DNA from: a virus
Strand: one strand, 5' to 3'
Length of the DNA: 64,000 nucleotides
IMG/VR virus record: IMGVR_UViG_3300042898_006156
Span: 49,560-113,559 of that record
Shown here piece by piece: positions 1 to 64,000 of the stretch. Positions within the stretch are counted from its first letter, which is position 1. Each line of letters begins with the position of its first letter. The position numbers and the translations under genes are program-made. A model generated the notes under the pieces. The model saw only the letters and a list, made by a program, of their open reading frames with translations, ran no database searches and had not been told where the DNA came from.

Positions 1-331
1 ATAAGTTTGATTTTACAATTCCAAAATCAGAAATTAATAAATCAAAAATATCACGATAACCAGGATTAAATGGCGGAGTCACGACAGTTGGGACGCTACT
101 ATTAAGGCTAAATCTTGCTTGTGGAATTTGTAATAAAACATCTGAAGACAAAGTACACGTTTGAGTTACTCCATTGTAAGACATCACATTAACACCAGCA
201 TCACCTTGAATCAAACTTTTAGCTTGAACGGCTCTAGCAGAATTAGATGTAAATTCTTCAACTAAAACTATATTATTGTCATATTTTAGCCAGTGCCATT
301 TACCTATGTGATTAGATGTGTAAATTGCCAT
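1..331 (-). CDS. Hypothetical protein, 3' part beyond the window
   Basis: This minus-strand reading frame opens with ATG at 331-329 and stays open to the window edge (about 110 residues, C-terminus missing). It begins MAIYTSNHIGKWHWL. I recognise no family. The start lies 1 nt after the TAA of the upstream 844-residue gene, so the two are probably co-transcribed and translationally coupled. The visible part is a mixed, non-repetitive soluble sequence with no membrane segment, signal peptide or cysteine cluster. A structural role is possible from the context but cannot be shown. Confidence 0.7.
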   Translation of the reverse strand, partial: MAIYTSNHIGKWHWLKYDNNIVLVEEFTSNSARAVQAKSLIQGDAGVNVMSYNGVTQTCTLSSDVLLQIPQARFSLNSSVPTVVTPPFNPGYRDIFDLLISDFGIVKSNL

Positions 332-332
332 A

Positions 333-2867
333 TTATAATTTTTCTGGATCTGGAACAAATCCAAAAATACCCTCGTCAATTCCCATCAATAATTTTCTCA
401 ACTCTTTCAAATCAGCAGGCATATTTCCGCTTTCTATAGCATTTTTGAGTCTTTCAAATTGTTGTATTTTTTCGAAATGTTCTTTTTCAGATAAAATTTC
501 ATCAACTCTTGATTTGAAAAGTTTCAATGGAGAATTTTCTAATGTAGCCAAATCTCTTTGATTAGCTTCTATCATTTTTTGAGCAGAAATCTTTTGTTCT
601 GTTGATGAGTTAGGACTTAAAATTATTCTTGAAGCATTGTCTATATTGTTTTTGATGCTTTCAACATAGTCATGGTGTTCTTTTATGGTTTTTCTGTCAA
701 ACCCAGCTTTGCCAACAAATTCTTTTTTTGCTTGCTTTACTGCATTTTGTAATTTGTAATGTAAAATTGCAGAATCAATTGCACGAATACATTTTCTTTT
801 ATCATCATTTACAATCATCTTGCGAAATTCTGGGTTATCAAGATTTGCTTGCAATTCAAAATCTACACTATTTTCAATCATCTTTTTAGCTTTACAAAAA
901 TTGTTTGTATTGCTACAGCCTGGATAAGAATAGATAATATTTTTTTCGTCTAATTTCTGGGCAATTGAATTGAATGGAATTTTTAAGTCTTCTTTTTCAA
1001 AACTCAAAGCTTCAGTACCCACAATATGAGCAAGTGTAGAGTAAGTTCTTTTTTTCCATAATGTTTTAAGTTTATATATGTTTCCTATTCTTGTTTTGAC
1101 ACCAGGTACAAGAGGCTCATATTCTTTCATCACTTCACCAGTTTGAGTACTAATTTTTGGTGGAGGAGTAAACACATTGCCATCAGGATCTAACCAAGGT
1201 TTACCCTGGTCTATAATTGTTTTAATATCATCACTATCATAGCCAAAATATTCTCCAACAAACATTACTTTTGACTTTATAACTGGCTGAAAATTAATTG
1301 GATCGATATATTCTAAAACATCTACATATATCATAAAATCTATATCAAAATTATTGGCATTAGTTGGACAGTCAGTAGGAATAGGAACTAAAACTTGGTA
1401 AGGAATAGCATCAATACCAAATTGCTCTCTTAAAATTTGAATAATTTTTGCTTCTTGTTTGGACCTAGTTGTAAGTCCTAAAGCATCATAATTTGGATCA
1501 GGAAAATGATTAGAAGATTCTAAAGAATCACTCAACTCTGTCAAACCTATATCTCTCAAATCACTCCTAAATTGAGTAAGATTACCCTTACAAATACTTA
1601 CAAAATAAAATCTAATAGCTAAACCTGCTGGGTCTAATGGTAAAGAATCAGAATGGACTATTTTTGCTAATCCCGGACCATCATAACCTTCTTGAATAAA
1701 TTCGTAAAGTCTATCTTTTGCGTAGTTGTCTCTTAATGTCATTTGAGAGCGTTTAATGAAGTTAACTCTTTTGTCTACTTCAAATGGAATATTTCTGACA
1801 TCTTGCCCAGGAAAATTTTCTTCAAGGTATTTCATTTCTGATGGTGATAAAAAGGGTAAACCTGTACTTGGATCAAATTCTGGTCTGAAAATTCTATAAT
1901 ATGTATTTCTCAATTCTGTACTTCTAAAACCAGTTTGTTTTATGACTTCTGGTTTTTCAACTTTTATCTCTTCTATTAATCCAGCGTTCTTAATCATTTC
2001 ATATAAGTTAAAATTCACTGGATGGTCTATCAATTTCTTCCATCTAGCAATTTCTTCTTCATTCATTTTTCCAGATAATGCAAGAATTTTTGTCCAACCA
2101 CTTTCACCTTTGACATTGGTTTTTTTAACTAGCTTCTGCACTTCTTCGTTTATTGCTTCTACGTTTTGAATAACTGTTGGATCAGTAAACTTTGATGGCA
2201 GTGGGCTTTTAGATGTCTTTCTTCTGTCTGGGAATAAAATCTTAAGTGCTTCAACAGGTGTGTTAGTAACCATCACTAATAAATCATTTTCATCAAAATT
2301 AGGTATCTGTAAGGCACGACTCTTGATTTCTTTAAATTCATCAATAATTTCATTGATTTCTTTTTGAACTTCTTTTGAAATCCAGGTTTTTATAGAAGCG
2401 ATTTGATCTGGATCTTGATAATCTGGTAGTCTTCCTAAAATTTCAGTGGCTTCAGGAGTATTTCTTTTTGATGTTCTACTTAACTCAATCAATTCTGGAA
2501 TAAATACTTGATTGACACGCTCTAATAATTTCTTGATGATAATCTCTGAAACTTGATTTTGATCTAAACCTGTTTGCTCTAATTGTTCTTTGATAGTACA
2601 AGCTGATTGAATTAAAGTAGTGATGTTACTTCTGTATTTTTCAAGGAACTCAAATTGTTGTGGTACACCTGATACTTTTGTTTCTGCTAATAATTTGTAT
2701 GCAGCCTCAATGCCAATTTCTCCAGCTGCTAATTTTTCACCAATTTCTCTATCAAGGTATTCAGAAATATAGGCAGCTTTTTCTTCAACTGTTCTTCCTG
2801 GAATGTCTTCAGGAGATACTTTAGTGGATAAATCTGCAGCTAATACGTGTTTGTTTAAATTGAACAT
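333..2867 (-). CDS. Large hypothetical protein with a possible PD-(D/E)xK-like nuclease segment
   Basis: 844 residues, mostly helical and charged, no signal peptide or membrane segment. I do not recognise the whole protein. Around residues 500-610 there is a beta-rich stretch with NNFDIDFMIYVDV, then VMFVGEYFGYD, then LKTLWKKRTYSTLAH. The order D, E-x-F/Y and a downstream helix with Lys/His resembles the restriction-endonuclease (DUF559/Vsr-like) fold; this is inference from pattern only. A cluster CSNTNNFCKAKK follows near residue 660. The N-terminus (MFNLNKHVLAADLSTK) carries a short segment before Ala-Ala, loosely like the N-terminal tags on other minus-strand proteins in this window. It has no obvious Shine-Dalgarno; the upstream 110 bases separate it from a divergent gene. 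Confidence 0.8.
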   Translation of the reverse strand: MFNLNKHVLAADLSTKVSPEDIPGRTVEEKAAYISEYLDREIGEKLAAGEIGIEAAYKLLAETKVSGVPQQFEFLEKYRSNITTLIQSACTIKEQLEQTGLDQNQVSEIIIKKLLERVNQVFIPELIELSRTSKRNTPEATEILGRLPDYQDPDQIASIKTWISKEVQKEINEIIDEFKEIKSRALQIPNFDENDLLVMVTNTPVEALKILFPDRRKTSKSPLPSKFTDPTVIQNVEAINEEVQKLVKKTNVKGESGWTKILALSGKMNEEEIARWKKLIDHPVNFNLYEMIKNAGLIEEIKVEKPEVIKQTGFRSTELRNTYYRIFRPEFDPSTGLPFLSPSEMKYLEENFPGQDVRNIPFEVDKRVNFIKRSQMTLRDNYAKDRLYEFIQEGYDGPGLAKIVHSDSLPLDPAGLAIRFYFVSICKGNLTQFRSDLRDIGLTELSDSLESSNHFPDPNYDALGLTTRSKQEAKIIQILREQFGIDAIPYQVLVPIPTDCPTNANNFDIDFMIYVDVLEYIDPINFQPVIKSKVMFVGEYFGYDSDDIKTIIDQGKPWLDPDGNVFTPPPKISTQTGEVMKEYEPLVPGVKTRIGNIYKLKTLWKKRTYSTLAHIVGTEALSFEKEDLKIPFNSIAQKLDEKNIIYSYPGCSNTNNFCKAKKMIENSVDFELQANLDNPEFRKMIVNDDKRKCIRAIDSAILHYKLQNAVKQAKKEFVGKAGFDRKTIKEHHDYVESIKNNIDNASRIILSPNSSTEQKISAQKMIEANQRDLATLENSPLKLFKSRVDEILSEKEHFEKIQQFERLKNAIESGNMPADLKELRKLLMGIDEGIFGFVPDPEKL

Positions 2868-2977
2868 AAATAAAATCCAAATTAGAGATATGATTACTTT
2901 TCTTTTTTAGGAGTTTTCAGCCCTTTATATCTAGAATATTAAAGCTAGTTTAACGTTAGTCCTTGGAGGGTTTAACA
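2868..2977. promoter_or_regulatory. Divergent intergenic region
   Basis: 110 bases separate two genes transcribed away from each other, so at least one promoter in each direction is expected here. The stretch is AT-rich, with TATATC and TAGAATATT near 2927-2940, but I see no convincing paired -35/-10. A strong Shine-Dalgarno GGAGGG (2965-2970) serves the plus-strand gene at 2978. Confidence 0.35.
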
Positions 2978-3823
2978 ATGGCGTTCTCTCTTAAGTTATT
3001 TGCTGTGATCAAATGTTTGATTGCGGCTTTATTTATTTTAAATTCTCAACAAACATCTTATTTGTTATACTTGAACAACCCAGAAACAATTAATAAGTCA
3101 GGAGTACTGCACGATAAAAAATATACACAAAATACAAGAGTGAGATATTTTGTTCATTATAAGAATGGAACAGATAAGCCACAAAAGTTTTATATGAATT
3201 CTGATCTTAAAGTGAAGTCATTGAAAAAATCTTTTAATGCTCACTATTTGCCTGACAGAGCGGGAGCATATTCGATTAAAAATTTCTTTACAGCCAAACA
3301 AAATACTGCTCCTCTTAATGTCTACTGCAAATTAGATCCAGAAGAAACTATATCTGGCATCATTGAGGGCGAATTTCAACAAAATGACCGGGTCATATGT
3401 AGATTAGGTGTAGAGAACAACCCAATAAATTACCTTGATGTTTTGCAGTTAGATTATAAACTAGAAAAATCTCTTGATGTTTATATGAAAATTCCATCAT
3501 CAGTTGTTATTGGAGAAAAGATTGAAGGCACAGTTTTAGGTCAGTATGGTTCTGATATAAAGCTCACTGTAATTCCTCACAAATCAGGAATTATGAAGAT
3601 GTCTTTCTCTCCTCGTGGTGGTGACGGATTGCTTGTATTTTCACATAAGGGTAAAATTACAATGACTGAATTTGTATCTGTCAAAAAAGAATCAGATGTA
3701 TTTCATCTTAAGGTAGAAAAGAATGTACCTGAAGTATTTACATTCATTCCTATTGGTGGATTGAATTACCCAATAAAGATAAATTTCAATCTTTATGATT
3801 TTACTGACAAAAATATAGCATAG
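2978..3823 (+). CDS. Hypothetical exported or membrane-anchored protein
   Basis: 281 residues. The start is ATG 2978, placed 7 nt after GGAGGG; a TTG five codons upstream lies on the Shine-Dalgarno itself and is rejected. The N-terminus (MAFSLKLFAVIKCLIAALF, then NSQQ) is a positively charged hydrophobic segment of about 20 residues, typical of a signal peptide or an N-terminal anchor; Cys13 sits inside the hydrophobic stretch and does not form a clear lipobox. The remainder is beta-rich, with an NxT site-like NGT and a basic-aromatic central region, and looks like an extracytoplasmic beta-sandwich. Family not recognised. It could act at the host envelope (for example superinfection exclusion or lysis control), but nothing in the sequence proves that. 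It stands alone between divergent and small acidic genes. Confidence 0.75.
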   Translation: MAFSLKLFAVIKCLIAALFILNSQQTSYLLYLNNPETINKSGVLHDKKYTQNTRVRYFVHYKNGTDKPQKFYMNSDLKVKSLKKSFNAHYLPDRAGAYSIKNFFTAKQNTAPLNVYCKLDPEETISGIIEGEFQQNDRVICRLGVENNPINYLDVLQLDYKLEKSLDVYMKIPSSVVIGEKIEGTVLGQYGSDIKLTVIPHKSGIMKMSFSPRGGDGLLVFSHKGKITMTEFVSVKKESDVFHLKVEKNVPEVFTFIPIGGLNYPIKINFNLYDFTDKNIA

Positions 3824-3831
3824 GAAACAAG

Positions 3832-4302
3832 ATGGAAGAACGAAAAGTTGCTGGCGTAATTGTTGATGAAATGACAGCTGAAGCACAAACAAGAGCTGCT
3901 ATGGATGAACTTATGGGAGTGGATAGTGATTCCCATAATATGAAGTTTGAGAAGATGTATGTTGTCAGAGATGGAGAAACAATCGAAATTGAAGTTCCAG
4001 TAGATGACATTGATCTTCTTGATGATATGGATGATGATGATCTGACTGAAGAAGGTGAGAGGTCATTAGGAATTATTGATGCTGGTTTTGATACAACAAC
4101 CAATGAATCTGCATCAAAGAAAAATCGTGATCGTATGGCTGTAGTTGATGTTGTAATGAATACCAAGGAAGACCAACCAAATATTGTCTGCCCGTATACC
4201 GGAAGCACAGATGTTTACCAAGTTAATTCTTCCACTTGGGCTAGCTACGAAACAGATCAACCATTTTTAGTCAGAGTGCAAATGAACGATGAGGAAGACT
4301 AA
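3832..4302 (+). CDS. Small acidic hypothetical protein
   Basis: 156 residues, starting ATG 3832 after AGGAAACAAG. The middle third is very acidic (DDIDLLDDMDDDDLTEEGE). The C-terminal third contains CPYTGSTDVYQV, with a single cysteine. No family recognised. It follows the exported-protein gene by 8 nt and is likely in the same transcript. Its 3' end overlaps the convergent coiled-coil gene by 4 bases, so the two mRNAs are complementary at their tails and no separate terminator fits between them. Confidence 0.75.
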   Translation: MEERKVAGVIVDEMTAEAQTRAAMDELMGVDSDSHNMKFEKMYVVRDGETIEIEVPVDDIDLLDDMDDDDLTEEGERSLGIIDAGFDTTTNESASKKNRDRMAVVDVVMNTKEDQPNIVCPYTGSTDVYQVNSSTWASYETDQPFLVRVQMNDEED

Positions 4303-4529
4303 TCTTCCTCATCCTCTAAAATAATTCCAAATCCAAGTTTAGATTTATCTTCTAATACTTGGATTTCTTTTTTTAAATCACCAATCTCTTCACTAAGATT
4401 GTTCATTTGATTTTTGATATCTTTAAAATGTTTGCTGAATGAAAGAAACAAATCTCCGAGAATTTCACCTAATTCTTCATTAGAAACACTTTCTTTAGAC
4501 AATATTTCTTCTAATCTTACTTGAGTCAT
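4299..4529 (-). CDS. Small coiled-coil protein
   Basis: 76 residues. After an acidic N-terminus, residues about 35-62 form a heptad-like segment (MNNLSEEIGDLKKEIQVLE) predicted to be a coiled coil, ending in an acidic tail EDEED. The start ATG (4529-4527) follows GGAGAGG with good spacing and shares one base with the TAA of the upstream gene (TAATG overlap), showing translational coupling. Function unknown; a small oligomeric accessory protein is the most one can say. Confidence 0.75.
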   Translation of the reverse strand: MTQVRLEEILSKESVSNEELGEILGDLFLSFSKHFKDIKNQMNNLSEEIGDLKKEIQVLEDKSKLGFGIILEDEED

Positions 4530-4726
4530 TATCCTCTCCTTAATTTCGGCTTTGGATATGATGAATTATTATCTGATTGTGGCGAGTTCATAATCATAGT
4601 GAGAATTTCATCAAGTTTCAATTTGCCTTTTCTTGCTTCGTCTGATTCTAAAGCTGCTTCAGTCAATATTGCTCGTAAATCGTATAATTCAGTAAGTAGC
4701 ATATCCCGATCAATACTTATTTTCAC
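4529..4726 (-). CDS. Small hypothetical protein, GTG start
   Basis: 65 residues from GTG 4726-4724. A longer reading from ATG 4768 is possible, but it would overlap the start of the divergent gene at 4738 and place the strong GGAGGGG (4736-4730) inside the gene. That motif sits 3 nt before GTG, so I choose GTG. The protein is helical, with acidic and basic stretches (ALESDEARKGKLKLDE) and a basic C-terminus PKPKLRRG. No family recognised. It is coupled to the coiled-coil gene downstream by a TAATG overlap. Confidence 0.65.
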   Translation of the reverse strand: MKISIDRDMLLTELYDLRAILTEAALESDEARKGKLKLDEILTMIMNSPQSDNNSSYPKPKLRRG

Positions 4727-4729
4727 ATT

Positions 4730-4736
4730 CCCCTCC
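4730..4736 (-). promoter_or_regulatory. Shine-Dalgarno GGAGGGG that decides a GTG start
   Basis: On the minus strand GGAGGGG lies 3 nt before GTG 4726. It ends only 1 nt short of the ATG (4738) of the oppositely directed gene, so the two translation starts are back to back with 11 bases between them. Confidence 0.6.
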
Positions 4737-4737
4737 A

Positions 4738-5223
4738 ATGAAGAAGCCAGCACAATATAGATTTTCACAAATTAACAATGAGCTCCTATGCTGTTTGGCT
4801 AGTCCTGGCATTTTATCAGAAACAAAATTTGTTTTTACGAATGATTATGAGATAAAAATACCCAGTACATTATTTGTAGACAACAAGGGAACGACATTTA
4901 GAAAAATATGTGATAACTATAAAGACTTCAATAATCAAACATATTTAAAATTTAGAAAAATAGAACTTGACATTACAGTTGATTTTTTCATTCCATATTT
5001 TAAATCTACAGAATTTCTTTGTATGAGCTGCAATAAATTACATAATGGTAAGACAAACAAATGTTGTCCAATGACTAATAATCCTGTAAAGTTAATCAAA
5101 GCGGAATTGTATAAAATTGAGATTCCTAATGTGTTCGATATTCCTCATTCTATTGTTAGATCCAGAGCTGAATTTATAGACTTGCATTTTCCAGATATAT
5201 TGTCTACAATGCTAGTGAGATGA
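4738..5223 (+). CDS. Hypothetical protein with a cysteine cluster, first gene of the Mre11-Rad50 operon
   Basis: 161 residues. No Shine-Dalgarno precedes ATG 4738; no better in-frame start exists nearby. Residues about 98-113 hold CMSC and NKCCP, a C-x2-C and CC pair consistent with one zinc site. Family not recognised. The stop overlaps the next start as ATGA (5220-5223), so it is coupled to the Rad50 N-half gene. Position suggests a partner or regulator of the nuclease complex, but that is inference from neighbourhood alone. Confidence 0.7.
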   Translation: MKKPAQYRFSQINNELLCCLASPGILSETKFVFTNDYEIKIPSTLFVDNKGTTFRKICDNYKDFNNQTYLKFRKIELDITVDFFIPYFKSTEFLCMSCNKLHNGKTNKCCPMTNNPVKLIKAELYKIEIPNVFDIPHSIVRSRAEFIDLHFPDILSTMLVR

Positions 5224-6347
5224 ATAGACAAATAAAATCAATTCGAATTCAAGACTTTCAAAATCACCAAGATACTTTCTTTGAATTAAAACCTGGTCTG
5301 AATATAATCACAGGCAGTTCTGATAATGGTAAGTCAGCAATTTCAAGAAGTTTACACCTTGCTTTTTTAGACTCTTTCAGAAAATACGATGTTAGAGAAG
5401 GTCAGAAAAATGCAAAAGTGTCAATTACATACAATAATGGTGATTGGTATTCTCGTACAAAAGGCGATACGAATGAAATAGAATATCAAAGAGAAGGCCA
5501 AGAAAAAGTAAAGCACTCTAGATTTTCAAAAAATATTCCAACTGATGTTACAGAATTTCTTGGTCATATCCCTAAGACTTTATCTGGCGCACTTCCTTTA
5601 GCTAACCAAGAAGAAAAGTTTTTTCTTGTAACCTTAACCGACGAAGCATTACCTAAAGAAATATCACGTTTGCTTGGAATTGATGACTTAGAAGAAGCTG
5701 CTTCATTACTTGGATCTGATGTCAATAAGATTTCAGGAGATATCAAGAAAGTAGTTTGTGAAATTGAAAGCACTAAAGAAAAACTTGAACCGTATGAAAA
5801 TCTTGATCAAAAGATTAAAAACTTAAATGAATTCAAGGAAATGATTGCGGAATACGAAGCACTTGAAAAAGAAATTAAAGACATAAACGATCTTTGTGCT
5901 GAGTATCAAAAGATTGGCAAGCAATATGCTGATTGCAAGGCTGAAAAAGAAAAATCTGAAAAATTATTCCAATTTCTTTCTGATAATATTCCTGTATTAG
6001 AAAAGCAATTTAATGAAATTTCTGATGGTCTTATTTTAAATGAGAACATCCTTAAAACACGGGAACAATTCAAAATCACAAAAGAAAAATACAACGTCTT
6101 TTATGAAATTGCTGAAGGTGTAATAGGCACTCTAATTTCAGGATGTGTAAATGAACATACAATCCTAGATGAAATAATCAATCTTGATGATGATTTTAAT
6201 GAAATTTCTTTGGATATTGATACAAAAAACAATGCAATTCAAAGTCAAAATAATATCATTGAAGATTGCGATACAAATATCAAAGAACTTGAGCAATACT
6301 TGAAAGATAATTTTGAAGTTTGTGATGTTTGTGGAAACGTAAAATGA
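5220..6347 (+). CDS. Rad50/SbcC-like ATPase, N-terminal half ending in a zinc-hook motif
   Basis: 375 residues. The N-terminus reads IKSIRIQDFQNHQDT, then Walker A GSSDNGKS (residues 32-39), as in Rad50/SbcC/RecF-type SMC ATPases. A Q-loop-like segment (LANQEEKFFL) follows, then a coiled coil from about 165 to 360. The protein stops just after CDVCG (Cys368 and Cys371), the C-x-x-C of a Rad50 zinc hook. There is no signature motif, Walker B or H-loop here; these are in the gene at 7584-8297. Full Rad50/SbcC proteins carry both halves in one chain of about 850-1300 residues, with the hook at mid-chain. The cut therefore falls exactly at the hook. The gene is coupled by ATGA overlaps to the genes on both sides. 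Expected role: ATP-driven control of the Mre11 nuclease on DNA ends. Confidence 0.88.
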   Translation: MNRQIKSIRIQDFQNHQDTFFELKPGLNIITGSSDNGKSAISRSLHLAFLDSFRKYDVREGQKNAKVSITYNNGDWYSRTKGDTNEIEYQREGQEKVKHSRFSKNIPTDVTEFLGHIPKTLSGALPLANQEEKFFLVTLTDEALPKEISRLLGIDDLEEAASLLGSDVNKISGDIKKVVCEIESTKEKLEPYENLDQKIKNLNEFKEMIAEYEALEKEIKDINDLCAEYQKIGKQYADCKAEKEKSEKLFQFLSDNIPVLEKQFNEISDGLILNENILKTREQFKITKEKYNVFYEIAEGVIGTLISGCVNEHTILDEIINLDDDFNEISLDIDTKNNAIQSQNNIIEDCDTNIKELEQYLKDNFEVCDVCGNVK

Positions 6348-7330
6348 ATAACCTTATCAAACAAAATAAAGTGATGTTTGTAGGTGATATCCACTTGATG
6401 GATAAGCAACCTAAAAACAGACTTGATGATTATAGTTTGGCAATTAGAACCAAACTCATTGAATGCTTTACAGTTGCTGAAGAAAAGAAAGTTGACGCTG
6501 TAGTCCTTCTTGGTGATTTATTCGAAGTTTATGAAGTTGGCCCACTTCTTCGTAATCAAACTTTAGATATTCTTAAAGGTGGTCCTAATGGCAACAAACC
6601 TTGGTCATTTCCTATCTATGTTTGTGTAGGAAACCACGATCTTGATAGTTCATCTAATCTTGAAAAAACAGCCCTTGGAACTCTTATTTCTGCTGGTTAT
6701 TTGATCAAAACAGACTACGAACCAACATTAGGAATTTCATTCGCTCATTATCATCCTTCATTAGATAGAGATATTAAGGCTGGACACTTAACTACTTCAC
6801 CAGCAATTATCTGGGTTTGTCACGCTTCTATTTCAAATAAACTTGATCGCTTTGGAGAATATACTTTTCTTTTTGAAGACACTCCATTGCATCCTAATAC
6901 TTCTTTGGTTATTTCAGGGCATATTCACCACGAAATGAAGCAAACTAGAAGTGATGGTAAGCGTTTTATCAACCCAGGTGCAATTAGTCGTTATTCTGCA
7001 TCAAGAGACAATTTAGAGAAAGATATTGAAATTCTTATCCTAGATTACACTCTTGATGGTGAAATTCTCAATGAAGAATATCTCAAGCTTAAATCTGCAA
7101 AGCCAGCTAGTGAAGTTTTCAAGTTAGATGAAATAAAGGCTGCTAAAGATTTGAAAAAAGATACTTTAGAATTTAAGATAAAAGTTGCCCAAATGAGAAC
7201 TCACACTTGGCAATTTACATCTTTGGATGATAAACTAGCTGCTTTAAAGGTAATGGCAGAACAATCAGAAATTGGTGAAGAAATTACTAACATTGTTGTA
7301 GATGCTGTTAAAAAGGTAAATGAAAAATGA
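6344..7330 (+). CDS. Mre11/SbcD-like DNA double-strand-break nuclease
   Basis: 328 residues from ATG 6344, which overlaps the upstream stop (ATGA); an in-frame TTG at 6329 is rejected. Calcineurin-like phosphoesterase motifs are complete: GDIH (Asp15, His17), GD (57-58), GNHD (96-99), a His in WVCHAS, and GHIHH, followed by NPGAISRYS. These bind two Mn ions in Mre11/SbcD and T4 gp47 and support dsDNA exonuclease and hairpin-opening activity. A C-terminal helical region of about 100 residues would be the Rad50-binding and capping domain. It is encoded between the two halves of Rad50. Role: processing of DNA ends for recombination-dependent replication or repair, and possibly host DNA degradation. 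Confidence 0.93.
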   Translation: MNNLIKQNKVMFVGDIHLMDKQPKNRLDDYSLAIRTKLIECFTVAEEKKVDAVVLLGDLFEVYEVGPLLRNQTLDILKGGPNGNKPWSFPIYVCVGNHDLDSSSNLEKTALGTLISAGYLIKTDYEPTLGISFAHYHPSLDRDIKAGHLTTSPAIIWVCHASISNKLDRFGEYTFLFEDTPLHPNTSLVISGHIHHEMKQTRSDGKRFINPGAISRYSASRDNLEKDIEILILDYTLDGEILNEEYLKLKSAKPASEVFKLDEIKAAKDLKKDTLEFKIKVAQMRTHTWQFTSLDDKLAALKVMAEQSEIGEEITNIVVDAVKKVNEK

Positions 7331-7581
7331 CCGCTCAAGAAATTTTAGATCAAATCGAATCATACAAGAACAAGAAAGGTAAAGCAGAAGGCAGAGTTCA
7401 AACCTTGACTGAACAACTTGATGCTTTAGAAGTTGACTTTCAAACACTTGTAGATACCTGTGAAGAGAAGTTTGGTTGTAAGCCAAAAGATCTTAAAAAA
7501 CTTATGGCTACGAAACAATCTGAATTAGAAGCTAAACTTCAAGAAATTGAAGAGAAACTCCAAGAGCTCACAGGAGAATAA
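7327..7581 (+). CDS. Small coiled-coil protein between Mre11 and Rad50 C-half
   Basis: 84 residues. Heptad-like helices (GRVQTLTEQLDALEVDF and SELEAKLQEIEEKLQEL) flank a short turn with Cys46 and Cys52 (TCEEKFGCKP), forming a helical hairpin. Small proteins of this kind are found next to SbcC-like ATPases in other phages as far as I recall, but they have no assigned function. It overlaps Mre11 by ATGA and precedes Rad50-C by 2 nt. It may complete the coiled-coil arm of the split ATPase or act as an assembly factor (inference). Confidence 0.78.
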   Translation: MTAQEILDQIESYKNKKGKAEGRVQTLTEQLDALEVDFQTLVDTCEEKFGCKPKDLKKLMATKQSELEAKLQEIEEKLQELTGE

Positions 7582-7583
7582 TC

Positions 7584-8297
7584 TTGGACTTATTAGAAAT
7601 CAAGAAAGAGTGCAACAAAATTGAAAGAAACTTGATTGCACTCGAAATTGAAAGAAACGCCCTTGCAGCCCTTTTAGAAGAACAAGAACTTAAATTGCTA
7701 GAACTTGAAACTAAAAAAGATCATAATAAAAAGGGGCAGATATTTTTACGTATGAAAGCTGCTGACACTAGAGTTCAAGCCCTTGCATCTATTGAAGAAA
7801 TCGTCACCGCAGCATTAAAAGAAATGTATGGTGAAGACTATGTATTCTCTTTGGAATTGAAAGAAGTAAGTAGCAAAGAAGGCGAAAACACTGGTCTATT
7901 TACTATCTTACCTTGTGTTGAGAAATTGCATGATGGCAAAAGATCTAAGCGCCCAATCAAGGGTTCTAATGGTGGAGGCTTGATGGAGATTGTTAGTGTC
8001 CTCTTGCGTTTTGCATTTGGAACCTACAACAACTATGATAGTGTTTACGTACTTGATGAAGCATTCTCTGCTGTTTCTAAAGATGGAATAATGGGACAAT
8101 TGCTCATATTTTTAGACAGATATATTGCCGAATTAGGATTGCAAGTGATATTAATTACCCATTCTGCTGAAAGTTTTTCTCAAATTTCTGCACAGAATTA
8201 TCTTGTTTATAAAGAGGATGGTATTGCTAAGATCAAACTTGCATCTAGAGATGATATCCTTGAAATGCAAAGTTTGGCTATAAGCGCAAAAAAATGA
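7584..8297 (+). CDS. Rad50/SbcC-like ATPase, C-terminal half
   Basis: 237 residues from TTG 7584, preceded by GGAG at 7 nt. Residues 1-55 form the returning coiled coil. Then come the ABC/SMC signature-like GSNGGGLMEIVSVLLRFA (about 126-143), Walker B VYVLDEAFSAVS (about 153) and the H-loop LITHS (about 190). There is no Walker A, so it cannot bind ATP productively without the N-half at 5220-6347. Together the two make a full Rad50 head. The only other unusual point is the TTG start, just after the stop of the small coiled-coil gene, which suggests translation by re-initiation. The stop overlaps the next ATG (ATGA). Confidence 0.88.
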   Translation: MDLLEIKKECNKIERNLIALEIERNALAALLEEQELKLLELETKKDHNKKGQIFLRMKAADTRVQALASIEEIVTAALKEMYGEDYVFSLELKEVSSKEGENTGLFTILPCVEKLHDGKRSKRPIKGSNGGGLMEIVSVLLRFAFGTYNNYDSVYVLDEAFSAVSKDGIMGQLLIFLDRYIAELGLQVILITHSAESFSQISAQNYLVYKEDGIAKIKLASRDDILEMQSLAISAKK

Positions 8298-9136
8298 AAA
8301 CAGTAAAAGATCCCACTTATGATTTCGTAAAAGGTATTTATATGCAACACGTTCCTCTACAATCTGAATTGGTCAACCCATTTCAAGCTAATAAACGTCA
8401 GCGTAAAAAGCCTGTAGTTAAGACACTCAAAGAAGCACCTGAAGATCTTAAGGATTGGACTGCCAAGCACTTCACTGACTATTTTTTAAATGAATACAAG
8501 AAAGCATTTGATGGGGTCTATCGAGTCACTTACACATCTGACAATAAAATCATCAACATAATTGCTGATTTTATGGAAGACAATAAGTTAGACAAGAATG
8601 AATGGACCAAGAAATTTATTGATTGGTGCTTCACAAACAAGACTGTGATTATGCAAAGGTCAGGACATTTCTTACTTATGGAATTTCCTCACTATTTGAA
8701 TCGTTATTATCAAGACATAATCAACACAAGTAGTACCACTCCTCTTATTGATATCTATGATGAAGTAAAGAATTTGGCAAAGCTTGGTAGGTCCAAAGAA
8801 TTGTTTTCAAAGTTTGGAATTCCTATTGTTTGCTCTTACTACGCTAATACACAAAATATTAGCAAAGAAGATTTTACCTCTGGCTTGAATCAACTTTTCT
8901 TGACACTCTCTAAAGGTAATGCTGAAGAAAAGAAACTGATTGCTGATACTTTCCAAAAATCTGTTTCTAGATCACCATATCTTCCTGAATTTGAAATGCT
9001 TGATTGGCGTGAAATTTTTATTAAATACACTGCTAAATACAAGGAAGAAACCTGGTGGAGAGATGAAGATTATCCAGGTAATCCAAGATTTCAATTCGAT
9101 AAGTTTATAAATGGACAGCAATCAAACAATAGATGA
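8294..9136 (+). CDS. Hypothetical protein in the replication operon
   Basis: 280 residues, coupled by ATGA to the Rad50 C-half. The N-terminal third is basic (NKRQRKKPVVK); the rest is helical with many aromatic residues (WTAKHFTDYFLNEYKKAF). No nucleotide-binding or metal motif is visible and I do not recognise the family. Its position between recombination genes and the helicase-loading genes suggests a DNA-replication or DNA-binding accessory role. Its 3' end overlaps the AAA+ gene by 26 bases. Confidence 0.75.
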   Translation: MKTVKDPTYDFVKGIYMQHVPLQSELVNPFQANKRQRKKPVVKTLKEAPEDLKDWTAKHFTDYFLNEYKKAFDGVYRVTYTSDNKIINIIADFMEDNKLDKNEWTKKFIDWCFTNKTVIMQRSGHFLLMEFPHYLNRYYQDIINTSSTTPLIDIYDEVKNLAKLGRSKELFSKFGIPIVCSYYANTQNISKEDFTSGLNQLFLTLSKGNAEEKKLIADTFQKSVSRSPYLPEFEMLDWREIFIKYTAKYKEETWWRDEDYPGNPRFQFDKFINGQQSNNR

Positions 9137-10715
9137 AATTGAGCTGCTAATAAGATCTAAAAGAACTGTCTTATATTTAGTATCTCAAGAAGAAAATAGA
9201 GTAATATCAGCTTTGGAAAATTTATGTTCCAAAGCTGATACTTCTTGGGATCTCGTAAAATGGGATATTGTTTCTGGACTTCATTCAACTTTCCCAGAAT
9301 TTTTACCCGCAAAAGCTTCTGATTGTGTACTAGATCAAGAAGAAGTATTGGGCTGGTTCAAAAAACTTATAGTACCAAAGAATAAATTTTGTATACTGGT
9401 ACTTAAAGATTACAACAAATTTTTTGGTTCTGGAAACTATCGTGGACAAGTTGAAATAAAAGTTGTCCGCCAATTGAAAAACTTAAGCTTTGATTTTTCC
9501 ACAGAGAACAAAGCAATAATTATTCTTTCTTCAATACTAGAATTACCAACAGATCTAGAAAAGTCTGTTCCTGTAATTGATTTCCCACTTCCTAGTAAAG
9601 ATGAAATAACAGAAAAAATTACATATCTTTTAGAAAAAGCATCTAAAAGACCTGACCTTGCTGCTAAATTTCAAACATCATACATCAAAGAAGAATTAGA
9701 CAATGTAGTCAATTGTTTCAGAGGTTTGACCATATCTGAATGTGAGCAAGTTTGTACATATTGTATGATCAAGCACACTTCTTTATTACCAGAATCAATT
9801 ATCCAACAAAAGAAAGATATTATCCGTAAGTCAGGTTTATTAGATTGGATTGATGATCCCACTGATATGAATAGTATTGGTGGTTTGTCAGGTTTAAAAT
9901 CTTGGCTTGAAAAACGTAAAGATGCTTTTTCATTAGAAGCATTGGACTATGGATTGCCAGCAAATCCTAAAGGCATATTACTTGTAGGTATTCAAGGTGC
10001 TGGCAAATCATTATTCGCCAAAGCAATATCATCATTCTGGAATTTCCCCTTATTAAGACTTGATATGGGCAAAGTATTTTCTGGTCTTGTTGGAAGTTCT
10101 GAACAAAATATGCGACAGGTTTTCAAAGTGGCTGAATCTGTTGCCCCCTGTATTCTTTGGTGTGATGAAATTGATAAGGGTATGTCTGGATCAAAAGCAT
10201 CTAGCACAACTGATGGCGGTACAACTTCAAGAGTTTTGGGTTCTTGGCTCACATGGATGCAGGATAGAAAATCTCCAGTATTTGTTGTTGCTACTGCCAA
10301 TGATGTTTCTTCCTTACCGCCAGAATTATTAAGAAAAGGTAGATTTGATGAGATTTTCTTTGTAGATCTTCCTAAATTACTGGAAAGAAAAACTATATTT
10401 AAAATCCACCTTGAAAAAAGAAACAGAAATCCTAAGAATTTTAATTTGGAATTATTAGCAGATTTATCTGAAAGTTTTACTGGAGCTGAAATCGAAGCAG
10501 CCATAGAAGCAGCATTATATGAAGCATTTAGTGATAACAAAAGAGAAATTATTACATCCGATATAGCAGACGCAATTAAAGATTCCGTTCCCATTTCTAA
10601 ATTGATGAAAGAAGAGATACAATACTTGAGATCTTGGGCTAGTGAAAGAGCACGAAATGCATCCAGTAGCAATTCTGAAATTAAGAGATACAATGGGAAC
10701 GAGGATGATTTGTAA
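9111..10715 (+). CDS. Ycf46-like AAA+ ATPase
   Basis: 534 residues. The N-terminus (IELLIRSKRTVLYLVSQEENRV) matches the non-ATPase N-domain of cyanobacterial and plastid Ycf46 proteins. The AAA+ core has Walker A GIQGAGKS (about 293), Walker B CILWCDEIDK (about 347), sensor 1 VVATANDV (about 392), an arginine-finger segment LRKGRFDEIFF (about 406) and the lid SFTGAEIEAAIEAALYEAF. The DGGTTSRVLGSWLTWMQ block is typical of Ycf46. It has a single ATPase domain, like Ycf46 and unlike p97. It lies directly before a DnaC-like loader and the helicase, so a role in remodelling replication or repair complexes is inferred. The C-terminal 50 residues are hydrophilic and Ser/Asn rich. No good Shine-Dalgarno; the start is inside the previous gene. 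Confidence 0.88.
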   Translation: MDSNQTIDEIELLIRSKRTVLYLVSQEENRVISALENLCSKADTSWDLVKWDIVSGLHSTFPEFLPAKASDCVLDQEEVLGWFKKLIVPKNKFCILVLKDYNKFFGSGNYRGQVEIKVVRQLKNLSFDFSTENKAIIILSSILELPTDLEKSVPVIDFPLPSKDEITEKITYLLEKASKRPDLAAKFQTSYIKEELDNVVNCFRGLTISECEQVCTYCMIKHTSLLPESIIQQKKDIIRKSGLLDWIDDPTDMNSIGGLSGLKSWLEKRKDAFSLEALDYGLPANPKGILLVGIQGAGKSLFAKAISSFWNFPLLRLDMGKVFSGLVGSSEQNMRQVFKVAESVAPCILWCDEIDKGMSGSKASSTTDGGTTSRVLGSWLTWMQDRKSPVFVVATANDVSSLPPELLRKGRFDEIFFVDLPKLLERKTIFKIHLEKRNRNPKNFNLELLADLSESFTGAEIEAAIEAALYEAFSDNKREIITSDIADAIKDSVPISKLMKEEIQYLRSWASERARNASSSNSEIKRYNGNEDDL

Positions 10716-11512
10716 TGGCTGAACCTAATTTTGAAGATATATTGGGTCTAAATGATTTAAAAGAAAACTTACAAAATAGCGCTAGAAACCTTAGAATGAA
10801 TAAAGGTATTGGCTGTGCTCTTTGTGATTATTTTGGTTACACTACAAATTACAAGGGTAAATCTGTAATGTGTTCTTGTGAGAAAGAAAAATTTCTCCGA
10901 GAATTATATGTCAAGGCCAATGTTCCAAGAGTTTATATTGGTAAAAGCTTGGATGATTGGAACATTCGTGCAGACGCTCATGGAAGAGATCTTGGCCAAG
11001 AATCTAAAACTAGTGAACGAGTATTACTTTTACTAAAGTATTTTGAGAAGTTTTTGATTGATATTGTCAATAATGATCCTCCAAATATTCGTCATACCGG
11101 AAACATCAGGACACCACTTACTTCAATTATTTTTGATGGCAAGAATGGTAGTGGCAAAACATTCATAGGTGCTGTTTTAGTTCAATCTGCTATCAAAAAA
11201 GGCTTGTCTTCCAAGTATTATGATTGGACTGAAATTATAAGCATCTTAAGTGATTTTGATAAAAAAGATGAATTTGACAAGATGAACGAAGAATTCAAAA
11301 ATCTTGATTTTATCGTTATTGATGGTATTGAACAATACAAGCAAACCCACCCTCAATTCCCACAAAATTTGGATAGACTATCAAAATCGAGAGTAAATTC
11401 TGGTAAACCTTTTATTTTATTGACGTATGGAACTTCAAACATCTCAACAGGATCAGGATGGAATTCTTTACTTCGCAGTTGTATTACGATAAGGTTGCCT
11501 TACGCAAGATGA
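10715..11512 (+). CDS. DnaC/DnaI-like helicase loader ATPase
   Basis: 265 residues. An N-terminal zinc site (Cys34, Cys37, Cys53, Cys55) is followed by a linker and a AAA+ domain with Walker A FDGKNGSGKT (about 138-147), Walker B DFIVIDGIEQ (about 198) and a C-terminal STGSGWNSLLRS segment carrying a likely arginine finger. This order is that of DnaC/DnaI/IstB loaders that place the DnaB ring on single-stranded DNA. It overlaps the AAA+ gene upstream (TAATG) and the helicase gene downstream (ATGA), which agrees with that role. Confidence 0.85.
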   Translation: MAEPNFEDILGLNDLKENLQNSARNLRMNKGIGCALCDYFGYTTNYKGKSVMCSCEKEKFLRELYVKANVPRVYIGKSLDDWNIRADAHGRDLGQESKTSERVLLLLKYFEKFLIDIVNNDPPNIRHTGNIRTPLTSIIFDGKNGSGKTFIGAVLVQSAIKKGLSSKYYDWTEIISILSDFDKKDEFDKMNEEFKNLDFIVIDGIEQYKQTHPQFPQNLDRLSKSRVNSGKPFILLTYGTSNISTGSGWNSLLRSCITIRLPYAR

Positions 11513-13107
11513 AATTAGATCAACGTTCATTAGAAATTATGTTTTTATCATCCATCACTAAAAGTACAAAGTGTATGGATAAGGCTCTTGCACGTCAAAT
11601 TACAAAAGATCATTTCGTTCACATAGAGCCTAGCGACACTTCTTCTTACACCCAGAAAATGTACGATTTTATAATGAAGTACTGGGAAAGAAGTGGTGGA
11701 AGTTTGCTCACTGGCTTTGTTCTTGAATCTTCTTTAAATGAAAGCAATATTAAAGATTACACTCGTAGAAAATATATTTCTTTATGGGATGAGATTGAGA
11801 ATTTTGATTTTGATGAGAATGATTTTCATGAGGTTACTAGTTTATTAAAGAAAAATAAGGGTCTGCGTACACTTACTAAAACTTTTGAATCTTCCAATTC
11901 TTTTCTTGCTAATGGCGATCTTTCTAAAACTGTAGAAGCTATTCAAAAAGATCTTGATGATATACAAGATGAACTTTCTGAAAAATTTTCAGAGATTCAG
12001 AACTTTGATGTTTCTAATAGCGCTGATTTTTTCAAGAAAGAATATGAAAAGCGTCTTACACAGCCTGAATTATTTAAAGGTATTGAGTGTGGGATAAGCA
12101 ACATTGACTCTAAAACTTTTGGATGGATGCCTGGACAAATTATTGTTTTTCTAGCTCCTTCTTCTGGTGGTAAGAGTGTAATGCTCTTAAACTCTGCTCT
12201 TCATGCTAATAAAGTTGGCAAGAAGAAAGTTTTGTATCTCTCTTTTGAAATGAACTCTTGGCTTTGTTTGCTTCGCCATGTTTCATTAAATTTCGAAATT
12301 CCTTATGATCAAATCAAAGGCACAGATCTTTCTCCTGATGAAATGAAGACAATTTATGATGGATTAAAAACACAAGAGAATGGTCCATATTTTGAATATG
12401 ATGTCAATATGGAAGATCCTACGCCAGAGTATATTGATCAGAAAATTAGAGAGTTGATTAACACTAAAGGCAAGCCAGATCTTCTTGTTGTTGACTATAT
12501 CGGAAATATGACTGTACGTAAGGCAGTTAATGGAGCAAAAGATTGGGAAAATCAATCTCAAGCAGTTAAGGGATTATTCTTACTAGCTAAAAGATATAAC
12601 ATTCCAGTGCTTACTGCTCAACAGATTAATCGGGATACAATTAGAGATTCTCGTAAGTCTAAAGATGAGAAGAAATTCATGTCTTATGATCAGGCTGCAG
12701 CATCTGGAGGTCAAAACCTTATGCACCTTTGTACCTATGCTATTGCCATGGAACCTAATCGTGAGCACGGATATTGCATTCTTCATCCTGTAAAAATGCG
12801 TGATGCTTGGTTTAATCCATTTCCTATTCGTATGAACAGAGAATATAACAAAGTCACTGAATTAGATGAAGAAGAGCAACAACAGATATTAGCATTGCAC
12901 GGTGTTGCAACTGGTAATACAGTTGTCAAGGAAGTTCCCAAAACAGATCGCCCAGATGGCAAAACTCCTATAAGACGACCTACTATTATTTCAAATGATG
13001 GCACTGTTGTTGATAATGTGCTTGAACTAGATGAAGAAGAATTTGTACCTTTGAATCTTGATGATAATAGAGAACTTTCAGTGCCAGACTGGATGATTTA
13101 TGAATAA
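11509..13107 (+). CDS. dnaB: DnaB-like replicative DNA helicase
   Basis: 532 residues from ATG 11509, whose ATGA overlaps the loader stop; an upstream in-frame ATG at 11458 would overlap it by 55 bases and is less likely. The N-terminal half is helical, as in the DnaB N-domain. The RecA-like core has Walker A LAPSSGGKS (about 215), VLYLSFEMNSW (motif H1a region), Walker B LLVVDYIG (about 324) and TAQQINRD (motif H3, about 367), then GGQNLMHLCTYAIAME. Function: hexameric 5'-3' unwinding at the fork, partner of the neighbouring loader and primase. An acidic C-terminal tail follows the core. Confidence 0.92.
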   Translation: MKLDQRSLEIMFLSSITKSTKCMDKALARQITKDHFVHIEPSDTSSYTQKMYDFIMKYWERSGGSLLTGFVLESSLNESNIKDYTRRKYISLWDEIENFDFDENDFHEVTSLLKKNKGLRTLTKTFESSNSFLANGDLSKTVEAIQKDLDDIQDELSEKFSEIQNFDVSNSADFFKKEYEKRLTQPELFKGIECGISNIDSKTFGWMPGQIIVFLAPSSGGKSVMLLNSALHANKVGKKKVLYLSFEMNSWLCLLRHVSLNFEIPYDQIKGTDLSPDEMKTIYDGLKTQENGPYFEYDVNMEDPTPEYIDQKIRELINTKGKPDLLVVDYIGNMTVRKAVNGAKDWENQSQAVKGLFLLAKRYNIPVLTAQQINRDTIRDSRKSKDEKKFMSYDQAAASGGQNLMHLCTYAIAMEPNREHGYCILHPVKMRDAWFNPFPIRMNREYNKVTELDEEEQQQILALHGVATGNTVVKEVPKTDRPDGKTPIRRPTIISNDGTVVDNVLELDEEEFVPLNLDDNRELSVPDWMIYE

Positions 13108-13732
13108 AGCTACAATCACACGTAATTTTATTGATAATTTAGTAAAATCGATTGATATCATGGAGTTTATGGAGTCTGAGTATGATTCTGACTTCATAAT
13201 ATCAAAACATACTGATTGGGCTAATACAAGATGTCCCATGCCAAATCACGATGATGGTAACCCTTCTTTTGGTGTCAATACCAAAACTAACACCTACAAT
13301 TGTTTTGGCTGTGGTGCTACTGGAGACTTAATTCAACTTGTTCAGGATGTTGAAGGATTGAATTTTGTAGAAGCAATACATAAACTCTCTGTATTTGCTA
13401 AAATTGATGTCGAAACTGTTGATTTTGATGTCAAATATCTTATGAGAGAAGTAAGCAATACAATCAAGAAATATCTAGAGAAAGAAAATAATGCTAGTAA
13501 TTATCCTGGCGGTTTATCAGAGGTAGATTTCTTAATTTCTTTTTCTGAAAAGATTAAAAAATACGAACGGCTTAATAATTATAATCCTGAATTCATCACT
13601 TGGACTGATAGTGTTTATAAGCAGATAGATGAAGACTTACACAAAGAAAACTTTAAGAATTTAAATATCTTATGGAAAAATTTTATCAAGAGTGCAAAAA
13701 TAAAGATGGGAGAACTAAATGAACAGCATTGA
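13100..13732 (+). CDS. DnaG-type primase zinc-binding protein (CHC2), separate from the catalytic core
   Basis: 210 residues. Cys45, His50, Cys68 and Cys71 (RCPMPNH ... YNCFGCGATGD) form the CHC2 zinc ribbon that recognises the priming site in DnaG. The following SIDIMEFMESEY (upstream) and LIQLVQDVEGLNFVEAI (downstream) also match the DnaG N-terminus. After residue 115 there is no Toprim domain; the remaining 95 residues are helical and unassigned. The Toprim half is at 22568-23332. The gene overlaps the helicase stop by 8 bases, so it is probably made with it. Confidence 0.88.
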   Translation: MNKATITRNFIDNLVKSIDIMEFMESEYDSDFIISKHTDWANTRCPMPNHDDGNPSFGVNTKTNTYNCFGCGATGDLIQLVQDVEGLNFVEAIHKLSVFAKIDVETVDFDVKYLMREVSNTIKKYLEKENNASNYPGGLSEVDFLISFSEKIKKYERLNNYNPEFITWTDSVYKQIDEDLHKENFKNLNILWKNFIKSAKIKMGELNEQH

Positions 13733-13964
13733 AATTATTGAAAAACTAAAACAAACTTTTAATGATGCTCCTGATGAAATTCCAGTGAACATTCTTGTTA
13801 ATGGGCATTTAGCTAATAAAATCTATTTTATTCATCAGCTAATGTTGGCTGAAAATCCAGGATATACTGAAGAAGATGTTTACAAGTATATTTTCTGGTC
13901 TGGTTCAAATAAAATTTTAGAAGATCTAGCTAATAATGTCCAAAACGATTATCCTGAATCCTGA
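13719..13964 (+). CDS. Small hypothetical protein
   Basis: 81 residues, acidic and helical, starting inside the previous gene (14-base overlap) after GGGAG. No motif recognised (ENPGYTEEDVYKYIFWSG is the most distinctive stretch). It is embedded in the replication operon and overlaps the next gene by 29 bases. Role unknown. Confidence 0.65.
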   Translation: MNSIEIIEKLKQTFNDAPDEIPVNILVNGHLANKIYFIHQLMLAENPGYTEEDVYKYIFWSGSNKILEDLANNVQNDYPES

Positions 13965-14733
13965 AGTTATAGCTCAAGTTTTAAAACACAACGAAGTGGA
14001 TGTTTATATTCTTTGGGCTATCTCTAAATTGGTTGATGAGAATAATTCAGGTATTGTTCCTATCGAAGAAATCATTAACATAGCTAAAATTGTATTTCAG
14101 TATTCCTCTACTTTTGTTTATGACAAAATCAAAAAAGGAACAGATCTTTATTGGACAGCTCCTCACGGTAAATTTGGCAAAAAGAGTGTCTGTTTATTTT
14201 CTATCAACAAAATTATTAATCGCTTAAAGCCCGAAATCACAAGATCAAAACCTGTAGCTGTCCCATTATCGGCTCTTCAAAGTCAAAGCTCTAAATATGT
14301 CAAAGAACTTTTGATTTGTATTTTTGCTGCTAGATATGAAGATGAAAGACCAGTAGCTATAGAAACTATTTCTATCTACACTGGGCAAAGTGAATCTACA
14401 GTGAGAAATGCCATAAAAAGCTGCAAATATATATCTTCAAGGCAAAATCACGAAGTAATAGATAAAACCCTTAAGAAGACAAAATTATCCCTTACAAATG
14501 AACAAGTGCAAGAGTACAAGAAACTCAAACTCATCCAGAAAAATTATTCTTACATTATCTGTAAACAAATTTCTAATTCTTATAGACTATTGGAGTTTGA
14601 CAGATTGCCTTTGCGCACTCGTCCAAAAGCATTAAAGATGATTGATAAAAATCTAATTCTTAATTTAGAACCAAGGCATTACCACGAAAAAAATGGTAAA
14701 CTTTATTCGAGTCGCAATAAAGCAATTCTCTAA
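13936..14733 (+). CDS. Hypothetical protein with winged-helix-like segments
   Basis: 265 residues. Two segments look like helix-turn-helix units: LVDENNSGIVPIEEIINIAKI near residue 35 and RPVAIETISIYTGQSESTVRNAIKS near 140. The pattern resembles replication-initiator or regulator proteins with tandem winged helices, but no specific family is recognised. It is basic toward the C-terminus. The context (between primase/helicase and polymerase) would suit a DNA-binding initiator; this is inference. Confidence 0.7.
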   Translation: MSKTIILNPEVIAQVLKHNEVDVYILWAISKLVDENNSGIVPIEEIINIAKIVFQYSSTFVYDKIKKGTDLYWTAPHGKFGKKSVCLFSINKIINRLKPEITRSKPVAVPLSALQSQSSKYVKELLICIFAARYEDERPVAIETISIYTGQSESTVRNAIKSCKYISSRQNHEVIDKTLKKTKLSLTNEQVQEYKKLKLIQKNYSYIICKQISNSYRLLEFDRLPLRTRPKALKMIDKNLILNLEPRHYHEKNGKLYSSRNKAIL

Positions 14734-14783
14734 ATCAGCAAGTGAATGACTATCTTTGATGGCGCTTGCAAAAGAGGCATTAT

Positions 14784-17700
14784 ATGTGTAGTTCTAATAA
14801 AGATTTCGTTCATTTACACGCCCATACGCATTTTTCTATTCAAGATGCATTACCCACACCAGCTAAATACGCATTAAAAGCTCGTGAGATGGGTTTCAGA
14901 GCCACAGCAATTACAGACCACGGAAAAATGGGTGGTGCTGTTGAATTTGTTGAAGCTTGTCGTATGCAAGGCAGTTTTGAACCTATTAAACCTATCATTG
15001 GTATTGAAGTGTATACCTGTGAAGATCGTTTTGATAAGAGTAAAACAGAAGATGGCAGACGTAAGAAATTAAATCACCTTACTCTTCTTGCTCAAAACGA
15101 AACAGGATATAAGAATCTTCTTTCTCTTTCAGCTCTTGGCAATGACCCAGATGCTTTTCATTATTCCCCTCGTGTTGATTGGGGGTGTATTGAAAAACAT
15201 AGTGAAGGTGTAATTGCTCTTTCTGGCTGTCTCGCTTCTGAACTAAATCAATCCCTAATGAGAGAAGATGTTGATCTTGCAAATCGTGTTATAAATCGAT
15301 TTAAGAATGTATTTCAAGATCGCTATTTTGTTGAATTGCAGCATCACGGAATTGATGAACAAGCTCATAATATGCCATTTCTTTTAGATCTTGCTAATAA
15401 ATATGACATTCCTGTTGTTGCATCTAATGATGTACATTATCTTGACAAGTTAGACTGGAAAATTCACGATGTCTTAATTCAGATGCGTGACCAAAGAGAC
15501 AGCAGAACAGATAAAAAGAATGGTAAGAAAGAAGCTTATGGCAGTCATCAGTTTTATCTAAAACCTTATGATGAAATGCACAAGGTTTTTGGATCAAGTG
15601 TGCCTGAAGCTTTAAAAAATTCTGTTCTTATTTCAGAGATGGTAGAAGATTTCTTCAAACTTGATGTTCCCCACTTACTTCCAGCTGCTCGTATTCCTAA
15701 AGACAATCAAGAGTTTAATAATTTCTGGAAATCCAAATTACCTCATCACAAAGCAAATGAAGCGTATTTAGCCTTTCTTTGTATTTCTGGTTTACGTCAG
15801 GCTAACTTATTCTCAAACAATTATTTAGCCCGTCTTGATAGTGAATTGCGCCAAATTTGGTACATGGGTGTTACTGACTACTTCTTGATTCAAAGAGAAT
15901 TAGTTGAATTTATGAAGCATAAGGATATCCATTTTGGTATTCGTGGTTCTGGTGTTGGATCATTAGTAAACTTCTGTCTTGAAGTTTGTAATGTGGATCC
16001 AGTACGTTGGAACTTGATGTTTGAACGCTTCTTGAATCCTGGTCGTGGAACTCAATACAAAGTAGATATATCTGAATTTCCAGCATCTCAATTTATTAAT
16101 GAGTATGGTGATATGGATCAAATTCCTTACAGTAAGAAGTTAAGGAAGATTACTCAACAATGGCTAGAATTTTTTCCAGAAAATCGCAAATATGAGCCTG
16201 AAATTGAGAAAGAATTATGGGTATTAGAAAATCAAGGTTTATCATCTTATATTTATAACCTTGCTAAAATGGGAATCAAAGCAAAGAAGAATGATTCTCA
16301 ACTTTGGACTGCTCATATTCTTGAAATTACGAAAGAAATGCCTTCAGATGGTCTAGTAATTTCAAAAGTTGCTGCCCTTCCTGACGTTGATACAGATATT
16401 GATGATTCACGTCGCTCTGAAGTTATTGATTGGACTAAAGAAAGATTTGGAGATGATCATGTTGCTCAAATTGGAACTTGGGGTAAATATGCTGCAAAAA
16501 ACTCTGTAGTAGGATGTTTGAAATCCTCTACAAGGTTTCAAGATACATATCCTAATGATTTTCACAATCAGGCTTTAAAGATTTCTGCTTGTATTTCTAA
16601 AAAGCCAGGAACAACAATTGAAGAAACTATTCAAGAAAATGAGGAGTTCAAACATTACTATAACCAGTGGCAAGAAGAATTAGATAGCGCTATTCAATTG
16701 GTTGGTACATATTCTAACTTTGGTGTTCACGCTTCTGGAGTTCTTGTATCTTCTGAACCAATTTATTTAAATGCCCCTATAGAAAACAGTAAGGGAAACT
16801 TGTGTTCTGCATACGATATGAAAAATGTAGAACGTGTTGGTTTGGTAAAGTACGATTTTCTTGGACTAGCTGCTTTTCATCAAGTTGCTCTTTGTCTTGA
16901 ACATATAAAGAGACTTCATAATAAAGAAATTGATTTCAAAAAGATCAATCTTGACGATGCTAAAATTTTTAAGAACATTTATGCTAGGGGAAAAACTGCT
17001 AGTGTTTTCCAATTTGCTTCAAAAGGAATGCAACAATCTCTTCGGGATGTAAACGCCTCTAATGTTGAAGATTTGATTGCTGTGGCTGCTCTTTATCGTC
17101 CTGGTCCTATGGATTATATTCCTCAATATGCTGAAGGTAAAAGACATCCAGAATTAATCAAGTATGCTCACCCTATTATTGAGAAGCATCTTTCAGTGAC
17201 ATATGGAATTATGGTGTATCAGGAGCAAGCTATGTTCTTGGCTCGTGATATGGCTGGATTTACCTGGCAACAAGTGGACAAACTACGTAAAGCAATTTCA
17301 AAGAAGTCTGGTAAAGATTTTGATGATGTTTGTAATCTTTTTGCTACAAAGAGTAAAGAGCGTGGAATTCCTGAACCAGTTATTGATGAAGTACTTGCAT
17401 TAATGGCTAAATTTGGAGGATATGCCTTCAATAGATCTCACGCTTGTTCTTATGCTTTGCTTTCTTATTACACTGCTTATTTGCGTAATTATTATCCTTC
17501 TGAGTGGTTGGCTGCTTGTATTCAAATAGATAGGCTTGATGAAGATAAACTTGCTGTATTACTTAAAGAATGCAGTATGGATAGAATTACAGTAAAGCCA
17601 GCAAATGTAAATGAGTCTGGTGTTGAAACTACTGTAAATAAGAAGGGTGAGATTTTGCTTCCTCTTTCTGCAATTAAGGGTGTCGGAGCAAGAGCAATTG

Positions 17701-18029
17701 ATATAGTTCAACATCAACCTTATGAAGATTGCAAAGACTTGGCATACAGAGCTAGACCTAATCGTGGAATGGTGGCTTTCCTGGCTGAACATGATGCACT
17801 AAGTTGCTTGCCAGATACTATGCAATTTGAAGTTGTAGAAGATTTCTTGGAATACTGGGACAATATTGTTGCAGAAAGAAACAAAGAAGAAAAGAATTCT
17901 TTAAGGATGCAGAAACTTGCAGAGAAAAATTCTGTGTCATATGATGATATAATTAACAACAAAGAAAGAAAAACAAAATCCACTTCATCATCTGTTAAAA
18001 CATTACTGAGTGATGGATTGTTTGATTAG
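14784..18029 (+). CDS. dnaE: DNA polymerase III alpha subunit (DnaE type) with intact PHP domain
   Basis: 1081 residues from ATG 14784, 6 nt after AAGAGG; an upstream in-frame TTG is rejected. PHP domain first: HLHAHTHFSIQD, AITDHG, GIEVY, NHLTLLA, SGCL and SNDVHYL keep all the metal ligands seen in active PHP domains. Polymerase core: GSGVGSLVNF, catalytic aspartates in LPDVDTDID (about 531) and KYDFLGL (about 688), then LYRPGPMDYIPQYAEGK, MVYQEQAM and the helix-hairpin-helix region. It lacks the OB-fold and tau-binding tail of cellular DnaE (about 1160 residues). The region at 430-520 is an insertion between NPGR and PDVDTD. It ends SDGLFD, a possible clamp-binding tail. Main replicative polymerase. 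Confidence 0.95.
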   Translation: MCSSNKDFVHLHAHTHFSIQDALPTPAKYALKAREMGFRATAITDHGKMGGAVEFVEACRMQGSFEPIKPIIGIEVYTCEDRFDKSKTEDGRRKKLNHLTLLAQNETGYKNLLSLSALGNDPDAFHYSPRVDWGCIEKHSEGVIALSGCLASELNQSLMREDVDLANRVINRFKNVFQDRYFVELQHHGIDEQAHNMPFLLDLANKYDIPVVASNDVHYLDKLDWKIHDVLIQMRDQRDSRTDKKNGKKEAYGSHQFYLKPYDEMHKVFGSSVPEALKNSVLISEMVEDFFKLDVPHLLPAARIPKDNQEFNNFWKSKLPHHKANEAYLAFLCISGLRQANLFSNNYLARLDSELRQIWYMGVTDYFLIQRELVEFMKHKDIHFGIRGSGVGSLVNFCLEVCNVDPVRWNLMFERFLNPGRGTQYKVDISEFPASQFINEYGDMDQIPYSKKLRKITQQWLEFFPENRKYEPEIEKELWVLENQGLSSYIYNLAKMGIKAKKNDSQLWTAHILEITKEMPSDGLVISKVAALPDVDTDIDDSRRSEVIDWTKERFGDDHVAQIGTWGKYAAKNSVVGCLKSSTRFQDTYPNDFHNQALKISACISKKPGTTIEETIQENEEFKHYYNQWQEELDSAIQLVGTYSNFGVHASGVLVSSEPIYLNAPIENSKGNLCSAYDMKNVERVGLVKYDFLGLAAFHQVALCLEHIKRLHNKEIDFKKINLDDAKIFKNIYARGKTASVFQFASKGMQQSLRDVNASNVEDLIAVAALYRPGPMDYIPQYAEGKRHPELIKYAHPIIEKHLSVTYGIMVYQEQAMFLARDMAGFTWQQVDKLRKAISKKSGKDFDDVCNLFATKSKERGIPEPVIDEVLALMAKFGGYAFNRSHACSYALLSYYTAYLRNYYPSEWLAACIQIDRLDEDKLAVLLKECSMDRITVKPANVNESGVETTVNKKGEILLPLSAIKGVGARAIDIVQHQPYEDCKDLAYRARPNRGMVAFLAEHDALSCLPDTMQFEVVEDFLEYWDNIVAERNKEEKNSLRMQKLAEKNSVSYDDIINNKERKTKSTSSSVKTLLSDGLFD

Positions 18030-18037
18030 GAATTATT

Positions 18038-18784
18038 ATGGGAATTTTTGACGAATACGAAGAATACGACGATCCAGAATTCAAAATCAGCTCTGAGGAA
18101 GATGAAGATTTTGATGAAGAAAAATCAGTTTTACTTGCAACTTTAGAATGGTCGCCTATGCCAGAAACAGTTTCTTGGCAGGATCCTAATTTTTCAAAAG
18201 ATTTAGTAAGTCGTCTTAAAGGTGTCACTGAAGATTCATTTGCAAAAGAAGTTCAGATTTGGCAAGATGCAATTAGTCTTCTTCCACACTATGATGAAAT
18301 TGAAATTCGCACTGAAGTAAGGCAATGGGATATTTCTATTCCAAGCAAAGATGATTATGAATTTGAATCATTTTCAGCTGCCTATGCTTTGCAAGTTCAA
18401 TACAGAAACAGATTGACTGAAATTATGTCTGTTGTTTTTGCACACTATGAAATGATTTCTCAAGCGCACAAAAACCTTCGAGAAATGGCTATCAAATTAT
18501 CTACAGGAACAGCAAAGGATAAAGAGGCTAATGCTGCTTTCACTGTACACCCATTTGTCATTCCAATGACAAATTCCAAAAGGCTGCTAACATATTTGGA
18601 GCAATATTTAAAAAATATTGAATTTGCAGCATCTCAAATGGATAGAATTTTGCGTGAGCATCAAGCTTTATCCAGAATCAACCAATCCTTTAATAACGAG
18701 GGAATGTCAAATCTTTTTGCGAAAGATAAGACTCCTATGAATAAGGGAAATGCTACAGTAAGAACTAGAAATTCAAGAATGTGA
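18038..18784 (+). CDS. Hypothetical protein, polymerase-adjacent
   Basis: 248 residues, starting ATG 18038 after TAGGAATTATT, 8 nt past the polymerase stop. The N-terminal 30 residues are very acidic (EEYEEYDDPEFKISSEEDED); the centre is helical and amphipathic, with two long helices after residue 120; the C-terminus is basic (TVRTRNSRM). No family recognised. Its place between polymerase and the probable SSB and RecA, and its mainly helical make-up, would suit a recombination mediator such as a UvsY-like protein, but there is no motif to confirm it. Confidence 0.72.
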   Translation: MGIFDEYEEYDDPEFKISSEEDEDFDEEKSVLLATLEWSPMPETVSWQDPNFSKDLVSRLKGVTEDSFAKEVQIWQDAISLLPHYDEIEIRTEVRQWDISIPSKDDYEFESFSAAYALQVQYRNRLTEIMSVVFAHYEMISQAHKNLREMAIKLSTGTAKDKEANAAFTVHPFVIPMTNSKRLLTYLEQYLKNIEFAASQMDRILREHQALSRINQSFNNEGMSNLFAKDKTPMNKGNATVRTRNSRM

Positions 18785-18874
18785 AAATATTTTTGAATTA
18801 CTATTGCTTCAGCTAAAAACATACAGTAAACTAATAAATGTGGGACGGAAGAGCCCAATTGGAGAAAATATAAA

Positions 18875-19882
18875 ATGACTCGACGTGTTTCTGCTACAAA
18901 GATGGTTGCTTCACAGCCAAATCCATCAACTCCTCGTAATTCATTTCCTCGCTTGCAGGATATTCTCGTAAATCTTTCAGTCAAGGACTCACCAAAGGTT
19001 GTCCGTCGTCTGAAGCTTATCGGTGACCCAATTTCATTTATTGAATTCACTGACAAGGTTTATATTCCAAACCCTAACAATGATCCTTCCCTTCGTGGTA
19101 AGACTCAACGTGTACCATTTCCAGATGCTGATTTGAACAAGTCCTTTGTTCGAATTGGACATGATGATCCAAAGCAATGTCCTTGGAAGAAAATGGGTTA
19201 TGTTGGTACCACACAGTATGCCCAGAATGTTCTTGAGAAGCAAGAAGATGGTTCCTGGGAAGCAAAGATCCTAAAGAAGGGTAAGAGCATTTTCAATCGT
19301 ATTGCTGAACAAACCATTCAGAATTATGAAGATGCTGAGAATGAAGATGGCGATGGTCGTCACTATGGTACTCGCAATTCTCCTTGCGTAAAGATTACTG
19401 CTACCGCTACAGGTCAACCAGCTCCTCTTTCAGTTGATTACACACTATATTTTGAAGGCAAGCCAACTTACATTACTGATGAAATGATTGAGCTTCTTCG
19501 TAAAGCTGGTGAGCCATCAACAGAAGATCTTGTGGCAGAGCGTGTAAATTACAACAACGATCGTGAAGATGATCCTAATATGCCAGAATGGGAAGATTTC
19601 TTTACCTATGGTTTTCCTCTGCTCAAGATTTTCAAATTCACTGTTCCAAAGAATGCTGATTCTGAAGTATCTTCAAATTCTTACAAGGTCTCTGCTCCAG
19701 TAGAGGCTCCAAAGGTTGTTGCTAAACCAGCGCCTGTTGTTGAAGATGAAGATGATGATGAGGAAGAATTTATTCCAGCACCAAAACCAGCTCGTCCTGC
19801 TAAGAAGGCTGTTATCTTAGATGAGGATGACGAAGAAGGTGATGATGATGCTCCTTCTCTTGGATGGATGGGCAAGAAGTAA
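18875..19882 (+). CDS. Probable single-stranded DNA-binding protein
   Basis: 335 residues. A beta-rich body (about 20-260) with many basic and aromatic residues is followed by an acid- and Ala/Pro-rich linker (EDEDDDEEEFIPAPKP) and a short conserved-looking tip (DDAPSLGWMGKK). This arrangement, body then flexible acidic tail, is the hallmark of SSB and T4 gp32-like proteins. Position between DnaE and RecA supports it. No OB-fold motif can be proven by eye and no zinc site is visible. The codons look slightly richer in C than in neighbours, as if it were highly expressed. SD GGAGA precedes ATG by 10 nt. A rho-independent terminator follows directly. Confidence 0.6.
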   Translation: MTRRVSATKMVASQPNPSTPRNSFPRLQDILVNLSVKDSPKVVRRLKLIGDPISFIEFTDKVYIPNPNNDPSLRGKTQRVPFPDADLNKSFVRIGHDDPKQCPWKKMGYVGTTQYAQNVLEKQEDGSWEAKILKKGKSIFNRIAEQTIQNYEDAENEDGDGRHYGTRNSPCVKITATATGQPAPLSVDYTLYFEGKPTYITDEMIELLRKAGEPSTEDLVAERVNYNNDREDDPNMPEWEDFFTYGFPLLKIFKFTVPKNADSEVSSNSYKVSAPVEAPKVVAKPAPVVEDEDDDEEEFIPAPKPARPAKKAVILDEDDEEGDDDAPSLGWMGKK

Positions 19883-19887
19883 TTGAT

Positions 19888-19918
19888 AAAAGGGATGGAT
19901 TTATTCCATCCCTTTTTT
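19888..19918 (+). terminator. Rho-independent terminator after probable SSB gene
   Basis: AAAGGGATGGA (19889-19899), loop TTTAT, TCCATCCCTTT (19905-19915) then a run of T. The stem is 11 bp. It sits between the SSB-like gene and recA, so recA needs readthrough or its own promoter. Confidence 0.85.
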
Positions 19919-19929
19919 GAGGATAAATT

Positions 19930-21150
19930 ATGGCTAGAAAAGAACTAAACGAAGCAATTGATAAAGATCAAGAGCGTTTATTGAAACAAAAACTTAAAGC
20001 ACTTGGAATTGATGAAAAGTGTGTTAAGTCTGGTGATGTAGAGAATATTGAATTTATTCCCACAGGTGTTTTTGAAGTTGATTCAATCCTTGGCGCAGGT
20101 ATGGGAATTCCTGCTGGCACATTGATTGAATTTTGTGGTGAATCACAATCTGGCAAAACTTGGCTTGGTTACAAGCTGATTGCTGAAGCTCAAAAATTGG
20201 GTAAGAAGTGTGCTTTCTTCAATGTTGAGAATTCATATTATCCTTTACGTGCCTTATCTTGTGGTGTCAACACTGCTCAACTTTTGCTTGTTGAAAACGT
20301 TGGCTCCGCAGAAAAGTACGGTGAATTGCTCAAGTTTATGGTTGAAACTGGAGACTATTCTGTAATTATTGTTGACTCTATATCAGCAATGATACCAAAT
20401 GATGAATTAGTTAAGTCTATGGAGCAAGTTCAAACAATTGGACTTCATGCACGATTTGTAAAAAGATTAACCAAAGATTTAACTGCTAAAACTGCTGCAT
20501 CTGGAACTATTGTTGTACTTATCAATCAGCTCTATATGGGTGCTGGAGTGATGCCTGGGACAATGGCAAAAACTGCTTCTGGTGGTAATGCTATGAACTA
20601 CTTCACTCACATGCGCCTATGGATCAATAAGATCAATGGTGCTGCTGGACAAGTTACCAAGAAAGATGCTGAAGGTAAAGATGTCGTAATTGGTGGCAAG
20701 AGCAAAGTTCTTGTTATGAAGACTCGTTATGGTCAACCTGGTGTCACTGGTGAATTCAAAATTATGTTCACTGATGATGAAACTACAAATCCTGTTGATG
20801 AATTTCTCTATAAGGCTAAGGCCAAGGGGTTTGAATACGTCAAGGAAGTTCGTAAGAAGTTTATTTACACGAACATTGATACTGGAGAAGTTATAGAATC
20901 TAAAGATGCATATGAATTCTGCAAACTTTTAATGACTCAACCAGCTCCTGAAAAGCGTACTCGTAATGATAATTCTACTACGGCATTTGAATTTATTTGT
21001 GGACGTTTGAAAGTAGTTGGAAAACCACTTGCTGATCTTGTTGAAGCGATCAGTAAAGGTCCATCTTCTGACGATATTGATGAAGACGATGATGATGGTG
21101 ACGATGGTGGCATTGATTTTGATGTTGCTGCAAAACAAATGCTTGAATAA
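19930..21150 (+). CDS. recA: RecA/UvsX-family recombinase
   Basis: 406 residues. Core motifs: Walker A CGESQSGKT (about 70), the glutamate region FFNVENSYYP, Walker B YSVIIVDSISAMIP (about 143) and loop L2 around INQLYMGAGVMPGTMAKTASGGNAM. These match RecA, including the filament-forming N-terminal helix (RKELNEAIDKDQERLLKQK). The C-terminal 30 residues are strongly acidic (IDEDDDDGDDGGID), like the inhibitory tail of RecA. It catalyses strand exchange on SSB-coated DNA and works with the RecJ and Mre11-Rad50 of this window. A bidirectional terminator follows at once. Confidence 0.93.
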   Translation: MARKELNEAIDKDQERLLKQKLKALGIDEKCVKSGDVENIEFIPTGVFEVDSILGAGMGIPAGTLIEFCGESQSGKTWLGYKLIAEAQKLGKKCAFFNVENSYYPLRALSCGVNTAQLLLVENVGSAEKYGELLKFMVETGDYSVIIVDSISAMIPNDELVKSMEQVQTIGLHARFVKRLTKDLTAKTAASGTIVVLINQLYMGAGVMPGTMAKTASGGNAMNYFTHMRLWINKINGAAGQVTKKDAEGKDVVIGGKSKVLVMKTRYGQPGVTGEFKIMFTDDETTNPVDEFLYKAKAKGFEYVKEVRKKFIYTNIDTGEVIESKDAYEFCKLLMTQPAPEKRTRNDNSTTAFEFICGRLKVVGKPLADLVEAISKGPSSDDIDEDDDDGDDGGIDFDVAAKQMLE

Positions 21151-21152
21151 TT

Positions 21153-21180
21153 AAAAAACCCCTCGAAAGAGGGGTTTTTT
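21153..21180. terminator. Bidirectional terminator between convergent genes
   Basis: AAAAAACCCCTC, loop GAAA, GAGGGGTTTTTT: a nearly perfect inverted repeat with A-run and T-run on opposite sides, so it can stop transcription of recA (plus) and of the minus-strand gene ending at 21180. Confidence 0.92.
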
Positions 21181-21830
21181 TACATCATTGGTAATGGACT
21201 TGCTTTTCTGAAATCTTTGTATATTCTGTTAACTTGTTTTACAAAAGCTTCGTTTCTTGCAGAATTTTCAAAAAAATCTTGATAATCTAAAGCTAATTTG
21301 TCAGCTTTAAACTTCTTCTTATTTTTGAGCAATTCTTTGATTTGACCAATAATTCTTCTGTATACATAACCTTGCTCTCTTTCATCAAGAATAGGCATTT
21401 TTGGACCAGAGGGTTTATTAATAGTAATATCAGTGTTAGAATTACCAGAAGGTGTATCTTCCACATTTTCATTTTTTTCAGGTCTTAAAGTAGGATTATC
21501 TGGATCTATTACAGTTGTAAATTTACCCAATCTATTTCTTTGATCAGTGGCTTTTTCTATAGCTTTATCAATATACTCTCTTTCTTCTTCAGAATATCGG
21601 CCTGGATCATTTTGATACCACTTGACTAAATTTTCAAAATCTTCATTTGGATTTTGAGCCAAAAGAAACAACTCATCCATAAATTTTTCAGGAGTTTTTA
21701 CTTCATTGGATACAATTTGGGATACTTTTAAAAATTGTTTATGAAGCACTTCTGCAGCTTTGAAATCTCCATAAGTTTCTAATAATTCAATATCTTTGTT
21801 GATTTTTGATAACTTTATAAATTTATTCAT
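21180..21830 (-). CDS. Tagged hypothetical protein (N-terminal LHxxF-type tag)
   Basis: 216 residues. The N-terminus (MNKFIKLSKINKDIEL, then LETYGDFKAAEVLHKQFLKVSQ) is nearly the same as that of the next upstream gene, while the rest is unrelated. After the tag come an acidic helical part, a Pro/Asn/Thr-rich linker (about 115-145) and a helical C-terminus (YVYRRIIGQIKELLKNKKKFKADK). No catalytic motif seen. The start follows AAAGAG and lies 2 nt after the TAA of the partner gene. I infer a virion-associated or co-targeted protein because of the shared tag. Confidence 0.8.
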   Translation of the reverse strand: MNKFIKLSKINKDIELLETYGDFKAAEVLHKQFLKVSQIVSNEVKTPEKFMDELFLLAQNPNEDFENLVKWYQNDPGRYSEEEREYIDKAIEKATDQRNRLGKFTTVIDPDNPTLRPEKNENVEDTPSGNSNTDITINKPSGPKMPILDEREQGYVYRRIIGQIKELLKNKKKFKADKLALDYQDFFENSARNEAFVKQVNRIYKDFRKASPLPMM

Positions 21831-21832
21831 AA

Positions 21833-22489
21833 TTAACTCTTTGCTACTGATCCACCTTTATTTTTATCAATCATTCCTCTCAATGTATTGCACTGTGCTG
21901 CAAATGGTCCACAATCCATACCATATTCTCGCTGTAATCTTTGCAATTCGTTTTCTAAATATTGCAGTTCTTGATCTTTTTTATTTTTATCACCATACTG
22001 AGTTGGAGGTGGAGTAGGAGGAGGTACATTTTGTCCACCTGGATTTGTATTACTTCCTTCGTAAGGAGGCTGTACTTGTCCACCAGGTGCAGGCGCAGGT
22101 GAAGGTAATGGTGCTATCTGCATATTTCCAGGGCTCGGTTTAGGAGCTGGAGCAGGGCTTGGAGCTGGGCTTACTCCTGGATTTGGTGGGCCTATTGTTT
22201 GAACAGGAGTTGTTCTTGGTTGAGCTACAGGCATTTGTGCAGGTGCAACAACTGGTTTGGCTAGAGTTGTTGGAGCGATCATTGGTCTTGCCATCATTTG
22301 AGGCATCATCATTGGCATCATTTGTGGCATCATCATTTGAGGCATCATTGTGGTCATCATTTGAGGCATTGCATACTGTGCCTCTTTAATAAACTTCTGA
22401 TGTAATATTTCTGCTGCTTTGATTTTGCCAGCATTCTCTAATAATTCGATATCTCTATTTAATTGAGCTAATTTTTGAAATTTGTTCAT
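21833..22489 (-). CDS. Tagged Met- and Pro-rich protein
   Basis: 218 residues. It has the tag (MNKFQKLAQLNRDIEL, then LENAGKIKAAEILHQKFIKEAQ) followed by a Met-rich block of short MPQMM-type repeats (about 40-65), then a Pro/Ala/Gln-rich low-complexity region (about 70-165) and a helical C-terminus (QELQYLENELQRLQREYG). Two cysteines near the end. No enzyme motif. The low-complexity body suggests a flexible linker or scaffold protein. It is first in a two-gene minus-strand unit divergent from the primase gene. Confidence 0.78.
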   Translation of the reverse strand: MNKFQKLAQLNRDIELLENAGKIKAAEILHQKFIKEAQYAMPQMMTTMMPQMMMPQMMPMMMPQMMARPMIAPTTLAKPVVAPAQMPVAQPRTTPVQTIGPPNPGVSPAPSPAPAPKPSPGNMQIAPLPSPAPAPGGQVQPPYEGSNTNPGGQNVPPPTPPPTQYGDKNKKDQELQYLENELQRLQREYGMDCGPFAAQCNTLRGMIDKNKGGSVAKS

Positions 22490-22513
22490 TTTTACAACCT
22501 AGACTAAAATGAT

Positions 22514-22519
22514 ATTATA
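22514..22519 (-). promoter_or_regulatory. Possible -10 box for the tagged minus-strand pair
   Basis: TATAAT on the minus strand, 24 nt before ATG 22489, would give a short leader with the weak Shine-Dalgarno TAGG. No consensus -35 is seen upstream. Confidence 0.4.
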
Positions 22520-22532
22520 GTTTTCCCAAGAG

Positions 22533-22560
22533 TTGATTTTTCTACCTTTAATGATACAAT
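22533..22560 (+). promoter_or_regulatory. Sigma70-type promoter for the Toprim primase gene
   Basis: TTGATT (22533-22538), 16 nt, TACAAT (22555-22560). The ATG at 22568 is only 7 nt after the -10, where transcription should start, and no Shine-Dalgarno is present, so the mRNA is probably leaderless. Matching arrangements occur before the genes at 41698 and 44798. Confidence 0.65.
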
Positions 22561-22567
22561 TTAACTG

Positions 22568-23332
22568 ATGAACAGCATTGAATTGAACTATAATCAATTT
22601 CTCCGCAACTTTGGTGAGAATAAAACTGTTCAAGATTATTTCCAAACTAGAAATTTATCTAACAAAATTATCCAAAATAATCTTATTGCATTCTGCCCTT
22701 CTTATTCAAGGTATGAATTTCCATTATTAAAAGGCAGATTGATCGTTCCAATTAGAGATGTTCACGGTAATTTTATTGCTCTTGCTGGCAGACAAATTCC
22801 AGATTTAAGAGAACAAACAGTGCAAGCATTTTGGGATCTTTATGGGCACGAACCTGCTAAATGTGCTGACAAAATCAACAAATGGAATAAAGGCAAATGG
22901 ATAAACGAGCCATATCAAAAGAATAAAAATCTATTCTTTCTTGATGTAGCAAAAACAATGGCACGTCAAAAGAACTATCTTATATTGACAGAAGGATACT
23001 TTGATGTTTATTCATTTTATGACAATGGTTTAGAAAATGTAGTTGCCCTTTGTGGAACTGCTATTTCTGATCATCAAATTGCTCTTGCCTCCAGATATTG
23101 TGATAATCTAGTTGTTCTTATGGATGCTGATGATGCTGGCAAAATTGCATCAGAAAAAGTAATCAGCAAAATAGAAGAATTGGGATTGAAAGCTATTAGA
23201 ATATTTCTTCCTTCTGGTATGGATCCTGATGACTTTGCACAAAAATTTGATGTATCTCTTCTTGATGAAACTATTTTGAAGATGATTGACTCTGGTAAGA
23301 AAACTTTAAGTATAAGGGCTGAAAATGGATAG
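22568..23332 (+). CDS. DnaG-type primase catalytic (Toprim) protein, separate from its zinc domain
   Basis: 254 residues. The N-terminal part (QDYFQTRNLSNKIIQNNLIAFCP, KGRLIVPIRDVHGNFIALAGR) matches the DnaG core N-terminal subdomain. The Toprim motifs follow: LTEGYFDVYS (Glu about 141) and LMDADDAG (about 183), with catalytic acidic residues, then GMDPDDF. There is no N-terminal CHC2 zinc ribbon and no helicase-interaction domain. The zinc half is at 13100-13732, 9 kb away. The stop overlaps the RecJ gene start by 8 bases. Role: RNA primer synthesis with the separate zinc protein and DnaB. Confidence 0.88.
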   Translation: MNSIELNYNQFLRNFGENKTVQDYFQTRNLSNKIIQNNLIAFCPSYSRYEFPLLKGRLIVPIRDVHGNFIALAGRQIPDLREQTVQAFWDLYGHEPAKCADKINKWNKGKWINEPYQKNKNLFFLDVAKTMARQKNYLILTEGYFDVYSFYDNGLENVVALCGTAISDHQIALASRYCDNLVVLMDADDAGKIASEKVISKIEELGLKAIRIFLPSGMDPDDFAQKFDVSLLDETILKMIDSGKKTLSIRAENG

Positions 23333-25118
23333 AATTGAAACAGTTTGGAAAATGAGAGAATGTAGTATGCAAGAAGTTAAAGAACTTGCATATGAACTTG
23401 AGATACCTATTCCTGTAGCCCAAGTTATGCTTACTCGTGGAATTGATTCAGTAGACAAAGCTGAACAATTTTTAGATCTTAAAATTAATAAACTTCATAA
23501 TCCAATGACTCTTCCTGATGCTGAAATTGCTATCAAAAGAATTAGCAAAGCCATCGATACAGGTGAGAAGATCTTTGTATGGGGCGACTATGATGTGGAT
23601 GGCATTACTTCCACTGCAATTGTTGTCACTGCTCTTGAGAAAATGGGAGCAAATATAGAATACAAAGTTCCTCACAGAATGGAAGATGGATACGATATCA
23701 AGATGCATTCTGTTGATCAGGCTTTGGCTTCTGGTGCAACTCTTCTTATGAGCGTGGACTGTGGAATTGTTGCATTTGAAACTGGTGCATATGCAAAAGA
23801 GAAAAATCTTGATTTGATTATCACTGACCACCATCATCCTAGTGAAGATGGATCGTTGCCTGAAGCTATGGCAGTGGTAAATCCAAACAGAGATGATCCT
23901 TTCTATCCAGGAGAACATTTTCAGTCTTATAAGAAAGATAGTTTTGAACGCTATCCATTTGATTATCTGGCTGGTTGTGGAATTGCTTTTAAATTGATGC
24001 TTGGATTAGCTAGGTATCGTAAGCTAAATGTTTTTGATTTTGTAGATAATCTAATTGAATTTGCAGCTTTGGGCACTGTAGCTGACGTTGCTCCGATGAT
24101 TGATGAAAACAGAGTTATAGTTAATTATGGATGTTCAATTCTTTCTAACAGTAATAAGCCAGGAATAAAAGAACTTCTTCGTATTGCTGGTGTCAAAGAT
24201 GTAACTCCAACTACTATTGGTTTTCAAATTGGCCCAAGAATCAATGCTATAGGTAGACTTGCTGATGCTGGTACTGCTTTATCATTGATGCTGTCCAAAG
24301 ATGACATAACAGCAGCTAATCTTGCCAAGCAGATGAACAATGCCAATACTAAAAGACAAGAACAGCAAGAGAAAGCAACTCAACAAGCTATAGATTTTGT
24401 TGAGAGAAATTTTGATTTAGAGAAAGAGCATATATTGATTTTGGGTGAAGAAGATTGGCATCCAGGATTGATTGGTTTAATTGCTGGCAAAATTGCAGAA
24501 ATGTACAACAAGCCTACTTTGGTTTGTTCATTTAAGAAGGATGGATATGCTAAAGGTTCTTGTCGTTCCACTCGTGATTTTAATATCTTGGATGCTCTCA
24601 AGTCAGAAGAGGCTTGGAAATTATTCAAGAAAAGAGCAGATGGTTCTACTGTTTGTGGGGGTCATGCTTTTGCTGCTGGTTTTGAACTTGCTATAGATAA
24701 TATTCCAGCAATGAGAGCAGCATTGAATAATTATGCTCAAGATAGATTGGGAGAACCATCTTCTGAAAAGATTATTGATATTGATGCTCGTATGCCATTT
24801 GGTGATTTGAACATTAAGACATATGTTCATCTTTCAAAAATCTCACCTTTTGGTAGTGGTAATCATAATCCAATCTTCATCACAAAGAATATGACTCTTG
24901 TTGAAGCTAAACCACTTACTCAAGGTAAACACGCAAAATTAAAATTATCAAATGGTGAGAAAACTTGGGTTCCTGCTAATGCTTGGAGGCGGGGATATAT
25001 TTGTAATGAATTTAAACCTGGCGACAAAGTTGATGTTGTTTACACTGTCGAGATAGATAATTGGTCAGGTGGAAATAATTTAGTTATGATTCTTGAGGAT
25101 ATAAAACTCTCTGGTTGA
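23325..25118 (+). CDS. recJ: RecJ-like single-stranded DNA exonuclease
   Basis: 597 residues. DHH-family motifs: GDYDVDGITSTA (about 86), SVDCGI, ITDHHHP (about 165), ALGTVADVAPM, then the DHHA1 part with GSCRSTRDFNILDAL and CGGHAFAAGF. The C-terminus holds an OB-like segment (MTLVEAKPLTQGKHAKLKL). Full-length RecJ is about 560-580 residues, so it is complete. It degrades single-stranded DNA 5'-3' with Mn/Mg and would supply 3' ends for RecA or clear flaps. Start overlaps the primase end and follows AAGGG. Confidence 0.93.
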   Translation: MDRIETVWKMRECSMQEVKELAYELEIPIPVAQVMLTRGIDSVDKAEQFLDLKINKLHNPMTLPDAEIAIKRISKAIDTGEKIFVWGDYDVDGITSTAIVVTALEKMGANIEYKVPHRMEDGYDIKMHSVDQALASGATLLMSVDCGIVAFETGAYAKEKNLDLIITDHHHPSEDGSLPEAMAVVNPNRDDPFYPGEHFQSYKKDSFERYPFDYLAGCGIAFKLMLGLARYRKLNVFDFVDNLIEFAALGTVADVAPMIDENRVIVNYGCSILSNSNKPGIKELLRIAGVKDVTPTTIGFQIGPRINAIGRLADAGTALSLMLSKDDITAANLAKQMNNANTKRQEQQEKATQQAIDFVERNFDLEKEHILILGEEDWHPGLIGLIAGKIAEMYNKPTLVCSFKKDGYAKGSCRSTRDFNILDALKSEEAWKLFKKRADGSTVCGGHAFAAGFELAIDNIPAMRAALNNYAQDRLGEPSSEKIIDIDARMPFGDLNIKTYVHLSKISPFGSGNHNPIFITKNMTLVEAKPLTQGKHAKLKLSNGEKTWVPANAWRRGYICNEFKPGDKVDVVYTVEIDNWSGGNNLVMILEDIKLSG

Positions 25119-25119
25119 T

Positions 25120-25147
25120 TTCTAATTTTAAAAACAGTAACTATAAT
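25120..25147 (+). promoter_or_regulatory. Candidate promoter before the zinc-finger sigma-like gene
   Basis: TATAAT at 25142-25147, with TTCTAA 16 nt upstream as a poor -35; a TTGATT at 25115-25120 is too far (21 nt). The gene at 25173 has its own Shine-Dalgarno GAGGG, so this would be a leadered transcript. Confidence 0.4.
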
Positions 25148-25172
25148 TGTAATATCAACGAGGGAATCTTAA

Positions 25173-26147
25173 GTGAACGAGGATATTACAAAACAAGCAA
25201 AGATAAGGACTCAAGAAAATTTAGAAATAGCCATTCTAAAATATCAAGAGGCTTTACTATCAGGCAATAAATGGCGGATAGACAGGCAATACAAAGAAGT
25301 ATGTAAGCTTTATCCGCCTTATCTACATATGCAAGAATGGTGGAATCAATATCATTACTTGTATGACTCACAAGAAGATTTTGCATCAGATTATATAAAA
25401 ATTTTCTGCAATGTCTTGTCAAATTGGAAACCCCGCAATACCAGAAAAGTATCTCGTTATGGAGGAAGTGGGGAATTCAAAAACTATTTTATCGGCGCAT
25501 TACAACACAACTATATCAACTTAGTCAAAGCTGATAATGCTGGTAAAAGAAATCCCTCTCAAAAATGCCCAATTTGTGAAAAATGGGTAAATCCTCTTTC
25601 AACCCATATATTAGTTCATCATCATCATATTCTTTGGGATCATTTAAAAAACACTGGAATTATTCTAGAAGACCTTGAAAGATGTTCATTTTGTAAATCT
25701 CATAAAATGCCAAGAAGCTATGAATGTCTTGAAAATTGTGAAAATAAAAAAGATGGATCGTGTGAGAAATGTATGATAATTCAAAGAACAGCAATTATTA
25801 GAAAGCATATTTTATCCAAGCATTCATCTATGCTTTTTCAAAAATTTAATGAACTTTATCCAGATTATCAAACTGTTTCTCCTAGAGCTTTAAGTGTTTA
25901 TATGTCTGAAGAAGATGACAATGAAAATATCTGTTATTACGACAGCATCAAAGATGAAAATAAAATTAATAATTTAATGAATTTAAGTTTAGATGAAGTT
26001 GAAAATAAAATTATTTCAACCATTCTAAATGGATCATCAAAGCTAAAATATGATTCAAAGCTATATGGCTGCAGTGCTTCAGAGTTCAATAAAGCTGTAG
26101 AAAATATAAAGACGAAAATGTCTCTTATTGGAATTGAGGAAAACTAA
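25173..26147 (+). CDS. Probable sigma-like transcription factor with zinc-finger insertion
   Basis: 324 residues from GTG 25173 after GAGGG. Residues about 65-125 (QEDFASDYIKIFCNVLSNW, FKNYFIGALQHNYINLVKAD) look like sigma region 2. Then two zinc sites are inserted: CPICEKWVNP...HILVHHHH (about 132-153) and CSFCK...C...CEKCM...HILSKH. The C-terminal part (LSLDEVENKIISTILNGSSK, SASEFNKAVENIKTKM) resembles region 4. The order recalls T4 gp55-type late sigma factors in other large phages, but the zinc insertions are unusual. Two other sigma genes lie at 35949 and 44798. It could instead be another zinc DNA-binding protein; moderate confidence. Confidence 0.58.
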   Translation: MNEDITKQAKIRTQENLEIAILKYQEALLSGNKWRIDRQYKEVCKLYPPYLHMQEWWNQYHYLYDSQEDFASDYIKIFCNVLSNWKPRNTRKVSRYGGSGEFKNYFIGALQHNYINLVKADNAGKRNPSQKCPICEKWVNPLSTHILVHHHHILWDHLKNTGIILEDLERCSFCKSHKMPRSYECLENCENKKDGSCEKCMIIQRTAIIRKHILSKHSSMLFQKFNELYPDYQTVSPRALSVYMSEEDDNENICYYDSIKDENKINNLMNLSLDEVENKIISTILNGSSKLKYDSKLYGCSASEFNKAVENIKTKMSLIGIEEN

Positions 26148-26149
26148 AA

Positions 26150-26536
26150 ATGGATAAGATTGAAGAACCTGTGAGCACTATTGCCACAAATGAAAAACCA
26201 AAGAATAATACAAATGACCCAAGGATATTAAAAGCACGAGGAGGAGATCCAAATGCTGAGGATCCTTTGAAGAGACCTACTGATCCTATTGGCTTAAGTC
26301 GTAGTATTTTGCATGTACTTAAAGAGCACGAGTATGTTAGAATTTTATCTGTTGGACCTACTGCATTAAATTCAATTATGACAGCATTCAGACTAGCGTC
26401 CAGAGAAGTTGAAAGTTTGACTAATGGATCAGTTTTAGTTTGTCGTCAATCAGAATATAGTGCTGAAGTTGCTGGCAAGAAAACAAAGGGAATTTCCACT
26501 CGTATTTTTGCTATTGATATTAAGTTTGCATTGTAA
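26150..26536 (+). CDS. SpoVS-like protein
   Basis: 128 residues. After a hydrophilic, Pro-rich N-terminal 45 residues, a SpoVS domain is recognisable: RSILHVLKEHEYVRILSVGP, ALNSIMTAFRLASREVE and GISTRIFAIDIKF, matching the Alba-like SpoVS fold that recognises nucleic acid in Bacillus and Thermus. It lies 2 nt after the sigma-like gene, so a regulatory or RNA/DNA-binding role is plausible. Cellular SpoVS is about 86 residues; the extra N-terminus here is phage-specific. Confidence 0.75.
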   Translation: MDKIEEPVSTIATNEKPKNNTNDPRILKARGGDPNAEDPLKRPTDPIGLSRSILHVLKEHEYVRILSVGPTALNSIMTAFRLASREVESLTNGSVLVCRQSEYSAEVAGKKTKGISTRIFAIDIKFAL

Positions 26537-26539
26537 GAG

Positions 26540-26983
26540 ATGAGAAAAACTAGTTGGCTTGATCAAAAAAGACAATTTCTATCAGATTATTTTGCTAAGA
26601 AAAACAACGGAATTATTAACGTTTTTGTTGAGGAATATTCTAATCCCAAAGAGAATAGTATAGTCAGTAAATATCATTCTTGGACAAAACTTATTGACGA
26701 GTCTAAGGACTTAAATTCATCGTTTGTGTTGTCATCTTTAGACATTCATCCATCTGGTTTTAGGACAGATGATTCTAAAGCTCAATCTATTTTGGACTCT
26801 GGTTTTAATAAAAAAGTGGATGAAATTTTAGAAACATTAGATGAAAAAGATTTAGAAAAATCTACAGTTCAGGAAAAATTATTAGATTATATTATTGCAA
26901 ACAGATTATATAAGAAGAGGCTGGAAGAACTAATCAAAAAGCTTAAAAATTTAGACCCGTTTGAGTTGCAGAATTACAATTAA
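26540..26983 (+). CDS. Hypothetical helical protein
   Basis: 147 residues, starting ATG 26540, 3 nt after the SpoVS-like stop. C-terminal half is helical and charged (VDEILETLDEKDLEKS, RLYKKRLEELIKKLKNL). No motif or family recognised. A strong terminator follows, closing the unit begun by recJ or the sigma-like gene. Confidence 0.7.
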   Translation: MRKTSWLDQKRQFLSDYFAKKNNGIINVFVEEYSNPKENSIVSKYHSWTKLIDESKDLNSSFVLSSLDIHPSGFRTDDSKAQSILDSGFNKKVDEILETLDEKDLEKSTVQEKLLDYIIANRLYKKRLEELIKKLKNLDPFELQNYN

Positions 26984-27010
26984 TACCTCATACTAATTAA
27001 AGGAAGGGAT

Positions 27011-27046
27011 AAAAAATATCTGATAGTTTTCTTTCAGATATTTTTT
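27011..27046 (+). terminator. Rho-independent terminator before nrdB
   Basis: AAAAAATATCTGA (27011-27023), loop of 10, TCAGATATTTTTT (27034-27046). AT-rich stem with a T-run; it ends 12 nt before the NrdB start. Confidence 0.75.
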
Positions 27047-27058
27047 ATTGTCAAAACT

Positions 27059-28015
27059 ATGGAAAAAATACTTCAAGAGAATAAAAATCGTTTCGTTTTA
27101 TTCCCAATTGAACATCATGACATTTGGGATTATTACAAGAAGGCACAGCAAGTTTTCTGGACTGCTGAAGAAATTGATTTAGCACAAGATTATACTGATT
27201 GGGAAAAGCTAAATGAAGGAGAACAGCATTTTGTAAAGCACGTTCTAGCTTTCTTTGCTGCATCTGATGGAATCGTAAATGAAAATTTAGCAGAAAACTT
27301 TGTTTCAGAAGTTCAATACACAGAAGCAAAATTTTTCTACGGTTTTCAAATTATGATGGAGAATGTTCACTCCGAGACATACTCCCTTCTTATTGACACA
27401 TATATTAAAGATAAAGAAGAACAGAACCATCTTTTCAATGCAATTGATACAGTTCCAGCTGTTCAAAAGAAAGCTGAATGGGCTCTCAAGTGGATTGGTT
27501 CTGAATCATTTGTTGAACGTCTTGTTGCTTTTGCCGCTGTTGAGGGAATTTTCTTTTCTGGATCTTTCTGTTCAATTTTCTGGCTTAAAAAGCGTGGTTT
27601 GATGCCAGGTCTTTCATTCTCAAACGAATTAATTTCTCGTGATGAAGGTCTTCACACGGACTTCGCAGTTCATCTTTACAAGAATCACATTGAGAATAAA
27701 CTTTCTCGTGAGCGTATTCTTGAGATTATTAATTCTGCTCTTATTATTGAAAAAGAATTTATCACTGAAGCTTTACCTGTCTCATTGATTGGTATGAATT
27801 CTGAATTGATGAAGCAGTATTTAGAGTATGTTTGTGATCGTCTTTTGATGGATTTGGGCGTTGGAAAAGTCTATAATACAGAGAACCCTTTTGACTTTAT
27901 GGCTAATATTGCTTTACAGAATAAGACCAATTTCTTTGAGAAGAGAGTTGCTGACTATGTAAAAAGTGGTGTTGGTGAAGTTCAAGAGCAAATTTCATTC
28001 GACGAGGACTTTTAG
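27059..28015 (+). CDS. nrdB: Ribonucleotide reductase small subunit, class Ia-like
   Basis: 318 residues. Iron-ligand motifs: [34 protein letters not shown] (Glu101, His104 and the likely radical Tyr108), AVEGIFFSG and [10 protein letters not shown]. The E-x2-H-x3-Y spacing is that of E. coli R2 E115/H118/Y122, so the tyrosyl-radical form is expected, not a Mn/Fe Phe form. The C-terminus (EQISFDEDF) is the R1-docking tail. No Shine-Dalgarno precedes the ATG. It generates the radical for NrdA and is 2 nt from that gene. Confidence 0.95.
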
Positions 28016-28017
28016 TT

Positions 28018-30462
28018 ATGGATATTATCAAGCGTAATGGTTCAAGAGAGCCATTGAAATTAGAAAAGATCTCCTCACGTATCAAGAAGCTTACATATGG
28101 CTTGAATGAACGTGTAGACCCAGACATTGTAAGTACCAAAGTTGTTTCTGGTCTTTATGATGGTGTTTCTAGTACCGAACTTGATCAGCTAAGTTCTGAA
28201 ACAGCTGCATCTATGGTCACAGTTCATCCTGACTTTGGTAAACTTGCTGCTCGTATTGCAATTACAGCACTATACAAGGATGTTGAAAAAGACTTCTCAG
28301 TTATAGCAAAGAAGCTTTATGACTACATCAATCCCAAGACTGGTGATAAGGCTGGGATGATTTCTGATGAGGTTTATGCTGTCATTCAGAAGTATTCTCA
28401 AGAATTAGATGCAATGATTGTTCACGATCGAGATTTCAATTTTGATTATTTCGGTTTTATGACATTGCGTAAATCTTATCTCTTGAAGATTGATTCACAA
28501 GCTGCAGAAACTCCACAGCATCTTTATATGCGTGTTGCTGTTGGTATTTGGCGTGAAAATTTGGAGATGGTTCAAAAGACTTACGATATGCTCTCTCAAG
28601 GTCTTTTTACTCACGCTACTCCAACTCTTTTTAATGCTTCAACTAATCGCCCTCAACTTTCATCTTGTTTCTTGCTTGATATTGATGATGATAGCATTCC
28701 TGGAATTTATAAGACAATTTCAGACTGTGCGTTAATTTCTCAATCTGCTGGTGGAATTGGCATCAACATTCACAAGATTCGTGCTAAAGGTAGTTATATT
28801 AAGGGTACTAATGGATATTCTAATGGAATCATCCCTATGCTCAAGGTATTCAATGAGACTGCTAGATACGTTGATCAAGGTGGTGGAAAGCGTAAGGGTT
28901 CAATAGCTGTTTATCTTGAGCCTTGGCATGGTGATATCTTTGATTTTCTTGACTTGAGAAAGAATCAAGGTAAGGAAGAATTACGTGCTAGAGACTTGTT
29001 CTTAGCTATGTGGATTCCTGACTTATTTATGAAGCGTGTTGAAGCTGATGGTGATTGGTCATTATTCTCTCCTGATCAAGTTCCAGGATTGATTGATGCA
29101 TACGATTCTCCAGACAAGAAATCTTTTACTGAGCTTTTTGAGAAGTATGAAGCTGAAGGTAAAGCACTCAAGACTATTAAGGCTCGTGAGTTGTGGGAAA
29201 AGATTTTAGATTCACAAGTTGAAACTGGTACTCCTTATATGCTTTACAAAGATGCGTGTAATTATAAGAGCAATCAGAAGAATCTTGGAACAATCAAATC
29301 TTCAAATTTGTGCACAGAAATTTTAGAATATACGGATAAGAATGAGATTGCCGTATGTAATCTTGCTTCTGTTGCATTGCCTAAATATGTACTTATTCCA
29401 TCTGGCAAAGTTCGTGAGAAGGATAAGAAATTACGTAAATATGACTTTAAATTCTTATATGAAGTTGTTTACCAAGCAACAGTTAATTTGAATCAAGTTA
29501 TTGATGTAAATTTCTACCCAACTCCTGAAACAAAGAATTCAAATAACAAGCATCGTCCAATTGGCTTGGGTGTTCAAGGTTTGGCTGACACCTTTGTTAT
29601 GATGGGTTTACCTTTCGAATCAGATGAAGCAAAGAAATTGAACAAAGATATCTTTGAAACAATTTATTTTGCTGCTCTTACTGCGTCTAAGGATTTGGCA
29701 AAGAAACATGGCTCTTATGCGTCTTTTGAAGGATCTCCAGCATCTCAAGGTTTATTACAATATGACCTATGGGGACTTACTGAAAATGATCTTTCCGGTA
29801 TGTGGAATTTTTCAGCGCTCAAAGAAGAAATCAAGCAATTTGGTTTGAGAAATTCACTTCTTGTTGCTCCAATGCCTACCGCTTCAACAGCACAGATTCT
29901 TGGAAATAATGAGTGTTTCGAGCCTTTTACTACCAATCTCTATAAGCGTAATACGTTGAGTGGTGAATATGCTGTTATCAATAAGCATTTAGTAGAAGAT
30001 CTTGTAAATCTTGGCATCTGGAGTGACAATGTTAGATTGAAGCTATTCAATGAGAATGGTTCAGTTCAAAACATTCCTGAAATTCCTACTGATATCAAAG
30101 AAGTTTATAAGACAGTTTGGGAGATGAAGGGCAAGTCTATTCTTGAAATGGCTCGTGATCGTTCATATTTTATTGATCAATCACAATCATTGAATATGTT
30201 TATGGCTGAACCTACTCCAAGTAAATTATCTTCTGCTCACATGTATGGTTGGAAATTAGGATTGAAGACAGGTATGTACTACCTACGTGTCAAACCTAAA
30301 GCACAAGCATTAAAGGGACTTGGAATTGATCTTTCTAGTGCATCTATCCAAGAGGTAGAAAAACCTAAAGAAGTAGAACAAATGAAGGATTTTAATGCTG
30401 AAGAATTTGCTGCTAAAGTATGTTCTTTATCTGATCCGGATTGTGAAAGCTGCGGAGCATAA
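28018..30462 (+). CDS. nrdA: Ribonucleotide reductase large subunit, eukaryote-like class Ia
   Basis: 814 residues. N-terminal ATP-cone (IKRNGSREPLKLEKISSRI), catalytic-domain motifs ATPTLFNAST, SSCFLL, SAGGIGI, NLCTEI, and PMPTASTAQILGNNECFEP. The last residues (CSLSDPDCESCGA) hold the Cys pair that re-reduces the active site, as in eukaryotic R1 tails. Complete length. With NrdB it reduces ribonucleotides to deoxyribonucleotides for phage DNA synthesis. The stop codon lies in the stem of the following terminator. Confidence 0.95.
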   Translation: MDIIKRNGSREPLKLEKISSRIKKLTYGLNERVDPDIVSTKVVSGLYDGVSSTELDQLSSETAASMVTVHPDFGKLAARIAITALYKDVEKDFSVIAKKLYDYINPKTGDKAGMISDEVYAVIQKYSQELDAMIVHDRDFNFDYFGFMTLRKSYLLKIDSQAAETPQHLYMRVAVGIWRENLEMVQKTYDMLSQGLFTHATPTLFNASTNRPQLSSCFLLDIDDDSIPGIYKTISDCALISQSAGGIGINIHKIRAKGSYIKGTNGYSNGIIPMLKVFNETARYVDQGGGKRKGSIAVYLEPWHGDIFDFLDLRKNQGKEELRARDLFLAMWIPDLFMKRVEADGDWSLFSPDQVPGLIDAYDSPDKKSFTELFEKYEAEGKALKTIKARELWEKILDSQVETGTPYMLYKDACNYKSNQKNLGTIKSSNLCTEILEYTDKNEIAVCNLASVALPKYVLIPSGKVREKDKKLRKYDFKFLYEVVYQATVNLNQVIDVNFYPTPETKNSNNKHRPIGLGVQGLADTFVMMGLPFESDEAKKLNKDIFETIYFAALTASKDLAKKHGSYASFEGSPASQGLLQYDLWGLTENDLSGMWNFSALKEEIKQFGLRNSLLVAPMPTASTAQILGNNECFEPFTTNLYKRNTLSGEYAVINKHLVEDLVNLGIWSDNVRLKLFNENGSVQNIPEIPTDIKEVYKTVWEMKGKSILEMARDRSYFIDQSQSLNMFMAEPTPSKLSSAHMYGWKLGLKTGMYYLRVKPKAQALKGLGIDLSSASIQEVEKPKEVEQMKDFNAEEFAAKVCSLSDPDCESCGA

Positions 30463-30492
30463 AAAAAGAGGGGAGAAATCCCCTCTTTTTTT
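30461..30492. terminator. Bidirectional terminator between nrdA and the GNAT gene
   Basis: AAAAAAAGAGGGG, loop AGAAAT, CCCCTCTTTTTTT (30461-30492). It includes the last two bases of the nrdA stop and sits at the convergent 3' ends, with A-run and T-run on either side. Confidence 0.92.
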
Positions 30493-30854
30493 TATTTTGG
30501 TTTATAGTACATAGTTCTGGAAAATGTATCTGTCAAATCATAATCTTTTCTTTTTCCAGCATTATCTACAAATTCATTTCGCTCATAAAATCTTTGAAGT
30601 GCACCCTTTTTGCCTTTCTCAGGTTCAGGGTTTAAAACAATTGGCTTGCTTACTCTTTGGCTATAATCTTTAAGAGCAGTAATTATTTCTGTTCCTATAC
30701 CCATACCTCTCATCTCTTTTGGTATGAATATTTTATCTAATTTGATTTTGTTTTCAAATTCATTGATTCTTAAAACAATTTCTGGATATTTATTCATAAA
30801 AAAATTGATTAATTCTTGAATATCATTTTGATTTTGAGCAAGTCGATACCACAT
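30492..30854 (-). CDS. GNAT-family acetyltransferase with MWY N-terminal tag
   Basis: 120 residues from ATG 30854-30852, 1 nt after the TAA of the upstream zincin gene. A five-codon longer start exists, but ATG 30854 gives MWYRLAQ, the same opening as the upstream protein (MWYKTAQ), so I prefer it. The body has a GNAT beta4-alpha3 acetyl-CoA motif (IFIPKEMRGMGIGTEIITAL) and the later NPEPEKGKKGALQRFYERNEF, where FYERNEF is typical of GNATs. Substrate unknown. The tag suggests it is packaged or processed together with other MWY proteins, an inference. Confidence 0.8.
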   Translation of the reverse strand: MWYRLAQNQNDIQELINFFMNKYPEIVLRINEFENKIKLDKIFIPKEMRGMGIGTEIITALKDYSQRVSKPIVLNPEPEKGKKGALQRFYERNEFVDNAGKRKDYDLTDTFSRTMYYKPK

Positions 30855-30855
30855 A

Positions 30856-32790
30856 TTATTTCCTAACAACTTGCGCTTGTTTGGATTTGTAATAATTTAG
30901 TAATTCTTGTTTTTGGGCTTCCGACCATTCATTGAGATTATAAATTCTCATAAAAATAGGTCCTTTAATTTTTATATTGCTGGCCATCAATTTATCTATT
31001 GCCTTTATAGCTGATTGAAAAGTAATTTTTAATTTTGTATTATTTTGAATTAACTTTTCATATTTTTCTTTCAAGCTCATTATTTTAATATATAAATCAT
31101 TTGCAATTTTCTGTTTGACATTTTCTAATGAGTTCTTAGTGAAATTATCTTGCTCTAAAGTTTGATTTATTTTTTGCTTGACAATATTTGGATCTAGCGT
31201 ATAAGCAGTTGAGGCGATTTGATAAGGCGAATGCATACCTTGATATGTTGGTTTGCTTGTTTGTGAAATTTGGAAGTCATATAAGAAAAAATCTTCAGGA
31301 TTATTAAAAGTCAACGGAGGAAAAATTGTCTTAATTAATTGCTGATATATTCTGTCAATATTTGCCTGATCATCAATATACTTAGAATTTTTTGTTGATA
31401 TGGCATTAATAATTTTTTGCCCAATTTCATATTCATATTGATTGGCTAGTACCATTTCATCCAATAAAGAAACTTGTGGTATTTTTTGCAAATCAGATTT
31501 ATTTGGAAAACCTGCAGACATGAAATATCTTACAGCTTCGGGCATTAATTTATTTTTAAAATATCTAAATTCTTTATTGTCAGGAGTGAAATGAAATGGC
31601 ATACCATCATATTTCATCCATTCCATAACTTTTTGACCAATTGATGATTCGTAAATATCCAAATGTTGGTCAATAAAATCTTTAATATTTTTTGGTAAGT
31701 AAAAATTGTTTATAAGTTGATTAATTGGACTTATTTTTTCTCTATCTTTGAAAGTAAAATTTTTATAATTGAAAGAAGATGGATCTTTGGTTTTATCCAA
31801 TGATAAAGATAACCTGTAAAGTGCTAACTCTAATTCATCTTGAGAAACAGGTTCTATACTAAAAAAATATTCATTTTTATTCAAGAATCCTACAATATCA
31901 TTTATTTTTTGTTGATCATTGATTAAATTTTTTGCATATTCGTGTTTGTCACCAGAAAATTTATCTATTGCATTTTGAAATGCCCCAACTAAAGTACTCA
32001 ATCTTCTTGATTTAAGGTTCGTAGTTGTATCAGATTTAGATAATTGACCTTTTTGCTTCAAAGAATCAAATTTTATATCAGAACCAAAATCTTTAAAGCT
32101 GCTAGGATTTTTTTTGACTTCTTGTCTTACAATATCTAACAACTGATTTTGTCTGATATTTTGCTCAGAAGTTTCTGGGAATCTATACTCAAACCCCATC
32201 AATGATAATATTTCGTAACCTTCAGCAAATGCCTCGAACTTATTCGTTTTTGCGTAGCCAGTTGGAGCCATTCTTTGATATTTCTTCATGTCTTGATTAC
32301 TACGATCTAGTCGTGTTGATTTATCAATAGCGTGTCCAATCTCATGATTTAATGAAGACATAATATAATCGAAATTAATAAATATTTTATCACTTGTGGG
32401 TTCATACAAACCTGTCCAAGGCAAGTTTTTATTAATACCTATGTTAGTTAAAACTGTGCCTCCGCCTTCTTTGCCCACATTTATATCAAGACCCTTTGAA
32501 GCAATAGTGTTTAAGGCTCCTTTAGGGTATAATGCAAAAACATTCATTACAGTAGAAAAAATTTCATTGATTTGAGATTGAACTAAATTTTTAAATGTTT
32601 CCAAAGTTAACTTAGATTTTGATTCTGTTTGTAGTTTTGAATCACCACCAGGTAAACTTTGATATATATTAACAGTTGGATACTCAGGCAATCCATTAGA
32701 AGTCAAAGTACTTTTCAAAGAAATTTTTAAAAAATTTCCTTCTTGGGTAATATTATAGTTAAATTTATTCTGAGCTGTTTTGTACCACAT
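30856..32790 (-). CDS. Large tagged protein with HExxH zinc metallopeptidase-like domain
   Basis: 644 residues beginning MWYKTAQNKFNYN. Around residue 148 LNHEIGHAID gives the zincin HExxH, and about 35 residues later NKFEAFAEGYE supplies a glutamate as third ligand (Glu-zincin; the pattern is close to anthrax lethal-factor-like ATLF peptidases). Before it lies GLYEPTSDKIFINFDYIMSS, typical of these domains. The C-terminal 400 residues are helical and unassigned. First gene of a minus-strand pair with the GNAT gene. A peptidase in a virion-associated or ejected protein would act on host proteins or in virion maturation (inference). Confidence 0.78.
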   Translation of the reverse strand: MWYKTAQNKFNYNITQEGNFLKISLKSTLTSNGLPEYPTVNIYQSLPGGDSKLQTESKSKLTLETFKNLVQSQINEIFSTVMNVFALYPKGALNTIASKGLDINVGKEGGGTVLTNIGINKNLPWTGLYEPTSDKIFINFDYIMSSLNHEIGHAIDKSTRLDRSNQDMKKYQRMAPTGYAKTNKFEAFAEGYEILSLMGFEYRFPETSEQNIRQNQLLDIVRQEVKKNPSSFKDFGSDIKFDSLKQKGQLSKSDTTTNLKSRRLSTLVGAFQNAIDKFSGDKHEYAKNLINDQQKINDIVGFLNKNEYFFSIEPVSQDELELALYRLSLSLDKTKDPSSFNYKNFTFKDREKISPINQLINNFYLPKNIKDFIDQHLDIYESSIGQKVMEWMKYDGMPFHFTPDNKEFRYFKNKLMPEAVRYFMSAGFPNKSDLQKIPQVSLLDEMVLANQYEYEIGQKIINAISTKNSKYIDDQANIDRIYQQLIKTIFPPLTFNNPEDFFLYDFQISQTSKPTYQGMHSPYQIASTAYTLDPNIVKQKINQTLEQDNFTKNSLENVKQKIANDLYIKIMSLKEKYEKLIQNNTKLKITFQSAIKAIDKLMASNIKIKGPIFMRIYNLNEWSEAQKQELLNYYKSKQAQVVRK

Positions 32791-32816
32791 ACCTTTCTTT
32801 TTACTTCAAAAACGGG

Positions 32817-32822
32817 TAAAAT
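32817..32822 (+). promoter_or_regulatory. Possible -10 box 6 nt before a start codon
   Basis: TAAAAT (32817-32822) lies 6 nt before ATG 32829, which has no Shine-Dalgarno. No clear -35 is found. It fits the leaderless pattern at other genes. Confidence 0.35.
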
Positions 32823-32828
32823 CCTTGT

Positions 32829-33146
32829 ATGGCAAAATCAGTAGTTAGAGAAGTAAAAATTTTAGATGCAGTATTGAAAGAAGATGAAGGCACTGAAGAT
32901 GAGCCTACAATTGTTCAATTTATTTGGCTTCAACTTCAAGATGTAAAGTCTGAAAGAGTATATACTGCTGTGTTATCACTGGAAGATATTAAAGATTTGA
33001 CAAAGATGGATCGTTATTTAGAAGGTCGTGAACTGATAAATTTCAGCATTGCTCTTAAGAATCGTGAGCATCCATTGTCTCTTATATTTAATCCAGAAGA
33101 CCAAGAGATTACTGTAGATATGATTAAGAATGAGGAAGGTATTTAA
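32829..33146 (+). CDS. Small hypothetical protein before dUTPase
   Basis: 105 residues, acidic. Starts MAKSVVREVKILDAVLKED; contains IVQFIWLQLQDVKSERVYTAVLS, which looks like beta strands, and PLSLIFNPEDQEITVDM. No family recognised. First gene of the dUTPase unit (1 nt gap), transcribed away from the zincin gene. Confidence 0.72.
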   Translation: MAKSVVREVKILDAVLKEDEGTEDEPTIVQFIWLQLQDVKSERVYTAVLSLEDIKDLTKMDRYLEGRELINFSIALKNREHPLSLIFNPEDQEITVDMIKNEEGI

Positions 33147-33147
33147 C

Positions 33148-33669
33148 ATGGCAGCATCAGGAAGTGGACAGGTATCAGTATCAGGTCCTAGTGGTTACAA
33201 AGCAACAGTTGAAATTAAGGCTTTTCGTGAGGATGCAATTATCCCTAAGAAGGCTACAGAAAGTGCAGCAGGATATGATCTTTGTGCTTGGCTGAAAGAT
33301 TCTTATGATGAGCAAACTCTTGTTACTCCTCATTCAACTTTGATTGTTCCCACTGGTCTCAATGTAAATATTCCAAATGGTTACGAAATTCAAATTCGAC
33401 CTCGTTCTGGTTTGGCTGCTAAATTTGGTGTTACTGTTCTTAATACTCCAGGTACTATTGACAGTGATTATTGTGGTGATGGCGAAGATTTTGAACTTAA
33501 GGTAATTCTTATCAATCATAACAAGATTCCATTTTCTATCAAGCACGGAGATCGAATTGCTCAAATGGTTGTAGCAAAGTTGGCTGATCACGAACTTGTT
33601 GAAGTTGAAGAATTTGGTAAGACTGATAAGACATCTCGTAAGGGTGGATTGGGTAGTACAGGCAAGTAA
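33148..33669 (+). CDS. dut: dUTPase (dUTP nucleotidohydrolase)
   Basis: 173 residues from ATG 33148, 8 nt after GAGGAAGG; an upstream in-frame ATG (33130) lies before the Shine-Dalgarno. All five trimeric-dUTPase motifs are seen: AGYDLCA, RPRSGLA, GTIDSDYCGD, GDRIAQMV and the C-terminal SRKGGLGSTG. It hydrolyses dUTP to dUMP, keeping uracil out of DNA and feeding dTMP synthesis. The first 25 residues (GSGQVSVSGPSG) are an unusual low-complexity extension. Confidence 0.95.
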   Translation: MAASGSGQVSVSGPSGYKATVEIKAFREDAIIPKKATESAAGYDLCAWLKDSYDEQTLVTPHSTLIVPTGLNVNIPNGYEIQIRPRSGLAAKFGVTVLNTPGTIDSDYCGDGEDFELKVILINHNKIPFSIKHGDRIAQMVVAKLADHELVEVEEFGKTDKTSRKGGLGSTGK

Positions 33670-34046
33670 TGGAACATAATATTGATCAAGCCACAAAAAA
33701 TTACACTATTTTTTGTGATTTAGACGGAACACTTTGGGAGCAAGGCGATCCTACAGAAATTGCTAAACCTGGATATCAACCAAAAATTATTCACGGAACT
33801 GTAGAGAAGATTCGTGAATGGGATAGCAAGGGTTTCAAAATTATTCTCACTACTGGCAGAAAAGAAAGTTTGCGTGATGTTACGGTCAAGCAGCTTTCTT
33901 ACGCTGGTGTTGTTTATGATCAACTAGTTATGGGCATTGGTGGTGGGTCTAGGGTTCTTATTAACGATTTAAGAGCTAATGGAGACCAATCTGCTTTTGT
34001 TTATCAGCCAGCACGTAATGAAGGAATTGCAGGTATTAATTTATGA
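33669..34046 (+). CDS. HAD-superfamily phosphatase
   Basis: 125 residues. Motif I FCDLDGTLWE, motif II IILTTGRKES, and motif IV INDLRAN are in order, so it is a minimal HAD phosphatase without a big cap. The related phage or capsule-type enzymes act on nucleotides, sugar phosphates or DNA ends; the substrate here is unknown. Overlaps the dUTPase stop (TAATG) and the next gene (ATGA), so it belongs to the nucleotide unit. Confidence 0.85.
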   Translation: MEHNIDQATKNYTIFCDLDGTLWEQGDPTEIAKPGYQPKIIHGTVEKIREWDSKGFKIILTTGRKESLRDVTVKQLSYAGVVYDQLVMGIGGGSRVLINDLRANGDQSAFVYQPARNEGIAGINL

Positions 34047-34378
34047 TACATCCAGAATTTAAAAAGTTTGTGAACTTAATTGGTCACGATATTACAATTT
34101 CAGGACACGCTACATTGCCTAGATGTGAGAATCCTTGCCGAATAGAAACCAAGCAAAGAATTGTTGCTTATTTGTCTGGAATTCCTATTGCTGAAACTCA
34201 CTTTGAAAAAATTGTAAATCTTCCTGATTCTGAAGATGGTGTTTATTACATTGTAAGCAGAATTGTAATGGACTTTGTTCCATTTGATCGTGAAGATGTA
34301 TTTAGTGTTGATACTGGTCCAACAGCAATTCGTGATCAAAGTGGACAAGTAGTAGCGGTTACACAGCTATCATTATGA
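34043..34378 (+). CDS. Conserved hypothetical phage protein
   Basis: 111 residues. It contains GIPIAETHFEKIVNLPD, GVYYIVSRIVMDFVP, REDVFSVDTGP and RDQSGQVVAVTQL. This order (LP..DGVYYIVS...R.D...D..R...G...G) is, from memory, that of an uncharacterised family common in phages and actinobacteria; no function is known to me. ATGA overlaps on both sides place it in the dUTPase/HAD unit. Confidence 0.72.
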   Translation: MIHPEFKKFVNLIGHDITISGHATLPRCENPCRIETKQRIVAYLSGIPIAETHFEKIVNLPDSEDGVYYIVSRIVMDFVPFDREDVFSVDTGPTAIRDQSGQVVAVTQLSL

Positions 34379-34857
34379 GTGATCCAGAATTTATTGAGTC
34401 CATTGAATGCAAAGAAATTGCAGAAAAGCTCGTTTCTAAATATTATCCCTTTTTAGGATATGTAAATTTAGATTTAGTTCATTTTGTAGAGATGGATGGA
34501 TATAAAGGAAAGAATGCCCCGCCATATATTATGTCGGGGCTAACTCAATCTTGGGCTAGGGGAATTTTACAATCTCTTGGTAATGGAAAAGTTTACTGCC
34601 TTGGTGTGTGGTCTGACTTATGGGAAGAATTAGAACAATCTAAAAAGGAATGGATTATTTTCCGTTGCTTATATTCGATAAGTCCCTCATTGGATGGTAA
34701 AATTCGTACATTCGATGTTCAAGATTATGGCTTTATTACAGAATATTTTGTTAGATCTGGATTTGGCCCTTATTGGATGTCCAAGGAAGGTTTACCGTCT
34801 CTTTTAGAAGGTACTCACGCCTTATCTCTTATATTACCGATGGAAGATGATGATTAG
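34375..34857 (+). CDS. Putative phage metallopeptidase-like protein lacking the HExxH
   Basis: 160 residues. The overall order (CKEIAEKLVSKYYPFLGYV, then VYCLGVWSDLWEEL, then KKEWIIFRCLYSISPSLDGK, then IRTFDVQDYGFITEYF, then GPYW) resembles the putative phage metallopeptidase family in which this second part normally reads HELLH-like. Here the HExxH position is RCLYS, so the zinc site is absent. Either a catalytically dead relative or a resemblance by chance. Acidic tail EDDD overlaps the clamp-loader start. Confidence 0.6.
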   Translation: MSDPEFIESIECKEIAEKLVSKYYPFLGYVNLDLVHFVEMDGYKGKNAPPYIMSGLTQSWARGILQSLGNGKVYCLGVWSDLWEELEQSKKEWIIFRCLYSISPSLDGKIRTFDVQDYGFITEYFVRSGFGPYWMSKEGLPSLLEGTHALSLILPMEDDD

Positions 34858-35908
34858 TCAAAGCTATTACAATAAATATCGCCCTAAAACATTCAAAGAT
34901 ATAAAGGGCAGTAAGTCAGCAGATATTCTTGAAATTCAAATTAAGAATAACAGAACTACTCACGCCTATATTTTTGCTGGCCCTCCTGGTACTGGTAAGA
35001 CAACTCTTGCTCGTGTTGCTTCAGCTCATCTTCTTTGCAATGAAGGCCAAGATGATTTGAAAGATATGGTCTTAACTGATGAGCATCCAGATGTTTATGA
35101 AATTAATTGTGCTGTAAATAATGGTGTTGATCATATCCGAGAAAATGTTGTTCAATTATCTCGTCTTGCTCCAACACTAGGTAAATATAAGATTTTTATC
35201 CTTGATGAAGCTCAAATGCTAACCACTCAAGCTCAAACATCTCTTATCAAGCTTACTGAAGAACCGCCAGCATATGTAAAATTTTTCTTTTGCACTACAG
35301 ATCCACATAAAATTCTTCGTGCTATCCATACTCGTTGCCAGACATTTATGATGAAGAAGTTGACTAAACAAAATTTAGTTGAATTACTTACAGAAGTTTG
35401 TGAGAAAGAAAATCTTGTTTTTGAAGAAGAGGCATTAAATCTTATTGCTACTGATGCTGAAGGTAGTGCTAGAACAGCTTTATCTATTCTTGAGCAAGCT
35501 TCTTACAAAGATATATCTGAAGAAAACATCAGAGAATTGCTTGATAGATCTCCAAAACAGCTTGCAATAGACCTTTCTTACACAATAATTAATGAAGATT
35601 TTGCTAATGCGTTTAGAATAATTCAATCAGCTAACGCAGAAGGAAGAAATTTAGGTAATTTATTATCAGAAACATCACAAATCTTCATTACTGCTTTTAA
35701 GTATATTGTTATTAAAACAAAAAAGGTGGAAAGAGATGAGGATATAGAAAATATAGCCAAGTCTGTTGATACTTTGTTGCTTATAGATATCGCAGAACAA
35801 TTGTATAATATTTCAAAAGATATAAGGCAAACTGTCTCAGAGGATATCGTTGCAACTACTGGTGTCCTCAAAATTATAGAAAAGTACGCAAATAGGGAAA
35901 AGGCGTAA
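34847..35908 (+). CDS. dnaX: DnaX-like clamp loader ATPase (gamma/tau type)
   Basis: 353 residues. Motifs: NKYRPKTFKDIKG, Walker A GPPGTGKTT, DVYEINCA, Walker B IFILDEAQM, sensor 1 FFFCTTD and RAIHTRCQTF, an SRC-like motif with His in place of Ser. The four-Cys zinc site of bacterial DnaX is missing (one Cys only). The C-terminal domain is a helical collar, and there is no tau extension. It loads the beta clamp encoded at 42690 with the delta-like subunit at 43789. Start is ATG 34847 or the ATG directly after. Confidence 0.9.
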   Translation: MMISQSYYNKYRPKTFKDIKGSKSADILEIQIKNNRTTHAYIFAGPPGTGKTTLARVASAHLLCNEGQDDLKDMVLTDEHPDVYEINCAVNNGVDHIRENVVQLSRLAPTLGKYKIFILDEAQMLTTQAQTSLIKLTEEPPAYVKFFFCTTDPHKILRAIHTRCQTFMMKKLTKQNLVELLTEVCEKENLVFEEEALNLIATDAEGSARTALSILEQASYKDISEENIRELLDRSPKQLAIDLSYTIINEDFANAFRIIQSANAEGRNLGNLLSETSQIFITAFKYIVIKTKKVERDEDIENIAKSVDTLLLIDIAEQLYNISKDIRQTVSEDIVATTGVLKIIEKYANREKA

Positions 35909-35948
35909 AAAGAAGTTTTTTTAATGAATTGTGCCTTCGGGAGTTTTG

Positions 35949-36638
35949 ATGGCAACCGAAGATTTCAGAATAGTCAGAATAGTAAATAGAGCTAAAGCAG
36001 GAAACCAAGCAGCATTTAAAAAGTTGCTTAAGATGGTAGAACCAGATCTCAAGAAGATTGCACCACACTTTTTCATAGTCGGCGGAGACAGAGAAGATGT
36101 AATGCAAGAATTGAGATTAGGTGTATTTAAAGCGGTAAATTCCTACGATTGCACTAAAGACACAACATTTAAGAACTTTTGCGTAAATTTAGTTTGTAAA
36201 AGACATCTTGCAACAGCTATAGCGTCAGCGAAAAGAATGAAGAATTCAGCTTTGAATGATTCTATTTCGCTAGACGCTCCTTTTATTTTAAATGATGATG
36301 GTAATTTCCATTCATTAGGAGACTATATTCCTGATAAGAAAAATCCTTATGATGAATCTCCAGAAGTAAATTTAGTTGAAGATATTATTGTTAGACAAGA
36401 ATTAGAATTAAATTCAGAAATGTTGATGGATAAACTCACTTCATTAGAAGCAGACATTTTTGTTGAATATGGTCACAATTCATCATACAAAGAAATTTCT
36501 CACACCTTGAATGTTCCAGCTAAATGTGTTGACAATGCACTCACTAGAATTAGAAAAAAAGCATCTGAGGTTTATGTTCAATTCAAAGATGATGAGAACA
36601 ATGATGCTACTCATAAGAAGCCAAAAGGTAGATCATGA
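35949..36638 (+). CDS. Sigma70-family RNA polymerase sigma factor
   Basis: 229 residues from ATG 35949, 5 nt after GGGAG; an earlier in-frame GTG is rejected. Region 2: KAGNQAAFKKLLKMVEPDL, DREDVMQELRLGVFKAVNSYD, TTFKNFCVNLVCKRHL, as in SigH-like factors. Region 4: LTSLEADIFVEYGHNSSYKEIS and NVPAKCVDNALTRIRKKA, a helix-turn-helix. It should direct host RNA polymerase to a set of phage promoters. Overlaps the next gene by ATGA. Confidence 0.88.
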   Translation: MATEDFRIVRIVNRAKAGNQAAFKKLLKMVEPDLKKIAPHFFIVGGDREDVMQELRLGVFKAVNSYDCTKDTTFKNFCVNLVCKRHLATAIASAKRMKNSALNDSISLDAPFILNDDGNFHSLGDYIPDKKNPYDESPEVNLVEDIIVRQELELNSEMLMDKLTSLEADIFVEYGHNSSYKEISHTLNVPAKCVDNALTRIRKKASEVYVQFKDDENNDATHKKPKGRS

Positions 36639-37267
36639 TAAACTTTCTTCGCACAGCATCTGTTTTGGATATCTTAGGATGCTTCAAACTTGCAGATAAA
36701 TTTACCAAAGTAGCAATTGATTCTTCTGATTTGGATTTTGATCAGGTATATAAAAATCCTCAGACATTTTCTGATTTTGCCTTAACCAGAGCTAGAAAAG
36801 AAGGCAAAGATCCTATTGAAGTTTTAGGTGATGATAACTTCACTTTTGATCGTTCAAAAGATCCTTTAGAACAAATTTCTGACAAACATAAAGGCACAAG
36901 AAAACATTTTGAGCTTTATCCTCAAATTTTATTATTTCCTGAAAGTGGTGTTTGGAAATTTTTCTTTATGGATCCTTTGTCATTTAAGGCATTATCAAGA
37001 GGGTCTGATAAAGAAGGTAAACTAATTACAGATCAATTGTCTATTCCTGGTTTAGAAGAATTATATAGTGATGAAGAAGATGCAGAAGAAATTCATCATG
37101 AGGTTGTTTTCACCACTAATTTACCATTAGAAGATTACAGCAAAGACGAAGCTATAAGTAGAATAAGACAAAAATTCCCTGATGCCCACATTGATTATCA
37201 AATGAATGGTGTGGATGACAGGGAATTTTTTGATGAAGAAAAAGATATAGATTTATCTTCTTCTTAA
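36635..37267 (+). CDS. Tagged hypothetical protein
   Basis: 210 residues. The N-terminus MINFLRTASVLDILGCF, then KLADKFTKVAIDSS, contains an RTAS site and a second KVA site and resembles the N-terminal tags of the minus-strand proteins. The body is acidic (LEELYSDEEDAEEIHHE). No family recognised. Overlaps the sigma stop (ATGA); its 3' end overlaps the convergent minus-strand gene by 15 bases. Confidence 0.72.
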   Translation: MINFLRTASVLDILGCFKLADKFTKVAIDSSDLDFDQVYKNPQTFSDFALTRARKEGKDPIEVLGDDNFTFDRSKDPLEQISDKHKGTRKHFELYPQILLFPESGVWKFFFMDPLSFKALSRGSDKEGKLITDQLSIPGLEELYSDEEDAEEIHHEVVFTTNLPLEDYSKDEAISRIRQKFPDAHIDYQMNGVDDREFFDEEKDIDLSSS

Positions 37268-38878
37268 TAATCCTGATAAAATGCCTTGAACTTGCTCATC
37301 ATCTAAATTAACTTTAGGCAAACTAAATCTTGATTTTTTCTTAAAGAAGTCTGCAGAATGATTTTCTTTAGATTTTCTTCCAGTGTTTCCATTTAAATTA
37401 AATTCAACAATATAATTTTTCTTTTTATCTGGGAAAATAAATTCAACAAACTGATTTACATCGTCATATTCATTTGAAGTAGGTTCGTGTATTCTCAATG
37501 ACACATTTTCACCCAAATGTTTTCGCATAGTGTCAACAACCATATCATCTAATTCAGGGTGTATTCCAGGTATTCTGCTTCTTTTAGAATTGAATTCTTC
37601 TGGCTTATCCAAAGCAGTATCTGGTTTATTTTCTAAATAATATTTATTGTCTTCTCTTTTTTCAGGAATATTTGGCTTGATACGAGAAGAACTTGGTTGA
37701 ACTTCCACTGGCTCTGTTTCAACATTGATTTGTGGAGTATTAAATTGCCTATTATTAAATGTAGGTGTAGTTAAGGACATAGCCTGATCAGATACATTAT
37801 TTTCTGTATTTTTTTGATCTATTTTTTCTTCAGCAGGACCAATTTTACTCTTTGGTTTACTTACTGCCTGAGGTAATGGTACTTTAATATTTTCTTCAGA
37901 TTTAATTTTTGTAGGCGATTGTTTTGATGGAGGCGTATCAGAATGTTGATTTACTCTTTCTTTTTTATCTTCTATCTGTTTGGAGGCTTGAGCTTTTGAT
38001 TGTGAATCAACAAGCTTTCCATTATCAAAAACTTTTATTGATTTGAATTTTTTTGGACTAGTAAATGGTTCTGAAATTTTTTCACCAGATTTTGCTTTAA
38101 GTTTGGTAGTGTTTCTATCATTATTTTCGTCTACTGTCTCAATAATAATTTGATGGAATTTATCATCACTCGGAGTTTGATATTGAATAAAATATCTATA
38201 CACATCATTGACTCTAGTGACATTGATAATTCTTCTATCTTCAACAATTTCAGAAACGGAAGGTATTTGCTGGATATTAAATAATGTAAAATTGACTGGA
38301 GGTAAAGAAGATAAAATTGAAGATATTACTCCAAAAATTACAGTGATGTATTTTGCAATCTCTTCTCTGTTTTCAATGAGATATTTAAGTAAATAATATA
38401 ATTTTGCAGATCCTGCTAAAACAAAAGCAACTGGCAAGCCTTTTCTTATAGCTACTTTTAATGTTTCATTTAACTTATTAATTCTTTTGTCTGATACTGA
38501 TAAAGTTTCAAGCATTTCGACAATTTCTTCACCTTTTTCAGATCTTTCTTGAACATCTATGAATTGATCATTTCCTGTAGATTGTAAAAATTGTTCTGCA
38601 AGTAAACTGTTGTTTGCTCCATATACATTAAAAATTTCTTCAAAATCATCAGATTCTTCAAATTGTGGTTGAGATCTAAAATATTCAATTGCAAAATTTT
38701 TATATTCTTCTTCTAAACCTTTTTCAGCAATAATATCTAAAGCTTCTTTATCACTTGGATTTTGTGTAGGTTGAGCAACTTTTATAAAATGCGAATGTAA
38801 TATTGAAGCTTCTTTGAAATTATTATTTTCAAAAGTTGTGATAATATCATGAAAAAGTACTAGATCAAATGTTTTCAT
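37253..38878 (-). CDS. Tagged hypothetical protein with a membrane segment
   Basis: 541 residues. The N-terminus (MKTFDLVLFHDIITTF, then ASILHSHFIKVAQP) is a diverged version of the LHxxF...KxAQ tag. Around 145-210 there are one or two hydrophobic helices (LPVAFVLAGSAKLYYLL and YITVIFGVISSILSSL). The centre is a Pro/Lys/Ser/Gln-rich, unstructured linker (about 290-440), the C-terminus a folded alpha/beta part. This organisation (tag, membrane helices, linker, domain) would suit a protein ejected with DNA or placed in the host membrane; inference. Confidence 0.75.
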   Translation of the reverse strand: MKTFDLVLFHDIITTFENNNFKEASILHSHFIKVAQPTQNPSDKEALDIIAEKGLEEEYKNFAIEYFRSQPQFEESDDFEEIFNVYGANNSLLAEQFLQSTGNDQFIDVQERSEKGEEIVEMLETLSVSDKRINKLNETLKVAIRKGLPVAFVLAGSAKLYYLLKYLIENREEIAKYITVIFGVISSILSSLPPVNFTLFNIQQIPSVSEIVEDRRIINVTRVNDVYRYFIQYQTPSDDKFHQIIIETVDENNDRNTTKLKAKSGEKISEPFTSPKKFKSIKVFDNGKLVDSQSKAQASKQIEDKKERVNQHSDTPPSKQSPTKIKSEENIKVPLPQAVSKPKSKIGPAEEKIDQKNTENNVSDQAMSLTTPTFNNRQFNTPQINVETEPVEVQPSSSRIKPNIPEKREDNKYYLENKPDTALDKPEEFNSKRSRIPGIHPELDDMVVDTMRKHLGENVSLRIHEPTSNEYDDVNQFVEFIFPDKKKNYIVEFNLNGNTGRKSKENHSADFFKKKSRFSLPKVNLDDEQVQGILSGLLRRR

Positions 38879-38910
38879 ATCATTGTTTACTTATTTATAA
38901 AACTTAATAC

Positions 38911-41628
38911 CTATCCTAAACTTTTTCTAAAATTATAAACTTTAGCAGTTTTATCTTCATCTCTCTCTATAGAAAGATCAACTTGTGTTTCATCTTGTTC
39001 AGCATCATCAAATCCTGGAAAATTGCCCGGTGGTCTTCCTGGTCCTTTAAATCTAGGAATAATGACATCAATTTTTCTACCACTAGGAATTGGTTCTGTC
39101 TGCTGTATTTGGAATCTTGAGTGTCCCTTGATATCTTGAGCTGTTGGAGGATCTTGTGTCTTTTTAGCTTGTTCTCTTAATTGCTCATTTTCTTTTCTTC
39201 TATCTTCGCCTTCTGGATTTACAATGTCTGTAGTAAGCAATCCGTTAGCCACAGCTTCTGCAATCTTTGAATAATAATCAGACATATATCCTTCAACTAC
39301 AGCTTCAGATACATCTTTAACATCAAAGATTAACATTTTTCCAGATTCTATTAATTGGGTTTCTACTTCTTTTAATTCTTTTTCAAGATCTGTTCTTTCA
39401 CGAGAATAAATAGGAGTAGACTGTATTTGTTGTAATAATTGATTTTTCCTACCAATCAAGCCTCTTCTGTAATCTCTTCTGCCTTGTATTTGAAATGTTT
39501 CGTGAAAAATCATCTCAAGTCTATTTCTTTGACGTTGTAATTTTTTATTAATTGCTTCAAGTGGGTCTGTTAATTTTATGGTTTGACCAGAATCAGATGT
39601 GAAAGTACCAAATCTTCCAGCTTCCATGTCTGCAAGTAATCTTGTAGCATTGGTTCCACCTGACATTAAGTGAACCATCTCATCCTGAATATCTAAAATC
39701 CATTGTTCTTTTGCAGCATTATAGATTTTTCTATCAGACATCAAGTTACCAATATGAGCATCAAATATTTTTGAAAGATAAGGAATGTCTCCGTGGATTC
39801 TTGCATAAAGCTCTGATGGATTAGAGATATATGCTTCTTCTGGTGTCAATTCTGGATTTAATGCAATAGAATCTTGCATCGTCAAATCACCAGACTGTAA
39901 ATATTGCAATGCGTGAGCAACTTCGTGTCTTCTGGTAGCTTCAACATAATTTTCAGCATCCATACCAATGTTTTCTGCTAAAGCTTTATGATAAGAAAGT
40001 TGATTCCATATGTCAGTTTTAATTAAGATAGCTGGTACTGGGCCTCTATCTTTAGTTGGAAATCTTGGGACAAATAATCCACCCCATTTTTCATCAATCA
40101 AATCTACAGGACCAATTTTCATTTTTGGAGCATTATTTTCTTGCATAAAGTTTTGTAAGCTCCAAGTGCTAAATTCTATGATTACCATCTGATCAGCATA
40201 TGTTTTGATGTCTTTTATGCTTGTTCCAGCAAAGGGTGCTTCTTGCATCATACGATCTTCATAGGATTGATATATTTTTCCAAAAATTTCGTCAGATTTA
40301 TTTTTTTGTCTAATTCCGCTTTCTGACATACCTTCTGGAACTACTTCATTTTTAGGTCCTTTTCCATATGCATAGTTGAAAGAACTATCTGATGCTTTAG
40401 TAATTTTAATTACACCCTGTTTTGCAGCTTTTTCCAATAAAGCTAAACCGTCAGATTGAATTTTTGCTTTGGCTGCAGTTCCACGAGCAATGATTTTATT
40501 TTTAATCTCATCACCCAAACTGCTCAAAAGATTTATATTAAATTTATCAAAATCTTCTGGGTTTTTTTCCAAATACCTTATGATGACTTCAGGCTTTGCA
40601 ATTCCCTTTATTATATACATAGGTGTGCAATCATCACCTAGCGAATCAATATAAGCAATAAATTTTTTACTTCTTTTAAGTTTTCCAATTAGCAAAGGAT
40701 TGTTGTCTAGTTCATATGAATTAATTACGTTATATAATCTTTTGACTAAAGGTGTTACGAATTCATCATACTGGGTATATTGTTCTAAATTAGTAAGTGT
40801 GTCAACTAAAGACTCTGTAGGTAAGCCCATAACCATGCTAACAACATCTTTTTGTTCTATATCAGATTGATTTAATATCTGAATAATCATATTTAAAATT
40901 TGAGGTGGATCAATTCCTGAAAAAAGAAAACTCTTTAATAGGGGCAGATAATTCTTTATTTCTCCACTCCAAATTGTAGTAATTGCAGCATCGTAACTCT
41001 CAAACTTTTCCAATTCAGGTTTCTGTTGTTTTAATTGTTCTATCAATAAATTTCTTTGTTCAGAATCGGGTATTCCCAGTAATGCTTTGTCATCACCACG
41101 CATCATAAATAAAGAGAGAGAATCACTTATTTCAGTGCCTTTTCTAACTAATAAATTAAGTGTCGTAAATCCAATACCTAAAGTAGAATTGACATATGCT
41201 TTTGCTTTTTCAGCATCAGGAATTTCGTCTCCTAATTTATTTCCTTTATGTCCTTGAGATTTTGAAAAACTATTTAATTTTCCCAAAAAATCTAGAACTT
41301 TCATCATATCTGTATTGGCAGAACTACCTTGTTTTTTCATTTCATTATCAATAAATTTTGATAATCCGCTAGTAAAATTGATTATATCTGCCATAGCATT
41401 AACATCTGTTGTAGCTTTTTCAAAATATTTATCAATAATAGAATCATTATTTTTGCCTTTTTCTATGTCAAATAACAACTTAAGCATAGCAGTCATAGTA
41501 GGCATATTATTTGGGCTGTAAAATGAAAAATCTTTGAATGTTCTAGAAAAAGAGCCACTCCAAACAACTTCTTTAGTTGAAAGGACATCCCAGGCAGTTG
41601 CTGATTCGATAATTTTTGAGTACCACAT
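38911..41628 (-). CDS. Very large tagged protein with HExxH zincin-like domain
   Basis: 905 residues starting MWYSKIIESATAWDV. Around residue 566 RRHEVAHALQYLQSGD gives HExxH, and about 40 residues later NPSELYARIHGD supplies a possible third ligand Glu. The preceding WNQLSYHKALAENIGMDAENYVEATRR looks like the helix before the metal site. The N-terminal half is helical; C-terminal part is charged, with coiled-coil segments (KNQLLQQIQ, RTDLEKELKEVETQL). Second HExxH protein with an MWY start. No Shine-Dalgarno; a weak TAAAAT box lies upstream. Confidence 0.78.
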   Translation of the reverse strand: MWYSKIIESATAWDVLSTKEVVWSGSFSRTFKDFSFYSPNNMPTMTAMLKLLFDIEKGKNNDSIIDKYFEKATTDVNAMADIINFTSGLSKFIDNEMKKQGSSANTDMMKVLDFLGKLNSFSKSQGHKGNKLGDEIPDAEKAKAYVNSTLGIGFTTLNLLVRKGTEISDSLSLFMMRGDDKALLGIPDSEQRNLLIEQLKQQKPELEKFESYDAAITTIWSGEIKNYLPLLKSFLFSGIDPPQILNMIIQILNQSDIEQKDVVSMVMGLPTESLVDTLTNLEQYTQYDEFVTPLVKRLYNVINSYELDNNPLLIGKLKRSKKFIAYIDSLGDDCTPMYIIKGIAKPEVIIRYLEKNPEDFDKFNINLLSSLGDEIKNKIIARGTAAKAKIQSDGLALLEKAAKQGVIKITKASDSSFNYAYGKGPKNEVVPEGMSESGIRQKNKSDEIFGKIYQSYEDRMMQEAPFAGTSIKDIKTYADQMVIIEFSTWSLQNFMQENNAPKMKIGPVDLIDEKWGGLFVPRFPTKDRGPVPAILIKTDIWNQLSYHKALAENIGMDAENYVEATRRHEVAHALQYLQSGDLTMQDSIALNPELTPEEAYISNPSELYARIHGDIPYLSKIFDAHIGNLMSDRKIYNAAKEQWILDIQDEMVHLMSGGTNATRLLADMEAGRFGTFTSDSGQTIKLTDPLEAINKKLQRQRNRLEMIFHETFQIQGRRDYRRGLIGRKNQLLQQIQSTPIYSRERTDLEKELKEVETQLIESGKMLIFDVKDVSEAVVEGYMSDYYSKIAEAVANGLLTTDIVNPEGEDRRKENEQLREQAKKTQDPPTAQDIKGHSRFQIQQTEPIPSGRKIDVIIPRFKGPGRPPGNFPGFDDAEQDETQVDLSIERDEDKTAKVYNFRKSLG

Positions 41629-41662
41629 ATTTAGTTTATTTTACATTTATCCCCAGAAACCC

Positions 41663-41691
41663 TTGATTTTAAAAGATAGGCTTGGTAATAT
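41663..41691 (+). promoter_or_regulatory. Sigma70-type promoter for the PurA/PurZ-clamp operon
   Basis: TTGATT (41663-41668), 17 nt, TAATAT (41686-41691), then 6 nt to ATG 41698 with no Shine-Dalgarno. The start of transcription should fall at the ATG, giving a leaderless message. The region also must contain the divergent promoter for the zincin gene. Confidence 0.6.
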
Positions 41692-41697
41692 TCTTTT

Positions 41698-42693
41698 ATG
41701 GAAACTTCAACTGTTGATGTAGTTATTGGTATGCAGTATGGTGATGAGGGCAAAGGTAAAATTGCTAATCAACTGGTAAGTACTGGTAATTATGATTATG
41801 TCGTCCGCTTTAATGGTGGAGGCAATGCTGGTCATACAATTTACCTCAATGGAGAGAAAATTGTTACACACCTTGTTCCTTGCGGCATTCTGCATGGTAT
41901 TCCTAGTATCATCGGTAATGGTTGTGTTATCAATACGCAAAAATTATTTGACGAACTTAAATATCTTGAAGGATTTGGGTTTGACACATCAATCCTTAAA
42001 ATAGCAGAAAACGCACATATAATAACCCAAGATCACATTGACGAAGATTCCAAAGATACAAAAATTGGAACAACTCGCACTGGAAATGGACCTTGTTATC
42101 GAGACAAGTTTGCCCGTATAGGTCTTCGTGCCAAAGATGTTCCAGAATTAGCTCCATATCTTGTTGATATGCATAGTCTTATTCATTCTTCCCCTAAGAG
42201 CTTTTTAGCCGAAGGAGCTCAAGGTTATTGGCTTGATGTTGACTTTGGCGATTACCCTTATGTCACATCATCAAATACAGGTGTAGGAGCAGTATTAAAT
42301 AATGGTTTCAATTATAAGCAAGTACGGAATGTTATCGGGGTTATCAAGTGTTATTCTACCTATGTTGGAGCTAAAGGATACCAAAAAGATGACGAGCGAT
42401 TTGAGCAGCTCAGAGAAATTGGTCAAGAGTATGGAGCCACGACAGGACGACCAAGACAAATTGACTGGCTCAACATCCAAGAAGTTATAACTGCTTGTCA
42501 AATGAATGGTGTTACTAAACTCATCATTAATAAAATGGATGTTCTTCGACAAGTTGACAGTGCTTGGAATTATTACGAAAACAATATGTTGATTTCTTGT
42601 GCAAATGAAGATACATTTGTTTCTAATATTTCGAAAGAAGTTGGAATGGTACTTCCTGGTATATTTATCCAATTCCAAGGGCAACTACATTGA
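41698..42693 (+). CDS. Adenylosuccinate synthetase family (PurA or PurZ-type) enzyme
   Basis: 331 residues. N-terminal P-loop-like IGMQYGDEGKGKI with catalytic-type Asp16, then FNGGGNAGHTI, HLVPCGIL, TGNGPCYRDK, EGAQGYWLDVDFGDYPYVT and TGRPRQIDW. Bacterial PurA is about 430 residues; this shorter length is closer to archaeal PurA and phage PurZ forms. PurZ makes 2-amino-adenylosuccinate for diaminopurine genomes and is reported to lose the equivalent of Asp16; here it is kept, so PurA or a PurZ0-like enzyme fits better. No dATPase (DatZ) or DpoZ is in the window. The stop overlaps the clamp TTG start. Confidence 0.85.
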   Translation: METSTVDVVIGMQYGDEGKGKIANQLVSTGNYDYVVRFNGGGNAGHTIYLNGEKIVTHLVPCGILHGIPSIIGNGCVINTQKLFDELKYLEGFGFDTSILKIAENAHIITQDHIDEDSKDTKIGTTRTGNGPCYRDKFARIGLRAKDVPELAPYLVDMHSLIHSSPKSFLAEGAQGYWLDVDFGDYPYVTSSNTGVGAVLNNGFNYKQVRNVIGVIKCYSTYVGAKGYQKDDERFEQLREIGQEYGATTGRPRQIDWLNIQEVITACQMNGVTKLIINKMDVLRQVDSAWNYYENNMLISCANEDTFVSNISKEVGMVLPGIFIQFQGQLH

Positions 42694-43787
42694 AATTTAA
42701 GTTGAATAAGGCAGAGCATCTTGTATGCTTTGCCTTACTTAATAAAATTGAGAAATCTAAGCTATCGATGCGAGAAAACAAAGCATCATCTAGTAGTCTT
42801 ATATTTCATTCTTCTGATGGAAAATTATATGTGCAGTCAGAAAACAATTTTTGTTGTTCTAAATTTCTACTAAAAAATGTTGAACCTACTGAAGATGGCA
42901 CTTTTGGCTTAGATATATCCTCTTTCTATAATGCTGTAAATAATTTTCCAACAGAAGAAATTCAATTTATCTATAATGCTGAAGAAAATATGCTTATCTT
43001 TGGTAATAAGAAAACAAGAGTGTCTTTGGCTTCTGCACCTGTTGATAACTTTACAGTAGATTTTTCTAGTAATTTAGAGCCTTTGGATATTACTGTTGAC
43101 GATTTTGTTCACAGTATCAAGATGACTTCATTTTCTTGTGCCCCTGATTTTGATGAGCACCCTTATACTTCTATTCTTTGGTTTATTGAAGATGGGAAAA
43201 TCAATACTCAATCTTCAGACAAACATAGAATTAGTGTGTTTGGCAAGAAGTATGAATTACAGCCATCTTACTTAATTTCAAAAACTATCTCTGATATCGT
43301 TTTGTATTATGTAGAAAAAGTATCAGCTGTTGTCTTTTCATTACACAATAGCAAGCTTTACCTTTCTTGGGATGGCGGAGAATTGTTTTGTAATCTTGAG
43401 AAGAATACTTTTGAAAAGATATTTTCAAATTTCAATCAATTCTTTAGTGATAGCTTCTTCTTGTCTCTTGCACTTGAAAAAGATGCATTAGTTAAGAGTG
43501 TGAAGTTTGTTTCAAGCATCGCAAATTCTCATATGATAAGCTTGAATTTAGATGCTGATAAGCTTGTCATATCTGGAAACAGCAATGAAAAAAATGCAGT
43601 GGTAGATACAATTGAAATAGAGAATAATGAATTATTTTCAGTCTCGTATGTGTCTTCTCATCTAATCAGAGCTTTAGATTTACTTGACAATAAGAAAATT
43701 AAACTAAATTTTATCAAGCATAATGACTTTATTTTATTAATGTTAGAAGCAGAAAACTTCAAGCACATATTGTTTCCAATGGATTAA
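42690..43787 (+). CDS. dnaN: DNA polymerase III sliding clamp (beta, DnaN-like)
   Basis: 365 residues from TTG 42690, after AAGGG and overlapping the previous stop. Sequence is diverged, but the three-domain beta-clamp length and repeats fit: LYVQSENNFC, KTRVSLASAPVDNF, WFIEDGKINTQSSDKHRISVFG (domain 2 strand with the R), and the C-terminal FKHILFPMD, matching the conserved end of DnaN. It encircles DNA and gives processivity to DnaE. Located with the delta-like gene and after PurA/PurZ. Confidence 0.82.
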   Translation: MKFKLNKAEHLVCFALLNKIEKSKLSMRENKASSSSLIFHSSDGKLYVQSENNFCCSKFLLKNVEPTEDGTFGLDISSFYNAVNNFPTEEIQFIYNAEENMLIFGNKKTRVSLASAPVDNFTVDFSSNLEPLDITVDDFVHSIKMTSFSCAPDFDEHPYTSILWFIEDGKINTQSSDKHRISVFGKKYELQPSYLISKTISDIVLYYVEKVSAVVFSLHNSKLYLSWDGGELFCNLEKNTFEKIFSNFNQFFSDSFFLSLALEKDALVKSVKFVSSIANSHMISLNLDADKLVISGNSNEKNAVVDTIEIENNELFSVSYVSSHLIRALDLLDNKKIKLNFIKHNDFILLMLEAENFKHILFPMD

Positions 43788-43788
43788 A

Positions 43789-44790
43789 ATGTTCCCAAGA
43801 ATTTACTATGGATCAACCACTTTAGCATTGAATAAGATCAAGGAAGAATTCCCTGGTCTTATTCTTTGTATCGATAACAATGTTGAAAAGATTGTCAATG
43901 GTTATTCTAAATTCTTTGATATGAATAATATTTATATCCACACAAATATTTCCAATGAAGATATTAAACTCATTCAAGATAAGAGTGAAAAACTAGGAAT
44001 CAAACACATCATTTTATATGAGGATGATAGCTTTGATGGTAGATTATCTCTCATTGCAAAAGCCAAGAAGAATAGCTTGATTTTTGATTGTAGTTATCCG
44101 CTTGCTGGAGATTCTAATTCATTAAAACGCCATATCAATAATTTTGTTATGAAAAACAATGCGAATATAAATGGTGAGACTTTAAACCATTTAGTTCAAA
44201 TTTGTCCTATTTTACGTATCAAATCAAAACAGTCTGGCAGTAAGAAAGAAATCTTGTGCTACGATATTGATATTTTATTTAAAGAACTAGAAAAGATCAT
44301 TTCTTACACAGATAAAATATTTTTGCGTGATCTTTCAAATGCTTCTTTCAATGAAGAATGCGACATATTCGAATTTATCGATAAACTGATGAATAAAGAT
44401 CTAGACTATTGCTTGTTAAAGATAGATCTACTAATTGATTCTATGGGTGAGCAAGGGTTTTTATTGGTTCTTTTAAGCCAATTGAACTTTATGCTTGTAA
44501 TATCAGAAACTGATAAGAAATTTCATCCACTTACAGAAGTTCAAGAAATTGTTGAATTACGGGATATTTTAGGCAAGTATTTAGATGATGAATACAAAGA
44601 GCCTACATTCACTGTTAAAGCTCAAAATCCAATTAGGATTCGCATACAATCAAGCAAAGAAAATTTATATAGTCCAGCTCAGTTTTCTAAAATGATTACA
44701 TTAGTGGTAGATAGCATTGTGGATTTACGTACTAATGGCTCTGTCAATCATTCAGTTCCAATATTGATTTCAAAACTGGCATCTGTATAA
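43789..44790 (+). CDS. Probable clamp-loader delta subunit (HolA-like)
   Basis: 333 residues, 1 nt after the clamp. No Walker motifs, as expected of delta. SLKRHINNFVMKNNANINGETLNHLVQI resembles the delta domain II helices after the lost ATP site, and DIDILFKELEKIISYTD, FEFIDKLMNKDLDYCLLKIDLLID and LLVLLSQLNFMLVI resemble the collar domain. Assignment rests on context (next to beta, with DnaX at 34847) and length; direct similarity is weak. Confidence 0.55.
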   Translation: MFPRIYYGSTTLALNKIKEEFPGLILCIDNNVEKIVNGYSKFFDMNNIYIHTNISNEDIKLIQDKSEKLGIKHIILYEDDSFDGRLSLIAKAKKNSLIFDCSYPLAGDSNSLKRHINNFVMKNNANINGETLNHLVQICPILRIKSKQSGSKKEILCYDIDILFKELEKIISYTDKIFLRDLSNASFNEECDIFEFIDKLMNKDLDYCLLKIDLLIDSMGEQGFLLVLLSQLNFMLVISETDKKFHPLTEVQEIVELRDILGKYLDDEYKEPTFTVKAQNPIRIRIQSSKENLYSPAQFSKMITLVVDSIVDLRTNGSVNHSVPILISKLASV

Positions 44791-44791
44791 T
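44764..44791 (+). promoter_or_regulatory. Sigma70-type promoter for the sigma gene at 44798
   Basis: TTGATT (44764-44769), 16 nt, TATAAT (44786-44791), then six T and ATG 44798; no Shine-Dalgarno. It lies within the end of the delta-like gene. Transcription would start at or next to the ATG. Confidence 0.65.
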
Positions 44792-44797
44792 TTTTTT

Positions 44798-45364
44798 ATG
44801 GCTGATCATAACTACGACGAAATTAATAAATTACTATATAAGTACAAAGCTGGTAATGATTCGGCTTTATATGAATTGTATGAATTTTATAAACCCTTAT
44901 TTATTTCATCCGTAAAAAGAATTATCTATAAAGAACCTAGACTTTCTCCTTACAGAGAAGATATTTTAGGCGATACATTATTTGTTTTTATTAAGTTGAT
45001 AGACCAATATGATCCTAAATTATCTTATTTCTCATACTTCTTATCTACTAGAATTGATATAAATTTATTTCGTTATATTTCTGACAAATATTTTCCAAAA
45101 GAAGAGTCAGTAGAAGAAGTAGAATTTCAAGAGCAATATGATGATCCATTTAATAAAATTGACAATGTAATTTGCATTCATCAAGCTTATGAAAAATTAA
45201 ATGAGAAAAGCAAAGAAGTGATACAAGTTTATTTCTTTGAGCAATTAGATCAAAAAGAAGCTTCTGAAAAGTTAGGAATTACTCAAGGTGCCTTTTCTAA
45301 AAGACTATCTAAAGCGCTTGAACAAATGAAAAATATATTGGGAAAAGATTTCCTTTTTGATTAA
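44798..45364 (+). CDS. Sigma70-family (ECF-like) RNA polymerase sigma factor
   Basis: 188 residues. Region 2: NDSALYELYEFYKPLFISSV, REDILGDTLFVFIKLIDQYD, SYFSYFLSTRIDINLFRY. Region 4: AYEKLNEKSKEVIQVYFFEQ, QKEASEKLGITQGAFSKRLS, a helix-turn-helix. Two-domain, as in ECF factors. It lies just before the virion module and has its own leaderless promoter, so late-gene control is likely (inference). Confidence 0.9.
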   Translation: MADHNYDEINKLLYKYKAGNDSALYELYEFYKPLFISSVKRIIYKEPRLSPYREDILGDTLFVFIKLIDQYDPKLSYFSYFLSTRIDINLFRYISDKYFPKEESVEEVEFQEQYDDPFNKIDNVICIHQAYEKLNEKSKEVIQVYFFEQLDQKEASEKLGITQGAFSKRLSKALEQMKNILGKDFLFD

Positions 45365-45410
45365 TGGAATATATTTTTTGATTTCTCGTATTATATAGAT
45401 ATGTTCCACA

Positions 45411-45448
45411 AAAACCTCTAAGACATTATAATTGCGTCTAGAGGTTTT
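45411..45448 (+). terminator. Hairpin terminator after the sigma gene
   Basis: AAAACCTCTA-A-GAC and GTCTAGAGGTTTT form a 13-bp stem with one bulge, followed by ATTATT. TTGATT (45378-45383) lies upstream, so a promoter between the gene and the hairpin is also possible. Confidence 0.6.
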
Positions 45449-45506
45449 ATTATTTAAATAAGTTCCTTTATTGGTGGGGATAAAAAATCAAAGGGAGATA
45501 AGAGAA

Positions 45507-46220
45507 GTGTCTGAAAACAACTCAAATGACATGATTTACAACTGGCGCAATGAATTACGTTCACATAATGATGGTGTTCTTATTGTTGCAAATAGTCAAG
45601 CTCAAAAATACAAAAATCAAGGTTTCGATAAGTCCGAAGTTGTAGAATTGCTCGCAGCTGATAATTTTGATTTAGACGTTGCTAATAGAATCGCTTCAAA
45701 GTTATTTGATTCTGCTGAAAAAGTAGAACAAAACACTGCTGTTGAAGTTGCTGTAGTTCCAACTAGATATTCTGACTGTGCTCCTGTTATTGAAAGATCA
45801 TTAACTAAATTGTCTGCAAAGGAATTCGTCAAGAGACTTTGTGGTGGTCCTCATTCAATTGTAAAAACTGATGAAAAGGGATTAGGATTCTGGTTAAGAA
45901 TTACTCAAGCTGCTAAAGATAGTACTTCTGGGAAGAATCATTTACACGCATCATTAAGACCTTACATCGAAGAAACACTTCTCAACAATGTTCTTTTAGC
46001 ACAATCCCAAGAAGCACAAATCAAGACTGCTTCAAAAACCAAATTTGTTGTATCTATGAAGAAGGGAACTGCTGAAGTTGATTTATCAAATGCAACTTCA
46101 TCAAGCGACAAATTTATTGCTGGAAATTATGTTGATTTTGGGCTTGCTGATGAATTTATGGTGAAGGCCGCTGATACAGTTTCGCCATATCAGAGATTGA
46201 AAAGAGCTCTCAAAGACTAA
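45507..46220 (+). CDS. Hypothetical protein at the start of the virion module
   Basis: 237 residues from GTG 45507, 8 nt after AAGGGAG; an earlier in-frame TTG (45471) precedes this Shine-Dalgarno. Residues about 30-55 (NSQAQKYKNQGFDKSEVVELLAADNFD) resemble a UBA-like three-helix unit. Also IKTASK near 185, one of the [K/R]TAS sites found in many virion proteins here. No family recognised. A terminator follows, before the terminase genes. Confidence 0.72.
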   Translation: MSENNSNDMIYNWRNELRSHNDGVLIVANSQAQKYKNQGFDKSEVVELLAADNFDLDVANRIASKLFDSAEKVEQNTAVEVAVVPTRYSDCAPVIERSLTKLSAKEFVKRLCGGPHSIVKTDEKGLGFWLRITQAAKDSTSGKNHLHASLRPYIEETLLNNVLLAQSQEAQIKTASKTKFVVSMKKGTAEVDLSNATSSSDKFIAGNYVDFGLADEFMVKAADTVSPYQRLKRALKD

Positions 46221-46240
46221 CTCACACTCTAAACTATTGA

Positions 46241-46264
46241 ACAAGCCGCTTTTAAGCGGCTTGT
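46241..46264 (+). terminator. Terminator before the terminase genes
   Basis: ACAAGCCGC, loop TTTTAA, GCGGCTTGT, then TTGTTTTG. GC-rich stem of 9 bp or more. Confidence 0.75.
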
Positions 46265-46272
46265 TTGTTTTG

Positions 46273-46278
46273 TATAAC
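46273..46278 (+). promoter_or_regulatory. Possible -10 box 7 nt before a start codon
   Basis: TATAAC (46273-46278) lies 7 nt before ATG 46286, just after the terminator. No -35 and no Shine-Dalgarno are seen. Confidence 0.35.
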
Positions 46279-46285
46279 TAAAGAA

Positions 46286-46966
46286 ATGGAATCAAAAAAA
46301 GAAACTGTAGATGCACTCATTGTTCCTGATGAAGGACCAAAGAAAGCATCTAAAATGTTCAGGGATTTGAAAGAAGGGGACAAACCATTAGCGCCTCTTC
46401 CCCCTGATAATATGAGTGATATATCTTATCCTCAATTTATGGAACCAAGATGCGCAATTTGTACTTCACCTTTCAGAGATTTGGTAGAACACGTATATCT
46501 TGATTCTGGACGTAAAAATCAATCAGTAATTAGATTCTTCCTACAGTATTTTGATGCACAGATGAACTGGATGCAGATTAATACTCACATGGAACAACAC
46601 TGTGATTTCAAAAAAATCTCAACTTCAGGTCTTAAAAATTATGAGCAAAGGGAAGAACTTATTGCTCCTTGGATTTTTCGTGAACATCATCTTGCCTTGA
46701 CTGCATTACTTGTAGAACTTGATGATGTAAGAGGAATTGACTGCTCTAAAAACAATGATATGAAGCTTAAAAGAGCAGCAATGGTAGAAAAGTTAATTTC
46801 TAAAATCTTACATCTTAAAGAAGTAAGAGATAATCAAGGTATTTATAATATCAACATTTTCGAAATTCTTGCTAAATTGCACGAAAAGATGGATTCTGAA
46901 AATGATAAAAGAATTATTAGAGAAGAAATTGTTGCTTTAAGAGAAAAGATCCAACAAGATAATTAA
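46286..46966 (+). CDS. Possible small terminase subunit with a Cys/His motif
   Basis: 226 residues from ATG 46286; an upstream in-frame TTG lies in the terminator. Residues about 50-110 contain MEPRCAICTSPF and THMEQHCDF, a C-x2-C...H-x3-HC array that may bind zinc, followed by helical segments and a C-terminal coiled coil (SENDKRIIREEIVALREKIQQ). It overlaps the large-terminase start by 1 base. Position and size suit a small terminase (DNA recognition), but there is no direct family match. Confidence 0.5.
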   Translation: MESKKETVDALIVPDEGPKKASKMFRDLKEGDKPLAPLPPDNMSDISYPQFMEPRCAICTSPFRDLVEHVYLDSGRKNQSVIRFFLQYFDAQMNWMQINTHMEQHCDFKKISTSGLKNYEQREELIAPWIFREHHLALTALLVELDDVRGIDCSKNNDMKLKRAAMVEKLISKILHLKEVRDNQGIYNINIFEILAKLHEKMDSENDKRIIREEIVALREKIQQDN

Positions 46967-49077
46967 TGAGAAAACAAACACAAGTTCCTAAATCTCCAAC
47001 AGAATTAAGAAACCAATTACTTCAACAAGCCAATACAGTAACAGAATTATTTAAGGGTACTGAATATGCAGATGATTTTGTTGACGAAATTGCTCCTGCC
47101 ACAAGATCAGAAGTCGCTCCTCCATTAAAGCCACCTAAAGACAGATTTAATCCTGATCAAATTGTAGATATTATTACATTTATCGAACATCCCTATTTTT
47201 GTAATCTAAGACCTTATCCTTGGCAAAAACTTATATTAAAGTGTTTTTATATGGGACAAGAAGGCAATACTAATCTTGTAATCAATGAATCTGATAATCA
47301 AGAAGATTGCAAGGGGTGTGTTTGGGATTATGTTCAAAAGAATGAGAATGAATTTTTAAAATCTCGTTCAGAAAGTAAGCAATTTAAAACAATTTTTAAT
47401 GTTGTTAATTCTCCTTGTTTGCAATGTAAGCGTCTTGATAATAATGTTAGAGAAGAAAGATATAAATATGCCAAAGACGAAGCTACAAACCCTGATGCAG
47501 AAAGACAAGTAGAAGTATTAGAAGCAAGACCAATTATTGATGGTTTTCAAAGTGAGTTTGATTTACTTTATTCTGAAGAATTTGATCCAAAATTGAGAAT
47601 GCAAGTTCAAGAGAAATGCACTAAAAGATATAAATTTGAAGAATTAGTTTTAGTACTTGGCAGACGTTCAGGAAAATCATTCCTAGTGTCTGCTATGGCT
47701 CTTTATGAATTATATAGATTGATTTCTATGGGACATCCTCAAGCAAGATATGGTTTGATGGAATTTGATGAAGTTGTTATTCTCAACGTTGCTCGTAATG
47801 AAGAACAGGCTAAAAAAGCAATCTTCTCAAAAATCAAGCAAACAGTTTTAGCTTCTCCATTTTTTGCACCTTATATTGGCAAAGATACAGAGCTTGAAAT
47901 GAGATTCTACACTGAACACGACCGGGAAGAGAATGTAAGAAGAAAAGAGCAAAATATCAATCTTTTTGCGGGTTCTTTAGTATTACGATGTGGTTCTAGT
48001 AATGCTTCAGGTCTCGTTGGTTTAACTTGTTGGACAATTATTATGGACGAAGTTGCAGCAATGGCAGGAGACAATCCTGAATCTGGTGTTGACTATGCTC
48101 TTTATGATGATTTGAAGCCATCTCTTGCTACATTTGGTAAAGACGGAAAGATGATGCTTCTTTCCAACCCCAAAGGTCCTCTTGGGTTACTTTATGATTT
48201 GCACGAGAATAGACAAGAAGATCCTACTACACTTGTTATGAGACTACCAACTTGGCTTACTAATCCAAACATTGATAAAGAATGGTTAGACGGTCAAAAG
48301 AAAAAAGATCCTCAAGAATTTCAAATGCAATATGGTGCAGAGTTTGGTGCATCATCATCTGACCCAATGTTCAATGTTGAAGATGTTGACAGAATGTTCT
48401 CTTCAATGTCTATGGTGAAAAGAAAAGAACAAGCAGAAGGACATTTTGAATATTTTTGTCATTTAGATCCTGCAAGAACTTCAGATTATTACGCCCTTGT
48501 TATTGCTCATACAGAAAATATGTATGGTCAAATTGGTCCTGATTTTCAGCCATTAAAAAGAGTTGTTATTGATCACATTCATTTTTGGAATCCAAGAACA
48601 AAAAATCAACCCGTTAAAGAAAAAGATGTTGAAGATTATGTAATTGAATTGCATAGAAAGTTTAAATTTAAACAAGTAAGCATTGATCAATGGAATTCTC
48701 AATCCTCTCTTATAACTTTACAATCACGAAGAATTCCTATCGTAGAACGTCAATTCAATAAAGAATATAAAGAGAAAATTTATACCGAACTTTCTCAACT
48801 AGTTCGAGATGACCGAATTGATATTTATGATTTATCTGGTGGTGAATATCGAGATTTAGATCACAGATTGATATCTTTGAATGAGATTCAAGAAGCTAAA
48901 ATTCAGTTTTTGTTTTTACAAAAGAAGTGGAAAGGTAAAAGATATTACATTGAAGCTCTATCAGGTTACAAAGACGATATTTGTGATGCTGTAGCTGCTG
49001 TTGCTTACGAATGTCTTACTTCAAAAATTATGATTAGATTACCAAGATCAAAAATGGTCAATCTAAATAGGCGATAA
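46966..49077 (+). CDS. terL: Terminase large subunit with zinc-knuckle insertion
   Basis: 703 residues. ATPase: Walker A LVLGRRSGKSF (about 232), Walker B TIIMDEVAA (about 357), coupling motif LLSNPKGP. Nuclease: FCHLDPARTSDYYALVI (about 498), QVSIDQWNSQ and KDDICDAVAAVAY carry the RNase H-like metal ligands. N-terminal insertion between about 110 and 155 holds CKGC and CLQC, two C-x2-C pairs likely to bind zinc. It packages DNA into the prohead by ATP-driven translocation and cuts it at the ends. The order terminase then portal is the usual late order. Confidence 0.95.
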   Translation: MRKQTQVPKSPTELRNQLLQQANTVTELFKGTEYADDFVDEIAPATRSEVAPPLKPPKDRFNPDQIVDIITFIEHPYFCNLRPYPWQKLILKCFYMGQEGNTNLVINESDNQEDCKGCVWDYVQKNENEFLKSRSESKQFKTIFNVVNSPCLQCKRLDNNVREERYKYAKDEATNPDAERQVEVLEARPIIDGFQSEFDLLYSEEFDPKLRMQVQEKCTKRYKFEELVLVLGRRSGKSFLVSAMALYELYRLISMGHPQARYGLMEFDEVVILNVARNEEQAKKAIFSKIKQTVLASPFFAPYIGKDTELEMRFYTEHDREENVRRKEQNINLFAGSLVLRCGSSNASGLVGLTCWTIIMDEVAAMAGDNPESGVDYALYDDLKPSLATFGKDGKMMLLSNPKGPLGLLYDLHENRQEDPTTLVMRLPTWLTNPNIDKEWLDGQKKKDPQEFQMQYGAEFGASSSDPMFNVEDVDRMFSSMSMVKRKEQAEGHFEYFCHLDPARTSDYYALVIAHTENMYGQIGPDFQPLKRVVIDHIHFWNPRTKNQPVKEKDVEDYVIELHRKFKFKQVSIDQWNSQSSLITLQSRRIPIVERQFNKEYKEKIYTELSQLVRDDRIDIYDLSGGEYRDLDHRLISLNEIQEAKIQFLFLQKKWKGKRYYIEALSGYKDDICDAVAAVAYECLTSKIMIRLPRSKMVNLNRR

Positions 49078-49111
49078 AGGTTATTTTTTTAAATAATAAG
49101 AACAAATCATT

Positions 49112-50104
49112 ATGTCTAACAATATCAGAACAGCTCAATTTGGTGGTGTAGGCGGCGGGGGAAATGGCTCTGCTTTTCAGCCTGGTGGTAGCCCTTTAGG
49201 TCGTGGTGGATCTAATAGGGGTGGTCACGAGATTAACATTTATGTTGATGAAGATGCTAGTTTTGATAAATTATTAAGAAGAACCCATATTGAGCCTGAT
49301 AATAGAGATGTAAATATTGAGTCGAGACTTACTCCTCAGCACAAACATTATGAAGAGATGATTCCATATGAATTAACTCCTGAAGAAAGAATGAGAGCTA
49401 AATTTAGAGCTCAACTTCATAATTATAAAAACTCACTTGAAAATGCTGCAAACAGTTTGATGAAAAATAGTCCAGCTTACATAAAAGAACATTATCATCC
49501 TAAAGCTGAACATATGATGACTATGGAGCAATCTTTAGAAGATCGTCATAAATATAATAAAGACTTCAAATATCCAAGAGAAGAATACAAAGATCCTGAT
49601 AAACCAGAAAGATTACATTTTGCTATTTCGGATCAAGCTATGAACCGTGTAGCTGAAGATTATGCAGTTAGAAGAAGAAACAGACTTACTGATGAATATC
49701 CAGAAGATAGGAATGAGTTTGATGAAAAACAATTTTCATATGCTCCTATTGGCAAAACACCAATCTTAATTCAAGGTGAAGATATTGATATTTATATGCA
49801 AGACTTGATGTCTGTTAATACTCCTGATCACGATGGATTTCAGGAATATGAGCTTAAGGATACTGTTTTAACCTATCCTGAGCCAGATGGTAAAGCAAAT
49901 GTACACGCTCCAAAAGATATTGCACCAGAACCAGAAGAAATGAAAGATGTTAATGTTTTTATGTCTTTAGAAGGTCAAATGCATCCAAACAAGAAATTCA
50001 CCACTTACCTTGATTACAACGATCAATCCTTAAAAGAAGACAAAGGTGTAGAGGAAGTTTATGATGGTTCCGCATTTTATGGAATTAGCGGTCATAGTTT
50101 GTAA
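49112..50104 (+). CDS. Structural-module hypothetical protein with RTAQ site
   Basis: 330 residues. MSNNIRTAQFGG, then a Gly/Ser/Asn-rich stretch to residue 45, then a helical, acidic body. The RTAQ at residues 6-9 matches the N-terminal [K/R]-x-A-Q/S pattern of other proteins here. C-terminal part has tyrosine-rich strands and ends ISGHSL. No family recognised; head or neck protein likely from position between terminase and portal. Confidence 0.72.
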   Translation: MSNNIRTAQFGGVGGGGNGSAFQPGGSPLGRGGSNRGGHEINIYVDEDASFDKLLRRTHIEPDNRDVNIESRLTPQHKHYEEMIPYELTPEERMRAKFRAQLHNYKNSLENAANSLMKNSPAYIKEHYHPKAEHMMTMEQSLEDRHKYNKDFKYPREEYKDPDKPERLHFAISDQAMNRVAEDYAVRRRNRLTDEYPEDRNEFDEKQFSYAPIGKTPILIQGEDIDIYMQDLMSVNTPDHDGFQEYELKDTVLTYPEPDGKANVHAPKDIAPEPEEMKDVNVFMSLEGQMHPNKKFTTYLDYNDQSLKEDKGVEEVYDGSAFYGISGHSL

Positions 50105-50138
50105 AGGTAAATAAAGAGAGAGTTAACAACAACAAATT

Positions 50139-50597
50139 ATGAAAGCAAATTCAATCCAAACAATAATCAAGCTTTGTTCAAGATTAGACAAAACAGGCCA
50201 CTATTCTAAAGCTGATCTTTTGTTTGAAAAAATTGCTCAATACTATCCCCAACAATCAGTAACTCAATCGCCAAATGTATCTTTAGTTCCCTATGAAGAC
50301 ATTGAAGAAGAAACCAAGCAAAATGATTTCTGGCGACAAAAAATTAATCCAAGAAAAATTCCAAAAGAATATTTTGACTTGGGTGGAGAAGCTGATGGAC
50401 AAAGTATCGAAGGTCAACTACATGGTCCTGACAATGTTCCAGGGCCAGCATATATTGATCCAGGTAATCCAGCATCAAGCCCCTCAATGGCAGTTCACAG
50501 TGGAGAAGATTTGTGCGATAAATTTTCCTGGGAAGAAACATATGAGAAAAATGTTGATGAAGGGAATGCTTGGAAAAACAGAATACCATACAGATAA
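50139..50597 (+). CDS. Structural-module tagged protein
   Basis: 152 residues. Its N-terminus, SIQTIIKLCSRLDKTGHYSK and then ADLLFEKIAQYY, matches the tag seen in minus-strand proteins (helix, G, Lys/Ala, L, F-x-K-x-A-Q). The rest is acidic and proline-rich (GQLHGPDNVPGPAYIDPGNP). Family unknown; probably a virion component. Confidence 0.7.
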   Translation: MKANSIQTIIKLCSRLDKTGHYSKADLLFEKIAQYYPQQSVTQSPNVSLVPYEDIEEETKQNDFWRQKINPRKIPKEYFDLGGEADGQSIEGQLHGPDNVPGPAYIDPGNPASSPSMAVHSGEDLCDKFSWEETYEKNVDEGNAWKNRIPYR

Positions 50598-50608
50598 GGA
50601 ATTAAATT

Positions 50609-51100
50609 ATGCCTATACCAATTAAACCAGTTCATTCTTTAGACTTACATGCAGAATTATTTGACGGCCCATCAATGGAAGGCCTTGGACTTTCAGATAT
50701 TCAAATTCAACTTCTTGGTGTTTCACAAGCTCCAAAGAAAATTGAAGCTGCTAAATTGAGTGAAAGATACTTGAATATGCTCAAGTCAATTGATGCAAAT
50801 ACTGATGAACTAGTTACTGCAGCTAGCTATGTTGCTTTGCACAAGGACAGTACAATTTGTGGTGTTCCAACAGAAATTTCTGACAACGATCTTTTAGCTA
50901 TGAAAACAGCTGGATTACTTACTGGTTATGGAAGATCTGTAGAACTTACTGAAAGAGCAAGATTAGCATTACGTGATCATTATTTAAGCATAGATAATGT
51001 TAATGAGTTTAGAAAGCAAAGAACAAAAGATAGATTTGACCTTGATCAAGCAAGAAGTGTAAAAGCATCTTCAAGTAAATTTAAGAAAGTTGGTTCTTGA
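50609..51100 (+). CDS. Structural-module protein, possible readthrough partner of DUF192
   Basis: 163 residues starting MPIPIKPVHSLDLHAEL after AGGAATTAA. Central region (ASYVALHKDSTICGVPTEIS, DNDLLAMKTAGLLTGYGRSVELTERARLALRDHYL) resembles a winged-helix-like fold; the C-terminus is basic (SVKASSSKFKKVGS). It ends at TGA 51098-51100, and the next 126 codons continue in the same frame into a DUF192 domain without a start codon for its first conserved part. Full readthrough would give 290 residues. Role likely virion. Confidence 0.72.
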   Translation: MPIPIKPVHSLDLHAELFDGPSMEGLGLSDIQIQLLGVSQAPKKIEAAKLSERYLNMLKSIDANTDELVTAASYVALHKDSTICGVPTEISDNDLLAMKTAGLLTGYGRSVELTERARLALRDHYLSIDNVNEFRKQRTKDRFDLDQARSVKASSSKFKKVGS

Positions 51101-51130
51101 CTCACTAGCAAAGAATTCCGTGATGAATTC
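51098..51130 (+). other. Candidate UGA readthrough site
   Basis: TGA followed by CTC (UGA-C is a known leaky context), and 12 nt later a short hairpin, GAATTC (51113-51118), loop CGTGAT, GAATTC (51125-51130). The stop is the only interruption between the structural gene and the DUF192 frame. TGA is a normal stop elsewhere in this window, for instance in the ATGA overlaps. The 6-bp stem is modest and its role is inferred. A sequencing error or mutation of TGG or CGA is an alternative. Confidence 0.45.
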
Positions 51131-51481
51131 GATGTTAGGTTTGTAGCAGACACAGATAAATTAAGAACTAAAGGCTTGATGAATGCAGAGCCTTTAGATG
51201 ATTATGAAGTAGTATTTTTTACTTTTGATTATCCAGATTGCTATTCATTTTGGAATAAAAACGTATCATTTGCACTTTCTTTAGCATTTTTAGATAAAAA
51301 TTATAAGATTGTGGATATTAAGGATATGGAAGCAGATGACCCTAAATCTGTATCTCCAGATTCGAACAATGTTGTATTTGTTGTAGAAGCAAAGAAAGGA
51401 TTGTTCAAAAAATTAGGCATCGGTGTTGGAGATAAATTGTTTTTGAAGGGCAAGAAAGTAATTTTCAGTAAAAAAACATAA
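51101..51481 (+). CDS. DUF192-domain protein, in frame after a UGA
   Basis: 126 codons. The domain is recognisable from EFRDEFDVRFVADTDKLRTKGLM to the end: R..GLM, VVFFTFDYPDCYSFWNKNV, LAFLDKNYKIVDI and FVVEAKKGLFKKLGIGVGDKL are DUF192 hallmarks. The first conserved strand and the R..GLM motif lie before any ATG, GTG or TTG in this frame: the first possible starts are TTG 51176 and ATG 51179 (with AAAGG 4 nt before), which would cut off the domain N-terminus. Hence readthrough from 50609, or a truncated reinitiated form. Function of DUF192 unknown; in phages probably a small virion or maturation factor. Confidence 0.75.
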   Translation, partial: LTSKEFRDEFDVRFVADTDKLRTKGLMNAEPLDDYEVVFFTFDYPDCYSFWNKNVSFALSLAFLDKNYKIVDIKDMEADDPKSVSPDSNNVVFVVEAKKGLFKKLGIGVGDKLFLKGKKVIFSKKT

Positions 51482-51559
51482 ATGGATGCATTAAAGGAAT
51501 TTGAGCATTAAATTTAGAAATTTTCTTAATGTATTTTTTCTTGAGGAGAAAAATTAATT

Positions 51560-52642
51560 ATGGCAGATAGAATTTTCCCAAACAGATTTCAAGAAGATCC
51601 TCTTGATTCTGACTTGGTATTTCAAGGAATCGATTGGGATAACTTTAACCAAAGATTAGCTGAAGCAAAAGAGCCAAAAGAGAACAAGGGTCTCAAAGCT
51701 CTTATTGACGCTATTGGTGACGAAGAAATCGATAGATTGCAAGGCGAAGATCATGATGATCATGATGAAGCTTCAATGGACCATAAGTCTGGTTATATGA
51801 AAGAAGCTAAAAAAGGCCTTCCAGAAGGCTTGAAGAAGTGGATGGAAGAGAATGGCAAGGGCAAGAAGAAGTCTGAAGATTCTGAAGATGAAGATCATGA
51901 TGATAAAGATCATGAAGATCATGAAGATGAAGAAGAAAAAGCTGACAAAGGTCCTATGACTAGAAAAGGACCTAAGTCCAAGTCTGAAAAGAAAGCTTAT
52001 CATTTCAATCATGCATCACAATTGTCAGCTGAAGCAGTAGAAGCTGCAGTGGCTGCTGGTGATGAAGACCTTAAAGAAGCTATTCTTGCTGCTCGTCACG
52101 ACAGAAGAGTTAGATTAGCTGGCAAAATTGAGCGCCAAGTTCAAGCACAACAAGAAACCAATTTGAAGCTTGCACAAAGAAGAGCTTACAGAGAATCATT
52201 GGTTCAAAAAGTTGCTGCTAAGATGGATGATGAGAAAGAAGCAGCTATGGAAAAATCTTGCGAAAAATGTGGCGGAGTTTATGCAGGCAAGAAATGTGAA
52301 TGTGCTGACAAATCAAGTATGAAAGAAGCTAAAGCATTCTCATCAGCTGCTAGAAAAGCATTTGCTGCTAAAGCTCTTGCTGAAGGTTTTCCAATAGAAT
52401 ATATCAACGCAAGATTAGGTGAAACATCAGCGCCTACAGTTGATAAATTATCCGACATCAAGAACGTTCTTGCTTCTGACCTAAACACAAATGTAAAGGT
52501 TGCTGCAGCTTCTTCAATGATTAAAGTTGCAACTCTTTCAGACGCAGACTATTCCAGAATTGTCGATTACTGGAAAAATGAACTTGGTTATGGCGATCAA
52601 GAGTGGATTGATGCACTCTTTACCAAAAAATACGACAAGTAA
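51560..52642 (+). CDS. Acidic His-rich structural-module protein with zinc-like cluster
   Basis: 360 residues after a strong SD GAGGAG. Residues about 70-140 are a very acidic Asp/Glu/His/Lys low-complexity stretch (DEDHDDKDHEDHEDEEEK). A helical part follows (AVEAAVAAGDEDLKEAILAAR), then CEKCGGVYAGKKCEC near 235-250, a probable zinc site. The C-terminus is helical (YSRIVDYWKNELGYGDQEW). No family recognised; low-complexity and zinc features suggest a scaffold or capsid-associated protein. Confidence 0.72.
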   Translation: MADRIFPNRFQEDPLDSDLVFQGIDWDNFNQRLAEAKEPKENKGLKALIDAIGDEEIDRLQGEDHDDHDEASMDHKSGYMKEAKKGLPEGLKKWMEENGKGKKKSEDSEDEDHDDKDHEDHEDEEEKADKGPMTRKGPKSKSEKKAYHFNHASQLSAEAVEAAVAAGDEDLKEAILAARHDRRVRLAGKIERQVQAQQETNLKLAQRRAYRESLVQKVAAKMDDEKEAAMEKSCEKCGGVYAGKKCECADKSSMKEAKAFSSAARKAFAAKALAEGFPIEYINARLGETSAPTVDKLSDIKNVLASDLNTNVKVAAASSMIKVATLSDADYSRIVDYWKNELGYGDQEWIDALFTKKYDK

Positions 52643-52654
52643 CAATTACCATCC

Positions 52655-52698
52655 TCAAGAAAAATAGTCCCAGGGCGAAAGTCCTGGGACATTCTTGA
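52655..52698 (+). terminator. Double stem-loop after the acidic protein gene
   Basis: Inner stem GTCCCAGG/CCTGGGAC with loop GCGAAAGT; an outer 7-bp TCAAGAA/TTCTTGA. There is no T-run, so it may be an RNA-processing or stabilising structure instead of a terminator. Confidence 0.5.
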
Positions 52699-52713
52699 AA
52701 AGTAATATCAGGA

Positions 52714-52719
52714 TATAAT
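52714..52719 (+). promoter_or_regulatory. Possible -10 box 4 nt before a start codon
   Basis: TATAAT (52714-52719), then AAAC, ATG 52724. No Shine-Dalgarno for this gene. TTGAAA at 52695 is 13 nt upstream, too close for a normal -35. Confidence 0.4.
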
Positions 52720-52723
52720 AAAC

Positions 52724-53539
52724 ATGAGCAGATTTAGAAAAGTATCAGAAATCGATAATATTCCAACATTTTTGGAAAAGAGATTTATTGGCGCTCAAGT
52801 TGAAGTTGAAGAAGATCCATACGCTGAGTTAAAGAGAAATTCAACTGCAAACAGACAATCAATTTCTAAACAAAATATTGGTTTCACAAAAGAAGCAAAC
52901 AATATTAACAAGTCTTGGGAAAAGATTCAAGGTGCATCAACTTATCAAGATTTAAGAGACACCACACTTGAAGATAGAATTCTTTCACAAGATTTTGGTG
53001 CTATTAGAAGAGCTGGATCACAGTTCGACGATGGAGAAACTGCAAGAACTACAACTAGTGGACTAAAAGCATTTTCGGCTGATGAATATATGAATGCTAT
53101 GCTTTCAAGATCAGCATCTATTTTCAACCCAGATATGATTTCAATTTCAGAAGAATTCTTGAATTCACAATCTTCGACCAGTGAACAATCTATTGTTGAA
53201 AATCAAAGATTGAGAGAAGCTAAGGCAACTCGTCATAAGGCTTGGGAAGAAAGCCAAATTAATAATTTAAGACAATCTTCTGTAGTTTCTTCAAGAGCAC
53301 ATTCTATCTTGAGAACATCTTCAGATAATGAATTCAATTCAACATTTGGAATGATTGATCCATCTGCTCTGGACAATCGTGAATCAATGAGAATTGCTAA
53401 TCAAGAGAAGAACAGAACTGAAAGAATGGCAATCAAGAAAAACATTCAAAGTGATATGAGTAACAAAGCTCAATCAAGAGCAAAAACTGTTAATGAAATT
53501 TATAATAGCATTGACGTTAATTTTGATGATATTGACTAA
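52724..53539 (+). CDS. Structural-module hypothetical protein
   Basis: 271 residues, Ser/Asn/Arg-rich, mainly helical, with no enzyme motif. Starts MSRFRKVSEIDNIPTFLEKR. C-terminal third is a charged helix (NQEKNRTERMAIKKNIQSDM). Overlaps the next gene by 1 base (TAATG). Likely a virion or assembly protein; family not recognised. Confidence 0.72.
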   Translation: MSRFRKVSEIDNIPTFLEKRFIGAQVEVEEDPYAELKRNSTANRQSISKQNIGFTKEANNINKSWEKIQGASTYQDLRDTTLEDRILSQDFGAIRRAGSQFDDGETARTTTSGLKAFSADEYMNAMLSRSASIFNPDMISISEEFLNSQSSTSEQSIVENQRLREAKATRHKAWEESQINNLRQSSVVSSRAHSILRTSSDNEFNSTFGMIDPSALDNRESMRIANQEKNRTERMAIKKNIQSDMSNKAQSRAKTVNEIYNSIDVNFDDID

Positions 53540-54537
53540 TGAATAAACTGTCTCAAACCGCTCCACCTTTAGCATCAAATCCGGCAAATGGAATTAATAA
53601 TATTCCGTTAAATGGTGAAAGTGTCGAAGGTGTGACAAAAGATGAAATGAGACAGTTAATGAATAAGGTCAAATCTGCTAATGATAATTTCAGTGAACTT
53701 TCAAATGAAGTTACTGTCATAGCAGACAAAGTGCAAGATAAAAATTTAAAACATCAATTAGATAAGTTATCAAAAGCACTACTTATGTCAAATAGTAATA
53801 GAACAAGAACAAAAGATCCAATTACTCAAGAATTGGATCCAAGCTATTCTGATATAGCAAATAAGATTGAACAAACTTATTTATTCGAGGCTAAGAACGT
53901 GTACAACAATTCCAAAACAGCACAGGTCAAAAAGAAAAAGAAAACTAGAGGCAATCCATTCCGTGTTTTAATGGGTAAAGTGGGTAAATTGCTTGATCAC
54001 GGTGTTGAAAAAAGCGACATAGTTAGATACATATCAAAACTTAAGTATTGGAATAAAGAAACAATTGAACGTGCTGTCGATATTGTCAAGGAATACAACA
54101 AAAAACTTGAGAAAGGCAAAGATAAAGACGATAAGCCAAAAAAATCAGAAAAGTCAGAAAAAACTGCAGATACTGTTGATCTTGATAAATTAGTTAGAGA
54201 AAAAGAAGACGTTGAGAAAAAAACTAAAGATGTCGAAGAAACAATAGAGTTGATTAATGACACTGAAGAAAAAGGCAATAAAAATGCTTCAGTTAAAATT
54301 GCTTCTTTAAATTATGATGCAAAACCTAATTTTGAAAAGAGATCTACACCTGAGTTAATTATGAGAGCTTGTTTTCTTATGGATTTACAAGATTATTCTA
54401 AAACAACAAAACAAGGCGATTTCAAAGATGCTGCTGATAAGAAAGGCGTAAGTGAAGAATTAAAGCAACTCAAAGCAGCTCTCAAAGATAGAGGTTTTGA
54501 TAAAGAAGAATTATCGAATTTAGGATTGGGTAAATAA
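53539..54537 (+). CDS. Structural-module coiled-coil protein
   Basis: 332 residues. N-terminal Pro/Asn-rich stretch, helices (about 40-85), a basic patch (AQVKKKKKTRGNPFRV, about 134), a Lys/Glu-rich linker (EKGKDKDDKPKKSEKSEKTA) and a coiled-coil (DLDKLVREKEDVEKKTKDVE). Coupled by TAATG to the gene upstream. A DNA- or scaffold-binding role in the head is possible because of the basic patch; no family match. Confidence 0.72.
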   Translation: MNKLSQTAPPLASNPANGINNIPLNGESVEGVTKDEMRQLMNKVKSANDNFSELSNEVTVIADKVQDKNLKHQLDKLSKALLMSNSNRTRTKDPITQELDPSYSDIANKIEQTYLFEAKNVYNNSKTAQVKKKKKTRGNPFRVLMGKVGKLLDHGVEKSDIVRYISKLKYWNKETIERAVDIVKEYNKKLEKGKDKDDKPKKSEKSEKTADTVDLDKLVREKEDVEKKTKDVEETIELINDTEEKGNKNASVKIASLNYDAKPNFEKRSTPELIMRACFLMDLQDYSKTTKQGDFKDAADKKGVSEELKQLKAALKDRGFDKEELSNLGLGK

Positions 54538-54539
54538 TT

Positions 54540-56201
54540 ATGGACAAGGGATATAAAATCAAAGCTACATACGAGACTCACGATCCTAAAAAAATTCAAG
54601 ACATTATGGATAAAAAACCATTAGTCGGCGGAACTGGATTACTTAGTATGCTTCAAGACACAATTGCTGGACTTGGAGATGGTGATTCTACGCCAATGTC
54701 TTCTCCTTTTCACGTTTTAGATATGAATGATTTTGGTGATGATCCAGTAATTTCAGCTTTTAAAAATATGGGTGGACCAGAAAATATCGTAAAGATTGTC
54801 GCCCTTCCTGGAAAAGAAGCACATCATCATTTGCATCACGCTTTTAATAAATTGAATAATATAAAATTAGCAGAAGAAAGAAATACTCTTCGTTATGCAT
54901 ATATGGCTTTGCAAAACTTTTTAAACAAGAATAATGAAGCAGCCAGATTAGAAAGAGTAGCATACAAATCAACAGATAAATCTGCTGGATATTGGCAAAT
55001 CGAAGCCATCAATTCTTTGGATAAACTCAAGAAATTTGCATCCACTTCCTTGAGAATTTCTAAACTTGAAAGTGCTAGAAATGTTGTTTTATCAGGAAAC
55101 AAATTACAAACTACTAAAGTATCAAACTATTTACATAATTGGTATTCAGAAATCACACCAAAAGAAAATAGAAGAGTAGCTTACACAACATTATCAACAC
55201 AAGCAAATGAGCCTTATTTACTTTGCCCTAAAGGTAAATTTCAAGGATATAAATCTCCAATCCCTATGGAAATTTCAAAATGCCGTGAGAACTGTATTGA
55301 CTCCAGAGTTGATAAAGAAGGACACGTTACTTGTGCATATCAAGATTGGCTCAAAGTAGCTTTCCAATCACATGATGAAGTTATGGCAAGATTAGATGTT
55401 CATAAACATCCAGATAATGAAGCTAATGCCCTTGAGCTTAAAGAAGGCGAAAGATCCAAGAAACTTACTGAAGGTGAAATTGGATTCGAAGCTAGATTTG
55501 AAAATTCAGATAGAGGCGCTAATAAAATCAGAGGCAAGCAAAATGTCGATGATTCTAGAGAAAAACAATTATCAGATGCCAAACAATCAAGCTATGGTCA
55601 TCAACAAGGCGATAAGCCAGTTATGCGCCCAAAACAAGCTCAATCTGACACTAATAAGACAATCGATTCACAATTACCAAGAAAAGATCAAAAAGGCACA
55701 GATTACCTTGAAATGCTTTTGAGGAAATTGAATGATAAAGAATCTGTAACAGATGAAGTTAGAGAAAATCAACTTGATTCTGATGGTCTTTACAATCATC
55801 GTGGTGAGATGGAAGAATCTTATGCTGATCAATTAAATGTGAAGGGTAAAGATCCAATCAATTACAGAGATGAATTGAATAAGAATAAAAATGAGCCAAA
55901 AGATTCTATTATTCATCAATTAGATAAAAATATTACTGCTTCTAAAAAAGAAATGAATCAAGAACAAATTCTCAATGAAACCAGAAAGAAAAATGTTGTT
56001 GATGTATCTAGAGACAAGCAATTAGAAGACAGAAGACAAAATACAAAAATTACCAAAAATATTGAAGCGCTTTTAGATGCTGAAGATGAAGACAGTATAG
56101 GTCATCATTTTTCAGAAGAAGATCTCAAAAGATTTGCTGATGAACTTGGTTTAGACTACATTATGGAATCTAAAAGAGAAGAATACGACGATGTGGTATA
56201 A
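54540..56201 (+). CDS. Structural-module protein with repeated RExQL-type motifs
   Basis: 553 residues. First 250 residues folded with CPKGKF...CRENCID...CAYQDW cysteines (about 230-270); then a charged region (about 280-500) with recurring motifs: SREKQL, VRENQL, SRDKQL, and shorter variants YADQL, IIHQL. The same motif occurs in the 59247 protein. This looks like short linear motifs or cleavage sites in a disordered tail. The stop overlaps the next gene. Family not recognised. Confidence 0.72.
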   Translation: MDKGYKIKATYETHDPKKIQDIMDKKPLVGGTGLLSMLQDTIAGLGDGDSTPMSSPFHVLDMNDFGDDPVISAFKNMGGPENIVKIVALPGKEAHHHLHHAFNKLNNIKLAEERNTLRYAYMALQNFLNKNNEAARLERVAYKSTDKSAGYWQIEAINSLDKLKKFASTSLRISKLESARNVVLSGNKLQTTKVSNYLHNWYSEITPKENRRVAYTTLSTQANEPYLLCPKGKFQGYKSPIPMEISKCRENCIDSRVDKEGHVTCAYQDWLKVAFQSHDEVMARLDVHKHPDNEANALELKEGERSKKLTEGEIGFEARFENSDRGANKIRGKQNVDDSREKQLSDAKQSSYGHQQGDKPVMRPKQAQSDTNKTIDSQLPRKDQKGTDYLEMLLRKLNDKESVTDEVRENQLDSDGLYNHRGEMEESYADQLNVKGKDPINYRDELNKNKNEPKDSIIHQLDKNITASKKEMNQEQILNETRKKNVVDVSRDKQLEDRRQNTKITKNIEALLDAEDEDSIGHHFSEEDLKRFADELGLDYIMESKREEYDDVV

Positions 56202-56724
56202 GCAAGTTTTGGCCCAATTTGGTGGTGGTGTTAATTTTTCAGAAGAAGAAAAAGTTGATTCTCAAAACAATTCTGAAATTTACAACATTAGAGATGTAGA
56301 CAACGAACCTGCTGGATTATATGATGAATTGTCAGGCATTCTTGAAAAAATGGGCAAAACACTTGATGAATATTACAGTATGAATCAAATTCAACAAAAA
56401 GAAATTTGGGATTTACTTGTTGATCGTCCTCACAGAATGACCATGGATAACACTGGAAATTTTATCAAGTCTCCACAATCCGCATCGAATGAAGCACGTA
56501 GACATTCTCCGTTTCACGAGAATCCAGAAGAAACAACCTTAGAAGAACAACTTAGAGGATCTCAACAAGAAAATAATAATAGAGATCCACAAAGTATGGC
56601 TTCTACAGAAAAAGGTAATAGTTTTCAACATTTCAAGAATGGAGAAGGATATTATCAAGCACTAAAAGGCAAGCAAGATCCTATCCTTTTTGGAAACAAA
56701 CCTTCTAATCAAACTTGGTATTAA
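56191..56724 (+). CDS. Tagged protein with MWYK start in the virion module
   Basis: 177 residues beginning MWYKQVLAQFGGGVNF, so the MWY tag, typical of the minus-strand proteins, also occurs on a virion-module gene. The body is acidic and Asn/Gln-rich, with LEEQLRGSQQ near 125, another QL motif. Its start lies inside the previous stop region (11 base overlap). Not recognised. Confidence 0.72.
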   Translation: MWYKQVLAQFGGGVNFSEEEKVDSQNNSEIYNIRDVDNEPAGLYDELSGILEKMGKTLDEYYSMNQIQQKEIWDLLVDRPHRMTMDNTGNFIKSPQSASNEARRHSPFHENPEETTLEEQLRGSQQENNNRDPQSMASTEKGNSFQHFKNGEGYYQALKGKQDPILFGNKPSNQTWY

Positions 56725-56744
56725 GTTATATATTTTTAGAACGG

Positions 56745-56750
56745 TATAAT
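56745..56750 (+). promoter_or_regulatory. Possible -10 box before the portal gene
   Basis: TATAAT (56745-56750) lies 7 nt before ATG 56758, which has no Shine-Dalgarno. No good -35; may represent a different (late) promoter class. Confidence 0.4.
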
Positions 56751-56757
56751 ATATGTT

Positions 56758-59121
56758 ATGGCAAATAGAACATCTTTGGCTTCTGCTATCAGAACAGCAG
56801 CAACACAAGTATCAGGAGCATCAACAACTTCATCAACTGTAGATAGAAATTATGCAAGCAGTCGAATTGGTTTAGGTTTAGGACCAGGCGTAACAAGAAC
56901 TGCTAGTTTAAATACAGTTACGACAGCTCCTAATTTCTATTCGCCATTTTTAACTCCATCATCATTCCAAATTCCAAATGCTCGTCGTGAAGTTTATCTT
57001 TGGGCTAACTGGTGGAGAAATAACGAACCAAAAATTGCTGCAGCTGTCAATTTTTACACCAACTATCCATTCTCTGGTTGGAAATTAGAATGTTCTTCTT
57101 CTTACGTAAAAGACTATTTTGAAAAGTTAGTAGAATCACTAAACTTTCAAAAATGGCTTCCTGAAATTTCCAAAACATATCACTTACTTGGTGATTCATT
57201 TGTTTTGCTTTCTCTTGATTGTCCACATTGTCAAGGGTCAAACTGGGACGATGATAAAAATCAAGAATGTGAACACGATGGTGCAACTTGGAAATCAATA
57301 TCAATTCTTAATCCAGATTCTGTAATTAAAAGCCCAGGCATGATTGATCAGCCTGGAAGTTATGCTTACAGACCATCTGCAGAAGAAACTAGAATTGTAA
57401 ATGAAAGACATCCTAAAGAAGTCTATGACAAGATTCCTGATGATATCAAAAAGATGATTATCCAGGGAAATCCTATCAAACTTAATCCGATCTCTATTCA
57501 TCATTTTAAATACGGATCAAACCCTTGGGAAGATTATGGAATTTCTATGATCAGACCATTGTTTCCAATTTTAACTTACAAAGATAAACTACGTCAAGCT
57601 CAATATATGATTGCTGAGCGTCTTATTTTACCAATCAAGGTTGTAAAAATTGGTAGTGATACAAGACCAGCATCACAAGAAGATATTGACAATGTTCAAG
57701 ATGAATTGGCATCTATTGCAAATGATCCAAACTTAACTCTTGTAACTCACCACAATTTTGATCTTGAATGGTATGGAGCTACAGGAAAAATTCATCCTCT
57801 CACTGGTGAATTTGAATTAATTGAGCAAGAAATTTTAGATGGTGTTATGCTCAACAAAGCTCTCTTGAATGGTGAGGGTCCAACTTATGGCAATGCTCAA
57901 GTTGGTCTTCTTGCAATGGCTCAAAGATTAGAGACTTTTAGAAGAGAAGTTGCACACTGGATTGAGCAAAATGTTTTTATGCCAGTTGCTAAATGGAATG
58001 GCTTTGTAATTGAGGGTGAAAGAGGTCAAGACGAATTAGTTTATCCTAAAATTAAATTTGACGATCTTCAATTACGAGATGATACTGGCAAGCTTCAAAT
58101 GCTTGTCACTGCAAACCAAAATGGTGTTATATCAAATGTTTCTCTTATAGAAGCTTTTGGTTTAGATTCTGATCAAGAAATTGAAAGATTAAGGTTTGAA
58201 CAAGGTGCAAACTTTATGAATGATCAAAATTTTGGTACTCCTAATGTTTCATTAAGCTTTCAAAGTGGTGGCGTTACTGGACAAGGCTTTGGGGCAGCAC
58301 CTACAGATATGTTAGGTGGGATGGGAGCGCCTCCACCTGCTGATTTAGCTGTTGGCGGAGCTGCTCCACCACCAGCAGCCGCTCCTCCAGCTCCAGGTGC
58401 TGCTCCTGCTCCAACAGCATCAACTATGACTAAAAATTACAAGCTAGCCAGTGCAACGATAAATGAAATTTATGATGAAAGAATTAATGCAAAAAATTCA
58501 AGTGTAAGAACTGCTAGTAAAAGAATTAAGTCTGCTGCCCATGAATATTTCTTGATGTCTTTGACTCCAGTGACTGGTAGAGGTTCTCTTGGTCCTCTAC
58601 CAAGTGAATATGATGGATTATTTGGTTCAATACAGATTCCACTTTGTGGTGGAGATAATTCTCATCCATTAAATAATTATGCTCTGGAAGAAATATATCA
58701 ATTTGCCAATAATGATAATGAAGCTATCAAAAAATATGCAAAAAAGAAAGTAGACGTTGCACAACAGCCAAAAATGTTTACTGGCCTAGAAAAGAAATTA
58801 TATGGTTTGACAATGTCTTTAAATATGCCATTTCCTCTATATGCTCAATATTCTGCTGGTCCAACTATGGATTATCAATTAGACGCTGCAATTCCTAACT
58901 TAAAAATTGGTATAGAAGCAGATGGAGAAATTTGGCATAACAATCCAGATAAAATTGCAAAAGATAAACGTAGAGATTCTGAACTAGCTGCAAATGGATG
59001 GATTATTGTAAGATTTACTGATAAAGAAATAAACGATCATCCACAAGATTGTTTGAATGTTCTTATAAAAGCAATAAAGAAACGAACAGGTATGGGTGAA
59101 GGGAATTCGGAATATCTATAA
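56758..59121 (+). CDS. Portal protein fused to a DUF559/Vsr-like nuclease domain
   Basis: 787 residues. Portal part (about 60-560): YLWANWWRNNEPKIAAAVNFY, GDSFVLLSLDCPHC, ILNPDSVIKS, YGISMIRPLFPILTYKDKLR and LDGVMLNKALLNGEGPTYGN, as in large-phage portals. A Pro/Ala/Gly linker (about 515-555) follows, then helical segments and, at about 690-770, a DUF559-like domain: YAQYSAGPTMDYQLDAAIP, then LKIGIEADGEIWHN, KDKRRDSELAANGWIIVRF and DKEIND, with D, E-x-D and Lys in nuclease positions. The fusion is unusual. An IRTAAT site near residue 13 and RTASL, RTASK sites further in. Confidence 0.85.
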   Translation: MANRTSLASAIRTAATQVSGASTTSSTVDRNYASSRIGLGLGPGVTRTASLNTVTTAPNFYSPFLTPSSFQIPNARREVYLWANWWRNNEPKIAAAVNFYTNYPFSGWKLECSSSYVKDYFEKLVESLNFQKWLPEISKTYHLLGDSFVLLSLDCPHCQGSNWDDDKNQECEHDGATWKSISILNPDSVIKSPGMIDQPGSYAYRPSAEETRIVNERHPKEVYDKIPDDIKKMIIQGNPIKLNPISIHHFKYGSNPWEDYGISMIRPLFPILTYKDKLRQAQYMIAERLILPIKVVKIGSDTRPASQEDIDNVQDELASIANDPNLTLVTHHNFDLEWYGATGKIHPLTGEFELIEQEILDGVMLNKALLNGEGPTYGNAQVGLLAMAQRLETFRREVAHWIEQNVFMPVAKWNGFVIEGERGQDELVYPKIKFDDLQLRDDTGKLQMLVTANQNGVISNVSLIEAFGLDSDQEIERLRFEQGANFMNDQNFGTPNVSLSFQSGGVTGQGFGAAPTDMLGGMGAPPPADLAVGGAAPPPAAAPPAPGAAPAPTASTMTKNYKLASATINEIYDERINAKNSSVRTASKRIKSAAHEYFLMSLTPVTGRGSLGPLPSEYDGLFGSIQIPLCGGDNSHPLNNYALEEIYQFANNDNEAIKKYAKKKVDVAQQPKMFTGLEKKLYGLTMSLNMPFPLYAQYSAGPTMDYQLDAAIPNLKIGIEADGEIWHNNPDKIAKDKRRDSELAANGWIIVRFTDKEINDHPQDCLNVLIKAIKKRTGMGEGNSEYL

Positions 59122-59148
59122 TTGAAGAATAGTTTGTCACTGTACAAT

Positions 59149-59172
59149 AAACCCGTCGATTTCGACGGGTTT
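59149..59172 (+). terminator. Terminator after the portal gene
   Basis: AAACCCGTCGA (59149-59159), TT, TCGACGGGTTT (59162-59172). An 11-bp perfect stem with a short T-rich tail. Confidence 0.75.
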
Positions 59173-59246
59173 AAATTTTACAGGTTTTAATATGTTAAAA
59201 ATAGAACAAATCCTATTGATAACTTTATTTTTTGAGGATTGAATAT

Positions 59247-62200
59247 ATGTACAAGGTTGCAAAAGGAGGAGCTATTACTATTAATAGTTTTCTCAACGAA
59301 AATGACCGAAATATAGCTAGAGATTATATTATTAAGACTGCTTCATCTAATATGAGAGAAGCTGCTAAAATTGGTCTTCAATCTCTATATGCTGATCCAA
59401 AAGAAGTCCTAGAAAAATACAAAGATTTTGACATCGTTAAAGAAATGCAAGCTCGTAAAGGTGCAAAACTTTTATGGGTTAGAGCTAGAGCAATCGATGC
59501 AGATGTTGTAAATGCTAATGGAGACTTATTTTCTAAAGAAGAACTCCTAAAAGAAGCTGAAATTAAAGGCCAAAAAATTCCAGCTTATAAGACTTTTGAA
59601 GGTGTTCCAATTTACACCAATCATAAGAATGACGACATCGAACAGGCTAAAGGTATGGTTGTTTACGCAGAATGGGACGAAAAAGAAAATTGCGTATACT
59701 GCACATTCTTCGTAGATGAAGAAGCTTATCCTGATATTGCAAGAAATATTCGTACTGGCGTAATTCACGATGTTTCAATGGGTGCAAGTGTTGAATGGGG
59801 TGTCTGTTCAATTTGTGGTAATAAAGCATACACTGAAAGAGATTATTGTGAACATCTTAAGAAGTATAAAGGCAAGATTTATCCTGAATCTGGCAAAAAA
59901 GCATATGAAAAGAACTATGGTGTTAAGTTTATTGAATTAAGCTGTGTAGGCGATGGTGCTTTTGAATCTTGTGAAATTCAAGAAATTTATGATGTCGATG
60001 ATGTTTTAGACGCTGCAATGAATTTGGAAAAGAAAGCAAATGAACTTTCTGCAAATATTGTTTTAGCGTTGCAAGGATCTCCACTAGAATCTTCTATAAG
60101 ACCAGAATACGAAAATTGTTTAAGAGTAGCAAATTCTACAGCTAAAACAGCAGTAAGGTTAGCACAACAAGCTGGCACTCTTGTTGGTGGTCCTTTATTA
60201 GCAGGAGCTGGAGCAAATCAAAATTCTACTGTTCAAGCAGTATTGACAGCGCTTGGTATAGATCCTGCTTCTGGATTGAACATTCTTGACTTAATCAATT
60301 TATCACTAAATTTCTTGGAAGTTGCAGTGATGAATATGTTTGCAAGAAAAGATAACGTTGATTTAGGGCATGTTGGCAAAATCACCAAATCAATGGCCGA
60401 ACTTCAATCTACCATGCAGGACATGATTGACGACGGAGTTGATGTTGGGAGTGGACAAAGACCACAGCAAATCAATCAACCTCAAAATATGCAACAGGGG
60501 CAAGCTCCACAAGCTTCTCCTATGAATGCAAATGTTGGTCTGGCTAATTATGCACCAACTGAATCTGTAGGTAAGGTAATGGACCTTACCTATTCTGGAG
60601 ATCAAGGCAGTCAAGTTGGAGGCGGTGTTGCTTTAGCCTCTAGCAATCACAATTTGGTCTGGGCTTCAAGAGACGGCAAAAGAGAAGTTTTTGCTAGTAC
60701 TCAAAAAAGTTCATCTTCCAATAGAATTTTGAATTTTTCACAAAGCATATTAAATTTAAAAGAAAATTTAAACAACGATGCTCAAATTCAAAAAAGTATT
60801 GATAATGTCATTAGAGTTGCTAATGAGAGAAGCAAAAATATAAAAACAAATACGCCTTTTGTGGCGGGGAGCAGAAATCAAATGGATCACTTTGCAAAGA
60901 TTGCATCAGAGCAAAGAAAAAAACTTGCTGCTGCAGTTACAATCGATTTTAAAGTCGAGGATAATGCAGGTAATAGAGTTGTTCTTTCTACTGACGGGTC
61001 AATCACGGGTTACACAAATGGAAAAAGAACTACTTGGGAACCTATCCTAAATGAAAACCAACTTGGTTTAATGGAAAATGGACAAGGAACAAGAGTTGCT
61101 GCAGAATTGCTCAAGGACTACTCACATTTTATCAAGACTGCTTTGCTTGATGTCAAAGAAAGACTTGATGACAGAGAGAGCCAACTCAATGAAGTCAGAG
61201 GCGGTGAGTCATATGATAATTTATATGAAGGTGTTAAATCAAAGAACACTGGCACTGTAAATGAAGTTCGTGAGAAGCAATTAGAGCCTAAACAAACAGG
61301 TGCAAGCCAAGATTGTGTAAGAGAAATTCTTCTTGGAGATGCTGGACTTTATGGTAGAAGAGTAAAGGATGAAGAAGTTCGTAAGTCCTTAACTCAATTA
61401 ATTGACGAAGTTACTCACGGTGTTCCAACTGAAATTTTAGAAAAGCAATTGTCAAATCATCGCACAGAAGGATCTGCTAGTGCAAATGAAATTATGACAG
61501 CAACCATTACTGCATTAGGTAAGGCTGTTATTTCTTCACTAGAAACTCCTAAAACAATTCTTCGTGTTGCGCAAACATTATCTGAAGAGCCAATGCTTCC
61601 AGAAATGATTGGAACTGCTGCTGCTGGAACAGAAATGGAAGCAGATAAAGCAGAAAAGGTAGATTTCTTTGGTGGAGATGCTTCACCAGAAAATTCAGTT
61701 TCCGCTGTTATTAAGCAATTAGGTGCTGCTGTAACTTCTGAAATCACAGCTAGAGATCTTGCTGATGCACTTTCAGTTGCAGTTGAAGAAGGTGAAATGA
61801 CTAAAGAAGGCGTTTCAAGAATCGCTGAACTTCTTATGGGTCAAGCATCTGTTCCTGGAGAAGGTTTGGATGTTGAAACTGCACCTTCAAAAAATGAAGA
61901 ACTCAAGTCTGCACTTATGTCTGCTGTAGATGCTGATGTAGATCTTATCTCCAAAGATGATCTCAAGTCTGCTATTTCTGCTATGGCAATGTCCTCTAAA
62001 GAAACTGGCACAACTCCTGATGAAGTAGTTGATTCTGTTGAAGCAATGCCAGAAAAACAATTAATGGCTGCTATCGATAGAGCAAAGACAGCTACAGCAA
62101 CTGACGGAAGATTAAGATCAAGAGCTAGAAGAGAATTCTGGGGTGTCAAAACTGCATCAACTAAAAGTGTTTCTGAAAATGTTGTTGGTTGGTTAGCAGA

Positions 62201-63383
62201 TTATTCAACAAATTTTGGAATTAGCACAAGAAGAATTGCAAAGGCTGCAAAGAGACTTTGTGAAGAATTTGAAGTTGCACAGAAACTTGTTGCCAAGGCT
62301 GTAGTTGCTTCTGAAAGAACAGCTGGTATGACTGTAACTCAAAGCAAGTCTGATTGTATTAGATTTATGTGTAGAGCTGAAGATCTAAATGGCACACAAC
62401 CAAGCGATAGTAATTTTGATGAGTCTTTCAAGCAAAAAGCTATTGAAGTTCTTCAAGGACATGGATTCCAAGTTGATCCAGGCACATTCTCATTCACAGA
62501 CTTGATTGTTTCTGAAAATGGTGATGTAACAGCAACAGTTTCTACATCTTCCTCAAAAACTTTCAAAACTGACGAAGAATCTGTTGAAATGAATGTTGAA
62601 GATAACGCAGAAATGCCAGTTATAATGACAGAGGGTGCAAGATTAGCTAGAAAGTCTAGAAGAGATGATATTTTAGCGAAATACGCACAAGCCATGCCAG
62701 GAATGGGAGCTCCAGCTCCTCAAGGTCCTGCAGCTGGTCCAGTTGATCCAGGTTTGGGTGGTGGTGCTCCTGCTGGTGGCGATTTAGGTATTTCTTCACT
62801 TACTGGTGGCGCTGACATGAATGAGTCTGCAGATATGGATGCAGTAACAGAGCCTGGTGAAAAGAAGCCTTGGGGTTCTGTTTGTCCAGTTTGTGGTGCT
62901 GATGATGTAAATATTTCAGAATCAAATGCAGACTGCCAAAGCTGTGGAACTACATACAAAATTCTTCAACAAATTGAATTAATTTCAATGGGTGATAAGG
63001 GTAAAACCTCACCTGAAGAAGATCCAATGGGTCTTGGTCCTGATACAGGTTTGGGTGCTGCAACTGCTCCTGCTGAATTACCAGCTCCTGCACCAGCTGC
63101 TCCAGGAATGGGGCCAGTTGCTTCTGATATCAGAACAATGGTTAGATTGTCCGCTACAGTTGATTCTGATGTCTATTTGAAGACTGCATTACCATCGTTT
63201 GATAGAACTGCAGAATCAATGCTTCCTGTCGGTATGGTTTGCCCATCTTGTGGTGATAGAGAAGCACATAAAGTCAAGAATAATACATTCTGTTACAAGT
63301 GTGGAAATTATTCAAGAACAACTGTACAAGCATCAAAGAAAGATCCATCAAAGCTTGATGTATCCATTACTTGGATAGATTAG
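59247..63383 (+). CDS. Prohead-protease-like polyprotein with zinc ribbons
   Basis: 1378 residues from ATG 59247, 10 nt after GAGG; an in-frame TTG five codons upstream is rejected. Residues about 50-240 resemble phage prohead proteases: LWVRARAIDADVVNANGDLF, PIYTNHKNDD (His, about 126), HDVSMGASVEWGVCSICG (Ser about 177, with zinc-type CSICG...YCEH). Then a long, low-complexity and helical region, with VREKQL and LEKQL motifs, and two C-terminal zinc ribbons: CPVCG...CQSCG (about 1213) and CPSCG...CYKCG (about 1332). Phage proteases are usually 200-300 residues, so this is an unusually large fusion, perhaps protease plus scaffold cleaved in maturation. Confidence 0.75.
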   Translation: MYKVAKGGAITINSFLNENDRNIARDYIIKTASSNMREAAKIGLQSLYADPKEVLEKYKDFDIVKEMQARKGAKLLWVRARAIDADVVNANGDLFSKEELLKEAEIKGQKIPAYKTFEGVPIYTNHKNDDIEQAKGMVVYAEWDEKENCVYCTFFVDEEAYPDIARNIRTGVIHDVSMGASVEWGVCSICGNKAYTERDYCEHLKKYKGKIYPESGKKAYEKNYGVKFIELSCVGDGAFESCEIQEIYDVDDVLDAAMNLEKKANELSANIVLALQGSPLESSIRPEYENCLRVANSTAKTAVRLAQQAGTLVGGPLLAGAGANQNSTVQAVLTALGIDPASGLNILDLINLSLNFLEVAVMNMFARKDNVDLGHVGKITKSMAELQSTMQDMIDDGVDVGSGQRPQQINQPQNMQQGQAPQASPMNANVGLANYAPTESVGKVMDLTYSGDQGSQVGGGVALASSNHNLVWASRDGKREVFASTQKSSSSNRILNFSQSILNLKENLNNDAQIQKSIDNVIRVANERSKNIKTNTPFVAGSRNQMDHFAKIASEQRKKLAAAVTIDFKVEDNAGNRVVLSTDGSITGYTNGKRTTWEPILNENQLGLMENGQGTRVAAELLKDYSHFIKTALLDVKERLDDRESQLNEVRGGESYDNLYEGVKSKNTGTVNEVREKQLEPKQTGASQDCVREILLGDAGLYGRRVKDEEVRKSLTQLIDEVTHGVPTEILEKQLSNHRTEGSASANEIMTATITALGKAVISSLETPKTILRVAQTLSEEPMLPEMIGTAAAGTEMEADKAEKVDFFGGDASPENSVSAVIKQLGAAVTSEITARDLADALSVAVEEGEMTKEGVSRIAELLMGQASVPGEGLDVETAPSKNEELKSALMSAVDADVDLISKDDLKSAISAMAMSSKETGTTPDEVVDSVEAMPEKQLMAAIDRAKTATATDGRLRSRARREFWGVKTASTKSVSENVVGWLADYSTNFGISTRRIAKAAKRLCEEFEVAQKLVAKAVVASERTAGMTVTQSKSDCIRFMCRAEDLNGTQPSDSNFDESFKQKAIEVLQGHGFQVDPGTFSFTDLIVSENGDVTATVSTSSSKTFKTDEESVEMNVEDNAEMPVIMTEGARLARKSRRDDILAKYAQAMPGMGAPAPQGPAAGPVDPGLGGGAPAGGDLGISSLTGGADMNESADMDAVTEPGEKKPWGSVCPVCGADDVNISESNADCQSCGTTYKILQQIELISMGDKGKTSPEEDPMGLGPDTGLGAATAPAELPAPAPAAPGMGPVASDIRTMVRLSATVDSDVYLKTALPSFDRTAESMLPVGMVCPSCGDREAHKVKNNTFCYKCGNYSRTTVQASKKDPSKLDVSITWID

Positions 63384-63388
63384 TACAC

Positions 63389-63421
63389 AAAATAGTGGGG
63401 GAATAATTCCCCCACTATTTT
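63389..63421 (+). terminator. Rho-independent terminator after the protease polyprotein
   Basis: AAAATAGTGGGGGA, loop ATAA, TCCCCCACTATTTT: 13-14 bp stem at 63389-63421. It ends the polyprotein transcript before the scaffold gene. Confidence 0.85.
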
Positions 63422-63537
63422 GCTTGAAAAAAGGTGTAAAAACAAGTTATCTAGAAGATAAAAAAAAGTTTATGAATAACTAATTTATAAATTCTTTGAT
63501 AAAAGATTTTATTTTTATTAAGGGAAGCAGCATAAAA

Positions 63538-64000
63538 ATGAATAAAAATTCGAATAAAGCCAATCAGGGAAAATTTGCAGCAATGAGATTAGCTGAAATT
63601 AATGCAACTGATAAGGAAGATCTTATGAACTGCGCTTCCGACATGGAAAAGACAGCATCTTTGAATACCAATGAAGCTGTCGTTGTCGCAAAAGCAATCA
63701 GAGCAAAATATCTTCCTAATATTGCAAGACAAGCTGGTCTTAACGTTTCAAATTTAGACCTTGATCATGGCAAAGAGACTGTTGACTTCGCAAACGATGA
63801 ATCTGATGATGAAGAAGATGATATGGAATTTCATCACTTTACGAGTGATGAAGATTCAGAAGATGTAGATGACGATGACATGTCTGATGAAGATATGGAT
63901 GACGAAGACGAAGTAGAAGATAGTGATGATGTCGCCACTTTTGAGATTGAAGTTCCCGCTGATATGGTTGACCAAGCACAAAAAGCTGTGCAAGAGGCGC
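63538..64000 (+). CDS. Acidic scaffold-like protein, 3' end beyond the window
   Basis: About 154 residues visible, from ATG 63538, 10 nt after AGGGAAG. It begins MNKNSNKANQGKFAAMRLAE, has MEKTASLN near residue 43 (a KTAS site), and then a strongly acidic stretch (EEDDMEFHH..DEDSEDVDDDDMSDED). Low complexity, helix-forming and acidic, as in scaffolding or prehead core proteins, and it sits where the scaffold is expected, after the protease and before the major capsid gene that should follow. Open at the window edge. Confidence 0.7.
   Translation, partial: MNKNSNKANQGKFAAMRLAEINATDKEDLMNCASDMEKTASLNTNEAVVVAKAIRAKYLPNIARQAGLNVSNLDLDHGKETVDFANDESDDEEDDMEFHHFTSDEDSEDVDDDDMSDEDMDDEDEVEDSDDVATFEIEVPADMVDQAQKAVQEA

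Follow-up and report, generated by a model that had tools for sequence, protein, structure and literature searches.

Few machines of tailed phages are as conserved as the portal, which is commonly regarded as a passive channel; in known phages, the portal ring consists of twelve subunits, with the C-terminus on the capsid-interior (wing/crown) side. Effector delivery from the head has been proposed for MuF toxins and is known for T4 Alt. The wing and crown of known portals are enclosed by the capsid, and in T4, GFP fused to the portal C-terminus is tolerated at up to approximately half of the portal positions (PMC9958956). DNA-cutting enzymes have also been described in connection with head assembly; T4 endonuclease VII interacts with the portal protein gp20, freeing stalled Y-DNA while packaging proceeds (PMC10893049), and T4 gp4, a nuclease with the REase fold, is required in head morphogenesis (PMC7824862). 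At the locus described here, the portal protein and a predicted nuclease domain are encoded as one polypeptide.

The window analyzed (i.e., the whole stretch of 64,000 nucleotides) comes from a virus record in IMG/VR that is 113,559 bases long and probably a fragment. One gene on the plus strand (56758–59121, stop codon included) encodes a protein of 787 aa in a single open frame without internal stop codons, with the same start and stop as given in the earlier note; its product consists of a portal core (residues ~56–490), a linker (~491–671), and a nuclease domain (~672–782). The portal core (residues 56–490; 56923–58227, plus strand) was identified by profiles and by predicted fold. Residues 56–420 matched the portal protein profile phrog_16240 (E = 5e-33) in the PHROG search, residues 234–467 matched Pfam Portal_Mu (33.4 bits; cut-off 23.9), and a full-length model of moderate confidence (mean pLDDT 69.5) matched many solved portals in Foldseek, including those of lambda, T4, and G20c (E = 6e-9 to 1e-6; TM-score by target length of approximately 0.5); the N-terminal tail and the linker are predicted to be disordered in this model. 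The gene is located in a packaging and head module, with the gene for the large terminase subunit (TerL) approximately 7.7 kb upstream and a protease-bearing gene next downstream. Three ATG codons in the linker (codons 557, 599, and 673) were inspected by eye, and no purine-rich, Shine–Dalgarno-like stretch was seen just upstream of any of them; a by-eye comparison of codons 557 and 673 showed that these two methionines are not conserved among relatives.

The earlier note had proposed that this portal carries a DUF559/Vsr-like nuclease at its C-terminus after a linker, and profiles, predicted fold, and conservation all agree with this assignment (residues 672–782; 58771–59103, plus strand). 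DUF559 (PF04480) matched residues 704–773 with 28.4 bits (curated cut-off 20.6), and REase_MTES_1575 (PF18741) matched residues 705–773 with 37.5 bits, just below its cut-off of 38.2; both families were matched by all 37 aligned diverse relatives (E ≤ 0.01). A profile search of PDB sequences with the nuclease domain retrieved 3hrl (E = 1e-9) and 3r3p (E = 3e-8), and the AlphaFold2 model of the domain, built from a 38-row alignment (mean pLDDT 83), had as its nearest PDB folds I-Bth0305I (3r3p; E = 2.4e-4, TM-score by target 0.72), NGO0050 (3hrl; 0.74), and Vsr (1vsr; 0.52). Chance similarity or misannotation of the nuclease was ruled out by these profiles, the fold, and the conservation.

The motif set of the nuclease is E678 - Q697 - D709 - E720-x-D722 - H727 - D736..R739-D740. 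Eight of these residues (E, D, E, D, H, D, R, and D) are invariant among 37–38 aligned diverse members in alignments A5 and A6, namely a helix glutamate (E678; 58789–58791), D709 in an LDxAIP motif (58882–58884), E720 and D722 in an EADG motif (E720-A721-D722; 58915–58923), H727 (58936–58938), and D736, R739, and D740 (58963–58977), all on the plus strand. A PD-(D/E)xK-type motif set had previously been suggested at residues ~690–770. Conserved catalytic-type motifs are indeed present, but the position of the lysine in "(D/E)xK" is occupied by an aspartate, and the invariant E, D, ExD, H, and D..RD positions suggest a Vsr/EDxHD-like enzyme rather than a classical PD-(D/E)xK nuclease. The domain begins earlier than had been suggested, at residue ~672, because the invariant E678 belongs to it. 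EDxHD enzymes are metal-dependent nucleases, as reviewed previously (PMC3943268).

The Gly/Pro/Ala-rich linker (residues 491–671; 58228–58770, plus strand) is fast evolving and mostly of low confidence, with pLDDT < 50 over residues 485–525, 527–554, 581–590, 601–611, and 618–626 of the full-length model, and contains a short conserved patch (TGRG...LP) at residues ~604–615. In the clade of the window, the linker is also enriched in [KR]xA[S/A] sites, with two clade-conserved copies; the linkers of other clades lack such sites. Peptides of this type are enriched in the portal (56758–59121), the protease-bearing protein (59232–63383), and the protein that follows it (63496–63999), and represent possible maturation-cleavage sites; they are over-represented in the folded portal core as well, and visual inspection of the N-terminus of the major capsid protein in one relative, a protein itself recognized by eye, revealed no such site. 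The nuclease might be released by proteolysis at the linker sites during maturation. Another recurring peptide, of the [E/R][K/N/S]QL type (SREKQLSDA, VREKQLEPK, ILEKQLSNH, and SRDKQLEDR), was found in the proteins encoded at 54540–56201, 59232–63383, and 56191–56724, with 4 occurrences versus 0.1 expected and 5 versus 0.2 in two of these structural-module proteins and a single occurrence in the third; this peptide is perhaps a docking or processing motif.

Queries against IMG/VR comprised the full portal, the nuclease, and portal-core alignments on their own; the portal-core searches allow no bias toward nuclease-bearing members. Among the portals identified, 85 distinct ones carry the nuclease, 8 lack it, and 7 are truncated by contig ends. 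The same nuclease family is present in all 85 fusions, which stem from many uncultured phage contigs of up to 548 kb; an assembly artefact or a one-off fusion was therefore ruled out. In the comparison with other portals that the earlier note had suggested, portals of the same family without nuclease are confined to the phage G group (phage G and three relatives), three distant cultured or assembled phages (Tunturi_5, LR745208, and Rctr197k), and L062. In L062, one in-frame TGA in the linker (7651–7710) separates the portal from an otherwise complete nuclease frame, while the frame is intact in its close relative L204; this TGA may represent a sequencing error or a real loss. Because L062 is the only case of such a split and the frame in the window is single, two separate genes were ruled out for the window, in agreement with the earlier reading of one gene rather than two separately translated proteins.

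With the queries used, and within the limits of that collection and of search sensitivity, no record combining a portal with this nuclease was found among 50,697 phage genomes, nor was such a fusion found described in the open-access literature, consistent with the earlier statement that portal fusions of this kind were not known. No relative turned up when 84,980 genomes of bacteria and archaea were searched with the portal core. Among 12 large records of relatives, the portal nuclease is the sole DUF559 match in 11, and one record contains a second match. The portal cores of many relatives are broken by at least one intein-like insert (L129, L130, L131, L134, L138, L270, L281, L316, L318, L363, and L398), and DUF559 is found as the endonuclease of inteins in MuF head proteins of other phages (L271, 3483–6218; L274, 3231–5525; Pfam Intein_splicing and DUF559). 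The portal of one phage G relative (L369, 4671–7718) carries an unrelated C-terminal extension of approximately 390 aa without convincing family match, as if a different cargo were attached at the site used by the nuclease.

In a tree of 46 representative portals, the fused portals and L062 are located on one side of a branch with support of 100/98, and the phage G group is located outside. As the only remoter outgroup is a long branch, the rooting of this tree is uncertain; a single gain of the nuclease would thus be the simplest reading, with loss in the phage G line as the alternative. The portal-borne nucleases cluster apart from other phage DUF559 proteins (support 90/85), and the distances between cores and between nucleases are strongly correlated (r = 0.95, 70 sequences; 0 of 2000 permutations as high), as expected for one old fusion that would have been inherited vertically. 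Median dN/dS, calculated over 38 non-independent pairs, was nearly equal in the core (0.022) and the nuclease (0.023) and reached 0.091 in the linker; purifying selection on the nuclease is as strong as on the portal core, and the nuclease is therefore constrained like the portal itself.

The gene next to the fusion (59232–63383, plus strand; 1383 aa) encodes a protein with a head-maturation-protease-like N-terminal part (residues ~57–250; phrog_18299, E = 1e-21) and a long, low-complexity, zinc-ribbon-bearing remainder; the protease part comes after the portal in most relatives checked. TerL is encoded at 46966–49077 (plus strand; phrog_2, E = 4e-29), and its RNase H-like nuclease motifs (HLDPART, SIDQWNS, and DDICDA), as read from the sequence, look intact. 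Pfam Terminase_6N did not match in any of 10 records, in which TerL was found by PHROGs instead. The resolvase families searched were RuvC, endonuclease VII, RusA, Hjc, and T7 endonuclease I. RuvC was found in phage G, which lacks the fusion; the 12 fused genomes or records gave no match. RusA-like matches were found in five fused records (two above the family cut-off and three weak matches below it, one of them in the record from which the window comes) and endonuclease VII in two others; several fused records, which may be incomplete, have neither. Replacement of the TerL nuclease was rejected given the intact-looking motifs, and replacement of a resolvase was rejected given the lack of clean complementarity between the fusion and these families; the portal nuclease thus does not appear simply to take the place of the TerL nuclease, and a resolvase is not clearly replaced either. 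A short adenylosuccinate synthetase gene (41698–42693; 331 aa) is located directly upstream of the gene for a DNA polymerase processivity factor; its product is PurA-like and keeps the catalytic GDEGKGK motif, and because the PurA match is far above that to PurZ, a modified-base genome by way of this gene was rejected. No bS21 gene, which would have suggested a link to bS21-phages, was seen in the structural region.

We propose, with a probability of approximately 0.5, that the fused portal holds an active DNA-processing nuclease on a tether, most likely within the head, and that this nuclease serves packaging or head maturation. Each portal subunit would carry, at its C-terminus, a flexible tether and an EDxHD/Vsr-type DNA endonuclease, and, in the ring, up to twelve nuclease domains would sit at the inner opening of the DNA channel. 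There, the nuclease may act on DNA during packaging or once it has settled in the head, by cleaving at branches, junctions, nicks, or mismatches or by trimming an end; it would be a built-in counterpart of the T4 endonuclease VII that binds gp20 and frees stalled Y-DNA. We infer the interior location, the copy number in the ring, and metal-dependent DNA cutting from known families; a position inside the head near the channel mouth is suggested by analogy with the interior wing and crown of known portals. A conserved DNA-handling role is favored over a variable weapon by the near-universal presence of the domain, its uniform type, its strong constraint, and the fact that no obvious immunity gene was seen (the downstream neighbor is the protease gene). 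Of the two hypothetical functions raised in the earlier note, DNA resolution in packaging and attack on host DNA, the evidence as a whole leans toward the housekeeping one. Several points argue against a role in packaging. A DNase that faces packaged DNA needs restraint through specificity, modification, or timing; packaging junctions form outside the head while the tether starts inside, so that the geometry of debranching is not obvious; the phage G group manages without the domain; and no essential gap is evident, since TerL apparently keeps its nuclease and several fused genomes contain RusA-like matches, three of them weak, or endonuclease VII. More tentatively, this lineage of huge phages may have made the endonuclease a catalytically active and integral part of the portal ring; the channel for packaging and ejection would then cut DNA itself, and the packaging motor would have a covalently built-in enzyme for debranching, proofreading, or end processing.

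The nuclease could also be a cargo that rides in the head on the portal, is freed by the neighboring prohead protease or carried along by the exiting DNA, and, once inside the host, cleaves the DNA of the host or of competing phages. The protease-like domain encoded by the next gene, the two conserved sites in the linker, the extension of L369 at what looks like a cargo site, and the published precedent of MuF toxins, which place C-terminal effector domains on portal-proximal head proteins (PMC5576092), are all consistent with this. This is the main rival reading, although we consider it less probable than a role in packaging or maturation; across a deep clade, the domain varies little in type, presence, or catalytic residues, unlike polymorphic toxins; in addition, no immunity gene was seen, dN/dS is as low as in the portal core, and the linker sites are found in one clade only, with no such site seen by eye at the capsid N-terminus of the relative mentioned above. 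Another reading is a domesticated but still selfish homing endonuclease; an endonuclease that was once free-standing or part of an intein would have joined the portal gene and would cut portal alleles that lack it, thereby spreading itself or excluding co-infecting phages. Such an origin would agree with the intron homing endonuclease I-Bth0305I as the closest solved structure, with the DUF559 domains in the inteins of MuF head genes, and with the intein-like inserts in the portal cores of several relatives. The presence of homing genes is usually patchy, and they tend to decay; the co-divergence with the portal core (r = 0.95), near-fixation across the clade, and selection on par with a structural core make continued selfish activity improbable here, and a Pfam scan of the window protein detected neither intein splicing blocks nor a NUMOD-type DNA-binding part.

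A domain that serves only as a DNA-binding clamp or a structural plug at the portal mouth would avoid the risk of a DNase resident in the virion, and portals with DNA-contacting crowns exist (PMC9958956). A module that only binds DNA should have lost some of its catalytic-type residues, whereas all of the acidic ones and the histidine are invariant in the 37–38 diverse members; a non-catalytic role appears still less probable than a selfish one. The least probable explanation, which we regard as very improbable, is that the portal nuclease acts as the sole cutter in place of the terminase nuclease or a Holliday-junction resolvase; the distribution of RuvC, found in phage G and in none of the 12 fused genomes or records, would fit this, but the TerL of the window keeps the expected acidic motifs, and the RusA-like matches (three of five below cut-off) and the endonuclease VII genes in two other fused records speak against it.

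Both parts of the fusion belong to known families, whereas we did not find its architecture, depth, and constraint described in the open-access literature. In huge phages, an enzyme domain conserved on the portal would tie the processing of DNA to its packaging or delivery; the 12-kDa domain would be a clear candidate for resolving branched or damaged DNA when very large heads fill, and the fusion would serve as a sequence marker of this uncultured, phage G-related lineage. The portal core belongs to the same family as Bacillus phage G gp14 (28.8% identity over residues 1–486, E = 1e-56), which also has a Gly/Pro-rich tail of the same kind and a homologous head-protease region nearby; gp14, however, ends in this low-complexity tail and carries no nuclease. 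The nuclease shares its fold and its invariant acidic and histidine residues with I-Bth0305I (3r3p), NGO0050 (3hrl), Vsr (1vsr), and the DUF559/REase_MTES_1575 nucleases, but those enzymes are free-standing, intron- or intein-encoded, or fused to helicases, while the present one is located on a virion portal. MuF polymorphic toxins likewise place enzymatic C-terminal domains on a portal-proximal head protein (PMC5576092); their carrier is MuF rather than the portal (Pfam Phage_Mu_F did not match the window protein), their toxin types vary widely, and they are found in temperate phages. T4 gp4, the head-completion nuclease, resembles the portal nuclease in its REase fold and its association with the virion (PMC7824862), but is a separate, TnsA-like protein outside the portal. 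T4 gp20 with endonuclease VII (gp49) likewise brings a DNA-junction nuclease to a portal (PMC10893049); gp49 is a separate, non-covalently bound protein of another nuclease family, whereas the nuclease described here, with its predicted activity, is part of the portal chain itself.
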